From NCBI GenBank assembly GCA_929200535.1, contig CAKMZV010000019.1:1-44893 (forward strand): a DNA stretch of 44,893 bases, written 5' to 3'. Both the position numbers and the translations under genes were made by a program. Positions 1-44,893 of this stretch are shown here, piece after piece (positions within the stretch are counted from its first letter, which is position 1; each line of letters opens with the position of its first letter). Below the pieces are notes generated by a model. It worked only from the letters and a program-made list of their open reading frames with translations, did no database searches and was not told the origin of the DNA. The DNA is from an uncultured Gammaproteobacteria bacterium. GTDB lineage: Bacteria; Pseudomonadota; Gammaproteobacteria; CAKMZV01.

Positions 1-98
1 CTGAGGGAGAGGGCTGGGGTGAGGGGGGTTATTAATGGTTAATTGTCAATGGTTAAAAAAATCTGTGAAAATCTGTGTAATCTGTGGATTTTTTCTTT
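1..98. repeat. Mixed short repeats at the window edge
   Basis: The first 28 bases are a G-rich stretch of the CTGAGGGAGAGGGCTGGGGT kind, which I recognise as a dispersed repeat style in many bacterial genomes. It is followed by TTAATGGTTAATTGTCAATG, a form of the TTAACCATT repeat seen again near 1845 and 44600-44835, and by three near-copies of AATCTGTG at about 60-98. No gene of convincing quality overlaps this stretch. Confidence 0.5.
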
Positions 99-103
99 TT
101 TTA

Positions 104-151
104 CATATTTTACTCGTTCCCACGCTCCTGCGTGGGAACGAGTAAAATATG
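104..151. repeat. Perfect 22-bp inverted repeat, GTTCCCACGC palindrome
   Basis: The two 22-base arms (104-125 and 130-151) are exact reverse complements around a TCCT loop; the inner part of each arm is CGTTCCCACGC / GCGTGGGAACG. It lies 32 bases before the first rhuM-like fragment. Related, less perfect copies occur at 521-559 and 1804-1839, and half copies in the last 300 bases. It is probably a mobile or amplified hairpin repeat; without a T-run it does not look like a standard terminator. Confidence 0.85.
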
Positions 152-183
152 TTTATTGAGAAATTAAGAAAATAAAATAGACT

Positions 184-561
184 ATGAGCAAAGACGAAAT
201 AATTATCTATCAAAGCCAAGATGGCAATATCAAAGTAGATGTGCAGTTTTTTGAGGAAACGGCTTGGCTTACGCAAGAGCAAATGGCACAGCTATTTGGT
301 AAGGCAAAATCGACCATTTCTGAACATATTAACAACGTTTATAAAGAGGGGGAGTTAGATAGAATTTCAACTGTTCGGAATTTCCGAACAGTTCAATCCG
401 AGGGGCAAAGACAGGTAAGTCGAAATATTGAACATTACAACCTTGATGTCATTATTTCAGTAGGATATCGAGTAAAGTCCAAGCAAGGTACACAGTTCCG
501 AATTTGGGCTACTCAGCGATTTACTCGTTCCCACGCAGGAGCATGGGAACGAGCAATTTAA
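184..561 (+). pseudogene. rhuM-like gene, C-terminally truncated
   Basis: The first 108 or so codons match the N-terminal half of the Virulence RhuM family (IIYQSQDGNIKVDVQFFEET, then TISEHINN and NLDVIISVGYRVKSKQGTQF). The second copy nearby continues after WATQR with LKEYIIKGF, but here the frame runs into the palindrome at 521-559 and stops, giving 125 residues where the pair together predict roughly 340. The remainder of the gene is missing. RhuM proteins have no firmly established biochemical role; the family was named from a Salmonella pathogenicity island gene. The first 30 or so codons and the upstream AATTAAGAAAATAAAATAG are nearly the same as those of the convergent copy at 579-1744, so the two form an inverted duplication. 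Confidence 0.8.
521..559. repeat. GTTCCCACGC palindrome ending the rhuM fragment
   Basis: CTCGTTCCCACGC and GCATGGGAACGAG form a hairpin around AGGA, with one mismatch. It sits exactly where the first rhuM-like copy loses similarity to the second, so its insertion, or a recombination between such repeats, probably truncated the gene. Confidence 0.75.
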
Positions 562-578
562 TTCTACCTTGCCGTTTG

Positions 579-1744
579 CTATTTTTTTAATTTTTTAATA
601 TCCTGTTCCAATTCTTTTAGGCTATTTTCTTTTTCAAGTTGTTTTTGTTGCTCTCTGTATTTTGTATATTCTTCACTGGATTTATCTAAGGCTTGTTGAT
701 GGCTTATTTTTCCTGCGTGGGTTAATAACTCACGCCCGTTTAGTTGAACAATAGAATCTAAACGCTGAATCCAATCTCTCATATTAGAGGCTACCTCTAT
801 CAAATATGACCCGTGTAAAAAAGCGAAAAATTCTCCCCAATATCGTTGGAAAAAATGGCAATAGAATGGCTATTGCTCATTTTTTCCGCCTCATTGGGAA
901 AACTTTTTCATCTTTTTTTCATCGTCCCATATTTAATAGAGGTAACCATCGGTGTTTGTTGTTGTGCCATAGTTTCGGCAAAGGCAAGATATTGTTCAAC
1001 AATAAGACCAAGTAATTTTATTTCATCCTCATTTAAATAATTTTTAGCAATGCTTGTTTCGGCTTTCTTGATTGTTTTTGTTTTTTCTTTGTAGGATTGC
1101 ATTCCCATTAAAGGCAATGAAGCATCAACCCTGCGGTAAACTAACTCTGCTGCGGTTTGTTCGCTAATTGCCCATAGCAGTTTGTTTTGCACAATTTGAA
1201 AAAACTCAATGGTTTTTTCATCCTTTGGATCGTAGTCAATGCTGGTGGTATAAATGTCCTTCACTTTCTGATAAAAGAATTTTTCCGATAAGCGAATTTC
1301 ACGGATACGATCCTGTAATTCATTGAAATAATTAATAGATGAGCCTGTTTTAAAACGCTCATCATTAAGGGCAAATCCTTTAATGATATATTCTTTTAAT
1401 CGCTGAGTAGCCCAAATTCGGAACTGGGTACCTTGTTTGGATTTTACTCGATAGCCTACTGAAATAATAACATCAAGGTTGTATATTTTGACTTTAGATT
1501 CTTGTACTTTTCCTTTAATCGCTCCATGTTGAGTGGTTGTTCGGAAATTCCGAACAACCACATTGGAGTCTAATTCCCCCTCATTAAATATATTTTTAAT
1601 GTGTTCGCTAATAGTTGCCTTTGATTTTTGGAATAAGTCGCACAATTGGGATTGCGTAAGCCAAGCCGTTTCCTCAAAAAACTGCACATCTACTTTGATA
1701 TTGCCATCTTGGCTTTGATAGATAATTATTTCGTCTTTGTTCAT
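579..1744 (-). pseudogene. rhuM-like gene interrupted by a palindromic mini-element
   Basis: Read on the minus strand from 1744, 260 or so codons match the RhuM family through AETMAQQQTPM. The frame then enters foreign sequence and stops at 908. The missing tail resumes as an open frame at 579-803 (MRDWIQRLDS, GRELLTHAGKISHQQALDKS, then a Lys/Glu-rich end). The joined product would be about 330-340 residues, the length I expect for the family. The break is the palindromic element at about 788-947. It faces the truncated copy at 184 and shares its first codons and upstream sequence. Neither copy can make the full protein; the 278-residue N-terminal product could still be translated. Confidence 0.82.
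788..947. mobile_element. Palindromic mini-element (type C) inside the rhuM-like gene
   Basis: The left end GGCTACCTCTATCAAATATG (789-808) pairs with the right end CATATTTAATAGAGGTAACC (928-947) with a few mismatches. The inner parts also pair loosely (CCCCAATATCGTTGGAAAAA against the segment near 875-900), so the whole 160 bp can fold into one long hairpin. It has no coding capacity and lies between two halves of the rhuM-like frame, so it behaves like a non-autonomous insertion. Its ends differ from the type A and type B elements elsewhere in the window. The exact borders are uncertain by a few bases. Confidence 0.68.
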
Positions 1745-1803
1745 AGTCTATTTTATTTTCTTAATTTCTCAATAACCCCAATCGAGGTGATAGTAAGCAT
1801 CTT

Positions 1804-1876
1804 TTACTCATTCCTATATTCCTGCGTGGGAATGAGTAACATTAACCACTAACCATTAACAATTAACCATTAGCAA
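1804..1876. repeat. Degenerate palindrome followed by TTAACCATT repeats
   Basis: TTACTCATTCC (1804-1814) pairs with GGAATGAGTAA (1829-1839), a diverged version of the palindrome at 104. Immediately after come several AACCATTAAC / AATTAACCATT units up to the stop codon of trmB. The same pairing of palindrome plus heptamer-like repeats is present at both ends of the window. Confidence 0.65.
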
Positions 1877-2629
1877 TTACCCCTTACGGTAAATAAATTC
1901 ATAAATTTTATGATTTAAGGAAAGCCCTCTTTTTTCATAAGCGGTTTTTGCGCGTGCTTGACATAATTTACTAAACTCTTCTTGTGTTACTGGTTGTAAT
2001 TTTTTCTCTGCTGTTAGCACATTGTGAATATGATTAGCGTAATCTTCCCAATCGGTGGCAATATGCAAAATACCAGTTGAATTGAGTATTTTAACGACAT
2101 TTTCAATAAATTTAGGATTAATGATGCGTCGTTTATTGTGCTTTTTTTTATGCCACGGGTCTGGGAAAAATACCCCGACTTTATCAAAAAATTCACTGGG
2201 TAGTAGGTGCATTAAAACTTGTTGTGCATCGGCTCGGATAATTTTCAAATTTTGAATGCTCGAATGATGGGAGCGATGAATAAGCCTGGCAACTCCCGGT
2301 AAATGAACTTCAATGCCAAAAAATAGGGTTTGTGGTTCAAGCAGACAGTCACTTAATAATGAATCGCCATTGCCAAAGCCGATTTCTATTACTTGTTTGT
2401 GCCATTGAGCAGCTTCCTCTAACAAAGGGGTTTGGATATCTTGAGTGATTTCAAGTGGTTTATGCTGCAAGTAATCCTGTGTAGGCAGTGCCTTAAACGG
2501 ATAGATATAAGATTGAGCATATTCCTGCAAGGCAAGTTGTTGTGCCTTGGTTAGGCGACTTTGACGTAAAACAAAACTTTTAATTTGGCGGTAGGTTAAT
2601 GGCTGTTGCATAGGTCTCGGTATATTCAC
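1877..2629 (-). CDS. trmB: tRNA (guanine-46-N7)-methyltransferase TrmB
   Basis: TrmB methylates N7 of guanine 46 in the variable loop of several tRNAs using S-adenosylmethionine. The 250-residue product shows the SAM-binding glycine-rich loop IEIGFGNGDS (about residues 81-90), the acidic strand FGIEVH, the RADAQQ segment, and the family signature FFPDPWHKKKHNKRR around residues 153-167. Length and motif spacing are normal for proteobacterial TrmB. The start chosen gives MNIPRPMQQPL and faces ugd, 81 bases away. The gene ends against the TTAACCATT repeats, with no T-rich terminator visible. This is a housekeeping gene bordering the accessory patch. Confidence 0.93.
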   Translation of the reverse strand: MNIPRPMQQPLTYRQIKSFVLRQSRLTKAQQLALQEYAQSYIYPFKALPTQDYLQHKPLEITQDIQTPLLEEAAQWHKQVIEIGFGNGDSLLSDCLLEPQTLFFGIEVHLPGVARLIHRSHHSSIQNLKIIRADAQQVLMHLLPSEFFDKVGVFFPDPWHKKKHNKRRIINPKFIENVVKILNSTGILHIATDWEDYANHIHNVLTAEKKLQPVTQEEFSKLCQARAKTAYEKRGLSLNHKIYEFIYRKG

Positions 2630-2633
2630 TAAT

Positions 2634-2662
2634 GTTACAATTTACTATACAGCAAATATAAT
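2634..2662 (+). promoter_or_regulatory. Candidate sigma-70 promoter for ugd
   Basis: A consensus TATAAT lies at 2657-2662 with GTTACA (4 of 6 matches to TTGACA) at 2634-2639 and a 17-base spacer, 49 bases before the ugd start in the trmB/ugd divergent gap. This is a motif match only. Confidence 0.4.
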
Positions 2663-2710
2663 AAAAATGATTGCGAATGTTGGTAAAAAAAGCATAGGAA
2701 TTAAACATTA

Positions 2711-4033
2711 ATGAAAATAACAATTTATGGTGCAGGTTATGTCGGCTTAGTCACTGGAGCTTGCCTATCTGAAGTTGGGCATAATGTCCTATGTATGGAT
2801 ACCAATAAGGAGCGCATCGCTTCTCTTCGCCGAGGAGAAAGCCCGATTTATGAGCCTGGACTTAGCAATTTATTAGCAAAAAATATTCACAATAAACGGC
2901 TTAGTTTTACCGATAATGTCGGCACGGCTGTTGATTTTTCAAATGTGCAGATGATTGCGGTAGGCACCCCTCAGGATAAAGATGGTAGTGCAAATTTAAC
3001 ATACATTGAGACGGTCGCAAAATCCATTGGGAAACATCTCAGTAAAGATACAATTATTATCAATAAATCAACAGTTCCAGTCGGTACAGGAGATAAAGTT
3101 AAACAAATTATTCAAGCTGAACTCAATCAGAAGAGTGCCCTTTACCAAATCGAAATCGTCTCTAATCCCGAATTTCTGCGTGAGGGCTGTGCGATTGAAG
3201 ATTTTCAAAAACCTGATAGAATTATTATCGGTACAAATAATGCCGATGCTAAAAAAATAATGGATGAGCTGTACGCTCCATTCTCACGAAATCATTATAA
3301 AACGATTTTTATGGATATTCGTTCGGCAGAGCTTACCAAGTATGCAGCGAATGCGATGCTTGCTACAAAAATCAGCTTTATCAATGAGATGGCTTTAATT
3401 GCCGATCAAGTTGGTGCGGATATAGAAAATGTGCGTATTGGTATTGGTTCAGATCCGCGTATTGGCTATTCTTTTATCTATCCCGGCTGTGGCTATGGAG
3501 GCTCTTGTTTTCCAAAAGATGTGAAGGCGTTAATCAATCTTAGCGAAAAAAGTGACCCGCTTGTGCTTAAGGCAGTAGATCAAAGAAATGCAGTACAACA
3601 ACAGTTAATTGCCCAAAAGGTGCTTAACCATTTTAAAGGTGATTTAACTAATAAAAAAATCGCTATCTGGGGTTTGGCATTCAAGCCCAAAACGGATGAT
3701 ATTAGAGAGGCAACCAGCCTTAAAACAATTGATGTCTTGCTGCAAAATAACGCCACTATTCACGCTTATGACCCCGTTGCATGTGAGCAAACTAAACGAG
3801 TTTATCAAGAAAAAATACATTATTATAATGAAAACCCTTATGATGTATTAGAGCAAGCCGATGCCTTGATTATTCATACCGAATGGAAAGATTTTGTGGT
3901 TCCTGATTTACCTCTAATGGCACAGAAAATGAAGCAAAAAGTTATCTTTGATGGGCGTAATTTGTATGAGCCAAAAGAAATGAAGAAAGATGGCTGGACT
4001 TATACCACAATTGGAAGAAATAATATTACATAG
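2711..4033 (+). CDS. ugd: UDP-glucose 6-dehydrogenase
   Basis: The enzyme oxidises UDP-glucose to UDP-glucuronate in two NAD-dependent steps, supplying uronic acid for surface polysaccharides. The 440-residue product starts with the Rossmann loop GAGYVGLVTG (residues 7-16), has STVPVGTGDKV and SNPEFLREGCAIEDF in the middle, and the catalytic cysteine in GGSCFPKD at residue 266. The C-terminal domain carries AIWGLAFKPKTDDIREA, which helps bind the nucleotide sugar. All key motifs are present and the length is usual. plsY starts 10 bases after the stop, so the two may share a transcript. No other polysaccharide genes are nearby. Confidence 0.94.
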   Translation: MKITIYGAGYVGLVTGACLSEVGHNVLCMDTNKERIASLRRGESPIYEPGLSNLLAKNIHNKRLSFTDNVGTAVDFSNVQMIAVGTPQDKDGSANLTYIETVAKSIGKHLSKDTIIINKSTVPVGTGDKVKQIIQAELNQKSALYQIEIVSNPEFLREGCAIEDFQKPDRIIIGTNNADAKKIMDELYAPFSRNHYKTIFMDIRSAELTKYAANAMLATKISFINEMALIADQVGADIENVRIGIGSDPRIGYSFIYPGCGYGGSCFPKDVKALINLSEKSDPLVLKAVDQRNAVQQQLIAQKVLNHFKGDLTNKKIAIWGLAFKPKTDDIREATSLKTIDVLLQNNATIHAYDPVACEQTKRVYQEKIHYYNENPYDVLEQADALIIHTEWKDFVVPDLPLMAQKMKQKVIFDGRNLYEPKEMKKDGWTYTTIGRNNIT

Positions 4034-4043
4034 ATAAATACAA

Positions 4044-4616
4044 GTGATTGAATATATTGCCTATTCAATAGCCTATTTTTTAGGCTCAATACCGACCGCT
4101 GTTTTAGTTAGCCGACTATTTCAGCTACAAAACCCAACCGAGCAAGGTTCAAATAACCCAGGAGCCACTAATATGCTCCGTATTGGTGGCAAAAAACCAG
4201 CCTTGATTACTCTGATTGGTGATTTTTTTAAAGGCACAATAAGTATTGCCATAGGTATATTTTTTGCTTTTAGTCAATTTGAATTACTTATTTTATTGCT
4301 ATTGTGTCTCTTGGGGCATATGTACCCTATATTCAATAAATTTATTGGCGGTAAGGGGGTAGCTACTTTTTTTGGCTGTATGTTGTTAATTGATATTGTT
4401 GTCGGTGGAATCATTGCGTTGCTCTGGCTCGGCTTAGCAAAAATTGTAAAAATATCTTCCTTAGCTGCTATTATTTCGATTACGCTATCGCCTGTTATTG
4501 CTTGGGGATTTGGCTGGGGAAATTCTTCAATTGCTCTTTTTGCCATTATTTGCCTGCTGATTTTGTGGCGTCATAAAGCCAATATCCAACGTCTAATCAA
4601 TAAGACTGAAAAATAA
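4044..4616 (+). CDS. plsY: Acyl-phosphate glycerol-3-phosphate acyltransferase PlsY
   Basis: PlsY is the inner-membrane enzyme that moves an acyl chain from acyl phosphate to glycerol 3-phosphate, the first committed step of phospholipid synthesis. The 190-residue protein has about five hydrophobic spans and the family motifs GSIPTA, GSNNPGATNMLR and GGKGVAT in the cytosolic loops. The most likely start is a GTG (MIEYIAYSIAYFLGSIP), because the family begins just before this first span and no better ATG exists. It follows ugd by 10 bases and precedes engB by 16, suggesting one operon. Confidence 0.93.
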   Translation: MIEYIAYSIAYFLGSIPTAVLVSRLFQLQNPTEQGSNNPGATNMLRIGGKKPALITLIGDFFKGTISIAIGIFFAFSQFELLILLLLCLLGHMYPIFNKFIGGKGVATFFGCMLLIDIVVGGIIALLWLGLAKIVKISSLAAIISITLSPVIAWGFGWGNSSIALFAIICLLILWRHKANIQRLINKTEK

Positions 4617-4632
4617 GCCTAATAAAAGCCCA

Positions 4633-5262
4633 ATGTCAGAAAATCCTACGGCAATCAATTTTAGATTAGCCACCTTCTACGCCAGCTATCCAGAGCTTAG
4701 CCAATGCGATATTTTGCATTATCCGCAAATTGCCTTTGTCGGACGTTCCAATGCTGGAAAATCTAGCCTACTCAATGCCCTATGCGATAATAAAAAACTT
4801 GCACGCACCTCTAATTCCCCCGGGCGCACCCAAACCGTTGTTATGTTCACCCTAAAAGAAGATTATGCATTAGTTGATTTACCGGGCTATGGCTATGCTA
4901 AAACCAGTAAAACAATGCGTCAATCTTGGGGGATATTGCTCGAAAATTATGTCAAGCAAGCCGTTGAGTTTAATCCTGAAAAAGGATTGCTCGGGTTAGT
5001 GATTGTGGTGGATAGTCGGCGTCTATTACAAGATATGGACAAACAAATGATTGAATTTGCCAACTTCTATGGGATTAACATTTGCATTTTCCTCACTAAA
5101 ATAGACAAGCTCAATCAACAACAAAAACAACAAGCCCTCAACCAAACACAAAAAGAGTTACAAGACTATCAAAATACCACAGTTCTGATGGGTTCTTCTG
5201 TACAAAAAAAACAAGGTATTGATTTATTAAGCCAATGGATGCAGCAAAATTTGCAATCCTGA
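4633..5262 (+). CDS. engB: Ribosome biogenesis GTPase YsxC/EngB
   Basis: This small GTPase of the TrmE-Era-like class assists assembly of the large ribosomal subunit. The 209-residue protein has the P-loop GRSNAGKS (residues 37-44), the G3 motif DLPG (82-85) within LPGYGYAK, and the G4 motif TKID near residue 155. The length matches the family. It is the last of three close plus-strand genes. A 22-base mini-element tip follows 6 bases after its stop codon, and the next gene reads in the opposite direction. Confidence 0.94.
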   Translation: MSENPTAINFRLATFYASYPELSQCDILHYPQIAFVGRSNAGKSSLLNALCDNKKLARTSNSPGRTQTVVMFTLKEDYALVDLPGYGYAKTSKTMRQSWGILLENYVKQAVEFNPEKGLLGLVIVVDSRRLLQDMDKQMIEFANFYGINICIFLTKIDKLNQQQKQQALNQTQKELQDYQNTTVLMGSSVQKKQGIDLLSQWMQQNLQS

Positions 5263-5268
5263 TAATAT

Positions 5269-5290
5269 GAGACCTTTGCACAAAAGATAG
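5269..5290. repeat. Orphan tip of a type A mini-element
   Basis: GAGACCTTTGCACAAAAG matches the terminal sequence of the full type A elements (for example 33375 and 26154), but the body of the element is absent. It lies between the stop codons of two convergent genes, engB and the EamA transporter. Confidence 0.6.
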
Positions 5291-5304
5291 GTGTAGAGAA
5301 ACTC

Positions 5305-6189
5305 TTATATCTTTTTTGCCTTATTCGACAAATACACCCCAGTAATAGCCAATGCCCCACCGATTATGATGGGAATAGAGAGAATCTCGTCTAATAGTAA
5401 AAAAGCTAATAACACGCCAAAAACAGGAACCAAAGCAATATACGTTGCCGATTTGGATGAGCCAATTAAATGAATAACTTGATAGTACAACACATAACAC
5501 AAAGCGGTTGCTACTACTCCTAAAAAAGCAAGATTTAGCCACCCCGATAGAGTAATGTTTTTTATATAAAAAGGAGTCAAGTAGCCAGCATATATCACTC
5601 CAATGCCTAATAAAATAGTACCAATCACAATGGCACAAAAGACAGTATAAATAGCACCTATTTCCTGTACCACCGGCTTAGATATAGTGCTATAAGTCGC
5701 CCAACTCAAAACACAGCCCAACAATAGTAAATCGCCTTTCCAAGAATTTTCATCCGTAACTAATAAATTGGGATCTTTATTTATCATAATAATGCAAATT
5801 CCAATAACCGACAAGCCCATTCCCAACCATTGAATCGGGGAAACTTTTTCTTTTAGAAAAAAATACGCAATCAATCCAATAACCGTTGGATTAAGAGAAA
5901 CTATTAATGTCCCACGAGATGCGGATATGTATTGAAACCCATAAAAGAAACAGAAATTGTATAACAAAATCCCTGTTCCACCCATTAGCAATAATCTAAA
6001 AAAATGCTTGGAAGGTATTTTTTTAATTTTTGATCGTACAAAAAAAGAGAGAAAAACACCTGCGATTAAAAATCGCAGGAATGCTGATAATAATGGTGGA
6101 ATTTCAGTTGATAAGATTTTTGCCGAAATAAATGTAGCACTCCAAACGGCAACAACAAAAAGCATTATTACTGATGGTTTTATCGACAT
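5305..6189 (-). CDS. EamA/DMT-family transporter
   Basis: A 294-residue, almost wholly hydrophobic protein with two repeated halves, about ten membrane spans in all. The N-terminal half carries VWSATFISAKILSTEIPPLL, typical of the first EamA repeat. The second half contains WATYSTISKPVV and the typical close FGVLLAFLLLDEILSIPIIIGGALAITGVYL. Such drug/metabolite transporters export amino acids, nucleosides or other small molecules; the substrate cannot be read from sequence. Its start codon overlaps the stop of the upstream EamA gene by one base (TAATG), so the two are translationally coupled. Being different in sequence, they are a pair of paralogues and not a recent duplication. Confidence 0.88.
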   Translation of the reverse strand: MSIKPSVIMLFVVAVWSATFISAKILSTEIPPLLSAFLRFLIAGVFLSFFVRSKIKKIPSKHFFRLLLMGGTGILLYNFCFFYGFQYISASRGTLIVSLNPTVIGLIAYFFLKEKVSPIQWLGMGLSVIGICIIMINKDPNLLVTDENSWKGDLLLLGCVLSWATYSTISKPVVQEIGAIYTVFCAIVIGTILLGIGVIYAGYLTPFYIKNITLSGWLNLAFLGVVATALCYVLYYQVIHLIGSSKSATYIALVPVFGVLLAFLLLDEILSIPIIIGGALAITGVYLSNKAKKI

Positions 6190-7151
6190 TATGATTTTTT
6201 ATTTTGCAAAGGTCTGACTTTAATGGTTAATAGCATAACACCTAATATCACTAAGATGGTGCCAATTGCATGGTAAACCGTAAAAGGCTCATCTAAAATC
6301 CAAACCGCAAATATAATTGTGACCACAGGACCTAATGTACCGATAATTCCCATTCTTGTTGCCCCGACTTTGACAAGTGCTTCGCTCAACATAAAACTCG
6401 GAATGACTGTGCTAACAATTGAGAGTAGTGCCATATAAATCCAAGCATCAAGGTTAATCGTCAAATCACTCAGATCAAAAAACACTACGTAATAAAATAA
6501 TATAAAAACGCTTGAAACACTCATTGCCAATGAGGTGAACCATACACTACCTATACGATCAATTACTTTCTTGCTAAATAACACATAAATGGAGTATGTG
6601 AAAGCAGATGAAAGAACAAGAAAAGTTCCCAATGCCGTGTTTTCAGTATTAAAAATAGCTTCTTGATTAAAAATAGTCCATAATCCCAAGTAAGTGAGGA
6701 TAAGCGTAACGACTATTCTTTTATCAATGGGTGTATTAAAAAACAATGCCCCTAAAATAGCAATAAAAATTGGATACGTAAATAACGTTAAACGCTCAAG
6801 TCCTGCTGATATATATTCCAATCCCTTTAAATCTAACCAAGAACTCAAAAAATACCCCATAAATCCGACAAAAATAATCAACGGGAAATTTTGTTTAATT
6901 ATTTTTTTCGGCATATTATTTTTCCTACTAAGATACGCTATGAGACATAAGTAAATTGGCAAAGAAATTCCCATTCTCAGCATAAGAACACTATCTGTAT
7001 CAAGCCCTTCTTCATACGCCAATTTAATGAAAATAGACTTAAAAGAAAATAGCATCGTCCCTAAAAATGCGTATAAAAATCCGATTAAAACAGATTTTTT
7101 CTCAAACTTAATCAACATTGGCGGTATAAACGCATTGAGTTTTTCAAACAT
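6189..7151 (-). CDS. EamA/DMT-family transporter
   Basis: A 320-residue membrane protein, first gene of the two-gene minus-strand unit. After a short cytosolic lead (MFEKLNAFIPPMLIKFEKK) it shows about ten hydrophobic segments in two EamA repeats, with GTMLFSFKSIFIKLAYEEGL at the start of repeat one and VVTIIFAVWILDEPFTVYHA near the end of repeat two. The Glu in LDEP is the usual family feature. Substrate unknown. The gene diverges from the five-gene methyltransferase/ATPase cassette across a 158-base AT-rich gap; I see no sequence sign that it belongs to that system. Confidence 0.88.
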   Translation of the reverse strand: MFEKLNAFIPPMLIKFEKKSVLIGFLYAFLGTMLFSFKSIFIKLAYEEGLDTDSVLMLRMGISLPIYLCLIAYLSRKNNMPKKIIKQNFPLIIFVGFMGYFLSSWLDLKGLEYISAGLERLTLFTYPIFIAILGALFFNTPIDKRIVVTLILTYLGLWTIFNQEAIFNTENTALGTFLVLSSAFTYSIYVLFSKKVIDRIGSVWFTSLAMSVSSVFILFYYVVFFDLSDLTINLDAWIYMALLSIVSTVIPSFMLSEALVKVGATRMGIIGTLGPVVTIIFAVWILDEPFTVYHAIGTILVILGVMLLTIKVRPLQNKKS

Positions 7152-7309
7152 TTTTTGTGTTGAAACAAATGTGCAATAAAATAATTATTATCCTCTACAC
7201 ACTAAATCATAACATTTTTTTATCCTTGACGATACTCGGCTATACTTTTTATTGAAATTTAAAGTACAATATAATCTCTTTTTATAAATTTATAAAAAAA
7301 TAATCTCAA
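7152..7309. promoter_or_regulatory. AT-rich divergent intergenic region before the five-gene cassette
   Basis: This 158-base gap must hold promoters for both directions. On the plus strand a TATAAT lies at 7270-7275, 35 bases before the first cassette gene, but no good -35 is found 17 bases upstream. TTGACG at 7226-7231 and TATACT at 7241-7246 are only 9 bases apart, too close to work together. The 30 bases before the start are nearly all A and T and no Shine-Dalgarno site is seen. Confidence 0.35.
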
Positions 7310-8053
7310 ATGGCTTATTTAGAGGAAATAACAAGCTCTTATCAGAACGTCTGCAACAATAGTAGTTTAGCCCCCCAACAAATAAAAAAATCTCTGCAAT
7401 ATGAAAATTGGATAAATGCAAGCGATGAAATAACACGTCAAATCACTAAACACAAAAATTACTCAAAAATTAATGCCAATATATTATTTCCATTGGAAAA
7501 TGCCTCGCTTAATAGCATAACCTTTCCACCTGAAATAAAAAAAACGATAAAGCAGTGCTATCATTTATGTCGAATCAGAATAGCCGCTAAAGAGTACGAC
7601 ATAGGAGATTTACATTCTGATGACTTACTTGAATTCTACCAAGAATCTATTAATAAGAGAAAACCTTTAATTGGAATATGGGTTTTTGTAGAGCAACAAT
7701 GCTTAGAAAGTGGCAATGATTTGTTTAATCTAATCAACTTATTGGGCTTATATCACTGGTATGAGCTATCTTTTGAAACTCTGTACGTAATGTGGAAAAT
7801 CGATAATCTAAAATGTCGCAAACCAAATATATTGGATGCTGGATTAGCTTTTTATTTCCAACAACAACCTAAAGGGGAAACTGGAAAGACTCGCAATTTA
7901 ACAACAGGGGAACTTGGTATTGAAGAATGGATTTCTGTAGAAAATCCAACCAATCCCACTCCCACAAAAGCAATAGCCTTACAGGCAAAACAACAATTAA
8001 ACAAAGACATTTTTTTTAAAACCAATGCAAAAAGAATCCAAAAAACAAAGTAA
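7310..8053 (+). CDS. Protein of unknown function, gene 1 of the methyltransferase/ATPase cassette
   Basis: I do not recognise this 247-residue protein. It is soluble, with no signal peptide or membrane span, and looks mixed helical. The N-terminal 80 residues (EITSSYQNVCNNSSLAPQQI onward) are polar. A helical middle contains CYHLCRIRIAAKEYDIGDLH and WVFVEQQCLESGNDLFNLIN. The C-terminal 60 residues are rich in Thr, Pro and Lys (QPKGETGKTRNLTTGELGIE) and could be flexible. No ATP-binding, nuclease or helix-turn-helix motif is visible. It is the first gene of a five-gene plus-strand run, and its last 29 bases overlap the start of gene 2, which points to coupled translation. An effector-adaptor or sensor role would be a guess. 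Confidence 0.75.
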   Translation: MAYLEEITSSYQNVCNNSSLAPQQIKKSLQYENWINASDEITRQITKHKNYSKINANILFPLENASLNSITFPPEIKKTIKQCYHLCRIRIAAKEYDIGDLHSDDLLEFYQESINKRKPLIGIWVFVEQQCLESGNDLFNLINLLGLYHWYELSFETLYVMWKIDNLKCRKPNILDAGLAFYFQQQPKGETGKTRNLTTGELGIEEWISVENPTNPTPTKAIALQAKQQLNKDIFFKTNAKRIQKTK

Positions 8054-9065
8054 TGATAAGCTGAGTGTGGAAAATATTATACACACGCACTTTAACGAGC
8101 AGAAACAAGCTGACAAATACGTGCTAAATCGCTTGCAACACCAATTTGATAAGGCACCACCTACTTTGGTTCACCGACATATGGAGCAATATGCAACTGA
8201 TATTCTTGAACAAATTTCAGTTAAAATAGAAGATAAAAAAAGAATTAGTATTGCTTGCTTGGAGGCTTTGAAAAAGCTATCAAAACCACAAAAATCGTAT
8301 TCCCTGAAAAATTTAATCGCCCTATCAGAGTTATCTTATTTTGTCTTGCAGCTTGCTAAAAATAACCCTAATGCCTATTTCAATGCAGAGCAAAAAAAAG
8401 AATGGGCGAAAGAACTATCCAACCTAAATTTGGAAGAAGAGACAATTTCAACTAATAAGGATAAAAACAATCGCCTCAAAAACCTTATAGAAGTCGTATA
8501 TATTTTTGAAATTCTATTATCAGTTAAATTGTCATTTAACTGGGATAACTTACGTAACAAAATTTGCGAATTTCACGAAAATGCTGACGAATATATCCTT
8601 GAATTGCTATTTATGGCTTGCCAATATACGACTAATTGGAACCAAGAAAGTATGTCGATTTTATTGGAATGGTCAACAGAACAGAAGAAGCTACCCAATA
8701 ATTTTTATGAGCAATTTTTTCTAAATTATTTACTAAAGTGCAAACGAGAAACATCAGAAGCCAATAAAACAAAACAAAATGATTTTATTACCCATATTTT
8801 AACAAGCAGCCGTTTTTTTAACACATTAGACAAGCAGAAAAAAACAATTTTATGCGAATCATTGTTAAAGGCGAGCCGACTATTTGAATCAAAAAGTTTT
8901 AAAATTTTAAACGATGAGAGAATAAAATATCTCGAAAACACATTAGAAAAATGGAAAAAATCCACACAAGAAAAAGTACACATAGAAACTAGCGAAACTA
9001 ATAACGACTTAATGCAGAAAACCTACAGTAAATTCTCACCATCAACAACGTCTGCTGTCACTTAA
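8025..9065 (+). CDS. Helical protein of unknown function, gene 2 of the cassette
   Basis: A 346-residue soluble protein that appears almost entirely alpha-helical, with many Lys, Asn, Glu and Leu residues and heptad-like stretches (for example LEACLEAL-type spacing near residues 70-110 and LENTLEKWKKSTQEKVHIET near the C-terminus). No catalytic motif is recognised. It starts inside gene 1 (29-base overlap, ATG at 8025), and the ATPase gene begins 12 bases after its stop. The repeated helical texture could form a scaffold, as in HEAT-like or TPR-like proteins, but I cannot identify a repeat unit. The C-terminal 30 residues are Ser/Thr-rich and probably disordered. Confidence 0.75.
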   Translation: MQKESKKQSNDKLSVENIIHTHFNEQKQADKYVLNRLQHQFDKAPPTLVHRHMEQYATDILEQISVKIEDKKRISIACLEALKKLSKPQKSYSLKNLIALSELSYFVLQLAKNNPNAYFNAEQKKEWAKELSNLNLEEETISTNKDKNNRLKNLIEVVYIFEILLSVKLSFNWDNLRNKICEFHENADEYILELLFMACQYTTNWNQESMSILLEWSTEQKKLPNNFYEQFFLNYLLKCKRETSEANKTKQNDFITHILTSSRFFNTLDKQKKTILCESLLKASRLFESKSFKILNDERIKYLENTLEKWKKSTQEKVHIETSETNNDLMQKTYSKFSPSTTSAVT

Positions 9066-9077
9066 AACTCTTAAAAT

Positions 9078-11918
9078 ATGCCTTCCCTAAATACCCAATT
9101 CATTTGCTTTTACTCTTATAAAGGTGGTGTCGGACGTAGTACAGCACTCACCAATTTGGCAATATTGCATGCCCGCCAAGGGAAGAAAGTGCTAATTATT
9201 GATTTAGATTTAGAGGCGCCGGGGCAATCACAAAGCGGATTATTTAATGCTCAATACATACAAGAGGCAAAAACACTAAAGGGTGGCTTTACCGATTTAT
9301 GCCTTGAATGGCAAAAAAGTTTTAAGGAAAACAAGGCCGCTTTAGCTTGGCAACTAAAAGATTATACAGTGCGTAGCACAGAGCTTGATGATCGAACTTT
9401 CGAAGGCGTTGGGGATATTTACTTACTACCAGCAACTAAACAGCTTGATAATCAGTACGCTCAAACATTACATCAACTCAACTGGGATGATTTTTTTGGT
9501 GATTCCATCAAAGGTTATTTGTTAATGGCAGACATCCGCACCTATTGCGAACTTGAGGAATATGATAGTGTATTTATTGACTCGCGCACAGGCTTAAGTG
9601 ACCCCTACTATATGGCAACTTCTTGGCTAACTGATAGCACAGTATGTTTCACCTTATTAAATGAACAAAGCATCGCTGGCTGCAAAGGGGCAATGAATGC
9701 GATTAATTCACCTTCCTTTATTAAAGGTTATGGCAAAAAGCATATTGTGCCAGTGGCTTGTATGCTCCCTCCCTCACTGGGAGAAAGCGTCCAAAAAAGA
9801 ATAAATGAAATTAAGGATAAGGAATGGTTAGAGCTAAACGAACAGGGCTTTGCCTCAACTATTTTATACGATGAAACAATGGCATTAAGAGCAACTTTGC
9901 CATTACTTAATGCAGATAATAATATGAGCCTTAATATCAATTCCTACACGCAATCCATCATACAAATAGATGAAGCTTTGGATAAAAAAGACACAGACTA
10001 CTTATTAACGAAACAACGAGTAAAACAAAGCTACAAAGGAGAATTAGAAAACCCTTTTCCTAATTTACGCATTGAATACTGCAATGCTAAAGAAGTTGAA
10101 AAATATTACTCTAACTTATACCCAAGCATTCGAGAACAGCTTCTTGCTTTTCCACCAATCATTATTTTTGGTTCTCGTGGTACTGGCAAAACCACCCTTG
10201 CTCGACATCTGGACTATGAAACTCAATTAGTACAATTTGCTAAAGAAAACCCAAATCAAGAACCTATACCTGAGCATTTCCCTCAAGTGGTGCTATGGAT
10301 ACGACAAGATAGCGATCTTTTAGCTGCATTTAATACCCCAGATGCATATAAGCAAGTTATCTATAACCAGCTATTTAGTGCCTTTTTAGATTTAATGGTG
10401 TTGCGAAAAATGTTGGAAGCAATGGATAAAATTGAGGGCATACAAGCCTGGGTGAATTCTACCACTAAACTCTTTAAAATCCTTAGCAGAGAAATGGGGA
10501 GAAAAGAGGGCGAGCCATTAAATAATCTTGAACAATTCAGTAACTATTTAGACGAATATTTGTCTGACATTCGCGGCTATATAAATAATCCAAATGATAG
10601 CAATAAGCCCTATATGTTTTTAAGCAACACTCTACTTAAGCTATTAACTGAGCAATTTAAACCGGAAATTCAATCTTATTTTGTGGTAATTTTAGATGAA
10701 GTTGAAAACTACGCCAGCTACCAACAACGCACTCTAAACACTCGAGTTAAGCATATTAAGCGTAGTAACTTAGTCACTTATAAATTATTAGCACGCAATG
10801 AGGGAATTAAAACATCAAAAACCGATGCAACAGGTCAATTATTAGAAGTTACTCACGACTATAAGGCTTATTTTTTAGATGAGGCGATGAACTTTCAAGA
10901 ATTTCATGATCAAGTAAATACATTTATACACCACAGCCTACAACAATCGCCGAGTTTCTCACATTTTGGAGAAGCCAAAACTTTTTTAAATGCTCTGACA
11001 CCACAAGAAGAAGCACAAGAAATGTTTGAAACAAGAAGGCAAACAACACACCCCCCCCCCTTAGTCTCTTATGTTAAAAAAGAGCTAAAACTTCCCTCAG
11101 AACATCCTTTTTTACAATGGCTTGACCAAGAGCAAAACATATTGCGTCAGGCAGTAGCAGTAATCCTTCTCAATCAAGGAAAGGAAATTGAACAAGTGCT
11201 TAATGAGTTTAGCAAAAATAGTTCAAAGGCTAAAGACTGGTATCATAATTATTCCACAGGAGCATTATTTTGGTTATGCCGATTGTACAACAAAAATAAA
11301 ATATATGCAGGTATCAATGATTTGGTAGGAGTTTCCGGCAATAATATTCGTGTCGTGGTACTCATATTAGGGCAGCTGTTTCAAGAGTGGATTGAAAATA
11401 AAGATACAGGTACCTTATTTTTTTCAGTCAAACAGCAAAATAAAGTCATACACGAACAATCACAAACACAAGTCAAACTACTCGATCGCTTTAAATTTAC
11501 TGACAATCGATTAGACCGCTTTGTAGCTCGCTTAGGGACTCTATTTAGGGCACTCCATAAGAGTCCTAAACAAAGTGAGCCAGAGATTAACCATTTTTCA
11601 ATTCAAGGGGATGTGGATGAAAAAATAGATAAGTATTTACGCCTATGCCGACAAGAAAATATACTACAATGGATGCCCAGTAACAAACAAAAAAATAGTA
11701 GTGATTATGTACCCGATGCTTATCGCTTTAATCCTGTATATGCTCCTGATTTTGATATTTCTTGGCGGCGTAAGAAAAAATTAATTCTAACGTCTAAACA
11801 AATTGAAATACTTTGTTTTGGGCAGGATAATGAGTGGAAAACTATACATAAAAATATAGTAAAAAAACACGACTCTTCAAATATTCCATCAGTTGATCAA
11901 CAACCTACTTTACTGTAA
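9078..11918 (+). CDS. Fusion of a KGGVGR-type ParA-like ATPase with an RGTGKT AAA ATPase, gene 3 of the cassette
   Basis: This 946-residue protein joins two P-loop modules. Residues 1 to about 300 resemble ParA/MinD ATPases: FYSYKGGVGRSTALTNLA (K15 signature lysine, but R20 where the usual Walker lysine stands), then IIDLDLEAPGQS (D42, D44) and VFIDSRTGLSDPYY near residue 168. From about 325 a second module starts with NAKEVEKYY and has Walker A GSRGTGKT (365-372) and Walker B VVILDEVENY (D540, E541), resembling ORC/Cdc6-like or STAND-like bacterial ATPases. The C-terminal 280 residues include helical stretches of the winged-helix style, but no named domain. A run of ten C at 11051-11060 lies in codons 658-661. 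The family is one I associate with bacterial conflict genes; that role here is inferred from the neighbouring methyltransferase. Confidence 0.85.
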   Translation: MPSLNTQFICFYSYKGGVGRSTALTNLAILHARQGKKVLIIDLDLEAPGQSQSGLFNAQYIQEAKTLKGGFTDLCLEWQKSFKENKAALAWQLKDYTVRSTELDDRTFEGVGDIYLLPATKQLDNQYAQTLHQLNWDDFFGDSIKGYLLMADIRTYCELEEYDSVFIDSRTGLSDPYYMATSWLTDSTVCFTLLNEQSIAGCKGAMNAINSPSFIKGYGKKHIVPVACMLPPSLGESVQKRINEIKDKEWLELNEQGFASTILYDETMALRATLPLLNADNNMSLNINSYTQSIIQIDEALDKKDTDYLLTKQRVKQSYKGELENPFPNLRIEYCNAKEVEKYYSNLYPSIREQLLAFPPIIIFGSRGTGKTTLARHLDYETQLVQFAKENPNQEPIPEHFPQVVLWIRQDSDLLAAFNTPDAYKQVIYNQLFSAFLDLMVLRKMLEAMDKIEGIQAWVNSTTKLFKILSREMGRKEGEPLNNLEQFSNYLDEYLSDIRGYINNPNDSNKPYMFLSNTLLKLLTEQFKPEIQSYFVVILDEVENYASYQQRTLNTRVKHIKRSNLVTYKLLARNEGIKTSKTDATGQLLEVTHDYKAYFLDEAMNFQEFHDQVNTFIHHSLQQSPSFSHFGEAKTFLNALTPQEEAQEMFETRRQTTHPPPLVSYVKKELKLPSEHPFLQWLDQEQNILRQAVAVILLNQGKEIEQVLNEFSKNSSKAKDWYHNYSTGALFWLCRLYNKNKIYAGINDLVGVSGNNIRVVVLILGQLFQEWIENKDTGTLFFSVKQQNKVIHEQSQTQVKLLDRFKFTDNRLDRFVARLGTLFRALHKSPKQSEPEINHFSIQGDVDEKIDKYLRLCRQENILQWMPSNKQKNSSDYVPDAYRFNPVYAPDFDISWRRKKKLILTSKQIEILCFGQDNEWKTIHKNIVKKHDSSNIPSVDQQPTLL
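11051..11060 (+). repeat. Ten-base poly-C tract within the cassette ATPase gene
   Basis: Ten consecutive C bases encode part of His658 and Pro659-661. In this AT-rich window no other C or G run that I see exceeds about six. Loss of one C would bring a TAG stop directly after the prolines (about residue 662). Gain of one C would bring a TAA stop about five codons further on. Both slips would remove the last 280 residues, as expected of a phase-variable switch. Confidence 0.8.
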
Positions 11919-11919
11919 A

Positions 11920-12858
11920 ATGCAGACTATTACTGAGTATAGCCCCACAGCAGAAAAACATAGAAAATTAGCAAACTTGCATCCGTGGGATATTTTATTG
12001 ACTGGTGATAATAATGAATATAGGTGTACGCATACAATTAAACAATTGAAACAACATATGCAGCCTTTTCAGTATATACAACTTAGCCGAGAAAAAAATC
12101 AAGGCGGTAATGGGCAGTTTATACTTAAGTCGATAGATTGTCCGAATAAATACGAAGAAAAATGCTCTGCTCAACTGCTTAATTTAAAATTAACTACATT
12201 AATCGAAAACTGTTCTCAAAAATCAACAAATATTCATATTCTTATGGATATTACTAGCTTAGAATTAGATGCTATTTTACATATCCAACATATTTGCCAA
12301 CAAGAAAAATATCGATTATTTGCCTTATACACCTCGCCTGCAAAATATAAGGAACGAAAAAAATTCAAACTTCAATTAAACACAATTGCACAACCTCCGG
12401 GTTACACAAGTTTAACCGTAAATAGCACCTCCCCTATTCCTCATATTATTATTTTAGGTTTCGATTCTGGCAGAGCTGAACGCTTTTTGACACAGTATCC
12501 TCAGTGGCAATTTGAAGATATATTTGCTATTTATAGTAGCCCAGCCTACATTAAAGATGGGGAGAGAATGGCACTAAATGCTAACTCTTGGATAGATAGT
12601 ATTCCTGAAAAACAACGACTATCAATTGACGGTCTTAACCCTTCAGGCGTGTACCAACAATTACAAAAAATTTATACCGAAAAAAAGAGGATGGATATAG
12701 TCCCTTTAGGACCTAAATTAATGCTACTTGGTATTACAGAATTTTATTTTTCATTGCCCAAAAATGAACAAAAAAATATACGTATTTTATATGATTTCCC
12801 ACAGCCAACACCAGGTAGCACAACAGGAATCAAAAAACATTATTTATTAGAATGTTAA
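11920..12858 (+). CDS. Two-lobed protein of unknown function, gene 4 of the cassette
   Basis: About 312 residues from the ATG at 11920, one base after the stop of the ATPase gene; an upstream TTG at 11893 would overlap that gene and is less likely. I recognise no family. The protein contains two similar segments: YRLFALYTSPAKYKERKKF (F134) and DIFAIYSSPAYIKDGERMA (F202), each at the end of a hydrophobic strand. The region before the first is ILMDITSLELDAILHIQHIC and before the second PHIIILGFDSGRAERFLTQY. This alternation of short hydrophobic strands and helices suggests a duplicated Rossmann-like fold. Near the end, MDIVPLGPKLMLLGITEFYF could be another strand and helix. A ligand- or nucleotide-sensing role is possible but not shown. 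The end overlaps the methyltransferase start by seven bases. Confidence 0.75.
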   Translation: MQTITEYSPTAEKHRKLANLHPWDILLTGDNNEYRCTHTIKQLKQHMQPFQYIQLSREKNQGGNGQFILKSIDCPNKYEEKCSAQLLNLKLTTLIENCSQKSTNIHILMDITSLELDAILHIQHICQQEKYRLFALYTSPAKYKERKKFKLQLNTIAQPPGYTSLTVNSTSPIPHIIILGFDSGRAERFLTQYPQWQFEDIFAIYSSPAYIKDGERMALNANSWIDSIPEKQRLSIDGLNPSGVYQQLQKIYTEKKRMDIVPLGPKLMLLGITEFYFSLPKNEQKNIRILYDFPQPTPGSTTGIKKHYLLEC

Positions 12859-14039
12859 ATAACTTAGCACAACATTACACACACCATATCCACGCTGATT
12901 TATTAGTCAAGCAAATGGGACGCTATGTTGAACATACAAAATTGCTATCTGGCATTGATTTAGGCGCAGGAAAGGGCGTACTACTTGATGCCGCACTAAA
13001 AAAGTGGGAACAGATTAAATTTTCAGGGATTGATGTGGATTTAGACAAAAACAATCATTCTGATGCCAACAGAGTGGCTTTTTTTTCTGCGGATTTATTG
13101 ACCGATAAATCAGTCGATTTTTTAGAACATCAAAAACTTATTGATTGTTGTGATATTGCTGTTTGCAACCCTCCTTTTCAGAGCTTTCAAAACAATCAAC
13201 TATTCCGTAACTTATGCAAAATTAATAAATTTGAGGCTTGTTATAATATGCCTGTTGTAACCACAGATATTATTTTTCTATTACATAATTTACGTTTATT
13301 AAAGCCAGGTGGCTTATTAGGCATTATCCTACCTGATGGAATTTTAACAGGAAAACGCTTTCAAATACTACGCAAAAGCTTGTTGGAGACACACAACATT
13401 AAAGAAATAATTCAACTGCCAGATAAAGCCTTTTCGAGAATTGAAGTTAGAACTCATATGATTATTTTGCAAAAAAGCGTCTTGCAATCAAATAAGATTG
13501 AATTAAGGCAAGTAAATAATGAGGGGAAACTCAGCAAAAAACTAACGATTAATGATGTTCAATTAGAAAAACGAATGGATTATTCCTATTGGAAATGGCA
13601 ACTACAACAGCAGATAAAAAAAAACACCATAAAATTATCAGACTTAAATGTTGAAGTATTGCGTGGCAGTCAAACAAAATATTTTTTTGAACAACAAAAC
13701 ACACCTTATTTTCATACACAACATTTACCAACATCGCCTAAAAAAATAAGTTTCTCAATCTCCAAAGCATCAAATGTCAGAAAAGCGAAAAAGGGAGATA
13801 TTTTAATGGCACGAGTAGGTAAACGTTGCTTAGGGCGTATGACATTGGTTTGCAATGGGTCAGTTCCTATTACAGATTGTATTTACCGTATTCGAGTTCC
13901 TCAAAAACATTTAAATATTATTTGGAAATCACTCTCTTCAAGATTAGGTCAAGAATGGCTCAAAGCAAATGGACATGGCTCTTGTGCTCAAGTAATCAGC
14001 AAGAGTGATTTAATGGATTTTCCGATTCAAGGTTTTTAG
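12852..14039 (+). CDS. Adenine-type DNA methyltransferase with a single target-recognition-like domain, gene 5 of the cassette
   Basis: A 395-residue protein. The N-terminal 230 residues are an HsdM-like N6-adenine methyltransferase: SAM motif GIDLGAGKGVLLDAA (34-48), acidic SGIDVDLDKN, catalytic NPPF (106-109), and LRLLKPGGLLGIILPDGIL. From about residue 250 the sequence resembles one target-recognition half of a type I specificity subunit: VEVLRGSQTKY, then KKGDILMARVGKRCLGRMTL, PITDCIYRIRVP, and HGSCAQVISKSDLMDFPI. Methyltransferase and recognition module are therefore in one chain, but it is shorter than type IIG enzymes and has no nuclease motif. No restriction subunit is adjacent. It probably marks host DNA so that the ATPase-containing partner proteins can tell self from foreign; the second half of that sentence is inference. 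Confidence 0.85.
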   Translation: MLNNLAQHYTHHIHADLLVKQMGRYVEHTKLLSGIDLGAGKGVLLDAALKKWEQIKFSGIDVDLDKNNHSDANRVAFFSADLLTDKSVDFLEHQKLIDCCDIAVCNPPFQSFQNNQLFRNLCKINKFEACYNMPVVTTDIIFLLHNLRLLKPGGLLGIILPDGILTGKRFQILRKSLLETHNIKEIIQLPDKAFSRIEVRTHMIILQKSVLQSNKIELRQVNNEGKLSKKLTINDVQLEKRMDYSYWKWQLQQQIKKNTIKLSDLNVEVLRGSQTKYFFEQQNTPYFHTQHLPTSPKKISFSISKASNVRKAKKGDILMARVGKRCLGRMTLVCNGSVPITDCIYRIRVPQKHLNIIWKSLSSRLGQEWLKANGHGSCAQVISKSDLMDFPIQGF

Positions 14040-14059
14040 CATAAAAACTTTAGTGCCTG

Positions 14060-14659
14060 CTAAGAATCCACCAACAATTTCGATGGAGTAACAACGGCAT
14101 CGAGGCGAAAGTCTGTTTTTTCCGTGGGTAGATAATTTGAGTGTTGCTGAAAATCATAGCCCACTCCAATTAAAAAGGGAGATTGATTGGCGTTTTTGTA
14201 AGTGGTTTGAGCTAAGGTTCTATCGTAAAATCCGCCACCCATTCCGAGGCGGTTTACTGATTTATCGAATGCTAATAGCGGCACAAAAACAATATCCATT
14301 TGTGCGACAAAATATTTTCTACATCCTTTTGGTTCTGGGATATTAAATGCTTTTTTGGGTAGTAATGCCCAATTTAATACAGGGGCTTGGCAGAAGATTA
14401 GAGGGGCATCAAGTTGCTCAACAATAGGTAAAAAAATAGTATTATTGTTTGCCTTTAAAAATCGTGCTACACGAGATAAATCTAACTCTGATTGGGTCGC
14501 AACGTACATTGCGATACGCTGATTTTTAATCCCTTTTAGCCACCTTTGATTTAAAAAACGATAGAGTTTAATTGCCTCAACGGTTTGCTTTGCTTTGGAA
14601 ATTTTTTTTCGCTTGAGACGAAAGTGTTGCCTTAGTTGTTTCTTTTGAGCCGTTATCAC
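14060..14659 (-). CDS. fthC: 5-formyltetrahydrofolate cyclo-ligase
   Basis: The enzyme converts 5-formyltetrahydrofolate to 5,10-methenyltetrahydrofolate using ATP, returning it to the one-carbon pool used by thyA and purine synthesis. The 199-residue product has the basic N-terminal helix (KKQLRQHFRLKRKKI), the central IAMYVATQSELDL, and the signature VNRLGMGGGFYDRTL. Length is normal. It converges with the cassette methyltransferase, whose stop is 20 bases away. On the other side a type A mini-element separates it from tal by 165 bases, so its promoter must lie in the element or further upstream. In enterobacteria the orthologue follows the 6S RNA gene; I see no such RNA here. Confidence 0.92.
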   Translation of the reverse strand: MITAQKKQLRQHFRLKRKKISKAKQTVEAIKLYRFLNQRWLKGIKNQRIAMYVATQSELDLSRVARFLKANNNTIFLPIVEQLDAPLIFCQAPVLNWALLPKKAFNIPEPKGCRKYFVAQMDIVFVPLLAFDKSVNRLGMGGGFYDRTLAQTTYKNANQSPFLIGVGYDFQQHSNYLPTEKTDFRLDAVVTPSKLLVDS

Positions 14660-14681
14660 AAGACTACCTATCTTAACTTGA

Positions 14682-14842
14682 AGACCATTGCAGAATGGAA
14701 AGGGGCAAAAGAAAAATGAAAAAAAGCAGCTCTAATCAAGGCGTGAAATGAAGCTAATACGTCTGTCTTAGCGAATTTTACAACACAGATTAGGGCTGTT
14801 TTTCTCATTTTTAGTTGTTCTTTTCTATTGTGCAACGGTCTC
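14682..14842. mobile_element. Type A palindromic mini-element (copy A1)
   Basis: A diverged copy of about 161 bp whose tips AGACCATTGCAG and GTGCAACGGTCTC are inverted. The body has the conserved core GGCGTGAAAT, then AATACGTCTGTCTT (one base different from other copies), then ATTTTACAAC. It fills the gap between tal and fthC. Its right tip runs into the tal coding region and supplies the last five codons and the stop codon. No transposase is encoded, so it resembles a non-autonomous miniature element; the tips look like those of IS5-group insertion sequences. Confidence 0.75.
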
Positions 14843-15778
14843 TATATATTCTTCTAATTTCACAATATCAGCACAAAATTTATCAATTCCCTCAGCTAAT
14901 TTTTCTTTTGCCATTTGATCAGCGTTGTGAAGTTGCTCAAATTCTTTCTCACCACAGGTGATTTTTTCTATCGGAAGTTGTTTGGCTTGCTCTACAGACA
15001 GTTTATAGGCAACTTCCTCTTGCGGCATTTCTTGCTTGCTTAATTCTCCTAAAAGAGTTGGCGAAATAGTGAGTAAATCACATCCGGTTAATTGCATAAT
15101 TTGTCCTGTATTACGGAAGCTGGCTCCCATAATTTCTGTCGAATAATCAAATTTTTTGAAGTAGTTATATACTTTTGTCACAAAAATCACCCCAGGGTCT
15201 TTTGCTGGGTCTTGTGAATTAAAGTTTTCATTCTCGCAATACCAATCGTATATTCTGCCGACAAACGGAGAAATTAAGGTTACGCCTGTTTCAGCACAAG
15301 CAACGGCTTGAGCAAAGCTAAATATCAATGTGAGATTACAGTGAATACCTTCTGCCTCAAGCTGTTTGGCGGCTTGAATACCTTCCCACGTTGCGGCAAT
15401 TTTAATTAGCAAACGAGAGCGATCAATACCTTTTTGAGCAAATAATTCAATCAATTTTTGTGCATAGACTACTGTCGCCACAGTGTCAAACGATAGCCTT
15501 GCATCTACCTCTATTGATACACGCCCTGGAATATACGATAAAATTTTCTCACCCAAACTCACCAATAGGGTTTGCATACATAATGTCATATCTTGAGGGT
15601 AGAGGCTAACCAATTGATGAATTAGTTTTTCATACTGAGGCTGTTGTGCCACTGATAAAACTAAGGATGGATTGGTTGTTGCCTCTCTGGGCTTAAATTC
15701 CTCGATGGCACCAATATCGCCCGTATCTGCAACGACAGTGGTTATTTTTTGTAAATGTTGTAAGTAATATAAACTCAT
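14825..15778 (-). CDS. tal: Transaldolase
   Basis: Transaldolase transfers a three-carbon unit between sedoheptulose 7-phosphate and glyceraldehyde 3-phosphate in the non-oxidative pentose phosphate path. The 317-residue protein shows GDIGAIEEFKPREATTNPSL at the N-terminus, the Schiff-base lysine in LLIKIAATWEG (K126), FSFAQAVACAETGVTLISPF and the substrate-binding ASFRNTGQI. This is the classical TalA/TalB type. The last residues, ETVAQ and the TAG stop, are encoded by the tip of mini-element A1, so the original C-terminus has been replaced. The native end is usually not catalytic, so activity is probably retained. Confidence 0.94.
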   Translation of the reverse strand: MSLYYLQHLQKITTVVADTGDIGAIEEFKPREATTNPSLVLSVAQQPQYEKLIHQLVSLYPQDMTLCMQTLLVSLGEKILSYIPGRVSIEVDARLSFDTVATVVYAQKLIELFAQKGIDRSRLLIKIAATWEGIQAAKQLEAEGIHCNLTLIFSFAQAVACAETGVTLISPFVGRIYDWYCENENFNSQDPAKDPGVIFVTKVYNYFKKFDYSTEIMGASFRNTGQIMQLTGCDLLTISPTLLGELSKQEMPQEEVAYKLSVEQAKQLPIEKITCGEKEFEQLHNADQMAKEKLAEGIDKFCADIVKLEEYIETVAQ

Positions 15779-16003
15779 TTAATCAATAATTTATTTAATA
15801 ATATACATGGTATAATTAATGGTTATTCTTTGGGTTTAGTAAGGTGTTTTGTGTTCGACACTTACTTCAAGTTATTATACAAGTAATTGTTTTGATGTCC
15901 TATAAATTACAATATCATTCTTTTTTTAGGTATCAAAAAACGGTAATAACTGTTAAAAGGTGTACTTTGCGTTATTTCTCTTCAATTTTCTCATAATAAA
16001 AAA
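15779..16003. promoter_or_regulatory. Divergent tal/gloB intergenic region with an extended -10 box
   Basis: This 225-base AT-rich gap separates divergent tal and gloB. On the plus strand TGGTATAAT (15808-15816) fits an extended -10 element, which would start a transcript about 180 bases before gloB. GTGTTCGACAC at 15850-15860 is a short palindrome of unknown meaning. No RNA gene or small coding sequence is supported. Confidence 0.35.
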
Positions 16004-16783
16004 ATGAAAATCAGTTCTATCCCTGCTGGGTTTGACACTGGAATGAATAACCTAATGTGGGTTATTAACTCAATCAATGATCATTCTGTAACGATTATTG
16101 ATCCTGGTTATACTAAACCTGTTCTTGAATATCTCGAAGCTAACGCACTCACCGTCAAAAATATTCTAATCACGCACCATCATTTTGACCACACGGATGG
16201 AGTAGAGGCTTTGCTGGAGATTGATTCCTCAATACCCGTCTATGGTCCCGAAAATTCCCCTTTTAAACTTATCACTCACCCTCTAACAGAAGACGATACG
16301 ATTTTCCTCGAAAATATCAACGCTACTTTTAAGGTGATTGAGGTTCCCGGGCACACGATGGATCATATCAGCTTTTATTGCGAAGAGCATAATATTTGCT
16401 TTGTCGGTGATACCGTATTTGGGGCTGGGGCTGGAGCTTTATTTGAAGGAACAGCTGATATTTTTTGGAGCTCTATACAAAAGATAATAAACTTACCTCC
16501 ACAAACGAGTCTTTATTATGGACACGATTACACGCTTGAAAATCTCACCTTTGCATGTACTATTGAAAAACAAAATAATGCAATCAAACAACGCATTCAA
16601 CACTGCAAAAAAATTCGTCAAAATAAAGATTTTAATGGCTATAGTACGGTGGAATTAGAATGTCAAACAAACCCCTTTTGGCGTTGCCATATTGAGGAAG
16701 TGAAAATGAGTTGCGAACAGTACGCTGGCAAAGCACTAAACTCAACTTTAGAAGTTTTTACTGTTATTAGGGGATGGAGATAA
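16004..16783 (+). CDS. gloB: Hydroxyacylglutathione hydrolase (glyoxalase II)
   Basis: Glyoxalase II hydrolyses S-lactoylglutathione to lactate and glutathione, the last step in methylglyoxal removal. The 259-residue protein has the metallo-beta-lactamase metal site THHHFDHTDG (H58, H60, D62, H63), VPGHTMDHISFY, the metal-bridging Asp in CFVGDTVFGAGAG, and YYGHDYTLENLTFA, with substrate-binding residues near the C-terminus (NPFWR). All metal ligands are present. Its stop lies two bases before the preferred start of mltD, and gloB and mltD are also neighbours in enterobacteria. Confidence 0.94.
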   Translation: MKISSIPAGFDTGMNNLMWVINSINDHSVTIIDPGYTKPVLEYLEANALTVKNILITHHHFDHTDGVEALLEIDSSIPVYGPENSPFKLITHPLTEDDTIFLENINATFKVIEVPGHTMDHISFYCEEHNICFVGDTVFGAGAGALFEGTADIFWSSIQKIINLPPQTSLYYGHDYTLENLTFACTIEKQNNAIKQRIQHCKKIRQNKDFNGYSTVELECQTNPFWRCHIEEVKMSCEQYAGKALNSTLEVFTVIRGWR

Positions 16784-16785
16784 GA

Positions 16786-18087
16786 ATGCTTCGTAGAACG
16801 CTTGTTATTTTTTCCACGCAAACTCTATCAGCATTTGTGTTGTTATCTATCTTTGCTGTTTTAACTGCATGCTCAAATAGTTCAACAATAAAAACTTCCC
16901 AACAAACCAAATTAAACAAACAAACAATAAACTCCATCTCTACAGAAAGTTTGCTTCAAGAAAAAACACTCAAAGAAAATAAATTCACCTCTCAAAAAGT
17001 CAAAGCAAACCTTCCTCCAGTAACTTTATTTGATGAGCGAGTTGATGTTCATTTCCTAAAATTTTCTAAACCAAAAGACACCTCCCGAAAAAATAATAAA
17101 GTTTCAACCGACGAAAAGGCAAACTTATGGGAAAAAATTGCAACTGAACTGACACTCTATAAAGAAAATTCCCATAAACCCTTAGTTAATCATTTTATTA
17201 GAAAGTATGCCGATAGACCGAAACTTTTGAAAGTTATGGCAAGTAATGCCGTCCCTTATTTGCCTTTTATCTATGAGGAAATTAAAAAACGCAATATGCC
17301 AATGGAGCTGGCGTTATTGCCTTTTGTTGAGAGTGGTTTTTTTGCCAAGGCGGTTTCACATAAAAACGCTGCTGGTCTGTGGCAATTCACAAGAAGCACA
17401 GGGAAATATTACGGACTAAAACAAAATTGGTGGTACGATGAGCGTCTTGATATTTATACCTCTACTCGTGCCGCATTAAACTTCTTACAAGATTTACACT
17501 TTAAATACAAGGATTGGTTTCTCGTTCTTTCTGCGTATAACTATGGAAGTGGGAATCTTAATCAAGCCATGAAAAAAGCCCAAAGAAAAAATATACCTAT
17601 AGACTATTGGACACTTGAGTTACCTAAAGAAACACGCCATTATATCCCTAAATTACTCGCCTATAGCCACCTTATTGCTAATACCAAAAGTTATGATTTA
17701 AACATAAAACCAATATACGAGAAAAAACCGCTGATAACAGTTAAAATGTCAGATGCCGTACCGCTTTCAATCTTGGCAAAAGCCTCTGGAATATCCCTCA
17801 AAAAATTTAAAAAACTCAACCCAGGGTTTCGCCGATGGGCACCAAAACCCAAAGCTAAGTACTCCATACTACTTCCACAAAGCCAGCATCAACATTTCAA
17901 TAAAAAAATTAAAAAACTCCTGAATGCAAATAAAATCACTTGGGGCTCTCATCGCGTAAAACGCGGAGATACTTTATACGATCTTGCCATCTTCTACGGA
18001 GTAAAAATCAAAGCCCTTATCAGTGCCAACAAGATTCGCAAAAACGGGATTATCCGCCCAGGGGATAGATTGGTTATACCAAGATAG
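16786..18087 (+). CDS. mltD: Membrane-bound lytic murein transglycosylase D, lipoprotein
   Basis: MltD cuts the glycan chains of peptidoglycan, leaving 1,6-anhydro ends. From the ATG at 16786 (an in-frame ATG at 16774 overlaps gloB) the 433-residue product begins with a lipoprotein signal, MLRRTLVIFS to LTAC, with the lipidated Cys at residue 29. The lytic transglycosylase domain contains the catalytic Glu in LPFVESGFFAKAVS (about residue 182), AAGLWQFTRSTGKYYGL and LSAYNYGSGNL. Two LysM-type modules follow: a diverged one (VPLSILAKASGISLKKFKKL) and a clear C-terminal one (HRVKRGDTLYDLAIFYGVKI). The protein should sit on the outer membrane facing the periplasm. It may be co-transcribed with gloB. 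Confidence 0.92.
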   Translation: MLRRTLVIFSTQTLSAFVLLSIFAVLTACSNSSTIKTSQQTKLNKQTINSISTESLLQEKTLKENKFTSQKVKANLPPVTLFDERVDVHFLKFSKPKDTSRKNNKVSTDEKANLWEKIATELTLYKENSHKPLVNHFIRKYADRPKLLKVMASNAVPYLPFIYEEIKKRNMPMELALLPFVESGFFAKAVSHKNAAGLWQFTRSTGKYYGLKQNWWYDERLDIYTSTRAALNFLQDLHFKYKDWFLVLSAYNYGSGNLNQAMKKAQRKNIPIDYWTLELPKETRHYIPKLLAYSHLIANTKSYDLNIKPIYEKKPLITVKMSDAVPLSILAKASGISLKKFKKLNPGFRRWAPKPKAKYSILLPQSQHQHFNKKIKKLLNANKITWGSHRVKRGDTLYDLAIFYGVKIKALISANKIRKNGIIRPGDRLVIPR

Positions 18088-18134
18088 CACCCGAAAAATC
18101 ATTTAAAAATATCTCTCTCAGATTTTTTATATTG

Positions 18135-18163
18135 GTGCTTTTTAGGCGGTTTTGGAGTATAAT
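18135..18163 (+). promoter_or_regulatory. Candidate promoter of rpsO-pnp
   Basis: TATAAT at 18158-18163 lies 101 bases before the rpsO start in a 176-base gap. The hexamer 17 bases upstream (GTGCTT) is a poor -35. The rest of the gap shows a GGTCGATTACAG-like inverted stretch near 18205-18215 but nothing I can name; a leader with translational feedback, as known for S15, is possible. Confidence 0.35.
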
Positions 18164-18263
18164 TTCATTCTTATTGCGTTAGAAAAAATATTCTAAAATT
18201 ATGTTTCTGTAATCGACCACGGTGCATAATGCTATTTTTTAGGTCGTTATCATACATATAAAT

Positions 18264-18533
18264 ATGTCGTTATCTGTCGAACAAAAGGCTTCCATTACAG
18301 CAGAATACGCTACCCATGAAGGGGATACGGGTTCTCCTGAAGTACAAGTTGCTTTATTAAGTGCCAGCATTAAACATCTTACTAAGCATTTTGAAATTCA
18401 TAAGAAAGATCATCATTCAAGACAAGGTCTGTTACGACAAGTCAGCCGTCGTAGAAAATTACTGAAGTACTTGCAGAAAAAAGACCCTTCTAAATATATT
18501 CAACTTATTAGCCGTTTAGAATTAAGAAAATAA
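18264..18533 (+). CDS. rpsO: Small ribosomal subunit protein uS15
   Basis: S15 binds 16S rRNA early in assembly of the small subunit. The 89-residue protein has the exact family length and signature: [52 protein letters not shown] and the ending SRLELRK. It comes before pnp, the usual gammaproteobacterial order. There is no clear Shine-Dalgarno site before the ATG. In Escherichia coli S15 represses its own translation by binding its leader; the leader here is AT-rich and I could not confirm a comparable pseudoknot. Confidence 0.97.
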
Positions 18534-18599
18534 GCGATAAACTCCTCTTACATTCTAAAGCCATCAGTGTATCCCGCTCATAAAGTTCACACTCTTTTC

Positions 18600-18637
18600 A
18601 AAGAGAGATGTACAAACACTTATGTCTCTCTTTTTCA
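18600..18637 (+). terminator. Hairpin with T-run between rpsO and pnp
   Basis: AAAAGAGAGA (18600-18609) pairs with TCTCTCTTTT (18626-18635) around a 16-base loop and is followed by T residues. It could be a partial terminator or an RNA processing site; in E. coli the same gap holds both a terminator and an RNase III site that sets PNPase levels. The large loop lowers confidence. Confidence 0.5.
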
Positions 18638-18691
18638 GCCCTTTAAAAAATTTCAAAAGGTATTTATCATCGTTTAATCATCTAATCATTT

Positions 18692-20776
18692 ATGTTCAAT
18701 ATTAAAGAAAAAAGCTTTGCTTATGGCAAACATCAGGTTACTCTTTCAACTGGGAAAATAGCACGTCAAGCAACCGGTTCTGTTGAAGTTACTATTGGCG
18801 ATACTGTTGTATTGGTAACCGCTGTTGTTGCAAAAGAAGCGAAGCCCGATCAAAGTTTCTTTCCCCTCACTGTACACTACCAAGAAAAAACCTATGCCGC
18901 AGGTAAAATCCCTGGCAGTTTTTTCAGAAGAGAAGCTCGCCCCTCAGAAAAAGAAACCTTGCTCTCGAGATTGATTGACCGCCCAATACGCCCACTTTTC
19001 CCAAAAGGATTTCTTAATGAGGTGTTGGTGATGGCGCAGGTGATTTCCTTAGATGAAAATGTTCAGACCGAAGTTCCAGCAATGATAGGTGCCTCGGCTG
19101 CTTTGGCACTCACAGGAGCACCTTTTCAAGGGCCAATTGGTGCGGCTAAAGTTGGCTATATTAACGGAGAATTTATCCTTAACCCTTCTACCGAAGAATT
19201 TAAAAATTCCGATTTAGAGCTCTCAGTCGCTGGTACAAAAGATGCTGTACTGATGGTTGAATCTGAGGCGAATCAATTACCAGAAGATACAATGCTTGAT
19301 GCTGTTATGTTTGGTCACAAACAAATGCAAGTCGTTATTGACAATATCAACGAATTAGTTGCGGAGGCTGGAAAACCACAATGGGACTGGACGCCAGCCA
19401 GCACTAATGAAAACCTCAAACAACTGGTGAGCGATAAAGCATTGCAAGGTATTTCGGAAGCCTATCAAATCACGAACAAACAAGAACGACAACAAGCTCT
19501 ACGCTCTCTTCGCCACAAAATTTTTGATAAAATACAAGCTGAGGCTACCGAAGAAATTAAAAGTAGTGATATAGAAAGCGAGTTTGGCGCATTAGAAAAA
19601 AGCGTTGTTAGAGATAAAATCATTGCAGGAGAGGCGCGCATTGATGGACGTGATACTACAACTGTACGTCCGATTGAATGCGAAGTTGGTTTATATCCTA
19701 AAATTCATGGTTCAGCACTGTTTACTCGTGGCGAAACTCAAGCCTTTGTCGCAGTCACGCTTGGCACAGATCGTGATGCCCAATTGATGGATGATTTAGA
19801 AGGAAAATTTGATGAGAAGTTTTTATTCCACTATAATTTCCCTCCCTACTCAGTTGGTGAATGTGGTCGTGTTATGGGACCTGGCAGGCGCGAAATTGGA
19901 CATGGAAAATTAGCCAAACGTGGCATTCAAGCGGTAACCCCTTCAGCGGAAGAATTTCCTTATGTGATTCGTGTTGTCTCTGAAATCACAGAATCCAACG
20001 GTTCAAGTTCAATGGCTTCAGTCTGTGGTTCATCACTTGCTATGATGGATGCAGGTATTCCACTCTCTAATCCTGTTTCAGGTATTGCGATGGGATTGAT
20101 TAAAGAAGGTGATAAATACGTTGTCCTCTCTGATATTCTTGGCGATGAAGATCATCTTGGCGATATGGATTTTAAAGTTGCCGGAACAGAGCAAGGCATT
20201 ACTGCACTGCAAATGGACATTAAAATCCAAGGTATCACAGAAGAAATTATGCAACAAGCCTTAAAACAAGCCAGCGATGGACGAAAACACATACTGGGCG
20301 AAATGGCAAAAGCTCTTTCAGCACCCAAGTCAGACTTATCTCCTTATGCACCGCGTATGACAAGCATCACAGTGGCAACTGATAAAATTGGCGATGTTAT
20401 CGGTAAAGGTGGTTCTACTATCCGCTCTATTCAGGAAGAAACAGGGGCAGTCGTTGATATTAATGACGATGGTGTAATTACTGTTTCAACGAATAACCAA
20501 GAAGCCGCTGATAAAGCCATTGCTATTATTGAAAGCCTTACCAAAGATATTGAAGCAGATGAAATTTATGAAGGTAAAGTCATAAAAATTGTCGATTTTG
20601 GTGCTTTTGTTTCCTTAACTCCTGGCAAAGATGGCTTACTTCATATTTCAGAAATTGATAATTCAAGAGTACAAAATGTGGAAGACTTTATCAAAGAAGG
20701 CGATACCATAAAAGTTAAAGTCATCAGTATTGACCGTCAAGGAAAAATACGCCTCTCTCGCAAAGCATTACTCTAA
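18692..20776 (+). CDS. pnp: Polynucleotide phosphorylase
   Basis: PNPase degrades RNA from the 3' end with phosphate, in the cytosol and in the RNA degradosome. The 694-residue protein has two RNase PH domains ([20 protein letters not shown] and [20 protein letters not shown] in the first; [29 protein letters not shown] and [13 protein letters not shown] in the second), the catalytic Asp near [20 protein letters not shown], then a KH domain ([20 protein letters not shown], about 560-585) and an S1 domain ([17 protein letters not shown] to the end). All domains are intact. The start has no strong ribosome site. It follows rpsO by 158 bases. Confidence 0.97.
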
Positions 20777-20818
20777 TGACTAAAAGGGGAAAAGGAAATT
20801 CAAATAGACAAATGATTT

Positions 20819-21616
20819 ATGATATACCCCTCCTTTGACCCCATTGCTCTTAGTATAGGACCAGTTGATATTGGCTGGTATGGTCTAATGTATCTATTTG
20901 GATTCGCTGGTGGTTGGTTGATGGGTCGCCAACAATGCAAGCGAAAACATAGCCAATGGACTACCTTAATGGTTGATGATATTGTTTTTTATATTGCACT
21001 TGGGGTTATTCTTGGTGGAAGATTAGGGTATGTCCTTTTCTATAATTTAGATTATTATGCTCAAAATCCCCTCGCTATATTTCAAATATGGCAAGGTGGG
21101 ATGGCTTTCCATGGTGGATTAGTTGGAGTGATTGTGGCAATGGGGTTATTTGCCAGAAAGTATAAAGTCTCTATTTTTACCATCAGTGATTTTGTTGCTC
21201 CTTGTGTCGCACCTGGGCTTGGATTTGGTCGCATTGGAAATTTTATTAATTCTGAATTATGGGGCAAAGTTACAGACTCTCCATTTGGAATGACTATGGT
21301 AGACCCTGTTCTTGGTAGTGTCAAACGCTACCCCACCCAACTCTTAGAAAGCCTATTAGAAGGTTTATTTATCGGGGTTATTTTATGGATAGTTGGGAAA
21401 AAACCCACCCCACCAATGTTTATTTCCGGTTTATTCCTATTACTATACGGTCTATTTCGTAGTTTTGTCGAACTATTTAGGCTACCCGATGCACATATTG
21501 GATATCTCTTGGGTGATTGGCTGACTATGGGACATATTCTAAGTTTCCCTATGGTTGCTATCGGGCTTATTATGATTACCCTATCTCAAAAAAATAAGAA
21601 AAAATTAGCTCAATAA
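20819..21616 (+). CDS. lgt: Prolipoprotein diacylglyceryl transferase
   Basis: Lgt adds diacylglycerol from phosphatidylglycerol to the lipobox cysteine of prolipoproteins, the first step of lipoprotein maturation. The 265-residue inner-membrane protein has about seven spans and the key motifs [35 protein letters not shown] and the Lgt signature [17 protein letters not shown]. It would act on the lipoproteins MltD and the predicted metallopeptidase encoded in this window. It starts 42 bases after pnp and is followed after 7 bases by thyA, the common gammaproteobacterial arrangement. Confidence 0.96.
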
Positions 21617-21623
21617 TTTTTCA

Positions 21624-22418
21624 ATGCAACAATATTTAGACCTCTTACAAACTGTATTAGAAAAAGGTCAAAGCAAAGAAGACCGAACAAATACCGGCAC
21701 GCTAAGCCTCTTTGGCGTACAAAAAAGGTTTGATTTATCACAATCATTTCCCTGCCTTACCACAAAAAAAATTCACCTTAAATCCGTCATCTACGAATTA
21801 CTATGGATGCTCAAAGGAGATAGTAATATTCGCTACCTTCAAGAAAATGGTGTTTCTATTTGGAATGAATGGGCTGATCAAAATGGTGATTTAGGACCTA
21901 TTTATGGCAAACAGTGGCGCAGTTGGGATACTGGCGATAATTCTCCAGTAGATCAAATTCAACAACTTATTGATGAGATAAAAAACAACCCTGATTCACG
22001 TCGTCTTATTGTTTCCGCTTGGAATCCTTCACAACTTAATCAAATGGCACTCCCCCCTTGCCATTTACTATTCCAATTTTATGTCGAAAATAACAAACTT
22101 AGTTGCCAACTATACCAACGATCCGCTGATATTTTTCTCGGCGTTCCTTTTAATATCGCAAGCTATTCCCTGCTAACGTGTATGATAGCCCAAGTATGTG
22201 GTTTAACCCCAGCTGAATTTATCTGGACAGGAGGTGATGTACATCTATATAAAAATCATATTGAACAAGCCAAAACCCAATTATCTCGCACTCCAACCAC
22301 CCTGCCCACGCTAAAACTTAATCCAAATATTGATGATTTATTTTCCTTTACTTACGAGGATATAAAACTCATTGACTATCACCCTCAACCCCATATTCCA
22401 GCCTCTGTTGCGGTTTAA
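21624..22418 (+). CDS. thyA: Thymidylate synthase
   Basis: ThyA methylates dUMP to dTMP with 5,10-methylenetetrahydrofolate, producing dihydrofolate. The 264-residue length equals the E. coli enzyme. Motifs include [20 protein letters not shown] near the start, [22 protein letters not shown], the nucleophile in [13 protein letters not shown] (C146), [29 protein letters not shown] and the C-terminal IPASVAV. It lies between lgt (7 bases) and folA, whose enzyme recycles the dihydrofolate it makes, so the pair form a metabolic unit. Confidence 0.97.
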
Positions 22419-22441
22419 GAAAAACGGATCATCATTTGCTA

Positions 22442-22942
22442 ATGCCAACAACACCGACTATTTCTCTTATTGTTGCCTTAGCCAATAACCGCGCTATTGG
22501 AAAAAATAATCAGTTACTTTGGCATCTACCTAAAGATTTTGCTTTTTTTAAAAAGCATACACAAAATAAAACCATTATTATGGGGAAAAACACTTGGCTA
22601 TCGCTTCCAATCAAACCGCTCCCCAATAGACATAACATTATCCTTTCCCGCTCTCTATCTGCTGAACAATACGACAATACAACCTACTGCCAATCTATCA
22701 ATGAAATTCCTTGGGATAAAAAAGGCGAGAATATGATTATCGGCGGAGCATCATTGTACCAGCATTTTCTCCCACACTGCTCTACCCTCTACCTCACGTA
22801 TGTTAATGCCACCCCTGAAGCCGACACATTTTTTCCCAAAGTTGATTTAACCAATTGGAACTTAACGTTTACCGAAAAACATCCCGTTGACGAAAAACAT
22901 CAATTTGATTTTAGCTGTAATATATACAAAAAAAAGGAGTAA
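22442..22942 (+). CDS. folA: Dihydrofolate reductase
   Basis: FolA reduces dihydrofolate to tetrahydrofolate with NADPH. From the ATG at 22442 (a TTG two codons earlier is possible) it has 166 residues: SLIVALANNRAIGKNNQLLW, the active-site acid in HLPKDFAFFK (D32), IIMGKNTWLSLPIKPLPNRH, and MIIGGASLYQHFLP for NADPH binding. The final codons, KKKE and the stop, contain AAGGAG, which acts as the ribosome site of purF five bases later. It is coupled to thyA in function and position. Confidence 0.94.
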   Translation: MPTTPTISLIVALANNRAIGKNNQLLWHLPKDFAFFKKHTQNKTIIMGKNTWLSLPIKPLPNRHNIILSRSLSAEQYDNTTYCQSINEIPWDKKGENMIIGGASLYQHFLPHCSTLYLTYVNATPEADTFFPKVDLTNWNLTFTEKHPVDEKHQFDFSCNIYKKKE

Positions 22943-22947
22943 AACTT

Positions 22948-24414
22948 ATGTGTGGCGTTGTTGGCGTACTTTCAAAAATCAGACCAGTTAATCAACTTAT
23001 TTTTGATGGATTAACCCTCCTCCAACATCGTGGACAAGATGCCACTGGCATTGCTACCTTAGATAAAAGTGAACTAAAAATTCGCAAGGGAAATGGGTAT
23101 GTGCGTGAGGTGTATCGCACCCGACATATGAATTATCTTAGTGGAAACATTGGCATTGGACACGTACGCTATCCCACTGCCGGGTGCTACACCAAAGCAG
23201 AGGCTCAACCACTCTATGTCAATTCACCATACGGCATTGCCCTATCCCATAATGGTAATCTCATCAATTCCGTTCAACTTGCAACTGAACTTGCTGCCAA
23301 AGATAAAAGACATATTAATACCCGTTCGGACTCGGAAGTTCTTCTCAACGTATTCGCTGATGAGCTCTATACTCATGGAGATCTAAGCCTCAAACCAGAT
23401 GCCTTATTTAAAGCAATTGAAGGCGTTAATAAACGCACTAAGGGTGCTTATGCTACCGTAGGGCTAATCGTTGGATATGGGATTATTGCTTTTCGTGACC
23501 CCTATGGTTTACGTCCGCTTGTACTTGGTAAACGTCAATACAAAGGGGAAACCGAATGGGCAGTCGCCTCAGAAAGCATTGCCCTCACCACTCAAGATTT
23601 TGAAATTGAGCGTGATGTATTGCCAGGAGAAGCGGTTTATATTGATTTACAAGGTCAGTTACACTCAAAAATTTGCACCGAAATCAAATGTTACCGCCCC
23701 TGTATTTTTGAATATGTTTATTTTTCTCGTCCAGATTCCATTGTGGATGGGCTTTCAGTCCATCAAGCACGCAAAAATATGGGAACTTTTTTAGCAAAAA
23801 AAATCAAACGAGAAATGTCACTCAATGAGATTGATGTGATTATGCCAATTCCTGATACCAGCCGAACCAGTGCCTTAGAAATGGCAAAAGTGTTAGATAT
23901 TGATTTTTCTGAAGGTCTAATAAAAAACCGCTATATCGGCAGAACCTTTATTATGCCTGGACAAACCACACGGAAAAAGTCAGTGAAGCACAAACTCAAT
24001 CCAGTCATCTCTGAGTTTAAGGGAAAAAATGTGATGCTGGTCGATGACTCAATCGTACGTGGAACAACCTCCAAAGAAATTGTATCCTTAGCTCGAAATG
24101 CCGGCGCAAATAAGGTTTATATTGCCTGTGCCTCACCACCTGTGCTATTCCCCTATGTTTATGGCATTGATATGCCAAATCAAGAAGAGCTTATTGCTCA
24201 TCAACTGCAAACTCCTGAAAAAATCGCCCAAGGAATCGGAGCGGATAAAATAATCTACCAAGACCTTCCAGATTTAATTCAGGCTGTAAAATCTTCAGGA
24301 GAAAATCCCTCTGTTACTGATTTTGACACTTCTTGTTTTGATGGCAAATACACTACTGGAGACGTAACTAAAAGTTACTTAAAATCAATTGCTGAACGAA
24401 GTAAAGAGGCTTAA
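22948..24414 (+). CDS. purF: Amidophosphoribosyltransferase
   Basis: PurF starts purine synthesis by making phosphoribosylamine from PRPP and glutamine. After removal of Met, Cys2 of MCGVVGVL is the glutaminase nucleophile; LLQHRGQDATGIAT and GNIGIGHVRYPTAG follow. The phosphoribosyltransferase domain has the PRPP loop VMLVDDSIVRGTTSKEIV near residue 370. Length 488 is close to the usual 500. The ribosome site AAGGAG is at 22933-22938, one of the clearest in the window. The gene is last in the rpsO-purF series, followed by the convergent MFS transporter. Confidence 0.96.
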   Translation: MCGVVGVLSKIRPVNQLIFDGLTLLQHRGQDATGIATLDKSELKIRKGNGYVREVYRTRHMNYLSGNIGIGHVRYPTAGCYTKAEAQPLYVNSPYGIALSHNGNLINSVQLATELAAKDKRHINTRSDSEVLLNVFADELYTHGDLSLKPDALFKAIEGVNKRTKGAYATVGLIVGYGIIAFRDPYGLRPLVLGKRQYKGETEWAVASESIALTTQDFEIERDVLPGEAVYIDLQGQLHSKICTEIKCYRPCIFEYVYFSRPDSIVDGLSVHQARKNMGTFLAKKIKREMSLNEIDVIMPIPDTSRTSALEMAKVLDIDFSEGLIKNRYIGRTFIMPGQTTRKKSVKHKLNPVISEFKGKNVMLVDDSIVRGTTSKEIVSLARNAGANKVYIACASPPVLFPYVYGIDMPNQEELIAHQLQTPEKIAQGIGADKIIYQDLPDLIQAVKSSGENPSVTDFDTSCFDGKYTTGDVTKSYLKSIAERSKEA

Positions 24415-24468
24415 AAGGTTTTTCTTACAAGACGAGACCTTTGAGTTTACTCCGTTCGGTAGTATCAT

Positions 24469-26118
24469 CTAAATTGATACGGTTGAATCCTCAGTAATTG
24501 GAGCTGGAGTGGTAAACTGCGTAAATAATTCCTCTATCTCTTGCTTTAATGACTCTTCAGCTTTGTGCGTAAGCCCTGTCAATAAAAGACGGTTTATATT
24601 TGATTTATTCAAACTAATTAAATCCCTCAGTGCATTGGTAAAATCCAACTCTTTACCTGGGTTTATCAAAAGCATTGCCCGAATAATTGGCTTAGAAAGC
24701 CGTGGCTTAAGTAATATCAACGCCTCCAACAATTCCTCAGGGGTAAAACCTTCAAGATAGATCAGATAACTTTCTATTAAACTCTGTGTTTTTGAGGGTG
24801 ATATGGCAATGGTATTTGCTAAAGTTTTTACCGTTGTATTGTCCATTTTAGTCATTAGATAATCCGTTCTTGGATCTAAATTGACACTCATTGGACGCAA
24901 CATTTTAATAGTAATCACATAAGGTACTCTCTCTTCATCATATTCCAATGAACTACTACGCAGCACTCGATGTATCATAAAGAAGATAGCCCCAATCATT
25001 ATCACTACAAAAAACAAAAACAAACCCCAAGGGGCAATTAACTCCATAAATAACGAGCCAATAATAGGTCCCAATACCGATCCAAAGCTAAAAATAATTA
25101 GCAAAGTGCTCATTGCTGATAGTGTTTTTTCCGTATCCATTTGGTCAAACACAAATTTAACACATAAGGGGTATATACAAAAAAAACAACCACCTAATAC
25201 AGCAACAGCAACCGCAATAGTCCACCAAGGTAAATTATCATAAATAGCCCATAATATTATTAAAGAGCTAACTAAAGAAACGACACATAATATCAATAAT
25301 AAAGACCGTGCATCAAACTTATCCGATAACCAACCAATAGGGACCTGAAAGAAAATTGAACTTCCAACCGCACAAGAAATCAAAATAGCAAGCTGAAGTT
25401 TATCTAACTCCAACCAACTGCCAAACAGTGCTAACAGCGAAATTAACGCTGAAATACACAGCCCAGCCAACACAGACATTACAGCAGCACTCGGCGTATC
25501 TCTGAGCATTTCAATAATAGGTAATTTTGCTTGATTTCCAGTAAGTTGAGGCGTTTTAAAATGTGTCATCACCAACGGCACAAGCGATAAAGAAATAAAC
25601 AACGTTACCAAACTAAAAGCTCGAAAATCACCTGGTTCAAAGATTGTTGCTACAAAAGGTGCAACCAATAAACCAACGCTATACGAAAATTGATACAAAG
25701 AATAAATCGTGCCTCTTGAATGGCTTTCACTGGTCGCATTTAACCAACTTTCTAAAGTCAAATAAATAATTGCCATGGTCATACCAACCACAATACGCAT
25801 AAACAACATTGCCCACTCAGACTCAACAAAAACATGCAAACCAACAGTCGTGCTCATTACTGCACCCACGGCGGCATAACTACGAATGTGCCCCACCTGA
25901 GAAAGCATAATATGTCCATACTGACTGCCAAGGAAAATTCCCAGAGAATAACCTGCCATCACCCAACCAATCAAAGCCGTAGAAACGCCATTTACCTCAA
26001 GGTTAATGGGCAAAATAACAAAAAGAACATTATTACCAATTGAGGCAAATAAAATCGCCAGCAAAATGTTTTTAATTTGCTGGGTCATACCCAACAATCT
26101 AACTAAACCATTAAGCAT
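24469..26118 (-). CDS. MFS transporter of the YcaD-like kind with a C-terminal extension
   Basis: A 549-residue protein. The first 390 residues give about twelve membrane spans with MFS features: NNVLFVILPINLEVNGVSTA, GWVMAGYSLGIFLGSQYGHI, YLTLESWLNATSESHSRGTI, and PIGWLSDKFDARSLLLI in the central loop. The ESWLNA block and overall pattern resemble the YcaD-like branch, whose substrates are poorly known. The last 150 residues (from about SLEYDEERVP) are cytosolic and helical, with TLANTIAISPSKTQSLIESY and a run of Leu/Glu-rich helices; I do not recognise this part. It converges with purF, and its start is next to mini-element A2. Confidence 0.85.
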   Translation of the reverse strand: MLNGLVRLLGMTQQIKNILLAILFASIGNNVLFVILPINLEVNGVSTALIGWVMAGYSLGIFLGSQYGHIMLSQVGHIRSYAAVGAVMSTTVGLHVFVESEWAMLFMRIVVGMTMAIIYLTLESWLNATSESHSRGTIYSLYQFSYSVGLLVAPFVATIFEPGDFRAFSLVTLFISLSLVPLVMTHFKTPQLTGNQAKLPIIEMLRDTPSAAVMSVLAGLCISALISLLALFGSWLELDKLQLAILISCAVGSSIFFQVPIGWLSDKFDARSLLLILCVVSLVSSLIILWAIYDNLPWWTIAVAVAVLGGCFFCIYPLCVKFVFDQMDTEKTLSAMSTLLIIFSFGSVLGPIIGSLFMELIAPWGLFLFFVVIMIGAIFFMIHRVLRSSSLEYDEERVPYVITIKMLRPMSVNLDPRTDYLMTKMDNTTVKTLANTIAISPSKTQSLIESYLIYLEGFTPEELLEALILLKPRLSKPIIRAMLLINPGKELDFTNALRDLISLNKSNINRLLLTGLTHKAEESLKQEIEELFTQFTTPAPITEDSTVSI

Positions 26119-26153
26119 TCTTAATACCTGTCATATATTAAAATTTTTAACCT

Positions 26154-26312
26154 GAGACCTTTGCATAAAAGTATGGCAAAAGAAAAAAGATAAAAAATCG
26201 TTCTGATTGAGGCGTGAAATGAAGCTAATACGTCCGTCTTTGCAAATTTCACAACGAAAATCAGAGCGGTTTTTTGCTTTTTTACTTGTCATATCTTTTG
26301 TGCAAAGGGCTC
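26154..26312. mobile_element. Type A palindromic mini-element (copy A2)
   Basis: A 159-bp element with tips GAGACCTTTGCATAAAAG and CTTTTGTGCAAAGGGCTC. Inner stem GTGAAAT (26214-26220) pairs with ATTTCAC (26246-26252) around a loop containing AATACGTCCGTCTT. It sits between the start of the MFS gene and the stop of parE, both read on the minus strand. No coding capacity. Confidence 0.85.
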
Positions 26313-26315
26313 AAC

Positions 26316-28208
26316 CTACCCAACATCCGCCAAATCTCCCTTCTTCTCTAACCAAGCCTTGCGATCCACAATGCGTTTTTTACCCAACAATTGATCCATC
26401 ATATCCATTGAATTACTTTCAGCATCCACTGTTAGTTGTAATAAACGTCTGGTATCGGGATGCAAGGTTGATTCTCTAAGCTGTATCGGATTCATCTCCC
26501 CTAACCCTTTAAATCGTGTAATCTGTACCTTAGCATTACCTTTATAGTTATTAATAATATGATCACGTTCCTCAGCATCAATCGCATACCGCGTCTCCTT
26601 CCCCATATCAATACGATATAGTGGAGGCATCGCAATATAAATATGCCCTTTTTCGACCAATACACGAAAATGACGTAAAAACAACGCACATAACAATGTA
26701 GCAATATGCAAACCATCTGAATCAGCATCGGCAAGAATGCAAATCTTTCCATACCGCAAATTCTCCACACTATAAGAATTTGGATCAATCCCAAGTGCTA
26801 CTGAAATATCATGTATCTCTTCCGAAGCAAGTACTTGTTGGTGAGAGACTTCCCAAGTATTCAAAATTTTTCCTCGAAGTGGCATAACCGCTTGGAAACT
26901 CTTATCTCTTGCCTGTCTGGCAGAACCACCAGCAGAATCTCCCTCAACCAAAAATAATTCCGTCTGCTCAATATCCTGTGAAATGCAATCCGTTAATTTA
27001 CCTGGCAAAGCAGGACCACTGGCAATTTTTTTACGCACCGCTTTTTTACTGCTTTGTTGCCTTGTTCTTGCATTATCGATAATCGCCTCGCAAATCTTAC
27101 GCGACACATCCATATGCTGATTCAGCCACAAAGAAAAATTATCCTTCACCGTTTGAGAAACACGACCAGCAGCCTCACGTGAAGAAAGTCGCTCCTTAGT
27201 TTGCCCCAAAAACTGCGGATCCTTCATTTTAATTGACAACACATAGGTCAAATTTTTACACACATCATCACCCGTAATTTTCACTCCACGTGGCAATAAA
27301 TTATGAATATCCAAAAACTCACGAACTGCCTCTGTCAAACCTGTACGCAAACCATTCACATGAGTTCCTCCTTGTAGAGTCGGAATCGCATTGACATAAC
27401 TCTCCGTAATCGACTCACCAAACTCCAACAACCAACACAACGCCAAATCAACCTCTCCCTCATCCTCTTGGCTATTCATCACAATCACTTGTTGCGGCAC
27501 ACAAACCTCATCATTCAAACTCATCTGCAAATACTCAGCCAAGCCACCTGCATACTGCCACGTGACTTTCTCAGTCTCCATGTCAGCACTGGTCTCAATC
27601 TCTAATTCTATTTTCAATCCAGCACATAAAACCGCCTTAGCACGCAGAAATTTCTTAAGCCCTTTAATATCAAACTTTGCCGTCTCAAAAAATTTTTCAT
27701 CGGGATAAAAATGCACCATCGTTCCGGTATTTTTCTGCCCCACTTTATCAATAACACGCAAGGCATCCAAAGGAGCCCCATTGATAAAATCCATCGAATG
27801 CAACTCCCCACCCCGCTTAATCTGCACTCTCAAATTAGAGCTTAAAGCATTCACCACAGAAACTCCCACTCCATGCAAACCACCGGAAAACTGATAATTT
27901 GAATCCGAAAATTTACCACCTGCATGAAGAGTCGTCAAAATAACTTCAACCCCACTCTTCTTCTGCTCAGGATGCTCATCCACTGGCATCCCCCTGCCAT
28001 TATCTTCAACCCGCATCGAACCATCTAAAAATAAAATCACCTTAATAAAATCTGCAAACCCAGCCAATGCCTCATCCACGCTATTATCCACCACTTCCTG
28101 AGCGATATGATTGGGATTTAATGTATTGGTGTACATTCCTGGGCGTTTACGCACAGGATCTAATCCAGTTAATACCTCTATTGCCGAAGCATCATAATCC
28201 TTACTCAT
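26316..28208 (-). CDS. parE: DNA topoisomerase IV subunit B
   Basis: ParE is the ATPase subunit of topoisomerase IV, which unlinks daughter chromosomes together with ParC (not in this window). From MSKDYDASAIEVL (an ATG three codons upstream also exists) it has 630 residues. The ATPase domain shows EVVDNSVDEALAG, VEDNGRGMPVDEHPE and GGLHGVGVSVVNALS. The TOPRIM domain shows LFLVEGDSAGGSA and ILADADSDGLHIATLL. The DADSDGLHI form and the 630-residue length mark ParE and not GyrB. Its stop is four bases from mini-element A2 and its start 33 bases from element B1, so it stands alone between two insertions. Confidence 0.95.
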   Translation of the reverse strand: MSKDYDASAIEVLTGLDPVRKRPGMYTNTLNPNHIAQEVVDNSVDEALAGFADFIKVILFLDGSMRVEDNGRGMPVDEHPEQKKSGVEVILTTLHAGGKFSDSNYQFSGGLHGVGVSVVNALSSNLRVQIKRGGELHSMDFINGAPLDALRVIDKVGQKNTGTMVHFYPDEKFFETAKFDIKGLKKFLRAKAVLCAGLKIELEIETSADMETEKVTWQYAGGLAEYLQMSLNDEVCVPQQVIVMNSQEDEGEVDLALCWLLEFGESITESYVNAIPTLQGGTHVNGLRTGLTEAVREFLDIHNLLPRGVKITGDDVCKNLTYVLSIKMKDPQFLGQTKERLSSREAAGRVSQTVKDNFSLWLNQHMDVSRKICEAIIDNARTRQQSSKKAVRKKIASGPALPGKLTDCISQDIEQTELFLVEGDSAGGSARQARDKSFQAVMPLRGKILNTWEVSHQQVLASEEIHDISVALGIDPNSYSVENLRYGKICILADADSDGLHIATLLCALFLRHFRVLVEKGHIYIAMPPLYRIDMGKETRYAIDAEERDHIINNYKGNAKVQITRFKGLGEMNPIQLRESTLHPDTRRLLQLTVDAESNSMDMMDQLLGKKRIVDRKAWLEKKGDLADVG

Positions 28209-28240
28209 AAAATTCAATAATTTAATTCGTTAAAAATGGA

Positions 28241-28399
28241 AGACTATTGCATTAGGCTATGGAAAGAGTCGCACTTGAAAAAAATCCCATAATCGGTGTT
28301 GTCAATTTTGTTAAGACGGACGTATTGACTGCAATTGACGCCTTGATTATGAAATTTTTTTCTGCCTGCTTGTCCTCCCATAACCTAATGCAATAGTCT
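28241..28399. mobile_element. Type B palindromic mini-element (copy B1)
   Basis: A 159-bp palindrome with tips AGACTATTGCATTAGGCTAT and TAACCTAATGCAATAGTCT. Read on the minus strand it contains GGCGTCAATT, AATACGTCCGTCTT and AATTGACAAC, the same core order as in type A elements although the tips differ. It lies upstream of parE. Confidence 0.85.
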
Positions 28400-28500
28400 T
28401 TGGATAAAAACCCAAGTGATTCTTTGCTCGTCATTTTTTATACAAAGGGCTCTATATATGATATTGTATATGATTTTTTTCTTGTGCAAAGGTCTCAATA
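28400..28500. repeat. Stacked remnants of type A mini-elements
   Basis: After element B1, two separate right-hand type A tips can be seen: TACAAAGGGCTC near 28441-28452 and CTTGTGCAAAGGTCTC at about 28482-28497. There is no complete body. The gap between parE and murG has evidently taken several insertions and deletions. Confidence 0.5.
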
Positions 28501-28513
28501 TGTATGACGTTAT

Positions 28514-29626
28514 TCAAGATTTCATATTCTGCTGAATAATATCAACAATAGTCTCAGTCGCAGATAAATGGCAATGCAGTGCAGATTTATTATCGATAGC
28601 GGACAAGGGTTTTTGAGATTTTTTTTGTATGGTTTGATAAAGCTGATAAAGTTTTTCAGTGCAATTTTCTATTGTCAGGCTTTGATCACGAATAATCGCA
28701 TAATATTCCTCATATTGTTGATCCTTAGTTAAATGTAATGCATTGTAATATTGATGATCGTTCACCGCATAAGGATAAGGAATAAATAAAGCAGGACATT
28801 TTATAGAGGCAATTTCAGCAACGCTCATTGCTCCAGCACGAGCAATAATTAGGTTGGCTTGTTGGTAAAGTGTGGGCAGTTCATCACTAAATTCAATAAC
28901 ATTTGCTTTAGTGTTGTGTTGTTGGTAGTGTTGTTGAGTTTTTTCGAGATTATTTTTGCCACATTGATGGGTAATGGAAAGTGGCTGTGTGAGTTTTGTT
29001 TGTAAATTAGCAAGGGCTTGAGGAAGGATAGTGTTTATTTTTTGTGCTCCTAAGCTACCACCAACAATAAGTATATTAAAAGGGTTCGCTGGGTTTGTGT
29101 TTAGTGCTTGCGAGGGAAAATTTAGTAAAGGGTTAATGGGGTTACCTGTATGGATGAATTTTTTTTGATTATGATATTTAAAGCTATGAGGAAAGGCGTA
29201 GCAAACTTTATTGGCAAATAGACTACAGAATTTATTAGCTAAGCCAGGGATGGAGTTTTGCTCGTGAATAATCAGAGGAATTCTTTTAAAAAAGGCGGCA
29301 ATTGCCGTGGGCACAGAAACATAACCACCCATAACAAGCACAACATCAGGCTTTATTTTTTTAAGAAGTTGGCAAGCCTGTAGAGTCGCTTGAGCAAGAG
29401 TTATTGGCAATGCTAACCAACGCAAAATACCTTTTTTTCTCACCCCAGAAAACTGAATATGATGCATTGCAATGGAGTGTTTTGAGACAATTGTGTTTTC
29501 CATTCCATTAGGCGTTCCAACCCAGTTAATCTGATGTTGAAATATGGTTTTTTTTAGATATAGCGCAATATTTAAAGCAGGGATAATATGTCCCCCTGTA
29601 CCAGCAGCGGCAATGAGAATATTCAT
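28514..29626 (-). CDS. murG: UDP-GlcNAc transferase MurG
   Basis: MurG adds N-acetylglucosamine to lipid I, making lipid II on the inner face of the cytoplasmic membrane. The 370-residue protein has the N-terminal loop AAGTGGHIIPAL, LVMGGYVSVPTAIAAF, LIIHEQNSIPGLANK, and in the second domain ILIVGGSLGAQKIN and ARAGAMSVAEIASIKCPALF for UDP-sugar binding. It lies apart from the usual division and cell-wall cluster: here it follows lon by 21 bases on the minus strand, so it may be expressed with the protease genes. Confidence 0.95.
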   Translation of the reverse strand: MNILIAAAGTGGHIIPALNIALYLKKTIFQHQINWVGTPNGMENTIVSKHSIAMHHIQFSGVRKKGILRWLALPITLAQATLQACQLLKKIKPDVVLVMGGYVSVPTAIAAFFKRIPLIIHEQNSIPGLANKFCSLFANKVCYAFPHSFKYHNQKKFIHTGNPINPLLNFPSQALNTNPANPFNILIVGGSLGAQKINTILPQALANLQTKLTQPLSITHQCGKNNLEKTQQHYQQHNTKANVIEFSDELPTLYQQANLIIARAGAMSVAEIASIKCPALFIPYPYAVNDHQYYNALHLTKDQQYEEYYAIIRDQSLTIENCTEKLYQLYQTIQKKSQKPLSAIDNKSALHCHLSATETIVDIIQQNMKS

Positions 29627-29647
29627 ACCGTATGAAAAAAACCGCTT

Positions 29648-32047
29648 TTAATTAATTTTTTTTGTGCTGGTTAGCACATTTTTTTTCTCAAATACTGCTG
29701 GTGATATCGCCTTAGCAAAAGCAATCGAAAAGGTATCTGAGAATTGTTTGACCGGGTGGATAGTTAGGTCTTTGATAATATCTTCAGGGATGTCGGTAAG
29801 ATGACGACGATTTTCCTCTGGAATAATAACTGTTTTTAAGTTGCTACGTTTAGCCGCAAGGAGTTTTTGTTTTAACCCACCAATAGGTAATACTTCACCT
29901 CTTAGGGTAATTTCTCCAGTAACGGCGAGTTCACTTAAAATAGGATTATTGCTGAGATTTGAAGCTAAGGCTAAGGTAATAGCAAGCCCAGCACTCGGTC
30001 CATCTTTAGGCGTTGCTCCTTCGGGTACGTGAATATGAATATCTTTTTGTGTAAAAACCACTGGATCAATGCCAAGTTGCAGATGATAACTACGCACAAG
30101 GCTATAGGCTGTTTGCATAGATTCTTGCATTACTTCGCCGAGCTTTCCAGTATAGGTGAGCTTTCCTTTGCCTGGATATGAGGCTGTTTCAATGGTGAGA
30201 ATATCACCTCCTACACGATTCCAAGCCAAACCAACAATAATCCCCACTTGGTTTTTCTTGATTGCAGTATTGTACTGAAAAGGAGGTGCTCCCAATAAAT
30301 CTATAATTTTTTCATCGGTCAATTTAATGGGTAATTTTTCTTTTTTGGTGAGTGCAATATGTACGGTTTTACGGCACAACTTGGCAAGTTTTCTTTCTAA
30401 TGAACGCACCCCAGCTTCACGTGTGTATTGTTGAATAATTGTCGGAATTGTCTTGGGAGTTAAATGCAATTCATTATTTTTCAAGCCATTTTTTTTCTTT
30501 TGTTTTGGGAGGAGAAAATTTTTGGCAATTTTTTGTTTTTCTATATCTGTGTATCCTGATAGCTCGATAATATCCATTCGGTCTAATAGTGCTTCGGGAA
30601 TTTGATAGCTATTTGAAGTGGCAATAAATAAAACCTCAGAGAGGTCATATTCAATTTCTAAATAGTGATCACTAAAAGAATGATTTTGCTCGGGATCCAA
30701 TACTTCTAATAGAGCAGAAGCAGGATCACCACGAAAATCCATTGACATTTTATCAATCTCATCAAGTAAAAAAAGCGGGTTTTTAACTTTTGATTGGGTA
30801 ATTTTTTGCAGTATTTTACCAGGCATTGAGCCAATATAAGTGCGCCTGTGCCCACGTATTTCTGCTTCATCTCGCACACCACCTAAAGCCATTCTAACGT
30901 AGTTTCTACCGGTAGCACGAGCAATGGATTCTGCCAAAGAGGTTTTTCCCACACCTGGGGGACCAACTAAACAAATAATACGCCCGCCGGTTTTTTCTGT
31001 GCGTTGTTGTACCGCAAGATGTTCTAAAATTAATTCTTTAACTTCTTCTAAGCCATAATGATCTTTATTAAGTAAATTTTCCGCTTTTGTAATATCAATT
31101 GAAGCCTCTGTACTCTCGTTCCAAGGGAGATTTAATAAGGTATCAATGTAGTTTCGAATCACAGAAGCTTCGGGAGTTTGGGAGGGCATTAAACTCAATT
31201 TTTTAAATTCAGAGGTGGCTTTTTTATGAGCATGCTCTGGTAACTCAGCATTATCAATAGCTTCTTTTAATAACTCCAACTCATCAACAGAATCTTCATT
31301 GCCAAGCTGTTGACGGATAACTTTCATTTTCTCATTAAGAAAGAAATCTCGATGTGTTTTATCAATATTTTGTTTAACTTGGTCATTCAGACTATGATCT
31401 AAAGTTGTCGTTTCAATCATAATAAGAATAATCTCAATCAATGTTGTACAACGCTTCAAGGTATTAAGTTGTTTTAAAATATTGATTTTGTGTTTTAAAT
31501 CAATTGGTAAGATACTCGCAATTTTATCGGCAGTATTACTGGGATTTTGCACGGATAATTCTTTGATTGCATTGAGATCTTGAAACTTTGAAGTCGCTTT
31601 TGAAAATTCGGTTGTTACTTTAATTAAACGTGCTATCGCTTGTCTCAAGCGTTCATTATCTTTAATACTTTTGGGAGGTATATCGGATAATGGTTGATAG
31701 CTTGCACGAAGATAAGATTCCTCTGAATTGATTTCAGTCAGTTTAACGCGTTGTAATCCCTTAACAACCACTTTAGTTGCTTGTTGTTTTAAGTGAATAC
31801 GGTTAACCACTTTCCCAATGGTCGCATATTGATATAAATCTTCAGATGCTACTTGATTATCACTTTGTTCTCGTTGTTTTTTTTGAGTAACTAATAGCAA
31901 TAAATTATTTGAATTTGTAGCCACTTTCAACGCTTCCATAGAAGCTGGTCTGCCAACCATAATACTCACTTCTGTTTGAGGAAATACCACCATATCTTTG
32001 AGTGGCAACACAGGAACATAGGAAATAGGCAGCGTAGAATCAAGCAT
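29648..32047 (-). CDS. lon: ATP-dependent protease Lon
   Basis: Lon degrades misfolded and short-lived regulatory proteins in the cytosol. The 799-residue chain has the LonN substrate-binding domain (VLPLKDMVVFPQTEVSIMVG), a coiled-coil linker, the AAA module with Walker A GPPGVGKT and Walker B PLFLLDEIDKM, and the C-terminal protease domain with the Ser-Lys dyad: S685 in PKDGPSAGLA and K728 in PIGGLKQKLLAAKR. Spacing of the dyad (43 residues) equals the E. coli enzyme. It follows clpX by 16 bases in the standard clpP-clpX-lon order. No heat-shock promoter was identified. Confidence 0.97.
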   Translation of the reverse strand: MLDSTLPISYVPVLPLKDMVVFPQTEVSIMVGRPASMEALKVATNSNNLLLLVTQKKQREQSDNQVASEDLYQYATIGKVVNRIHLKQQATKVVVKGLQRVKLTEINSEESYLRASYQPLSDIPPKSIKDNERLRQAIARLIKVTTEFSKATSKFQDLNAIKELSVQNPSNTADKIASILPIDLKHKINILKQLNTLKRCTTLIEIILIMIETTTLDHSLNDQVKQNIDKTHRDFFLNEKMKVIRQQLGNEDSVDELELLKEAIDNAELPEHAHKKATSEFKKLSLMPSQTPEASVIRNYIDTLLNLPWNESTEASIDITKAENLLNKDHYGLEEVKELILEHLAVQQRTEKTGGRIICLVGPPGVGKTSLAESIARATGRNYVRMALGGVRDEAEIRGHRRTYIGSMPGKILQKITQSKVKNPLFLLDEIDKMSMDFRGDPASALLEVLDPEQNHSFSDHYLEIEYDLSEVLFIATSNSYQIPEALLDRMDIIELSGYTDIEKQKIAKNFLLPKQKKKNGLKNNELHLTPKTIPTIIQQYTREAGVRSLERKLAKLCRKTVHIALTKKEKLPIKLTDEKIIDLLGAPPFQYNTAIKKNQVGIIVGLAWNRVGGDILTIETASYPGKGKLTYTGKLGEVMQESMQTAYSLVRSYHLQLGIDPVVFTQKDIHIHVPEGATPKDGPSAGLAITLALASNLSNNPILSELAVTGEITLRGEVLPIGGLKQKLLAAKRSNLKTVIIPEENRRHLTDIPEDIIKDLTIHPVKQFSDTFSIAFAKAISPAVFEKKNVLTSTKKIN

Positions 32048-32063
32048 AATTTACGTAATTATT

Positions 32064-33332
32064 TTAAGCAATTTTTTTCTCGTGATAAACCAAGTTTGGT
32101 TGAGCATTATTTTGAACAACAGATTTTGTAATATAAACTTTTTCGATTTCTTGATCTGGCAGGTTATACATTACATCTAATAATAACTCTTCTAAAATCG
32201 AGCGCAAACCACGTGCCCCCGTTTGCTGAGCAAGGCATTTTTGAGCAATGGCTCCTAAAGCTCCTGGACTAAATTCCAAGTTACTATTTTCCATTCTAAA
32301 CATTTTTTGGTATTGCTTTACCAGTGCATTTTTAGGCTCTATGAGAATACGTTTTAAATCCTTCTCGCTTAGTTGTTGTAAGACAACTCGAACAGGTAGG
32401 CGACCAACAAATTCAGGAATCAATCCGTAGCGTACAATGTCATTATCTTGTGCTTGTTGCATCAAATTATATTCATCATAAGAATTATTCAGTGCTGAAA
32501 GTTCGGCATTAAAACCTACGTTATGTGCTGTTTGTGTACGCTCTTCAATGATTTTATCAAGTCCATCAAAAGCTCCTCCACAAATAAATAAAATATTTGA
32601 GGTATTGACAGACAAAGCCTCTTGTTGAGGATGCTTACGCCCACCCTTAGGAGGGACGTTAGCAATCGTACCTTCAATCAGTTTTAGCAATGCTTGTTGC
32701 ACCCCTTCACCAGAGACATCACGAGTGATAGAGGTGTTTTCGGATTTGCGACTAATTTTATCAATTTCATCAATATAGATAATTCCCTGCTCTGCTTTTT
32801 TAATATCGTAATTACAAGTTTGTAAGAGGCGCAAAATCACTGTTTCCACATCATCACCGACATAGCCAGATTCTGTTAGCGTGGTAGCATCAGCAATAGC
32901 AAAGGGGACATTGAGCAACTTAGCTAAGGTTTGAGCTAATAAAGTTTTTCCTGTGCCAGTAGGTCCAATCAGCAATATATTCGTTTTGTTGATTTCAGTA
33001 TCGTCAACCTCTTTAGAAGAAAGGTGCTTTAATCTTAGATAATGGTTATAAACTGCCACCGCTAAGACTTTCTTAGCTTGTTCTTGCCCAATAATATAAT
33101 CATCTAAAGAACGATGAATTGCTTTTGGAGTTGTAGTGGCTTCACCTTGAAGTTCATCACTTAAATTTGATGAAGAAGCCGTATATTCATCAAGAATATC
33201 TAAACAAAATAAAACACATTCATTGCAAATATATGCTTCTGGACCGGCAATTAATTTCGCAACATCTTTCTCCGTTTTACCACAGAAAGAACACTTTACG
33301 ATTGAGGCTTCGAGCGTTTTTTTTGAGGACAT
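32064..33332 (-). CDS. clpX: ATP-dependent Clp protease ATPase subunit ClpX
   Basis: ClpX unfolds tagged proteins and feeds them to ClpP. The start [20 protein letters not shown] gives 422 residues, the usual length. The frame stays open a further 47 codons upstream into mini-element A3, encoding a hydrophobic stretch, but that is not native. Visible parts are the zinc-binding domain (CSFC and CNEC), Walker A GPTGTGKT, pore loop SGYVGDD, Walker [11 protein letters not shown], the sensor region and the C-terminal helical domain ending in [15 protein letters not shown]. The insertion separates it from clpP by about 200 bases, so its expression may depend on read-through or a promoter inside the element. 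Confidence 0.96.
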
Positions 33333-33374
33333 TGGCTGTTGATTATTTGATGGATTATTGAAAATAATTAAACT

Positions 33375-33533
33375 GAGACCTGTGCATAAAAGTATGGCAA
33401 AAGAAAAAAGATAAAAAATCGTTTTGATTGAGGCGTGAAATGAAGCTAATACGTCCGTCTTCGCAAATTTCACAACGAAAATCAGAGCGATTTTTTACTT
33501 TTTTACTTGTCATATCTTTTGTGCAAAGGTCTC
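33375..33533. mobile_element. Type A palindromic mini-element (copy A3) between clpP and clpX
   Basis: A 159-bp copy nearly identical to A2, with tips GAGACCTGTGCATAAAAG and CTTTTGTGCAAAGGTCTC. The stem GTGAAAT / ATTTCAC and the loop AATACGTCCGTCTT are conserved. One end lies three bases from the clpP stop codon, the other 43 bases from the clpX start, inside a normally co-transcribed pair. Confidence 0.88.
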
Positions 33534-33536
33534 AAA

Positions 33537-34193
33537 CTAAGAACGCTTATCAATTACATTATCGATAAGCCCATAATCTTTTGCTTCTTGGGCTGTTAAA
33601 AAATTATCTCTATCGGTATCTTGAGCTATTTTTTCAATCGGTTGCCCAGTGTGTTTTTTTAATATCTCATTCAGCTTTTGTTTAGTTTTTATAATTTCAT
33701 TAGCGTGGATTTCAATATCACTCGCTTGCCCTGAAATACCACCAAGTGGTTGATGAATCATTACTTTAGAATTAGGTAAACAAAAGCGTTTTTCCTTTTC
33801 ACCAGCCGCTAATAGCAAAGCTCCCATACTGGCAGCTTGCCCAACACAAATAGTACTGACATTTGGTTTAATAAATTGCATTGTATCGTAAATAGCCATC
33901 CCTGCACTCACCGAACCTCCTGGAGAATTGATATAAAAATGAATATCTTTTTCTGGATTTTCCGACTCCAAAAAAAGCATTTGTGCAATAATAACATTAG
34001 ACGTATTATCATTAACTTCACCAACAAGAAAAATAACTCGCTCCCGCAATAAACGAGAATAAATATCATAAGCTCGCTCGTTACGCCCTGTGGTTTCGAT
34101 TACCATAGGTACAAGCCCTAAGTTTTTGGTTTGTTCAGTGTTTTGGTGAATTGAAGAGTGAAGATTATTCATAAGCGAGGAATGGTTTTTCAT
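33537..34193 (-). CDS. clpP: ATP-dependent Clp protease proteolytic subunit
   Basis: ClpP forms the barrel-shaped serine protease that works with ClpX. The 218-residue product has the mature core [20 protein letters not shown] after a short N-terminal propeptide-like segment, and the catalytic triad S122 in [15 protein letters not shown]147 in [14 protein letters not shown] and the Asp in DTDRDNFL near residue 196. The [17 protein letters not shown] block forms the oxyanion region. It starts six bases after the stop of tig, the classic tig-clpP order. Confidence 0.97.
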
Positions 34194-34199
34194 TTAGGA

Positions 34200-35555
34200 T
34201 TATTGAGGAAAAACGGTTTTAGAAAGTTTTTCAAGGTCATCGTTATGCTTTTGTATTTCAGTAATTTTAGCCTTTTCATAAATAGCATTATGTACTTGTT
34301 CCATCATATTTCGACTTTCTAACTCTTTTTTTACCTGAGGCAGTTGAGGCGATTTTTTAAATGCCTCAATGTCTCCCTTAAAATATTGCTGACACAAATT
34401 AGCTAACTGCATATCAATCGCTTTAGTGTCTAACTTGACCTCCTTTTCCTTTGTAATTGCTCGATAAATCAACGCCAATTTACAACGCTCATAGGCTTGT
34501 TTTTCCACCTGTTCTTCTTGCTCTTTAGATAGCGGAGGTGCTTCCTTGGCATTATTTGGATCTTGTTGCGCACTTTGTTGTTGAATTTCTGATTTTAAAA
34601 TATTTTTTTCTTCTTCAATATGCGTTTGAGGAACAATAAATTTGTGTGATTGAAGTAAAGCGTCTTGCAAGACCCGATGATTATAATTATTCAGTGTTTG
34701 CTCCAACTGTATTGAACATTCGCTCTTTGCGAAGTCTTTAAGTTGCTCTACGCCCCCCTCTTCAATACCCATTTTTTTCAAAAATTCCGCATCATCAAGT
34801 GCTGGGACTTTTGCAGCATTAATGTTTTTTACCGTGATTGTAAAGATTGCTTTTTTCTCACTAAGGGTTTGTTCGCCATATCCTTTTGGAAAGGTAAAAG
34901 AGACGGTTTTTTGTACCCCTTCGGCAGTGCCATAAAGTGCTTTTTCAAATTCAGGAAGCATCTGCTTTTCTCCAAGCGTGACTGGAAAGTCAGTTGCCTG
35001 ATTGCCATCAAAAGTAGAGCCGTCTTCCAGTTTGCCTTCAAAATCAATAATCACTTGATCTCCTTCTACTGCCTCACTACCAACAATTTTAGGCTCCCAA
35101 GTACGGGCATAATTTTGATATTTTTTAAGTTGTGCTTCTATATCCTCATCTTTTATTAGAGGTATATAGCGATTAATTTTTAGTTTTTCTAAATTAGTTA
35201 GCTCCACCTCGGGCAATTTTTCAACCACTGCGGTGAATGATATTTTTTCTAAATTATCATAATTCAATTGTTCAAAAACACCCATTCCAGCTGGAGTGAT
35301 TTCTTCTTGCACCAGTGCTTGACGATAAGCCTCTTGTATCTCATCTTGCACAATTTCCCACTTAACATCTTCCTCATACTTGGATTGGACAACAGAAATA
35401 GGAACCTTGCCGGGGCGAAAGCCAGCCATTTTGACTGTTTTACTAAGATTATTTAATTTTTGCTTGATTTTTTTATCAAGATCTTTTGAAGAGCAAATAA
35501 CTTCTAAACGATATTCAAGGCTATTTTTTTTTGGTTTTTGTACGCTAACTTCCAT
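34200..35555 (-). CDS. tig: Trigger factor, ribosome-associated chaperone
   Basis: Trigger factor binds the ribosome near the exit tunnel and shields new chains; it also has peptidyl-prolyl isomerase activity. The 451-residue protein shows the ribosome-docking signature GFRPGKVP (about residues 46-53), the FKBP-like domain with GDQVIIDFEGKLEDGSTFDG and FPVTLGEKQMLPEFEKAL, and a long helical C-terminal arm domain ending KLSKTVFPQ. A Gln/Ala-rich segment (EIQQQSAQQDPNNAKEAPP) around residues 330-350 looks like a flexible insertion. It heads the minus-strand tig-clpP-clpX-lon unit and is divergent from era. Confidence 0.96.
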   Translation of the reverse strand: MEVSVQKPKKNSLEYRLEVICSSKDLDKKIKQKLNNLSKTVKMAGFRPGKVPISVVQSKYEEDVKWEIVQDEIQEAYRQALVQEEITPAGMGVFEQLNYDNLEKISFTAVVEKLPEVELTNLEKLKINRYIPLIKDEDIEAQLKKYQNYARTWEPKIVGSEAVEGDQVIIDFEGKLEDGSTFDGNQATDFPVTLGEKQMLPEFEKALYGTAEGVQKTVSFTFPKGYGEQTLSEKKAIFTITVKNINAAKVPALDDAEFLKKMGIEEGGVEQLKDFAKSECSIQLEQTLNNYNHRVLQDALLQSHKFIVPQTHIEEEKNILKSEIQQQSAQQDPNNAKEAPPLSKEQEEQVEKQAYERCKLALIYRAITKEKEVKLDTKAIDMQLANLCQQYFKGDIEAFKKSPQLPQVKKELESRNMMEQVHNAIYEKAKITEIQKHNDDLEKLSKTVFPQ

Positions 35556-35642
35556 TATGATTACTTTGTGCTATTTTGAGGATTTTGCAAGATATTTGGC
35601 AAATGAAAAAAAAGAAACTTTTGTCTAAACTTTTGTCTCATT

Positions 35643-35800
35643 AGACCTTTGCATAAAAGTATGGCAAAAGAAAAAAGATAAAAAATCGTTCTGATTAAGG
35701 CGTGAAACGCAGCTAATACGTCCGTCTTCGCAAGTTTCACAATGAAAATCAGGACGTTTTTTTACTTTTTTACTTGTCATATCTTTTGTGCAAAAGTCTC
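35643..35800. mobile_element. Type A palindromic mini-element (copy A4)
   Basis: A 158-bp copy with tips AGACCTTTGCATAAAAG and CTTTTGTGCAAAAGTCTC. Inner stem GTGAAAC (35702-35708) pairs with GTTTCAC (35734-35740); relative to A2 and A3 both sides changed together, keeping the pairing. The loop AATACGTCCGTCTT is unchanged. It lies in the tig/era divergent gap, 87 bases from the tig start. Confidence 0.85.
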
Positions 35801-35962
35801 CTAATAAGACCTTTATAATTGTATATCAAGAGACAGCTTTTATTAAAATCTTATCAAAACATATTGAGACTTTTGCACAAAAGATATGACAAGGTCTCAT
35901 ATTATGTTTTTCTTCTCTGCAATTTTTAATATTTATTCTAATAATTTATATGGATAGTCGTA
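35801..35962. repeat. Rest of the tig/era gap with a mini-element stub
   Basis: GAGACTTTTGCACAAAAG at 35866-35883 is followed within a few bases by AAGGTCTC (to 35898): both tips of a type A element with the body missing. Another tip fragment AGACCTTTATAATTG occurs at about 35818. The final 60 bases before era are AT-rich and must include its promoter, which I could not pin down. Confidence 0.55.
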
Positions 35963-36880
35963 ATGTCTGAAGACGAAGCACAACCCTCGTCATTTCGCTG
36001 TGGCTTTGTTGCCCTTATTGGTCGCCCGAACGTTGGCAAGTCGAGTTTAATGAATCGACTCATTAAGCAAAAAGTTAGCATTGTTAGCTCTAAACCGCAA
36101 ACAACCAGAAATCGTATTCACGGTATTTTGACTAATAAAGATACTCAATTTATCTTTATTGATACCCCGGGGCTACATAATTCTTACAGCAAATATCAAT
36201 CGACTAAGCAACTGCATCATAGTATGAACAAAGCCTCCGTAGGCTCGTTAAAAGATGCGGATGTGATTATTTTTATGGTCGATGCCTGCCACTGGACAAA
36301 AACGGATGATTATGTGACTCAAGTGCTTTGCAAACAATCAAATTTACCACCAGTATTATTAGCCTTAAATAAAATAGATAAAATTGCCAACCGCTTAGAA
36401 TTATTGCCAATTATTGAGCAATTTCAACAGCGTGGGCAATGGCAAGAAATTATCCCCATATCGGCACTCAAAGACGATAACACAGAAAATTTATTAGCAG
36501 CCCTCAAAAAATATTTACCCGAGCAAGAGGCAATCTATGAAGAAGATATGATTACCGATAGAAGTATGCGTTTTATGGCAGCAGAAATTATCAGAGAGCA
36601 ATTAACCAAGCAATTAAATCAAGAATTGCCCTACGGGGTATCGATTGATATTCAACGTTTTGATGAGAGCGAACAAGAGATAAGGATTGAAGCAACCATT
36701 TTTACCGAAAGAAAAGGGCAAAAAGCGATTGTGATTGGAGCCAAAGGCGAATCAATTAAACGCATAGGCATAGCGGCACGCTTAGGCATTGAAAAAAGTT
36801 TTGACAAAAAAACCCACCTAAATTTATGGGTCAAAGTCCGCCGACATCAACAATGGGATAACGATATTGAAAATTTATGA
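35963..36880 (+). CDS. era: GTPase Era
   Basis: Era binds the 3' end of 16S rRNA and is needed for small-subunit maturation. The 305-residue protein has P-loop GRPNVGKS (20-27), the switch region KPQTTRNRIHGI, G3 DTPGLH, G4 NKIDKI, and a C-terminal KH domain with IVIGAKGESIKRIGIAARLG. The start MSEDEAQPSSFRCGFVALIG gives a short variable lead, as is common. Its TGA stop overlaps the sulP start (ATGA), so the two are coupled. In most relatives recO follows directly; here sulP is inserted between them, and rnc is not upstream. Confidence 0.96.
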   Translation: MSEDEAQPSSFRCGFVALIGRPNVGKSSLMNRLIKQKVSIVSSKPQTTRNRIHGILTNKDTQFIFIDTPGLHNSYSKYQSTKQLHHSMNKASVGSLKDADVIIFMVDACHWTKTDDYVTQVLCKQSNLPPVLLALNKIDKIANRLELLPIIEQFQQRGQWQEIIPISALKDDNTENLLAALKKYLPEQEAIYEEDMITDRSMRFMAAEIIREQLTKQLNQELPYGVSIDIQRFDESEQEIRIEATIFTERKGQKAIVIGAKGESIKRIGIAARLGIEKSFDKKTHLNLWVKVRRHQQWDNDIENL

Positions 36881-38505
36881 CTGAATTTATTACCAAGCAA
36901 ATACACAACACCAAAAATGATATTTTATCAGGCATCACCGTTGCCTTAGCCTTAGTGCCAGAGGCTGTTGCCTTTGCTTTTGTGGCTGGAGTGGACCCGC
37001 TGGTGGGGCTGTATGCGGCTTTTATGGTGGGGTTAATTACCGCAGTCTTTGGTGGCAGACCGGGGATGATTTCTGGGGCAACGGGAGCCCTCGCGGTTGT
37101 GATGGTCTCGCTGGTTAGTGAGGGTAATGCAATGGGTGAAGCAGGAGAAAATCTGGGCTTATATTACTTATTTTTAACGGTGATATTGATGGGTTTTATC
37201 CAAATGTTTGCAGGGATTTTGAAATTAGGCAAGTTTGTGCGTTTAATTCCCCACCCTGTAATGATGGGGTTTGTTAACGGCTTAGCCATTGTGATTTTTT
37301 TATCACAATTAGATATGTTTAGCACAACGATTAACGGAGAAAAATCGTGGTTAGAAGGGGAAAAGCTATGGCTAATGATGGCTCTCGTTGGTTTGACAAT
37401 GTTGATAATGTGGGGCTTGCCAAAATTAAAAGCGACCAAAAAATTGCCTGAGGCGTTAATCGCTATTTTGGTTGTTTCTGCCATTGTTATTTTCTCCAAT
37501 TTAGACGTAGCAACAGTTGGCTCCTTTATTAGAGATGGCGGTGGTGAGGGCTTAAAAGGTGGGCTACCTATGCCAGTATTAGAAACTTTTTCTAAAATTC
37601 CGTTAGACTTAGAAACGCTAACATTTATTTTCCCCTATGCCTTAATCTTGGCAGCCATTGGTTTAATCGAATCTTTAATGACCTTAAACCTTATTGATGA
37701 GCTTACTGAAACCCGTGGGCACTCTAACAGAGAATGCGTTGCCCAAGGGGGAGCAAATATAGTTACTGGGCTATTTGGTGGAATGGGTGGTTGTGCGATG
37801 ATTGGGCAATCGATTATTAATATCAAAGGGGGTGGACGTGGGCGTTTATCGGGTATAGTCGCTGCTGTCACTTTATTACTCTTTATTCTTCTTGGCTCTG
37901 TGTATATTGAACAAGTACCAATTGCTGCCTTAGTAGGCGTTATGTTTATGGTGGTTGTGGGCACCTTTGCTTGGTCGAGTTTTCGGATTATGAACAAAAT
38001 CCCAAAAAGTGATTTATTTGTATTGGTTTTAGTTTCATCCCTAACGGTTATATTTGACTTAGCGATTGCGGTGATTACTGGAGTTATTGTGAGTGCCTTA
38101 GTATTTGCTTGGGAAAATGCCAAACGAATTCGCGCAAGAAAACGTTTCCGTGAAGATGGCACTAAAATTTACGAAATTTGGGGACCTTTATTTTTTGGCA
38201 GCATCTCCGCATTTAATGAGAAATTTGATGTCAAGAATGATCCTGATAGTGTGGAAATTGATTTTGTGGAAGCACGCATTTCTGATCATTCTGCCTTAGA
38301 AGCTATTTTTAACTTAGTTGAAAAATATGAGGCAGAAGGTAAAAAAATTGCCCTAAAGCATTTAAGTGAAGACTGTAAGATATTATTATACAAAGCCTCG
38401 CCAAAATTTCACCAAGTTATCATCGAAGCTATTGATGATCCACGCTATCATCTGGCTGCTGATCCAGAGAAATTTTCCAAGGCTCTGGGGACGTATAAAT
38501 TTTAA
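36877..38505 (+). CDS. SulP-family anion transporter with STAS domain
   Basis: A 542-residue inner-membrane transporter. The first 420 residues carry the SulP core with 10-14 spans, including ITVALALVPEAVAFAFVAGV, GLYAAFMVGLITAVFGGRPG and MISGATGALAVVMVSL, the last typical of the anion-binding region, and GLFGGMGGCAMIGQSIINIK. The C-terminal 120 residues form a STAS domain (KIYEIWGPLFFGSISAFNEK, then VEARISDHSALEAIFNLVEK). Substrates in the family range from sulfate to bicarbonate and cannot be read off here. It overlaps era by four bases and interrupts the ancestral era-recO pair. Confidence 0.92.
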   Translation: MTEFITKQIHNTKNDILSGITVALALVPEAVAFAFVAGVDPLVGLYAAFMVGLITAVFGGRPGMISGATGALAVVMVSLVSEGNAMGEAGENLGLYYLFLTVILMGFIQMFAGILKLGKFVRLIPHPVMMGFVNGLAIVIFLSQLDMFSTTINGEKSWLEGEKLWLMMALVGLTMLIMWGLPKLKATKKLPEALIAILVVSAIVIFSNLDVATVGSFIRDGGGEGLKGGLPMPVLETFSKIPLDLETLTFIFPYALILAAIGLIESLMTLNLIDELTETRGHSNRECVAQGGANIVTGLFGGMGGCAMIGQSIINIKGGGRGRLSGIVAAVTLLLFILLGSVYIEQVPIAALVGVMFMVVVGTFAWSSFRIMNKIPKSDLFVLVLVSSLTVIFDLAIAVITGVIVSALVFAWENAKRIRARKRFREDGTKIYEIWGPLFFGSISAFNEKFDVKNDPDSVEIDFVEARISDHSALEAIFNLVEKYEAEGKKIALKHLSEDCKILLYKASPKFHQVIIEAIDDPRYHLAADPEKFSKALGTYKF

Positions 38506-38519
38506 GAGTGGCTATAAAA

Positions 38520-38577
38520 TTCCCCTCCCGTGTGTTTTCACCCGTGGAGGGGCGCCACAAAGTGGCAGGGTGGTTTT
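38520..38577. repeat. Double-hairpin repeat between sulP and recO
   Basis: CCCCTCC (38522-38528) pairs with GGAGGGG (38546-38552), and GCCAC (38554-38558) pairs with GTGGC (38562-38566). The same two hairpins, in reverse orientation, are present at 44671-44714, so this is a dispersed repeat. The trailing GGGTGGTTTTT could give weak termination after sulP. Confidence 0.65.
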
Positions 38578-38593
38578 TAATTCGTCTTACGCT

Positions 38594-39361
38594 ATGACAG
38601 AAATACAATCGGAAGCAATAATGCTTAAAAAACAAGTCTTTAGAGAACAAGACTTGTTTGTCGATTTATTGCTCCAAAAAAAAGGATTGATTAAGGCAAT
38701 TGCCTTTGGGGCAGCCAGTAATCGTTCTTCACGTGGGCGTCGTTGTCAGCCTTTTAAGCGGCTATCTATTTACCTTAAAAAAACCAAACATAATGCCTCG
38801 CAAAAAGAAAGCTATAGCATTTTAGAAATTAACGAACTGGCAGAAGGAGAACTACTATCCACAGCACAAATAGCCTCATCAACTCATACGACTATAACTG
38901 ACACCATTTTTGCCTGTGCAAATTACATTAACGAATGCTACCTTCACCTCGCTGCACAATTTGAAAAACCAAAACGAGCCTATAACTTATATGTGCAAAC
39001 CGTACAGCAACTCACTCAAGCACAAGATATGTTGCACATAAACCAAATACTGCGATATTTTGAACTGGAAATTTTATGTTTTCTGGGCTATGATATTCGC
39101 CATAACCCCAAAGAAGATAAAACGGCACATTATTACTACGATTTACAAACCGGCTGGCAAAAAAGCAATGAGAGTACAGGCTTGCATTGGCAAAGCTGCC
39201 AAAATTTAGAGAACTTACAAGCCATAGACAAACAACAACTCCAATGCTTAAAACAACACAACCAAAGACTGCTAAACGAACTAAGCCATTTTAAAATCGA
39301 AGCCAGCAGAGACTGGCTCAAAAAACAACACCTCTCCACTCATTATTCAGCAACCCCGTAA
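38594..39361 (+). CDS. recO: DNA repair protein RecO
   Basis: RecO helps load RecA onto gaps coated with single-strand binding protein. From the ATG at 38594 it has 255 residues, the usual length: SEAIMLKKQVFREQDLFVDL and GLIKAIAFGAASNRSSRGRR form the N-terminal OB-fold region, followed by the helical domain with NQILRYFELEILCFLGYDI. The open frame extends 76 codons further upstream, but that part crosses the double-hairpin repeat and the end of sulP and has no RecO similarity. It follows sulP in the former era operon. The cysteine zinc site seen in some RecO proteins is not present. Confidence 0.92.
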   Translation: MTEIQSEAIMLKKQVFREQDLFVDLLLQKKGLIKAIAFGAASNRSSRGRRCQPFKRLSIYLKKTKHNASQKESYSILEINELAEGELLSTAQIASSTHTTITDTIFACANYINECYLHLAAQFEKPKRAYNLYVQTVQQLTQAQDMLHINQILRYFELEILCFLGYDIRHNPKEDKTAHYYYDLQTGWQKSNESTGLHWQSCQNLENLQAIDKQQLQCLKQHNQRLLNELSHFKIEASRDWLKKQHLSTHYSATP

Positions 39362-39377
39362 AGACAACGTCTCTATT

Positions 39378-40517
39378 TCATATCACAAAATTTAAAAAAT
39401 TATCTTTATTGATACATTCAAAAGAGGCTTGTTCATTGGCGTAGGTTTGTATCCAAGTTTTTGGTGCTTTGGCGGTTTTATTGTATTTAAATTCATAACC
39501 GTATAACCTTCCGCCATATTCTTCAATATAGTCAAGCTCTGCACCTGTGTAGGTTCTCCAGAAGTATTGATTGCAATGATGTCTGAGATATTTGTTTCTT
39601 TTTAATTTTTCTATAAGCAGAAAATTTTCCCATAATGCTGCTACGTCATTTCTGCTATTGAGATAATTGAAATTACCTATAACGGCATTTCTTACCCCCA
39701 AATCGTAGAAATAAATTTTCGGTTTTTTATTGACTTCTTTTCGCAGATTTCTACTAAAACCTCGAAGCGTAAATAATACAAAAGATTGTTCTAACAGGTC
39801 AATATAGCGAGCAATCGTTTCTTTTCTCAGCCCAAGAGTGCTTCCAAGCTCAGAAAAAGAAACTTCTGAACCCACCTGAAAGGCAAGAAGCCTGAGCAAA
39901 TCCCTAAGTTTTCTGTGATAATGAATATTCTCAATTTCCAGAATATCTTTATAGAGATAATCTTCGGTGAGCTCAGATATGTAATCTATTCGTTCTTTAT
40001 TTCCTTCTATGTTGAAGATGTGAGGATAGGAACCGAAAATCAACCGCTCTTCTAAATTTTCCATTACTTCCAAGGGCGTGTAATCTTTTTGTAGCTCTAA
40101 TAATGAAATGGGATACAGGGTAAATTGCTTTTTTCTTCCCGTAAGAGGCTCTTTGATTGAGCTGGAAAGATCAAGCGATGATGAGCCAGTAACAATAATT
40201 TTTAGCTGTGGCATATTATCGTAGAGTATTTTGAGATTCACTCCTATCTCTGGAATGCGTTGTGCCTCATCGATAAATAAAATATCAATTCCTTGGAGGA
40301 GGGCTTGTAATTTACTCAATTCTCTACTGGAAATATCTGTATGGTTGCCAAGCCTATCGCCGTTGAGCCTAAAAACTTTTCCATCCATTTTTTTGAGAAC
40401 CGTCTCAACAAGAGTGGTCTTACCGACTTGTCTTGCTCCGTAGAGAATAACAATTTTAGGGCTCTCTTTTGAAAGCTCTTGTTTGATTTGATTTTGTATG
40501 ACTCTATTGACAATCAT
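39378..40517 (-). CDS. AAA ATPase with DUF4143 domain
   Basis: A 379-residue ATPase of a family that is common and mobile in bacteria and archaea but has no settled function. It has Walker A GARQVGKT (27-34), Walker B LFIDEAQRIPE (D83, E84), sensor IIVTGSSSLDL, then a winged-helix-like segment (RKETIARYIDLLEQSFVLFT) and a C-terminal domain with ELDYIEEYGGRLYGYEFKYN, whose D-E-K spacing resembles a PD-(D/E)XK nuclease fold. It reads against recO and pdxJ and separates them, so it was probably inserted into the ancestral recO-pdxJ unit. No partner toxin or antitoxin gene is adjacent. Confidence 0.88.
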   Translation of the reverse strand: MIVNRVIQNQIKQELSKESPKIVILYGARQVGKTTLVETVLKKMDGKVFRLNGDRLGNHTDISSRELSKLQALLQGIDILFIDEAQRIPEIGVNLKILYDNMPQLKIIVTGSSSLDLSSSIKEPLTGRKKQFTLYPISLLELQKDYTPLEVMENLEERLIFGSYPHIFNIEGNKERIDYISELTEDYLYKDILEIENIHYHRKLRDLLRLLAFQVGSEVSFSELGSTLGLRKETIARYIDLLEQSFVLFTLRGFSRNLRKEVNKKPKIYFYDLGVRNAVIGNFNYLNSRNDVAALWENFLLIEKLKRNKYLRHHCNQYFWRTYTGAELDYIEEYGGRLYGYEFKYNKTAKAPKTWIQTYANEQASFECINKDNFLNFVI

Positions 40518-40665
40518 AAAATAACAACAGTAATTTTTTAAATCAGGAATAAGGCGTATTAACTATCCGAATTAGCGTTAATATGGATAATATTATAGCT
40601 TTATTCACGCAAAAAATAAAGTTTTAGTTTTAAGCAAGATGTGTATTTAATAGAGATAGACTCTT
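40518..40665. other. Gap between the DUF4143 ATPase gene and element B2
   Basis: A 148-base AT-rich stretch that should contain the ATPase promoter on the minus strand. I see CTATCCGAATTAGCGTTAAT, with no clear operator, RNA or coding signal. Confidence 0.3.
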
Positions 40666-40826
40666 GAGACTATTGCATTAGGCTATGGAAGGACAAGTAG
40701 GCAGAAAAAAAACTCATAATCAAGGCGTCAATTGCAGTCAATACGTCCGTCTTAACAAAATTGACAACACAGATTATGGGATTTTTTTCAAGTACGACTC
40801 CTTTCATAGCCTAATGCAATAGTCTT
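40666..40826. mobile_element. Type B palindromic mini-element (copy B2)
   Basis: A 161-bp palindrome with tips GAGACTATTGCATTAGGCTA and CATAGCCTAATGCAATAGTC. The stem GTCAATT (40727-40733) pairs with AATTGAC (40759-40765) around a loop containing AATACGTCCGTCTT. It is in the opposite orientation to B1 and lies between the ATPase gene and pdxJ. Confidence 0.87.
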
Positions 40827-40934
40827 GTATTATAAAAAATATTTTTTCCCACTTAGATGTATGATAATTAGTCATAGTAAAATTATTATAGTTACGTCTC
40901 CTAAATCTCTTCAAATCATTTCAATAAAAAATAG
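40827..40934 (+). promoter_or_regulatory. Leader of pdxJ-acpS
   Basis: This 108-base AT-rich stretch must carry the pdxJ promoter because the gene before it is antisense. ATTATTATAG near 40883-40892 could be a -10 region, but no convincing -35 is found. There is no strong Shine-Dalgarno site before the ATG. Confidence 0.3.
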
Positions 40935-41681
40935 ATGAGTTCTAAATCTAAAATCCGCCTTGGAGTCAATATTGATCATATAGCCACAGTTCGACAAGCA
41001 CGTGGCACGGATTATCCCAGCCCTTTAATGGCAGCCAAACTTGCCGAACAAGGCGGAGCGGATGGTATTACCTTGCATATTCGAGAAGATCGCCGACATA
41101 TCCAAGAACAGGATTTACATCAATTACGACAAGATTCTGCAACACGTTATATCAATTTAGAAATGGCTCTCACTGATGAAATGCTTGAAATGGCAATAAA
41201 ATATCGTCCACAAGCGTGTTGCATTGTGCCAGAAAAAAGAGAGGAACTGACTACCGAGGGAGGTTTAGATGTTGTCGGGTATTATAATAAAATAACACGC
41301 TTTGTGAATGAATTATCGGCACATCAAATTGAAGTATCACTTTTTATTGATCCTATTGAAGAGCAAATCAAAGCAGCACAGGAATGCGGTGCTCCTGTGA
41401 TTGAGTTGCACACTGGAGAATATAGTGAGTATTCTGTAGGAAGTGATTTATCGCATAAAGAATTAGAGCGTTTACAATCTTCCGTAGCGTATGCAGATAA
41501 TTTAGGATTAGTGGTAAATGCTGGACACGGGTTACATTATGAAAATGTACAACCCATTGCAAAAATCCCGCAAATAAACGAACTTAATATAGGGCATTCT
41601 ATTGTTGCAGAGGCATTAATGATTGGCTTTAAAGAGGCAGTGCAGAGAATGCACCAATTGATTATAACAGCGAGAACTTAG
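40935..41681 (+). CDS. pdxJ: Pyridoxine 5'-phosphate synthase
   Basis: PdxJ condenses 1-deoxyxylulose 5-phosphate with aminoacetone phosphate to make pyridoxine 5'-phosphate. The 248-residue TIM barrel shows GVNIDHIATVRQARGTDYPS, GADGITLHIREDRRHI, INLEMALTDEML, CCIVPEKREELTTEGGLDV, VSLFIDPIEEQIKAAQECGA, IELHTGEYS, and NAGHGLHYENV near the end. All substrate-binding motifs are present. acpS starts seven bases after it, the same order as in E. coli. Confidence 0.97.
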   Translation: MSSKSKIRLGVNIDHIATVRQARGTDYPSPLMAAKLAEQGGADGITLHIREDRRHIQEQDLHQLRQDSATRYINLEMALTDEMLEMAIKYRPQACCIVPEKREELTTEGGLDVVGYYNKITRFVNELSAHQIEVSLFIDPIEEQIKAAQECGAPVIELHTGEYSEYSVGSDLSHKELERLQSSVAYADNLGLVVNAGHGLHYENVQPIAKIPQINELNIGHSIVAEALMIGFKEAVQRMHQLIITART

Positions 41682-41688
41682 TTACACG

Positions 41689-42084
41689 ATGGTTTATGGC
41701 ATTGGTGTTGATTTAGTATCTATTGAGCGAATGCAAACCATTATACAAAAGCAGGAAGAGGCTTTTATTCAGCGTGTATTATCTGCTGAGGAGTGGCAAA
41801 CGTGGCAACACAAAGTTGAGGGCAAGGCAATGGACTATCAAGCTGCTAAACTGGCTAAATATTGGGCAGCTAAGGAGGCTACAAGCAAGGCTTTCGGCAC
41901 AGGTTTTGCACAAGGCATCGGTTGGAGAGATATTGGTTTACAATACAATGAGGCAGGAAAACCTTTTCTTGTTTATCAGGCAAAGGCTCAACGATTTATT
42001 ATTCAGCAAGGGATTATAGCAAGCCATATCTCTTTTAGTGACGAGCAGGCAATGGTTATAGCAGTCGTAATTTTAGAAAAATAA
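41689..42084 (+). CDS. acpS: Holo-[acyl-carrier-protein] synthase
   Basis: AcpS attaches 4'-phosphopantetheine from coenzyme A to acyl carrier protein. The 131-residue protein shows the metal-binding D8 in GIGVDLVSIERM, the conserved E63 in YWAAKEATSKAFGTGFAQGI, and HISFSDEQAMVIAVVILEK at the end. Length is typical. It follows pdxJ by seven bases and precedes a gene of unknown function by three. Confidence 0.95.
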   Translation: MVYGIGVDLVSIERMQTIIQKQEEAFIQRVLSAEEWQTWQHKVEGKAMDYQAAKLAKYWAAKEATSKAFGTGFAQGIGWRDIGLQYNEAGKPFLVYQAKAQRFIIQQGIIASHISFSDEQAMVIAVVILEK

Positions 42085-42087
42085 AGA

Positions 42088-42660
42088 ATGTCAGAAGAAA
42101 CAAAAGATCTAACAATAAGCTATGCGGATTTAGCTCAATTTCAATTTACTTATAGTTTTGAGGAAGATAGAATTCTTATTGAATTTCACACCACACAAAA
42201 GCAATCTTATAAAGCATGGATTAGCCGACTTTTTACGCATAAAGTATGGCCTGTGTTTATTCAAGTCTTACAACAGCAAGAGCAACAGCTTAACCCAATT
42301 TCTTTTGAAGCTAAAGAAAAACGACAAATTAGCGATCAACATATAGAAAAACACTTTGAGCATCAAGATAATGTCGTGCCACAAATTGAATTTTGGGGAG
42401 AAGAAACATCTGGGCTTGTACACACGTTACAAATTGAAGCTAAAGAATCTCAAATATTAAGTGTGAAACTTCTTGACAAGCAAGACAGAGGCGTGCTTAT
42501 TCATCTATCGTATTCATTATTTCAAGTTTTTTGCGGCTTGATTATCCAAACAGTAGAACATAGCCAATGGGAGCTTAATCTTGAGCATTCAGACTGGGTT
42601 GCAAACCTAACTGCTGATTCCAATCTCAATAATGAAATCACCAATCACACAATTAATTAA
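42088..42660 (+). CDS. Protein of unknown function after acpS
   Basis: I do not recognise this 190-residue protein. It is acidic and soluble, without signal peptide or membrane span. The pattern is of alternating strands (TYSFEEDRILIEFHT, PQIEFWGEE, QILSVKLLDKQDRGVLIHLS) with a Gln-rich helical segment (VFIQVLQQQEQQLNPISFEA). Trp-rich positions near 40-60 and 175 may be core residues. It starts three bases after acpS and probably shares that transcript. Its end is followed by an 80-base gap before the next gene. Confidence 0.72.
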   Translation: MSEETKDLTISYADLAQFQFTYSFEEDRILIEFHTTQKQSYKAWISRLFTHKVWPVFIQVLQQQEQQLNPISFEAKEKRQISDQHIEKHFEHQDNVVPQIEFWGEETSGLVHTLQIEAKESQILSVKLLDKQDRGVLIHLSYSLFQVFCGLIIQTVEHSQWELNLEHSDWVANLTADSNLNNEITNHTIN

Positions 42661-42740
42661 GAAAAACCCTCTATTATTAATGCGAACACACTCCAAAAGC
42701 AAATAATGACCGCCAATATCTTTAAAAATAGGAGAAAAAA

Positions 42741-43289
42741 ATGGTTTTAACTGAGACCCCAATTTGTGATTTTGGCTGGAAGCCAAACGACTTTAAATTA
42801 CTAAACATTGATGGTAATTATTTTTCACTGAGTGATTTACAAGGAGAAAATGGATTAGTTATTGTTTTTGCTTGTAACCACTGCCCGTATGTTATTGCAA
42901 TTCAAGATACTTTAATTAAGGATGCCCAAACCTTAGAAGAAATGGGAATAAATTTAGCATTAATTAATTCCAATGATGCCATCAAATACCCAGACGACTC
43001 CTATGAAAAAATGCAATTAACCGCACAACAAAAAAATTATCCATTCCCTTACTTATATGATGAAACTCAACAAGTTGCAAAAAGTTGGGGAGCAGTTTGC
43101 ACACCGGATTTTTTTGGTTTCAATCAAAATTTAGAATTACAATACCGAGGTCGGCTTGATTCATCAGGAAAAATTGGGGATCCAAATTCAAGACGTGATC
43201 TTGTCTTGGCAATGCAACAAATGATTGAAACAGGCAAAGGACCTGTTGAACAAATCCCGAGTATGGGCTGCTCCATTAAGTGGAAATAG
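42741..43289 (+). CDS. Thioredoxin-like/AhpC-TSA family redox protein
   Basis: A 182-residue thioredoxin-fold protein of the peroxiredoxin-like group. After FKLLNIDGNYFSLSDLQGEN comes the redox motif ACNHCPYV with C45 and C48 at thioredoxin spacing, then LALINSNDAIKYPDDSYEKM, YLYDETQQVAKSWGAVCTPD (a third cysteine and the cis-proline-like TPD), and YRGRLDSS. No signal peptide is visible, so it is likely cytosolic. This family is common and its members are usually labelled thioredoxin family proteins; the substrate is unknown. It has a good ribosome site, AGGAG at 42731-42735. The lipoprotein gene starts two bases after its stop. Confidence 0.88.
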   Translation: MVLTETPICDFGWKPNDFKLLNIDGNYFSLSDLQGENGLVIVFACNHCPYVIAIQDTLIKDAQTLEEMGINLALINSNDAIKYPDDSYEKMQLTAQQKNYPFPYLYDETQQVAKSWGAVCTPDFFGFNQNLELQYRGRLDSSGKIGDPNSRRDLVLAMQQMIETGKGPVEQIPSMGCSIKWK

Positions 43290-43291
43290 AA

Positions 43292-44599
43292 ATGTACTGC
43301 AATTTTCAAAAGCCATCTCTATCAATTTTTTTAACTGCTTTTTTAGTGGTTTTTTTACAGGCTTGCAATTCCGGTTCATCATCACCTATGAAAAATAACT
43401 TGAATAGCACTGATTTGTCAGATGTTTATTTCTATAAATCCTCTGCTCCACTGAACTCCACTCTAACTGAATGCATTCAAAGTAAAGAGATTGAAGATTC
43501 GTGTACTCTTGAACGCTTACCCCTAATTGGAATGGAAATGGAAAGGGTTACTACACAAAGCGTGCTTAATCGCCTTGTAGTGTCGCATAATTGGATGGGA
43601 AAACGTTTTGAGCAAGTTTTAAACTTTATCCCTAATGACCTCTTACAATTATTTCAATCAGTAACTATGGTGGCTATTGATGATGATATTCGTCCCTCAT
43701 TTTATTGGACAATGACTGGTGCTATTTATTTAGATCCAGCCTACCTTTGGTTGAGTAATGAAGAGAAAGCTACGATTAATAAAAAAGAAGATTATCGTTC
43801 TAATTTTGGATCTGAACTTCCTTACTCATTTGCTTGGCGATACGTCAATCCATTAAGTGAAAAATATGCTTATGCTTTCTACAACTTAAATGATACAAGA
43901 ACCCGTACTTTTAGTGATATAACACTAAACATAACCAGGCTACTTTATCATGAACTTGCTCATGCCAATGATTTTTTCCCTAAGGAGCGTTTTGCTCATC
44001 TTAAAAATACGACACAAGGGCAAGGGATTGTGTTTATTGCTGATAATATAAAAGAGTGGAGATTATCAAATGAAATTCCGCACCTAACTGAAAAAACTAT
44101 GTTTGACCTTGCTAATACTGTTTATGGTGGGTCAAAAGCAACAACTCAACAAAAAGAAGATACGGCTGATAATGTGGGTCTTCTATTTCATGGGGATCAC
44201 TCCAATAATCTTTATTCTTATGTTACTCAGTATGAAGACTTTGCGATGTTAACAGAAGCTGTTATGATGAAATATCATTACAATGTAGAAATGGAGGTTG
44301 GTTTTGTCTCTATTCCAAAAAAAACGCCTTCATTATGCAATGATTATATAGTCGGTTGGGGAAGTCGTAATCGTATTGGCAATAATTCAGTTAAAAATCG
44401 TGCTATCAATGTTACGAATCTATTATTTCCCTCATTGGCATTGACTACATTTTACAATAATATAGAGGATGAAACGTTTATGCGTAAAAATGAAGGGTGG
44501 TGTTCAAACCTTTCAAGAAGCGGGGATGTTGTCCGCTCATCTAAGAATAATTTATCATTATTTACCCCTCTTCGTATCGATGATTTTTTGCCACCATAA
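43292..44599 (+). CDS. Lipoprotein with a zinc metallopeptidase motif
   Basis: From the ATG at 43292 (a GTG at 43280 is less likely) the product has 435 residues. It begins with a lipoprotein signal, MYCNFQKPSLSIFLTAFLVV and LQAC, with the lipidated Cys at residue 25. HELAHANDF gives an HExxH zinc site (H220, E221, H224). About 90 residues later YEDFAMLTEAVMM supplies the E315-D-F-A block that serves as the third ligand region in many zincins. I know no named family for the whole chain. It is probably anchored in the outer or inner membrane facing the periplasm, with substrate unknown. It is coupled in position to the thioredoxin-like gene, and the repeats at the window end follow its stop. 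Confidence 0.82.
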   Translation: MYCNFQKPSLSIFLTAFLVVFLQACNSGSSSPMKNNLNSTDLSDVYFYKSSAPLNSTLTECIQSKEIEDSCTLERLPLIGMEMERVTTQSVLNRLVVSHNWMGKRFEQVLNFIPNDLLQLFQSVTMVAIDDDIRPSFYWTMTGAIYLDPAYLWLSNEEKATINKKEDYRSNFGSELPYSFAWRYVNPLSEKYAYAFYNLNDTRTRTFSDITLNITRLLYHELAHANDFFPKERFAHLKNTTQGQGIVFIADNIKEWRLSNEIPHLTEKTMFDLANTVYGGSKATTQQKEDTADNVGLLFHGDHSNNLYSYVTQYEDFAMLTEAVMMKYHYNVEMEVGFVSIPKKTPSLCNDYIVGWGSRNRIGNNSVKNRAINVTNLLFPSLALTTFYNNIEDETFMRKNEGWCSNLSRSGDVVRSSKNNLSLFTPLRIDDFLPP

Positions 44600-44670
44600 G
44601 TGTTAATGGTTAGTTGTTAATGGTTAGTTGTTAATGGTTAATGGTTCCCACGCTCCTGGGTGAAAAAAAG
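44600..44670. repeat. TTAATGGTTAGTTG tandem repeats and half palindrome
   Basis: Two to three tandem units of GTTAATGGTTAGTT lie directly after the lipoprotein stop, followed by GGTTCCCACGCTCCTGGGTG, the left half of the palindrome found complete at 104-151. No coding signal. Confidence 0.65.
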
Positions 44671-44714
44671 CAACCACCCCGCCACTTCGTGGCACCCCTC
44701 CACTGGAGGGGAAT
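44671..44714. repeat. Second copy of the double-hairpin repeat
   Basis: GCCACTTCGTGGC (44681-44693) and CCCCTCCACTGGAGGGG (44695-44711) form two perfect hairpins. The order CAACCACC, GCCAC hairpin, CCCCTCC hairpin, GAATT is the reverse of that at 38520-38577, so this is the same repeat inverted. Confidence 0.7.
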
Positions 44715-44893
44715 TACTCGTTCCTTTTTATGGAGTATGAGGTGAGTATGAAGTCCTGAGATCCTAAGGACAGAAAAAGGAATGACTGGATGGGAACGAA
44801 TAATTAACCATTGACCATTAACAATTAACCATTAGTAGCCCCCATTTGTCATTCTGAGGCTTGTCCTCAGAATCTCTTAGCACGGAAGTATGA
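44715..44893. repeat. Nested palindromes and TTAACCATT repeats at the window end
   Basis: TACTCGTTCCTTTTT (from about 44715) faces AAAAAGGAATGACT and GGGAACGAATAATT, enclosing TCCTGAGATCCTAAGGA. These are followed by ATTAACCATTGACCATTAAC units (to 44835) and by a perfect hairpin ATTCTGAGG / CCTCAGAAT (44851-44859 and 44865-44873). No gene is supported. Confidence 0.6.

What the first reader, a model, noticed from the sequence alone, without database searches (positions are those of the whole stretch)
7310..14039. Unnamed five-gene cassette joining a DNA methyltransferase to a ParA-AAA fusion ATPase
Five plus-strand genes run without gaps (overlaps of 29 and 7 bases, spacings of 12 and 1 base) between unrelated core genes. 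Seen: a KGGVGR plus RGTGKT ATPase, an NPPF methyltransferase with a recognition-like C-terminus, and three proteins I cannot place. Known: methyltransferase plus large ATPase plus unknown partners is the layout of BREX, DISARM and type I restriction, but none of their hallmark genes (pglZ, brxC, drmA/B, hsdR) are here. Inference: a self-marking antiviral or anti-plasmid system of a type I cannot name.
Basis: partly seen in the sequence, partly recalled or inferred. Interest (0 to 1): 0.88.

Follow-up and report, generated by a model that had tools for sequence, protein, structure and literature searches.

The report
Variant methylase–CARF–ORC ATPase defence cassette
Five tightly packed genes form a variant of a widespread but little-studied bacterial system, probably antiviral, that pairs a DNA-marking enzyme with an initiator-like ATPase and a nucleotide-sensor protein; here the usual enzymatic effector is missing and two unrecognised proteins and an extra ParA-type motor stand in its place.

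Summary
The five genes are real, intact and packed as described. They are not unrelated strangers. Gene 3 is a KGGVGR (MinD/ParA-like) ATPase fused to the Pfam ORC-CDC6-like ATPase family. Gene 4 belongs to the CARF6 family. Gene 5 is an N6-adenine methyltransferase with one HsdS-like recognition half. About 30 loci from Pseudomonadota, Bacteroidota, Thermodesulfobacteriota and Planctomycetota, plus about 130 Klebsiella plasmids, carry the same trio with a fourth gene, PRTase-CE, usually directly before the ATPase. One locus has HD-CE there, and two have a kinase-fused ATPase. The window lacks these effectors; genes 1 and 2, families without a hit in any library, hold that place and a KGGVGR domain is fused to the ATPase. 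The complete five-gene set, in the same order, recurs once, in a Nitrospirales genome at 29–52% protein identity, directly before a type III restriction–modification pair. So the cassette is a conserved unit and a new variant of a known but uncharacterised conflict system. Best reading: methylation-licensed surveillance that triggers a cell-level block, with genes 1 and 2 as the alternative effector module. Effector chemistry is unknown; nothing has been tested at the bench.

The parts
7310..8053 (+). gene 1, 247 aa, unrecognised family; C-terminal signature KPNxLDAGLAFYFxQxP...TRxLxTGE..EEW shared with the Nitrospirales copy; candidate effector/partner
   Evidence: No Pfam, PADLOC, NCBIfam, PHROG or significant PDB hit; 36% identical homologue at L058:5291-6025 only; fold not predictable, pLDDT 34
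8025..9065 (+). gene 2, 346 aa, unrecognised all-helical (solenoid-like) protein; candidate effector/adaptor
   Evidence: No significant family hit; 29% identical homologue at L058:6033-7037 only; low-confidence all-alpha model, pLDDT 55, no significant PDB fold match
9078..11918 (+). gene 3, 946 aa: N-terminal KGGVGR MinD/ParA-like ATPase (about residues 6-271) fused to an ORC-CDC6-like AAA+ ATPase (residues 325-903)
   Evidence: NF047398 E=1.1e-37 above cut-off; PF24389 E=3.2e-79; Walker A/B and most columns invariant in the family retained
11920..12858 (+). gene 4, 312 aa: CARF6-family (two CARF-like halves) putative nucleotide-ligand sensor
   Evidence: PADLOC CARF6 models, best E=3.5e-18; homologous to the CARF6 genes of the plasmid and genomic systems
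12852..14039 (+). gene 5, 395 aa: N6-adenine DNA methyltransferase with one HsdS-like target-recognition half
   Evidence: PF02384 E=1e-16; PADLOC MTase_II E=4.5e-72 over residues 4-390; C-terminus resembles MAD5, an HsdS-like subunit, E=2e-7, below that model's cut-off; NPPF and SAM-binding motif intact

Best explanation
A methylation-licensed defence (conflict) system of the ORC-CDC6-like/CARF6/methyltransferase kind, in an effector-swapped variant. Proposed working: gene 5 methylates adenine at its target site and so marks host DNA. The ORC-CDC6-like AAA+ part of gene 3, which keeps the initiator-type Walker motifs and a basic C-terminus, loads on DNA in an ATP-dependent way and tells marked from unmarked (incoming phage or plasmid) DNA. 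The CARF6 protein, gene 4, binds a nucleotide ligand that permits or tunes activation. Genes 1 and 2, together with the KGGVGR switch fused to the ATPase, do the job that PRTase-CE, HD-CE, a kinase or HEPN does in sister systems: they stop infection, probably by a cell-level block (abortive infection or growth arrest) rather than by cutting DNA, because no nuclease family is recognisable. Shown: domain identities, intact motifs, conserved gene set, effector replacement, sporadic and mobile distribution. Inferred: self/non-self discrimination by methylation, the ligand, the trigger and the effector role of genes 1 and 2.
For: Gene identities. The core trio ATPase-CARF6-MTase with PRTase-CE (PF24390) is in nearly all 35 loci found with the ATPase profile and on Klebsiella, Enterobacter and Moraxella plasmids. 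The PRTase-CE position is swappable: HD-CE (PF24391) in L028, protein-kinase-fused ATPase in L029/L030; an additional ORC-CDC6-like ATPase plus a gene with a HEPN-like RxxxxH motif stands beside the system in L042/L048/L059/L061. All five genes recur in order in L058, followed by type III mod and res genes. Window and L058 form one clade in ATPase, CARF and MTase trees. Most family-invariant residues kept. Sporadic: PF24389 over cut-off in 9 of 369 genomes of the class.
Against: No functional test is known to me for this variant, and none for the PRTase-CE type was found in the held literature. Genes 1 and 2 could not be modelled or assigned. The window cassette sits among housekeeping genes, not in a visible defence island. 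Only two instances of the five-gene form are known.
Confidence: 0.55

Rival explanations
1. The cassette is an ancillary effector module of the host's type III CRISPR system: cyclic oligoadenylate made by Cas10 binds the CARF6 protein, which switches on gene 3 and genes 1 and 2; the methyltransferase protects host DNA.
For: Gene 4 is CARF6-family. The same genome carries a type III-B locus with Cmr proteins, a Cas10/Cmr2 with a GGED palm motif, a Cas6-RT-Cas1-like fusion and a 14-unit repeat array. PADLOC names the homologous PRTase family PRTase_III-A.
Against: The cassette is on another contig. The sister system sits on Klebsiella plasmids, in hosts that from general knowledge usually lack type III CRISPR. 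Co-occurrence with Cas10 was not tested across the loci. GGED instead of GGDD may impair the cyclase.
Confidence: 0.15
2. A self-maintenance (addiction-like) or anti-plasmid module: loss of methylation after loss of the locus, or an incoming competing replicon, triggers the effector; ParA and ORC-like parts sense replicon copy or replication.
For: Sister systems are common on conjugative plasmids, one of them close to repA; an initiator-like ATPase and a ParA-like domain suit sensing of replicons.
Against: The window and L058 copies are chromosomal, with no ParB or replication gene beside them; restriction-modification systems also sit on plasmids, so location does not separate this from defence.
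Confidence: 0.2
3. The methyltransferase serves epigenetic regulation and the other four genes are accessory or unrelated cargo that happen to lie together.
For: The methyltransferase is sometimes on the opposite strand (L052, L056, L057, L059-L061) and its tree differs from that of the ATPase, so it is partly separable.
Against: ATPase-CARF6 adjacency is kept in essentially every locus, and the whole five-gene order is kept between a gammaproteobacterium and Nitrospirota at 29-52% identity.
Confidence: 0.1

Closest known systems
PRTase-CE / ORC-CDC6-like / CARF6 / N6-methyltransferase four-gene systems (Pfam PF24390, PF24389; PADLOC CARF6 and PRTase_III-A models), e.g. Klebsiella plasmid pKPHS2
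   Same: Homologous ORC-CDC6-like ATPase, CARF6 protein and methyltransferase with half an HsdS; same operon logic; ATPase-CARF6 order identical; methyltransferase first, last or on the other strand
   Different: The window has no PRTase-CE; genes 1 and 2 stand in its place; a KGGVGR ATPase domain is fused to the ATPase N-terminus
HD-CE and kinase-fused ORC-CDC6-like systems (L028; L029/L030)
   Same: Same ATPase family with a CARF-type or positionally equivalent downstream gene; show that the effector position is swappable
   Different: Effector is an HD phosphohydrolase or a fused Ser/Thr kinase; methyltransferase not found near L028, of another class in L029/L030
KGGVGR-motif ATPase operons (NF047398), e.g. 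inside a BREX-2 cluster or before a PLD helicase
   Same: Same deviant P-loop ATPase family, often directly beside a second P-loop ATPase gene
   Different: There the second ATPase is a separate gene of another family and the small upstream gene is unrelated to genes 1 and 2; no CARF6, no methyltransferase in the operon core
MADS (methylation-associated defence system)
   Same: N6 methyltransferase, HsdS-like recognition part and an ATPase distantly similar to Mad8
   Different: Hits to Mad2 and Mad5 lie far below the NCBIfam cut-offs; the rest of the gene set is absent; CARF6 is not, from general knowledge, part of MADS

Membership tests
PRTase-CE/ORC-CDC6-like/CARF6/MTase system | ORC-CDC6-like ATPase (PF24389) | tested here: met
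   E=3.2e-79 over almost the whole model
PRTase-CE/ORC-CDC6-like/CARF6/MTase system | CARF6-family gene directly downstream of the ATPase | tested here: met
   Gene 4, E=3.5e-18, 1 base after gene 3
PRTase-CE/ORC-CDC6-like/CARF6/MTase system | N6 methyltransferase of the gene-5 type | tested here: met
   27% identity over 393 residues to the plasmid MTase, E=5e-37
PRTase-CE/ORC-CDC6-like/CARF6/MTase system | PRTase-CE effector (PF24390) | tested here: not met
   No Pfam PRTase hit in genes 1 or 2 even at E 10; no alignment to PRTase-CE. Hence filed as a variant, not a member of the PRTase-CE type
BREX | PglZ and BrxC present | tested here: not met
   No such hit in Pfam, PADLOC or NCBIfam scans of the five proteins; PglX similarity of gene 5 far below cut-off
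DISARM | DrmA and DrmB present | tested here: not met
   No hit
Type I restriction-modification | HsdR and a full HsdS with two recognition domains | tested here: not met
   No HsdR; recognition half fused to the methyltransferase
MADS | Mad1-8 gene set | tested here: not met
   Only sub-threshold similarity to Mad2, Mad5 and Mad8
ParABS partition | ParB gene and parS sites beside ParA | tested here: not met
   No ParB family hit among the five genes; parS sites not searched
Type III CRISPR ancillary CARF effector | Linked to and activated by Cas10-made cyclic oligoadenylate | tested here: inconclusive
   Cas10 present in the genome on another contig; activation not testable here
Anti-phage defence system | Demonstrated protection against phage | not testable with these tools
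   No experiment possible; only indirect evidence (distribution, neighbours, domain content)

The most novel reading that the evidence does not exclude
A distinct subtype of methylation-licensed defence whose effector is a previously unseen two-protein module (genes 1 and 2) controlled by a double motor: a KGGVGR MinD/ParA-like switch fused in one chain to an ORC/Cdc6-like AAA+ ATPase and gated by a CARF sensor.
Probability: 0.4. Interest if true: 0.75.

Novelty: new variant of a known kind. Interest (0 to 1): 0.56.

Why it matters
The broader family is widespread, sits on clinically common Klebsiella plasmids, combines DNA marking, an initiator-like ATPase and a CARF sensor, and has, as far as the held literature shows, no worked-out mechanism. 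The window shows that its effector can be replaced wholesale by two proteins of unknown fold while the marking, sensing and ATPase core stays, which points to the core as the sensor and gives a direct test of what each part does.

Tried and rejected
BREX, DISARM, type I R-M and MADS filings rejected: hallmark genes absent or below cut-off. Gene 2 as a diverged PRTase-CE rejected: no alignment, no DDxxxSG motif, predicted all-helical. Genes 1 and 2 as a general KGGVGR accessory pair rejected as far as sampled: profiles hit nothing else in the KGGVGR loci fetched, viral-contig scans gave no relative, and gene 1 none in 446 genomes of two other phyla. Full-length gene 3 in 346 genomes of the Nitrospirales phylum and 399 of the window's phylum: only L058 and the window. 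Structure route for gene 1 failed (pLDDT 34); the weak gene 2 model gave no significant fold match. The first genome scan with gene 3 alone found nothing; the profile of its C-terminal part was needed. Papers on CARF classification and nucleotide-targeting effectors that probably discuss the core are not held. Base composition of the cassette is close to the window mean (GC 0.32-0.37 against 0.37), slightly A+T-richer, and gives no clear sign of recent import. Promoter and terminator scans of the cassette were at shuffle level and told nothing.

Full report
Observation. The five plus-strand frames are intact with the stated overlaps and gaps; gene 4 starts at ATG 11920. They lie between EamA transporters and 5-FTHF cyclo-ligase, both on the other strand.

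Identity of the parts. Gene 3 scores above cut-off for the KGGVGR-variant AAA ATPase (NF047398, 1.1e-37) and for the ORC-CDC6-like family (PF24389, 3.2e-79). Gene 4 matches PADLOC's CARF6 models (3.5e-18). Gene 5 matches N6_Mtase and, over residues 4-390, one PADLOC type II methyltransferase model (4.5e-72); its C-terminus resembles the HsdS-like MAD5, below that model's cut-off. Genes 1 and 2 have no match in PADLOC or NCBIfam, no significant match in Pfam or PHROGs, and nothing significant in the PDB.

The same core elsewhere. Protein searches of plasmids found homologues of genes 3 and 4 side by side on about 130 Klebsiella plasmids and on Enterobacter, Serratia and Moraxella plasmids. On pKPHS2 and two further plasmids examined the set is methyltransferase, PRTase-CE, ORC-CDC6-like ATPase and CARF6, with the methyltransferase last in Moraxella. 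A profile of the ATPase found 32 loci in named genomes and 3 in viral contigs. Apart from loci cut by contig ends and L058, they carry PRTase-CE before the ATPase and CARF6 after it, with the methyltransferase at one end or on the other strand. Most PRTase-CE proteins keep the PRPP-loop pattern DDxxxSG. The PRTase-CE position varies: HD-CE in L028, a protein kinase fused to the ATPase in L029 and L030. In L042, L048, L059 and L061 a second P-loop ATPase (ORC-CDC6-like at 1e-8 in L048 and just under the cut-off in L042) and a gene with a HEPN-like RxxxxH motif stand beside the system (the HEPN reading is by eye, Pfam gave no hit).

The window variant. No PRTase-CE, HD-CE or kinase is present. 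Genes 1 and 2 occupy the place and KGGVGR is fused to the ATPase. The only other instance found is L058, an uncultured Nitrospirales chromosome: gene 1 (8e-42), gene 2 (1e-35), KGGVGR-ORC ATPase (about 50% identity), CARF6 and methyltransferase in the same order, then a type III mod/res pair. Window and L058 are one fully supported clade in the ATPase, CARF and methyltransferase trees. Their branch is long in the first two trees and shorter in the methyltransferase tree, where they group with Bacteroidota copies. This is consistent with one origin of the variant, transfer between phyla and some exchange of methyltransferases. Residues invariant in the PRTase-type family are mostly retained in the window proteins, including both Walker motifs, the basic ISxRxKxK end of the ATPase, most CARF positions (one invariant K-P reads K-L) and the NPP of the methyltransferase.

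Frequency. Of 369 sampled genomes of the class, 9 have an ORC-CDC6-like protein over cut-off and 13 a KGGVGR protein over cut-off; the fusion was seen only in the window. In 399 genomes of the phylum and 346 of the Nitrospirales phylum no further fusion was seen beyond L058. It is rare and sporadic. The class is Gammaproteobacteria, inferred because a same-class genome (G142) has the contig length and content of an Arenicella record.

Mechanism. Shown: the domains, their intact motifs, the conserved linkage and the replacement of the effector. Inferred from knowledge of the families: the methyltransferase marks self; ORC/Cdc6-like AAA+ proteins load on DNA and oligomerise; CARF proteins are predicted to bind nucleotide-like ligands (PMC4012209); MinD/ParA-like domains, often predicted inactive, occur as effector parts or beside AP-ATPases in known conflict systems (PMC7159879). 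The most economical model is ATP-driven surveillance licensed by adenine methylation, with genes 1 and 2 as effector or effector plus adaptor. No nuclease family is seen, so a cell-level block is favoured over DNA cleavage, with the caution that gene 1 could hide an unrecognised enzyme.

Possible CRISPR link. The host genome has a type III-B locus on another contig: Cmr-type genes, Cas10 with a GGED motif, a Cas6-RT-Cas1-like fusion (assigned by reading the sequence) and 14 repeats. A CD-NTase (SMODS) was not found. This keeps open that gene 4 hears Cas10 signalling, but sister systems on Klebsiella plasmids argue for autonomy.

Verdict. A conserved, real unit; core known in domain catalogues; effector module and KGGVGR fusion new; function inferred.

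Noticed in passing
G000 contig C18, L148:131-12106: Type III-B CRISPR locus in the same genome: Cmr-type genes, Cas10/Cmr2 with GGED instead of GGDD, a 986-aa frame that reads as a Cas6-RT-Cas1 fusion, and a 14-unit repeat array (repeat GTTTCAATAGCGATTCTGCAGAACGCCTTACAAC); two neighbouring repeat-spacer units are identical.
   Followed up: partly
L148:3107-3991 (-): A 294-aa protein with apparent membrane stretches lies between the Cmr genes and the RT fusion; possibly an ancillary effector.
   Followed up: no
window:184-561 (+) and window:908-1744 (-): Two RhuM-family (PF13310) frames on opposite strands, the first only a fragment of the family; looks like a duplicated or decaying copy.
   Followed up: no
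L042:12134-14749, L048:4053-6825, L059:12059-14620, L061:12061-14621: A second ORC-like ATPase plus a small protein with a HEPN-like RHCxVHR motif sits beside the PRTase-CE system, as if two effector modules shared one methyltransferase.
   Followed up: partly
L099-L104, L112, L115, L116, L118: Recurrent three-gene unit: a small (about 125-200 aa) HEPN-like helical protein, a KGGVGR ATPase and a P-loop ATPase of about 490 aa, inside a BREX-2 cluster in L118 and before a PLD helicase in L099/L100.
   Followed up: partly
L011:4146-7009: Directly before the Moraxella PRTase-CE system lie a NACHT ATPase and a dUTPase-family gene, a possible nucleotide-targeting add-on.
   Followed up: no
L032:5321-7090: A stand-alone 589-aa KGGVGR ATPase lies just upstream of what reads as a flagellar gene cluster, a context that does not look like defence.
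   Followed up: no

What the first reader, a model, noticed from the sequence alone, without database searches (positions are those of the whole stretch)
11051..11060. Poly-C tract could switch the cassette ATPase on and off
A run of ten C lies in codons 658-661 of the 946-codon ATPase gene. I worked out both slips: minus one gives TAG directly after the prolines, plus one gives TAA about five codons later. Either would cut off the last 280 residues and could reduce translation of the coupled genes 4 and 5. Long C or G tracts in frames are the classic basis of phase-variable restriction systems in Neisseria, Haemophilus and Campylobacter. Nothing else in this window approaches this tract length.
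Basis: partly seen in the sequence, partly recalled or inferred. Interest (0 to 1): 0.8.

Follow-up and report, generated by a model that had tools for sequence, protein, structure and literature searches.

The report
Slippery C-tract in defence-cassette ATPase gene
A run of ten Cs in the ATPase gene of a probable phage-defence cassette is really there and could switch that gene off by slippage, but nothing yet shows that it varies, and a run this long can arise by chance in this genome.

Summary
C10 lies at 11051-11060, in frame, 69% along the 946-aa ATPase, and is the only C or G run of 7 or more in the window. C9 stops after residue 661 and C11 after 666. The tract encodes H-PPP in a loop between two helices of an ORC/Cdc6-like AAA+ domain. 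Homologs share neither the prolines nor the tract.

The cassette is a divergent form of a widespread four-gene locus (PRTase-CE, ORC/CDC6-like ATPase, CARF6, N6-methyltransferase). Here the PRTase is missing, two orphan genes precede the ATPase, and the ATPase carries an N-terminal KGGVGR domain seen in none of about 73 homologs.

For switching: the genome has C19 and C27 tracts in the leader of a probable lipoprotein family. Against: synonymous-codon resampling predicts about 0.7 coding C/G runs of 10 or more per genome, and two exist, the other being in thioredoxin reductase. MutS and MutL are present. No reads or sister strains were available.

Verdict: a physically switchable locus and a plausible contingency gene, with selection for switching undecided (about 0.45). 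"Restriction system" is not shown; it is a candidate defence cassette.

The parts
11051..11060 (+). C10 tract, in frame, encodes the end of His658 plus Pro659-661
   Evidence: predicted loop 654-660 between helices 642-653 and 661-670
9078..11918 (+). ATPase, 946 aa: KGGVGR ParA-like N-terminus (about 6-208) fused to an ORC-CDC6-like AAA+ domain (325-903)
   Evidence: PF24389, 3.2e-79; NF047398, 1.1e-37
11920..12858 (+). CARF6-like triple-CARF protein; likely start ATG 11920, one base after the ATPase stop (the listed TTG start at 11893 is less likely)
   Evidence: (PDLC01920, 3.5e-18)
12852..14039 (+). N6-adenine DNA methyltransferase with a probable target-recognition part; overlaps the CARF6 gene by 7 bases
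   Evidence: PDLC03285, 4.5e-72; PF02384, 1e-16
7310..8053 (+). orphan orf1, 247 aa, at the cassette start where relatives have a PRTase
   Evidence: model uninformative
8025..9065 (+). orphan orf2, 346 aa, overlaps orf1; directly upstream of the ATPase

Best explanation
The tract is a genuine, slippage-prone C10 in a tolerant inter-helix loop of the AAA+ ATPase of a CARF6/methyltransferase candidate defence cassette. Loss or gain of one C stops translation at residue 661 or 666, removing the C-terminal helices and winged-helix region and interrupting the ribosome flow into the tightly coupled CARF6 and methyltransferase genes. It most likely acts as a low-rate, reversible ON/OFF switch (contingency locus) for the cassette. 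Shown: the tract, its frame, both stops, the non-conserved loop, the coupling geometry, and longer poly-C tracts in another gene family of this genome. Inferred: that cells actually vary at the tract, that truncation is null, that downstream expression falls, and that switching is selected.
For: Exact C10 and immediate stops in both off-frames. Prolines 659-661 are not conserved among 49 homologs and residues 655-657 are absent from most, so protein function does not require the tract. The predicted loop has the lowest confidence (block mean 62) in the neighbouring region. Seven of 21 invariant columns (G745, R758, Q787, G820, E836, F840, K870) lie downstream, so truncation is probably null. 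The CARF6 ATG is one base after the ATPase stop and the methyltransferase overlaps CARF6. The same genome has C19 and C27 tracts where another family member encodes the N-terminus of a probable lipoprotein leader. Given T-H-P-P-P-L, the chance that codon usage spells C10 is 0.002. Precedent: C. jejuni cj0031, a type IIG R-M gene, varies through a G9 tract at base 2573 of 3732 (69% along), and the tract is missing from its homologs (PMC4889913).
Against: Resampling expects about 0.7 coding C/G runs of 10 or more per genome, so one or two are near chance. The other in-frame 10-mer, G10 in a thioredoxin-reductase-like gene, encodes what is known to be a conserved GGG motif (own knowledge), so long tracts here need not be switches. 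MutS and MutL are present. In a meningococcal reporter with MMR intact, G10 switched at a median of only 1.2e-7 (PMC4085013). No homolog keeps the tract. No read or strain data.
Confidence: 0.45

Rival explanations
1. Chance tract: three CCC proline codons after CAC arose by drift in an unconstrained loop. It raises the frameshift rate a little, but no switching is selected.
For: About 0.7 such coding runs expected per genome against 2 seen; G10 in a thioredoxin-reductase-like gene; non-conserved loop; MMR genes present; in-ORF C/G runs of 8 or more are fewer than expected, so no general excess (5 seen, about 11 expected).
Against: Codon chance for this peptide is 0.002; longer poly-C tracts in a leader family suggest that this genome uses them.
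Confidence: 0.42
2. The C10 length is an assembly or sequencing error.
For: Draft of 50 contigs; two very long C tracts lie at contig ends.
Against: An error of one or two bases would break the frame, yet the ORF is intact over 946 codons and conserved after the tract; the contig is not broken here.
Confidence: 0.06
3. The tract causes programmed ribosomal or transcriptional slippage, giving full-length and truncated ATPase from one DNA sequence.
For: Stops lie directly after the tract in both other frames.
Against: No homolog has a comparable tract at this place and no stimulatory element was sought; poly-C is not the usual slippery sequence (own knowledge).
Confidence: 0.05

Closest known systems
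Phase-variable type IIG R-M gene cj0031 of Campylobacter jejuni (G9/G10)
   Same: C/G homopolymer 69% along a long defence-type gene, off-frames split the gene, and the tract is absent from homologs.
   Different: Switching is measured there, not here; cj0031 is a fused nuclease-methyltransferase, whereas this is an AAA+ ATPase in a genome with MutS and MutL.
PRTase-CE (PF24390) / ORC-CDC6-like (PF24389) / CARF6 / N6-methyltransferase locus
   Same: ATPase, CARF6 and methyltransferase, with ATPase and CARF6 adjacent as in the relatives.
   Different: No PRTase; two orphan genes instead; N-terminal KGGVGR domain on the ATPase; C10 tract.
PADLOC candidate PDC-M28 (KGGVGR ATPase M28B next to AAA protein M28C)
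   Same: KGGVGR ATPase coupled to an AAA protein.
   Different: Fused here; the M28C protein tested does not match Pfam PF24389; CARF6 and methyltransferase added.

Membership tests
Homopolymer contingency (phase-variable) gene | Long mononucleotide tract in the reading frame whose one-unit changes truncate the protein | tested here: met
Homopolymer contingency (phase-variable) gene | Tract length varies among cells or strains | not testable with these tools
   No reads; the organism's order holds one genome
Homopolymer contingency (phase-variable) gene | Tract longer or more frequent than chance predicts | tested here: inconclusive
   0.017 per window, about 0.7 per genome, 2 seen
Homopolymer contingency (phase-variable) gene | Genome carries other such tracts in variable surface genes | tested here: inconclusive
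   C19 and C27 in a leader family, but at contig ends
PRTase-CE/ORC-CDC6/CARF6/MTase locus | ORC-CDC6-like ATPase (PF24389) next to CARF6 | tested here: met
PRTase-CE/ORC-CDC6/CARF6/MTase locus | N6-adenine methyltransferase in the locus | tested here: met
PRTase-CE/ORC-CDC6/CARF6/MTase locus | PRTase-CE gene in the locus | tested here: not met
   orf1 and orf2 match no Pfam or PADLOC family; a PRTase is found in 71 of 73 ATPase loci
Restriction-modification system | Methyltransferase present | tested here: met
Restriction-modification system | Cognate restriction nuclease present | tested here: inconclusive
   No nuclease recognised; orf1 and orf2 are orphans

The most novel reading that the evidence does not exclude
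A whole CARF6-type signalling defence cassette, rather than only a methyltransferase or specificity gene, is phase-variable through its ring ATPase, so that a population keeps both immune and non-immune cells.
Probability: 0.35. Interest if true: 0.65.

Novelty: new variant of a known kind. Interest (0 to 1): 0.42.

Why it matters
If the tract varies, bacteria would be hedging the cost of a complex, CARF-containing immune cassette by stochastic switching, as is known for restriction systems. Independently, the locus is an unusual form of a widespread but little-described gene set and shows its core (ATPase, CARF6, methyltransferase) separated from its usual first gene.

Tried and rejected
1) Finding sister strains: the family and order hold only this genome; direct protein scans of genome and viral contigs found nothing. 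2) Tract conserved in the family: rejected. In 344 kb of system genes only two C/G runs of 8 or more occur, neither at this place. 3) Curvibacter MAG locus L137 has its ATPase split into two frames at a C8 tract, but about 100 residues upstream, and its four closest relatives have no tract there; a mutation or a consensus error, so illustration only. 4) Mismatch-repair loss as an explanation: rejected, MutS and MutL found. 5) Homologs and fold of orf1, homologs of orf2: none useful; the orf1 model has pLDDT 34; the one weak orf2 match lies in a frame with five stops. 6) Published description of the four-gene set: none found in the open library; the CARF classification paper and a likely Burroughs and Aravind paper are not held.

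Full report
What is there. The window is a whole 44,893-base contig of a 1.97-Mb draft genome in 50 contigs. A C10 tract occupies 11051-11060, flanked by ACA and TTA. It is the only C or G run of 7 or more in the window. ORF 9078-11918 reads through it: CAC CCC CCC CCC TTA gives H658 P659 P660 P661 L662. Mechanical substitution of other lengths shows stops after residue 661 (C9) and 666 (C11); of lengths 6 to 14 the frame is open only for C7, C10 and C13.

Is it more than chance? C is 19% of the window. Resampling synonymous codons of 38 window genes gives 0.017 C/G runs of 10 or more per window, or about 0.7 in an assumed 1.75 Mb of coding DNA. A whole-genome pattern search, read with the sequence around each tract, gives 14 C/G tracts of 8 or more: five in ORFs (C8 in an ORF with DTPQ repeats, G10 in a thioredoxin-reductase-like gene, C8 in an APPP-type linker, C8 in an Fn3-type lipoprotein, and the window's C10), six in two families of dispersed repeats, one intergenic, and two very long ones, C19 and C27. 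The window tract is thus rare locally but expected about once per genome. The thioredoxin-reductase G10 encodes the GGG of VVGGGNTAVEEA, a conserved motif by general knowledge, and shows that a 10-mer in this genome need not be a switch.

Does this genome use poly-C switching? The C19 and C27 tracts follow the near-identical stretch ATGCGTATAT...TTTTCTAAAATCA. A related copy continues from this leader into an N-terminus with a probable lipoprotein signal (...LLVACGG). Contigs C16 and C21 end at or just after these tracts, and contigs C27 and C30 end within the same leader. Start-proximal poly-C in a multicopy surface-protein family is a classic arrangement, so the genome probably has real contingency loci. 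Caveat: tracts at contig ends can be assembly artefacts. MutS and MutL are both encoded, which argues for modest rates. In Neisseria meningitidis with repair intact, a G10 reporter switched at a median of 1.2e-7, compared with 6.5e-10 for G7 (PMC4085013).

The protein and the place of the tract. The ATPase has a KGGVGR ParA-like N-terminus (NF047398, 1.1e-37) and an ORC-CDC6-like domain at 325-903 (PF24389, 3.2e-79). An AlphaFold model built with 49 homologs is confident over most of 330-930; the N-terminal 320 residues are not, because homologs lack them. It puts residues 654-660 in a coil between helices 642-653 and 661-670, with block confidence 62 against 85-90 around it. The model's weak fold matches are ORC/Cdc6 and CED-4 type AAA+ proteins. 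In 49 homologs the prolines are not conserved and residues 655-657 are mostly absent. Seven of 21 invariant columns lie beyond the tract, so truncation at 661 probably destroys function.

Downstream coupling. The ATPase stop TAA (11916-11918) is followed after one base by ATG (11920), the likely start of the CARF6 gene. The TTG start at 11893 in the ORF list is a mechanical choice. CARF6 and the methyltransferase overlap by 7 bases. Premature termination about 850 bases upstream would plausibly lower both; this is inference.

What the cassette is. Homologs of the ATPase were collected from plasmids, phage records, genomes and viral contigs. Of 78 loci examined, 73 carry the ATPase and 64 hold all four of a PRTase (PADLOC PRTase_III-A, Pfam PRTase-CE PF24390), the ORC-CDC6-like ATPase, CARF6 and an N6-methyltransferase. 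At least one contig is counted twice (L068 and L079). Sources include Proteobacteria, Bacteroidota, Planctomycetota and Bacillota. Two further loci have a calcineurin-like phosphoesterase and a D12 methyltransferase instead. None of the 73 has the KGGVGR domain on or beside the ATPase. The window cassette lacks the PRTase and begins with two overlapping orphan genes with no useful relatives. It is therefore a variant of this gene set, not a standard member. KGGVGR ATPases paired with another AAA protein are known to PADLOC as candidate system PDC-M28. No nuclease was recognised, so 'restriction' is unproven, and the defence role is inferred from family labels.

Signs of switching elsewhere in the family. 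One MAG locus (L137, Curvibacter) has its ATPase split into two frames exactly at a C8 tract, at a different loop; its four closest relatives have no tract there. It shows that such genes can break at poly-C, or that MAG consensus can err there. It does not show regulated switching.

Judgement. The physical requirements for a switch are met and the setting is suggestive; variation is not shown and chance is a serious rival. The closest functional parallel is cj0031 of C. jejuni, whose G9 tract sits at the same relative position (69%) of a long gene, is absent from homologs, and switches measurably (PMC4889913). I put selected or functionally relevant switching at 0.45 and a chance tract at 0.42.

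Noticed in passing
L051 5014-5032 and L053 5044-5070 (contigs C16 and C21 of the same genome): C19 and C27 tracts just downstream of a conserved ATGCGTATAT leader found in about nine places; a related copy leads into a probable lipoprotein signal peptide, and several contigs break there. Probable phase-variable surface-protein family.
   Followed up: partly
L078-L149 and L068, L075-L077: Conserved four-gene locus PRTase-CE / ORC-CDC6-like ATPase / CARF6 / N6-methyltransferase in 64 of 78 loci; also on Klebsiella and Moraxella plasmids and in an Acinetobacter record filed as a phage.
   Followed up: partly
L144 5715-10786 and L147 5658-10796: Variant with a calcineurin-like phosphoesterase in place of the PRTase and a D12 methyltransferase, around the same kind of ATPase and CARF6.
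   Followed up: partly
L046 5055-5064: In-frame G10 in a thioredoxin-reductase-like gene, encoding the GGG of VVGGGNTAVEEA; a useful internal control for slippage.
   Followed up: partly
L137 2402-2409: ATPase gene of a Curvibacter MAG split into two frames at a C8 tract.
   Followed up: partly
window 7310-9065: Two overlapping orphan genes (247 and 346 aa) with no detectable relatives, in the place of the PRTase.
   Followed up: partly
L047, L049, L056, L057; L050, L055: Two dispersed repeat families (CCCTCTCCCTGAGGGAGAGGG and GTGCCACGAAGTGGC) ending in G8-G10 tracts of differing length.
   Followed up: no

Follow-up and report, generated by a model that had tools for sequence, protein, structure and literature searches.

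A run of five genes in the window (the whole 44,893-nucleotide stretch analysed, from an uncultured Gammaproteobacteria bacterium) is, in a reading that we hold with moderate confidence, a variant of a predicted anti-phage (conflict) cassette of PRTase-CE, ORC-like ATPase, CARF6 and methyltransferase genes, with its effector slot swapped and a presumed role in defence. The genes, here called A to E, are tightly packed on the plus strand between positions 7310 and 14039 and form one operon: A and B overlap by 29 bp, B and C are separated by 12 bp and C and D by 1 bp, D and E overlap by 7 bp, and none of the five frames is interrupted within the 6.7 kb. The third gene, C, encodes a fusion protein in which a KGGVGR module is joined to the N-terminus of an ORC-like ATPase, and we read this module as standing in place of the missing PRTase-CE. 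Domain databases know the parts of the cassette by name only, and our literature search found no paper describing the cassette or the KGGVGR ATPases; a 2020 CARF classification paper and a 2020 paper on immune components in J Bacteriol reportedly treat CARF6 or these domains.

Table 1. Genes A to E and the motifs of the gene C protein, in positions of the window.
Feature	Position	Strand	Details
Gene A, orphan, start of the cassette	7310..8053	+	247 aa; overlaps B by 29 bp
Gene B, orphan, not PRTase-CE	8025..9065	+	346 aa
Gene C, KGGVGR-ORC fusion	9078..11918	+	946 aa, single open frame
KGGVGR ParA/MinD-like module	9093..9701	+	residues 6-208; NF047398 1.1e-37
Deviant Walker A KGGVGRS, K15 to S21 with R20	9120..9140	+	read in the translation
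ORC-CDC6-like AAA+ module	10050..11786	+	residues 325-903; PF24389 3.2e-79
Second Walker A GSRGTGKT	10170..10193	+	residues 365-372
Walker B DEVEN, D540-N544	10695..10709	+	invariant residues in alignment A9
Gene D, predicted tandem-CARF (CARF6)	11920..12858	+	312 aa from ATG 11920; start in the ORF list TTG 11893
Gene E, N6-adenine DNA methyltransferase	12852..14039	+	395 aa; PF02384 1e-16; PADLOC MTase_II PDLC03285 4.5e-72

An earlier note on this DNA, made from the letters and their translation, had proposed that the gene C protein joins two different P-loop modules. Sequence profiles support this for both halves and a confident structure model supports it for the second, whereas the first half was modelled with low confidence; neither module is a chance match. 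The first half reaches 130.2 bits with the NCBIfam family NF047398, 'KGGVGR-motif variant AAA ATPase', for which the cut-off is 90. Residues 15-21 read KGGVGRS, just as the note had it, with the signature Lys before the two glycines present (K15) and the P-loop Lys of the partition-type motif KGGxGK[ST] absent, Arg standing in its place (R20). The note had treated this altered Walker A as a peculiarity of the protein, but it is a hallmark of the family, which NCBIfam names for the Arg motif: in an alignment of 20 KGGVGR modules, the window's and those of 19 relatives (A10), R20 is invariant (20/20 rows) and K15 is kept in 18/20, and D42, D44, P48, G49, D168, R170 and G172 are also invariant in all 20 rows, the window's included. 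A local lesion as the origin of R20 was rejected, Arg being the norm in this alignment. When all fetched loci were searched more widely with a KGGVGR profile, 30 distinct hits were obtained, 22 with Arg at the P-loop Lys position, 7 with Lys (KGGVGKT or RGGTGKS) and 1 with no readable motif; we take the 7 Lys-bearing hits to be ordinary P-loop proteins admitted by the threshold.

Searched against known structures, the profile of the same 20 modules matched MinD, Soj and ArsA over the Walker A region (best 3.8e-10), and the ParA-like assignment of the first half thus stands on sequence. In the AlphaFold model, residues 1-320 have pLDDT values mostly below 50, the protein having been folded on ORC rows only (A9), with the first half left without alignment depth. 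This choice was made because the combined two-half alignments (A3 and A5-A8) overlaid the two P-loops and were set aside; the superposition was seen in full in A5 and was judged in A3 and A6-A8 from the identities and invariant columns in their summaries.

The second half is, by profile and by model, an AAA+ module of the ORC type with intact Walker A and B motifs. It scores 267.6 bits against a cut-off of 27 with PF24389 and covers profile positions 1-570 of 571. G365, R367, G368, G370, K371 and T372 of the Walker A motif and D540, E541, E543 and N544 of the Walker B motif are invariant in the A9 alignment, of which the window is one row; the second P-loop is intact, with K371 in GSRGTGKT and D540/E541 in LDEVEN, and its residues are those given in the note. 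From about residue 320 to 930, the AlphaFold model has a mean above 70 in most ten-residue blocks, falling lower in several stretches and at the end. In structure searches this half came closest to archaeal Walker ATPases (2qen, Z 12.9; 2fna, Z 11.9), and the label 'STAND- or ORC-like' given to it earlier is borne out by its nearest structures, among them Cdc6 (Z 12.3), Orc1 (12.2), MuB (12.2), BrxC (10.9) and TnsC (10.7), Foldseek by itself giving a weak best match of 2.2e-4.

Gene D matches the PADLOC CARF6 model at 3.5e-18, and its structure model (pLDDT 88.5) predicts a CARF fold. In structure comparison, residues 170-295 match the CARF domains of Csm6, Can2 and Card1 (Z up to 10.6, for Csm6) and residues 22-295 match the Can1 CARF pair (212 residues, Z 9.4); the Foldseek match to Card1 is 3.2e-4, and SAVED domains are resembled more weakly. 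Compared with 62 relatives, D keeps the conserved residues R35, T112, Y137 and K266 and has changed five others (E139 to S, G206 to S, T265 to P, P267 to L and R300 to S), with the changes at T265 and P267 falling in the second GTKP motif; ligand binding by D may be changed or lost. For gene E, the methyltransferase profile built from the cassettes gives 324 bits, E itself being among the rows that build it, and the best independent match is a protein of another locus (L112) at 37% identity.

The order C-D-E matches the core of a widespread cassette in which ORC, CARF6 and N6-methyltransferase genes are adjacent on one strand. Genome contigs scanned with the single protein yielded 0 relatives, whereas an alignment query recovered 68 genome loci of the ORC cassette, from several phyla; with 2 viral loci from the same alignment-query scan and 9 loci found earlier, these make a set of 79 that holds some near-duplicates (for example, L066/L082, L062/L064 and L131/L150). 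A PRTase-CE gene lies upstream of the ORC gene in 73/79 loci (72 plus a copy cut by the contig end in L090), and the set contains CARF6 in 72 ORFs and N6-methyltransferase in 67. Of the six loci without PRTase-CE, one (L070) begins inside the gene, at a contig start, and the others carry something else: HD-CE takes its place in L067, in L068 and L069 the ORC ATPase has a protein kinase fused at its N-terminus, and a calcineurin-like phosphoesterase occupies the position in L146 (an ORF recognized by Pfam, with a D12-class methyltransferase downstream) and in L148 (read from sequence). Profile searches found no KGGVGR module in the 79 loci and no PRTase-CE in the window's operon, where A and B went unmatched, or in the whole genome to which the window belongs. 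We therefore class the window's cassette as a variant rather than as a PRTase-CE member. The constant part of the cassette, as we read these loci, would be the ORC-like ATPase and the tandem-CARF protein, usually with a methyltransferase, and the variable part a single enzyme or signalling domain.

Mobile elements carry the same core. By tblastn, the second half of C has matches in 167 plasmid records and D has them in 141, with Klebsiella accounting for 129 in each case, and closer inspection covered five plasmid regions and one phage-labelled Acinetobacter contig. In the loci that were typed, the methyltransferase, PRTase-CE, ORC-like ATPase and D genes stand together. Core relatives lie on conjugative Klebsiella plasmids, and the system therefore circulates. 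The PRTase-CE type occurs on plasmids and on chromosomes, in several phyla, and one Moraxella plasmid copy was seen near Qat and other annotated defence genes.

This company bears on the possibility that C works in replication or partition, pairing a ParA-like ATPase with an initiator of the ORC/Cdc6 kind on behalf of the chromosome or of an integrated plasmid. The family names of both halves would suit such a role, as would a match to a ParA-like partition family in PHROGs (7.7e-10). The first half, however, belongs to the KGGVGR family and reaches only 31.1 bits with the ParA_partition model, whose cut-off is 180; no ParB-like partner was found among the ten neighbour genes scanned; the operon lies between minus-strand housekeeping genes, with two for EamA-family transporters on one side and those for 5-FTHF cyclo-ligase and transaldolase on the other; and CARF6 and methyltransferase genes accompany the ORC relatives. 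We consider a partition function very improbable.

The CARF folds of D raise another alternative, that D responds to cyclic oligoadenylate from the type III-B Cas10 of the same cell and the cassette is an out-of-locus CRISPR effector. The genome does encode type III-B CRISPR, its locus holding Cas10/Cmr2 and also Csx16, and the D folds resemble those of Csm6 and Can1. A convincing Cas10 match was nevertheless found in only 1 of 50 cassette-bearing genomes (G780, 68.7 bits), the other matches above the cut-off lying at 27-37 bits; E. coli matches too, with its PF22335 matches presumably due to GGDEF proteins. The cassette as a class thus does not need Cas10, and a Cas10-made ligand for the cassette in general was not supported by co-occurrence. 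The genome's own Cas10 also reads GGED where GGDD is usual, and the second GTKP motif of D is changed. We regard this explanation as distinctly unlikely.

The KGGVGR-ORC fusion was seen in one genome only. No second example turned up in whole-protein searches of 274 and 398 genomes, in 369 genomes searched through PF24389, in 321 searched through NF047398, in plasmids or in phages; the genome draws overlap partly, and divergent ORC modules escape the whole-protein search, as did the one in G021, which was found by profile only. KGGVGR modules elsewhere are fused to other partners, among them calcineurin-like phosphoesterase (L168, L178), TPR (L160, L177) and WD40 (L077) domains, and a recurring upstream gene pair, here termed X/Y, lies near several KGGVGR proteins (L179-L183, L186 and L187).

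Genes A and B differ from C, D and E in having no detectable relatives. Gene A gave 0 matches in Pfam, NCBIfam, PADLOC, PHROGs, plasmids and viral contigs, and a search of 258 genomes of the class returned no copy but its own. Gene B has no confident family in Pfam, NCBIfam, PADLOC or PHROGs and no plasmid, phage or viral-contig match, and the same 258 genomes returned its own copy and one 21-bit match in a stop-containing frame; by eye, its sequence looks all-helical. Two candidate identities were rejected: B as a lost PRTase-CE, with no match from the PRTase-CE profile built here, and A as a degenerate form of the dUTPase that some related cassettes carry (12 ORFs), with no match from the dUTPase_2 profile. 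Neither A nor B matched the genes neighbouring KGGVGR modules elsewhere. Their part in the system is suggested by operon position.

What the KGGVGR module itself contributes admits a second answer, in which it does no more than regulate, as a switch, and PRTase-CE has been succeeded by A and/or B as new effectors, the fusion fixing stoichiometry and replacing nothing catalytic. Three observations favour this: A and B lie in the operon, with genes overlapping or nearly touching; KGGVGR proteins elsewhere have other upstream genes, such as the X/Y pair; and, going by Walker A Lys-to-Arg changes in general, fast catalysis would not be expected with Arg at the P-loop Lys position. A and B, however, have no catalytic motif that we could detect and offer nothing positive for effector activity. 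We give this answer substantial weight, at somewhat less than an even chance.

Decay of the cassette is a further alternative, the fusion and the loss of PRTase-CE being, on that account, accidents in a drifting defence locus. The branch that leads to the window's ORC module in the tree is very long, at 3.78 where the median is 0.5, and the module may be drifting; its neighbour is a Paenibacillus sequence, a join about which the tree tool itself warns. The losses of conserved residues in D point the same way. Set against them are five frames open over 6.7 kb, the ORC Walker A and B residues, kept in an alignment of which the window is a row, and the retained KGGVGR hallmarks, and we judge decay unlikely.

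Returning to the favoured reading of a variant cassette with a swapped slot, we infer that the slot is the system's output, formed in the window by the KGGVGR module together with A and B, because unrelated enzymes and signalling domains occupy the slot, KGGVGR modules are promiscuous, and the PADLOC match for the PRTase-CE proteins is the PRTase_III-A model, which we take to be that of the type III-A retron effector. The earlier suggestion that one half of C senses and the other drives assembly or an effector step finds only partial support: the KGGVGR module sits in the slot of effectors and signalling enzymes, and the likely sensor in the cassette is the tandem-CARF protein D rather than a half of C. 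In the order of events that we propose, each step of which we hold with less confidence than the variant-cassette reading itself, E would methylate the cell's own DNA, and the ORC-like AAA+ module, its ATP site intact, would load or oligomerise on DNA or on a phage trigger. D, a pair of CARF folds in one chain, would bind a nucleotide ligand and gate the ATPase. The KGGVGR module would then act as an output coupler, dimerising with nucleotide through K15, with hydrolysis slowed or abolished by R20, and presenting or activating A and/or B as the putative effector. A broader and more tentative proposal, to which we give rather little weight, is that the CARF6, ORC and methyltransferase genes form a modular chassis whose output slot could be filled by PRTase-CE, HD-CE, a kinase or a phosphoesterase, with the window carrying a hydrolysis-impaired KGGVGR switch that activates effectors A and B.

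The comparative picture, one core (an ORC-like ATPase and a tandem CARF, usually with a methyltransferase) joined to one interchangeable output slot, is testable, and the window would serve as a natural swap experiment. Should its cassette prove functional, a role would be gained for the large KGGVGR ATPase family, in which the fixed Arg in place of the P-loop Lys remains a puzzle, and two effectors for which no relatives are known would come to light.

Among known systems, BREX shares with the window an ORC/STAND-type AAA+ core, BrxC being among the structures matched above; a BREX paper (PMC12839542) treats ORC/STAND ATPases, and a second paper (PMC7824862) was also consulted. Unlike BREX, the window's operon gave no PglZ match when A-E were scanned with Pfam, NCBIfam and PADLOC, and BrxA and BrxB were likewise not found in it by family scans. 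Proteins of the NF047398 family, including the PADLOC candidate PDC-M28B, share the first module with its Arg, the DxDLEAPG-like motif and the DSRTG motif; theirs, however, is joined to a TPR, WD40 or calcineurin-like phosphoesterase domain or stands without a named partner, and none was found fused to an ORC-like module. In the kinase-ORC loci, which PADLOC labels CARF6--CARF_STK_AAA, a signalling domain is likewise placed on the ORC N-terminus with a CARF6 gene adjacent, but that domain is a protein kinase and the methyltransferase, read from sequence, is of another kind. The PRTase-CE (PF24390)/ORC (PF24389)/CARF6/N6-methyltransferase cassette shares the second half of C, D, E and their order with the window, which differs from it in lacking PRTase-CE and in carrying the KGGVGR-ORC fusion with two orphan genes in front.

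The cassette of PRTase-CE, ORC-CDC6-like ATPase, CARF6 and N6-methyltransferase genes is carried by many Klebsiella plasmids (L062 and other records), and Klebsiella supplied 129 of the 167 plasmid records with a match to C, the window's KGGVGR-ORC fusion. The Klebsiella plasmid of L062 is conjugative and also bears blaTEM-1.

Among the 79 related loci, 12 ORFs are dUTPase_2-like (Pfam check made for L063), and such a gene lies immediately before some cassettes. In L068 and L069, the ORC-like ATPase carries a fused protein kinase; a CARF6 gene adjoins, as does a methyltransferase of a different kind, next to the kinase-ORC fusion. A further cassette type, in L146 and, from reading of the sequence only, L148, has a calcineurin-like phosphoesterase at the PRTase-CE position and a D12-class methyltransferase after CARF6. 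Upstream of KGGVGR proteins in L179-L183, L186 and L187, a pair of proteins (~280 and 197 aa) recurs; neither protein of the L179 pair had a Pfam match.

Beyond the window, its own genome (G000) encodes a type III-B CRISPR-Cas locus, L195, in which the Cas10/Cmr2 cyclase motif is GGED and the array comprises ~14 copies of a 34-nt repeat.

Features of the comparison loci and of L195, with their positions
Feature	Locus	Position
dUTPase_2-like gene	L063	8344-9009
dUTPase_2-like gene	L079	6332-6970
Protein kinase-ORC-like ATPase fusion cassette	L068	7287-11950
Protein kinase-ORC-like ATPase fusion cassette	L069	7532-12252
Calcineurin-like phosphoesterase cassette	L146	7712-12783
Calcineurin-like phosphoesterase cassette (sequence reading only)	L148	7658-12796
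Cmr1-6	L195	G000:C18:27500-45075 (whole locus)
RT-Cas1 fusion, 986 aa	L195	
Csx16-bearing protein	L195
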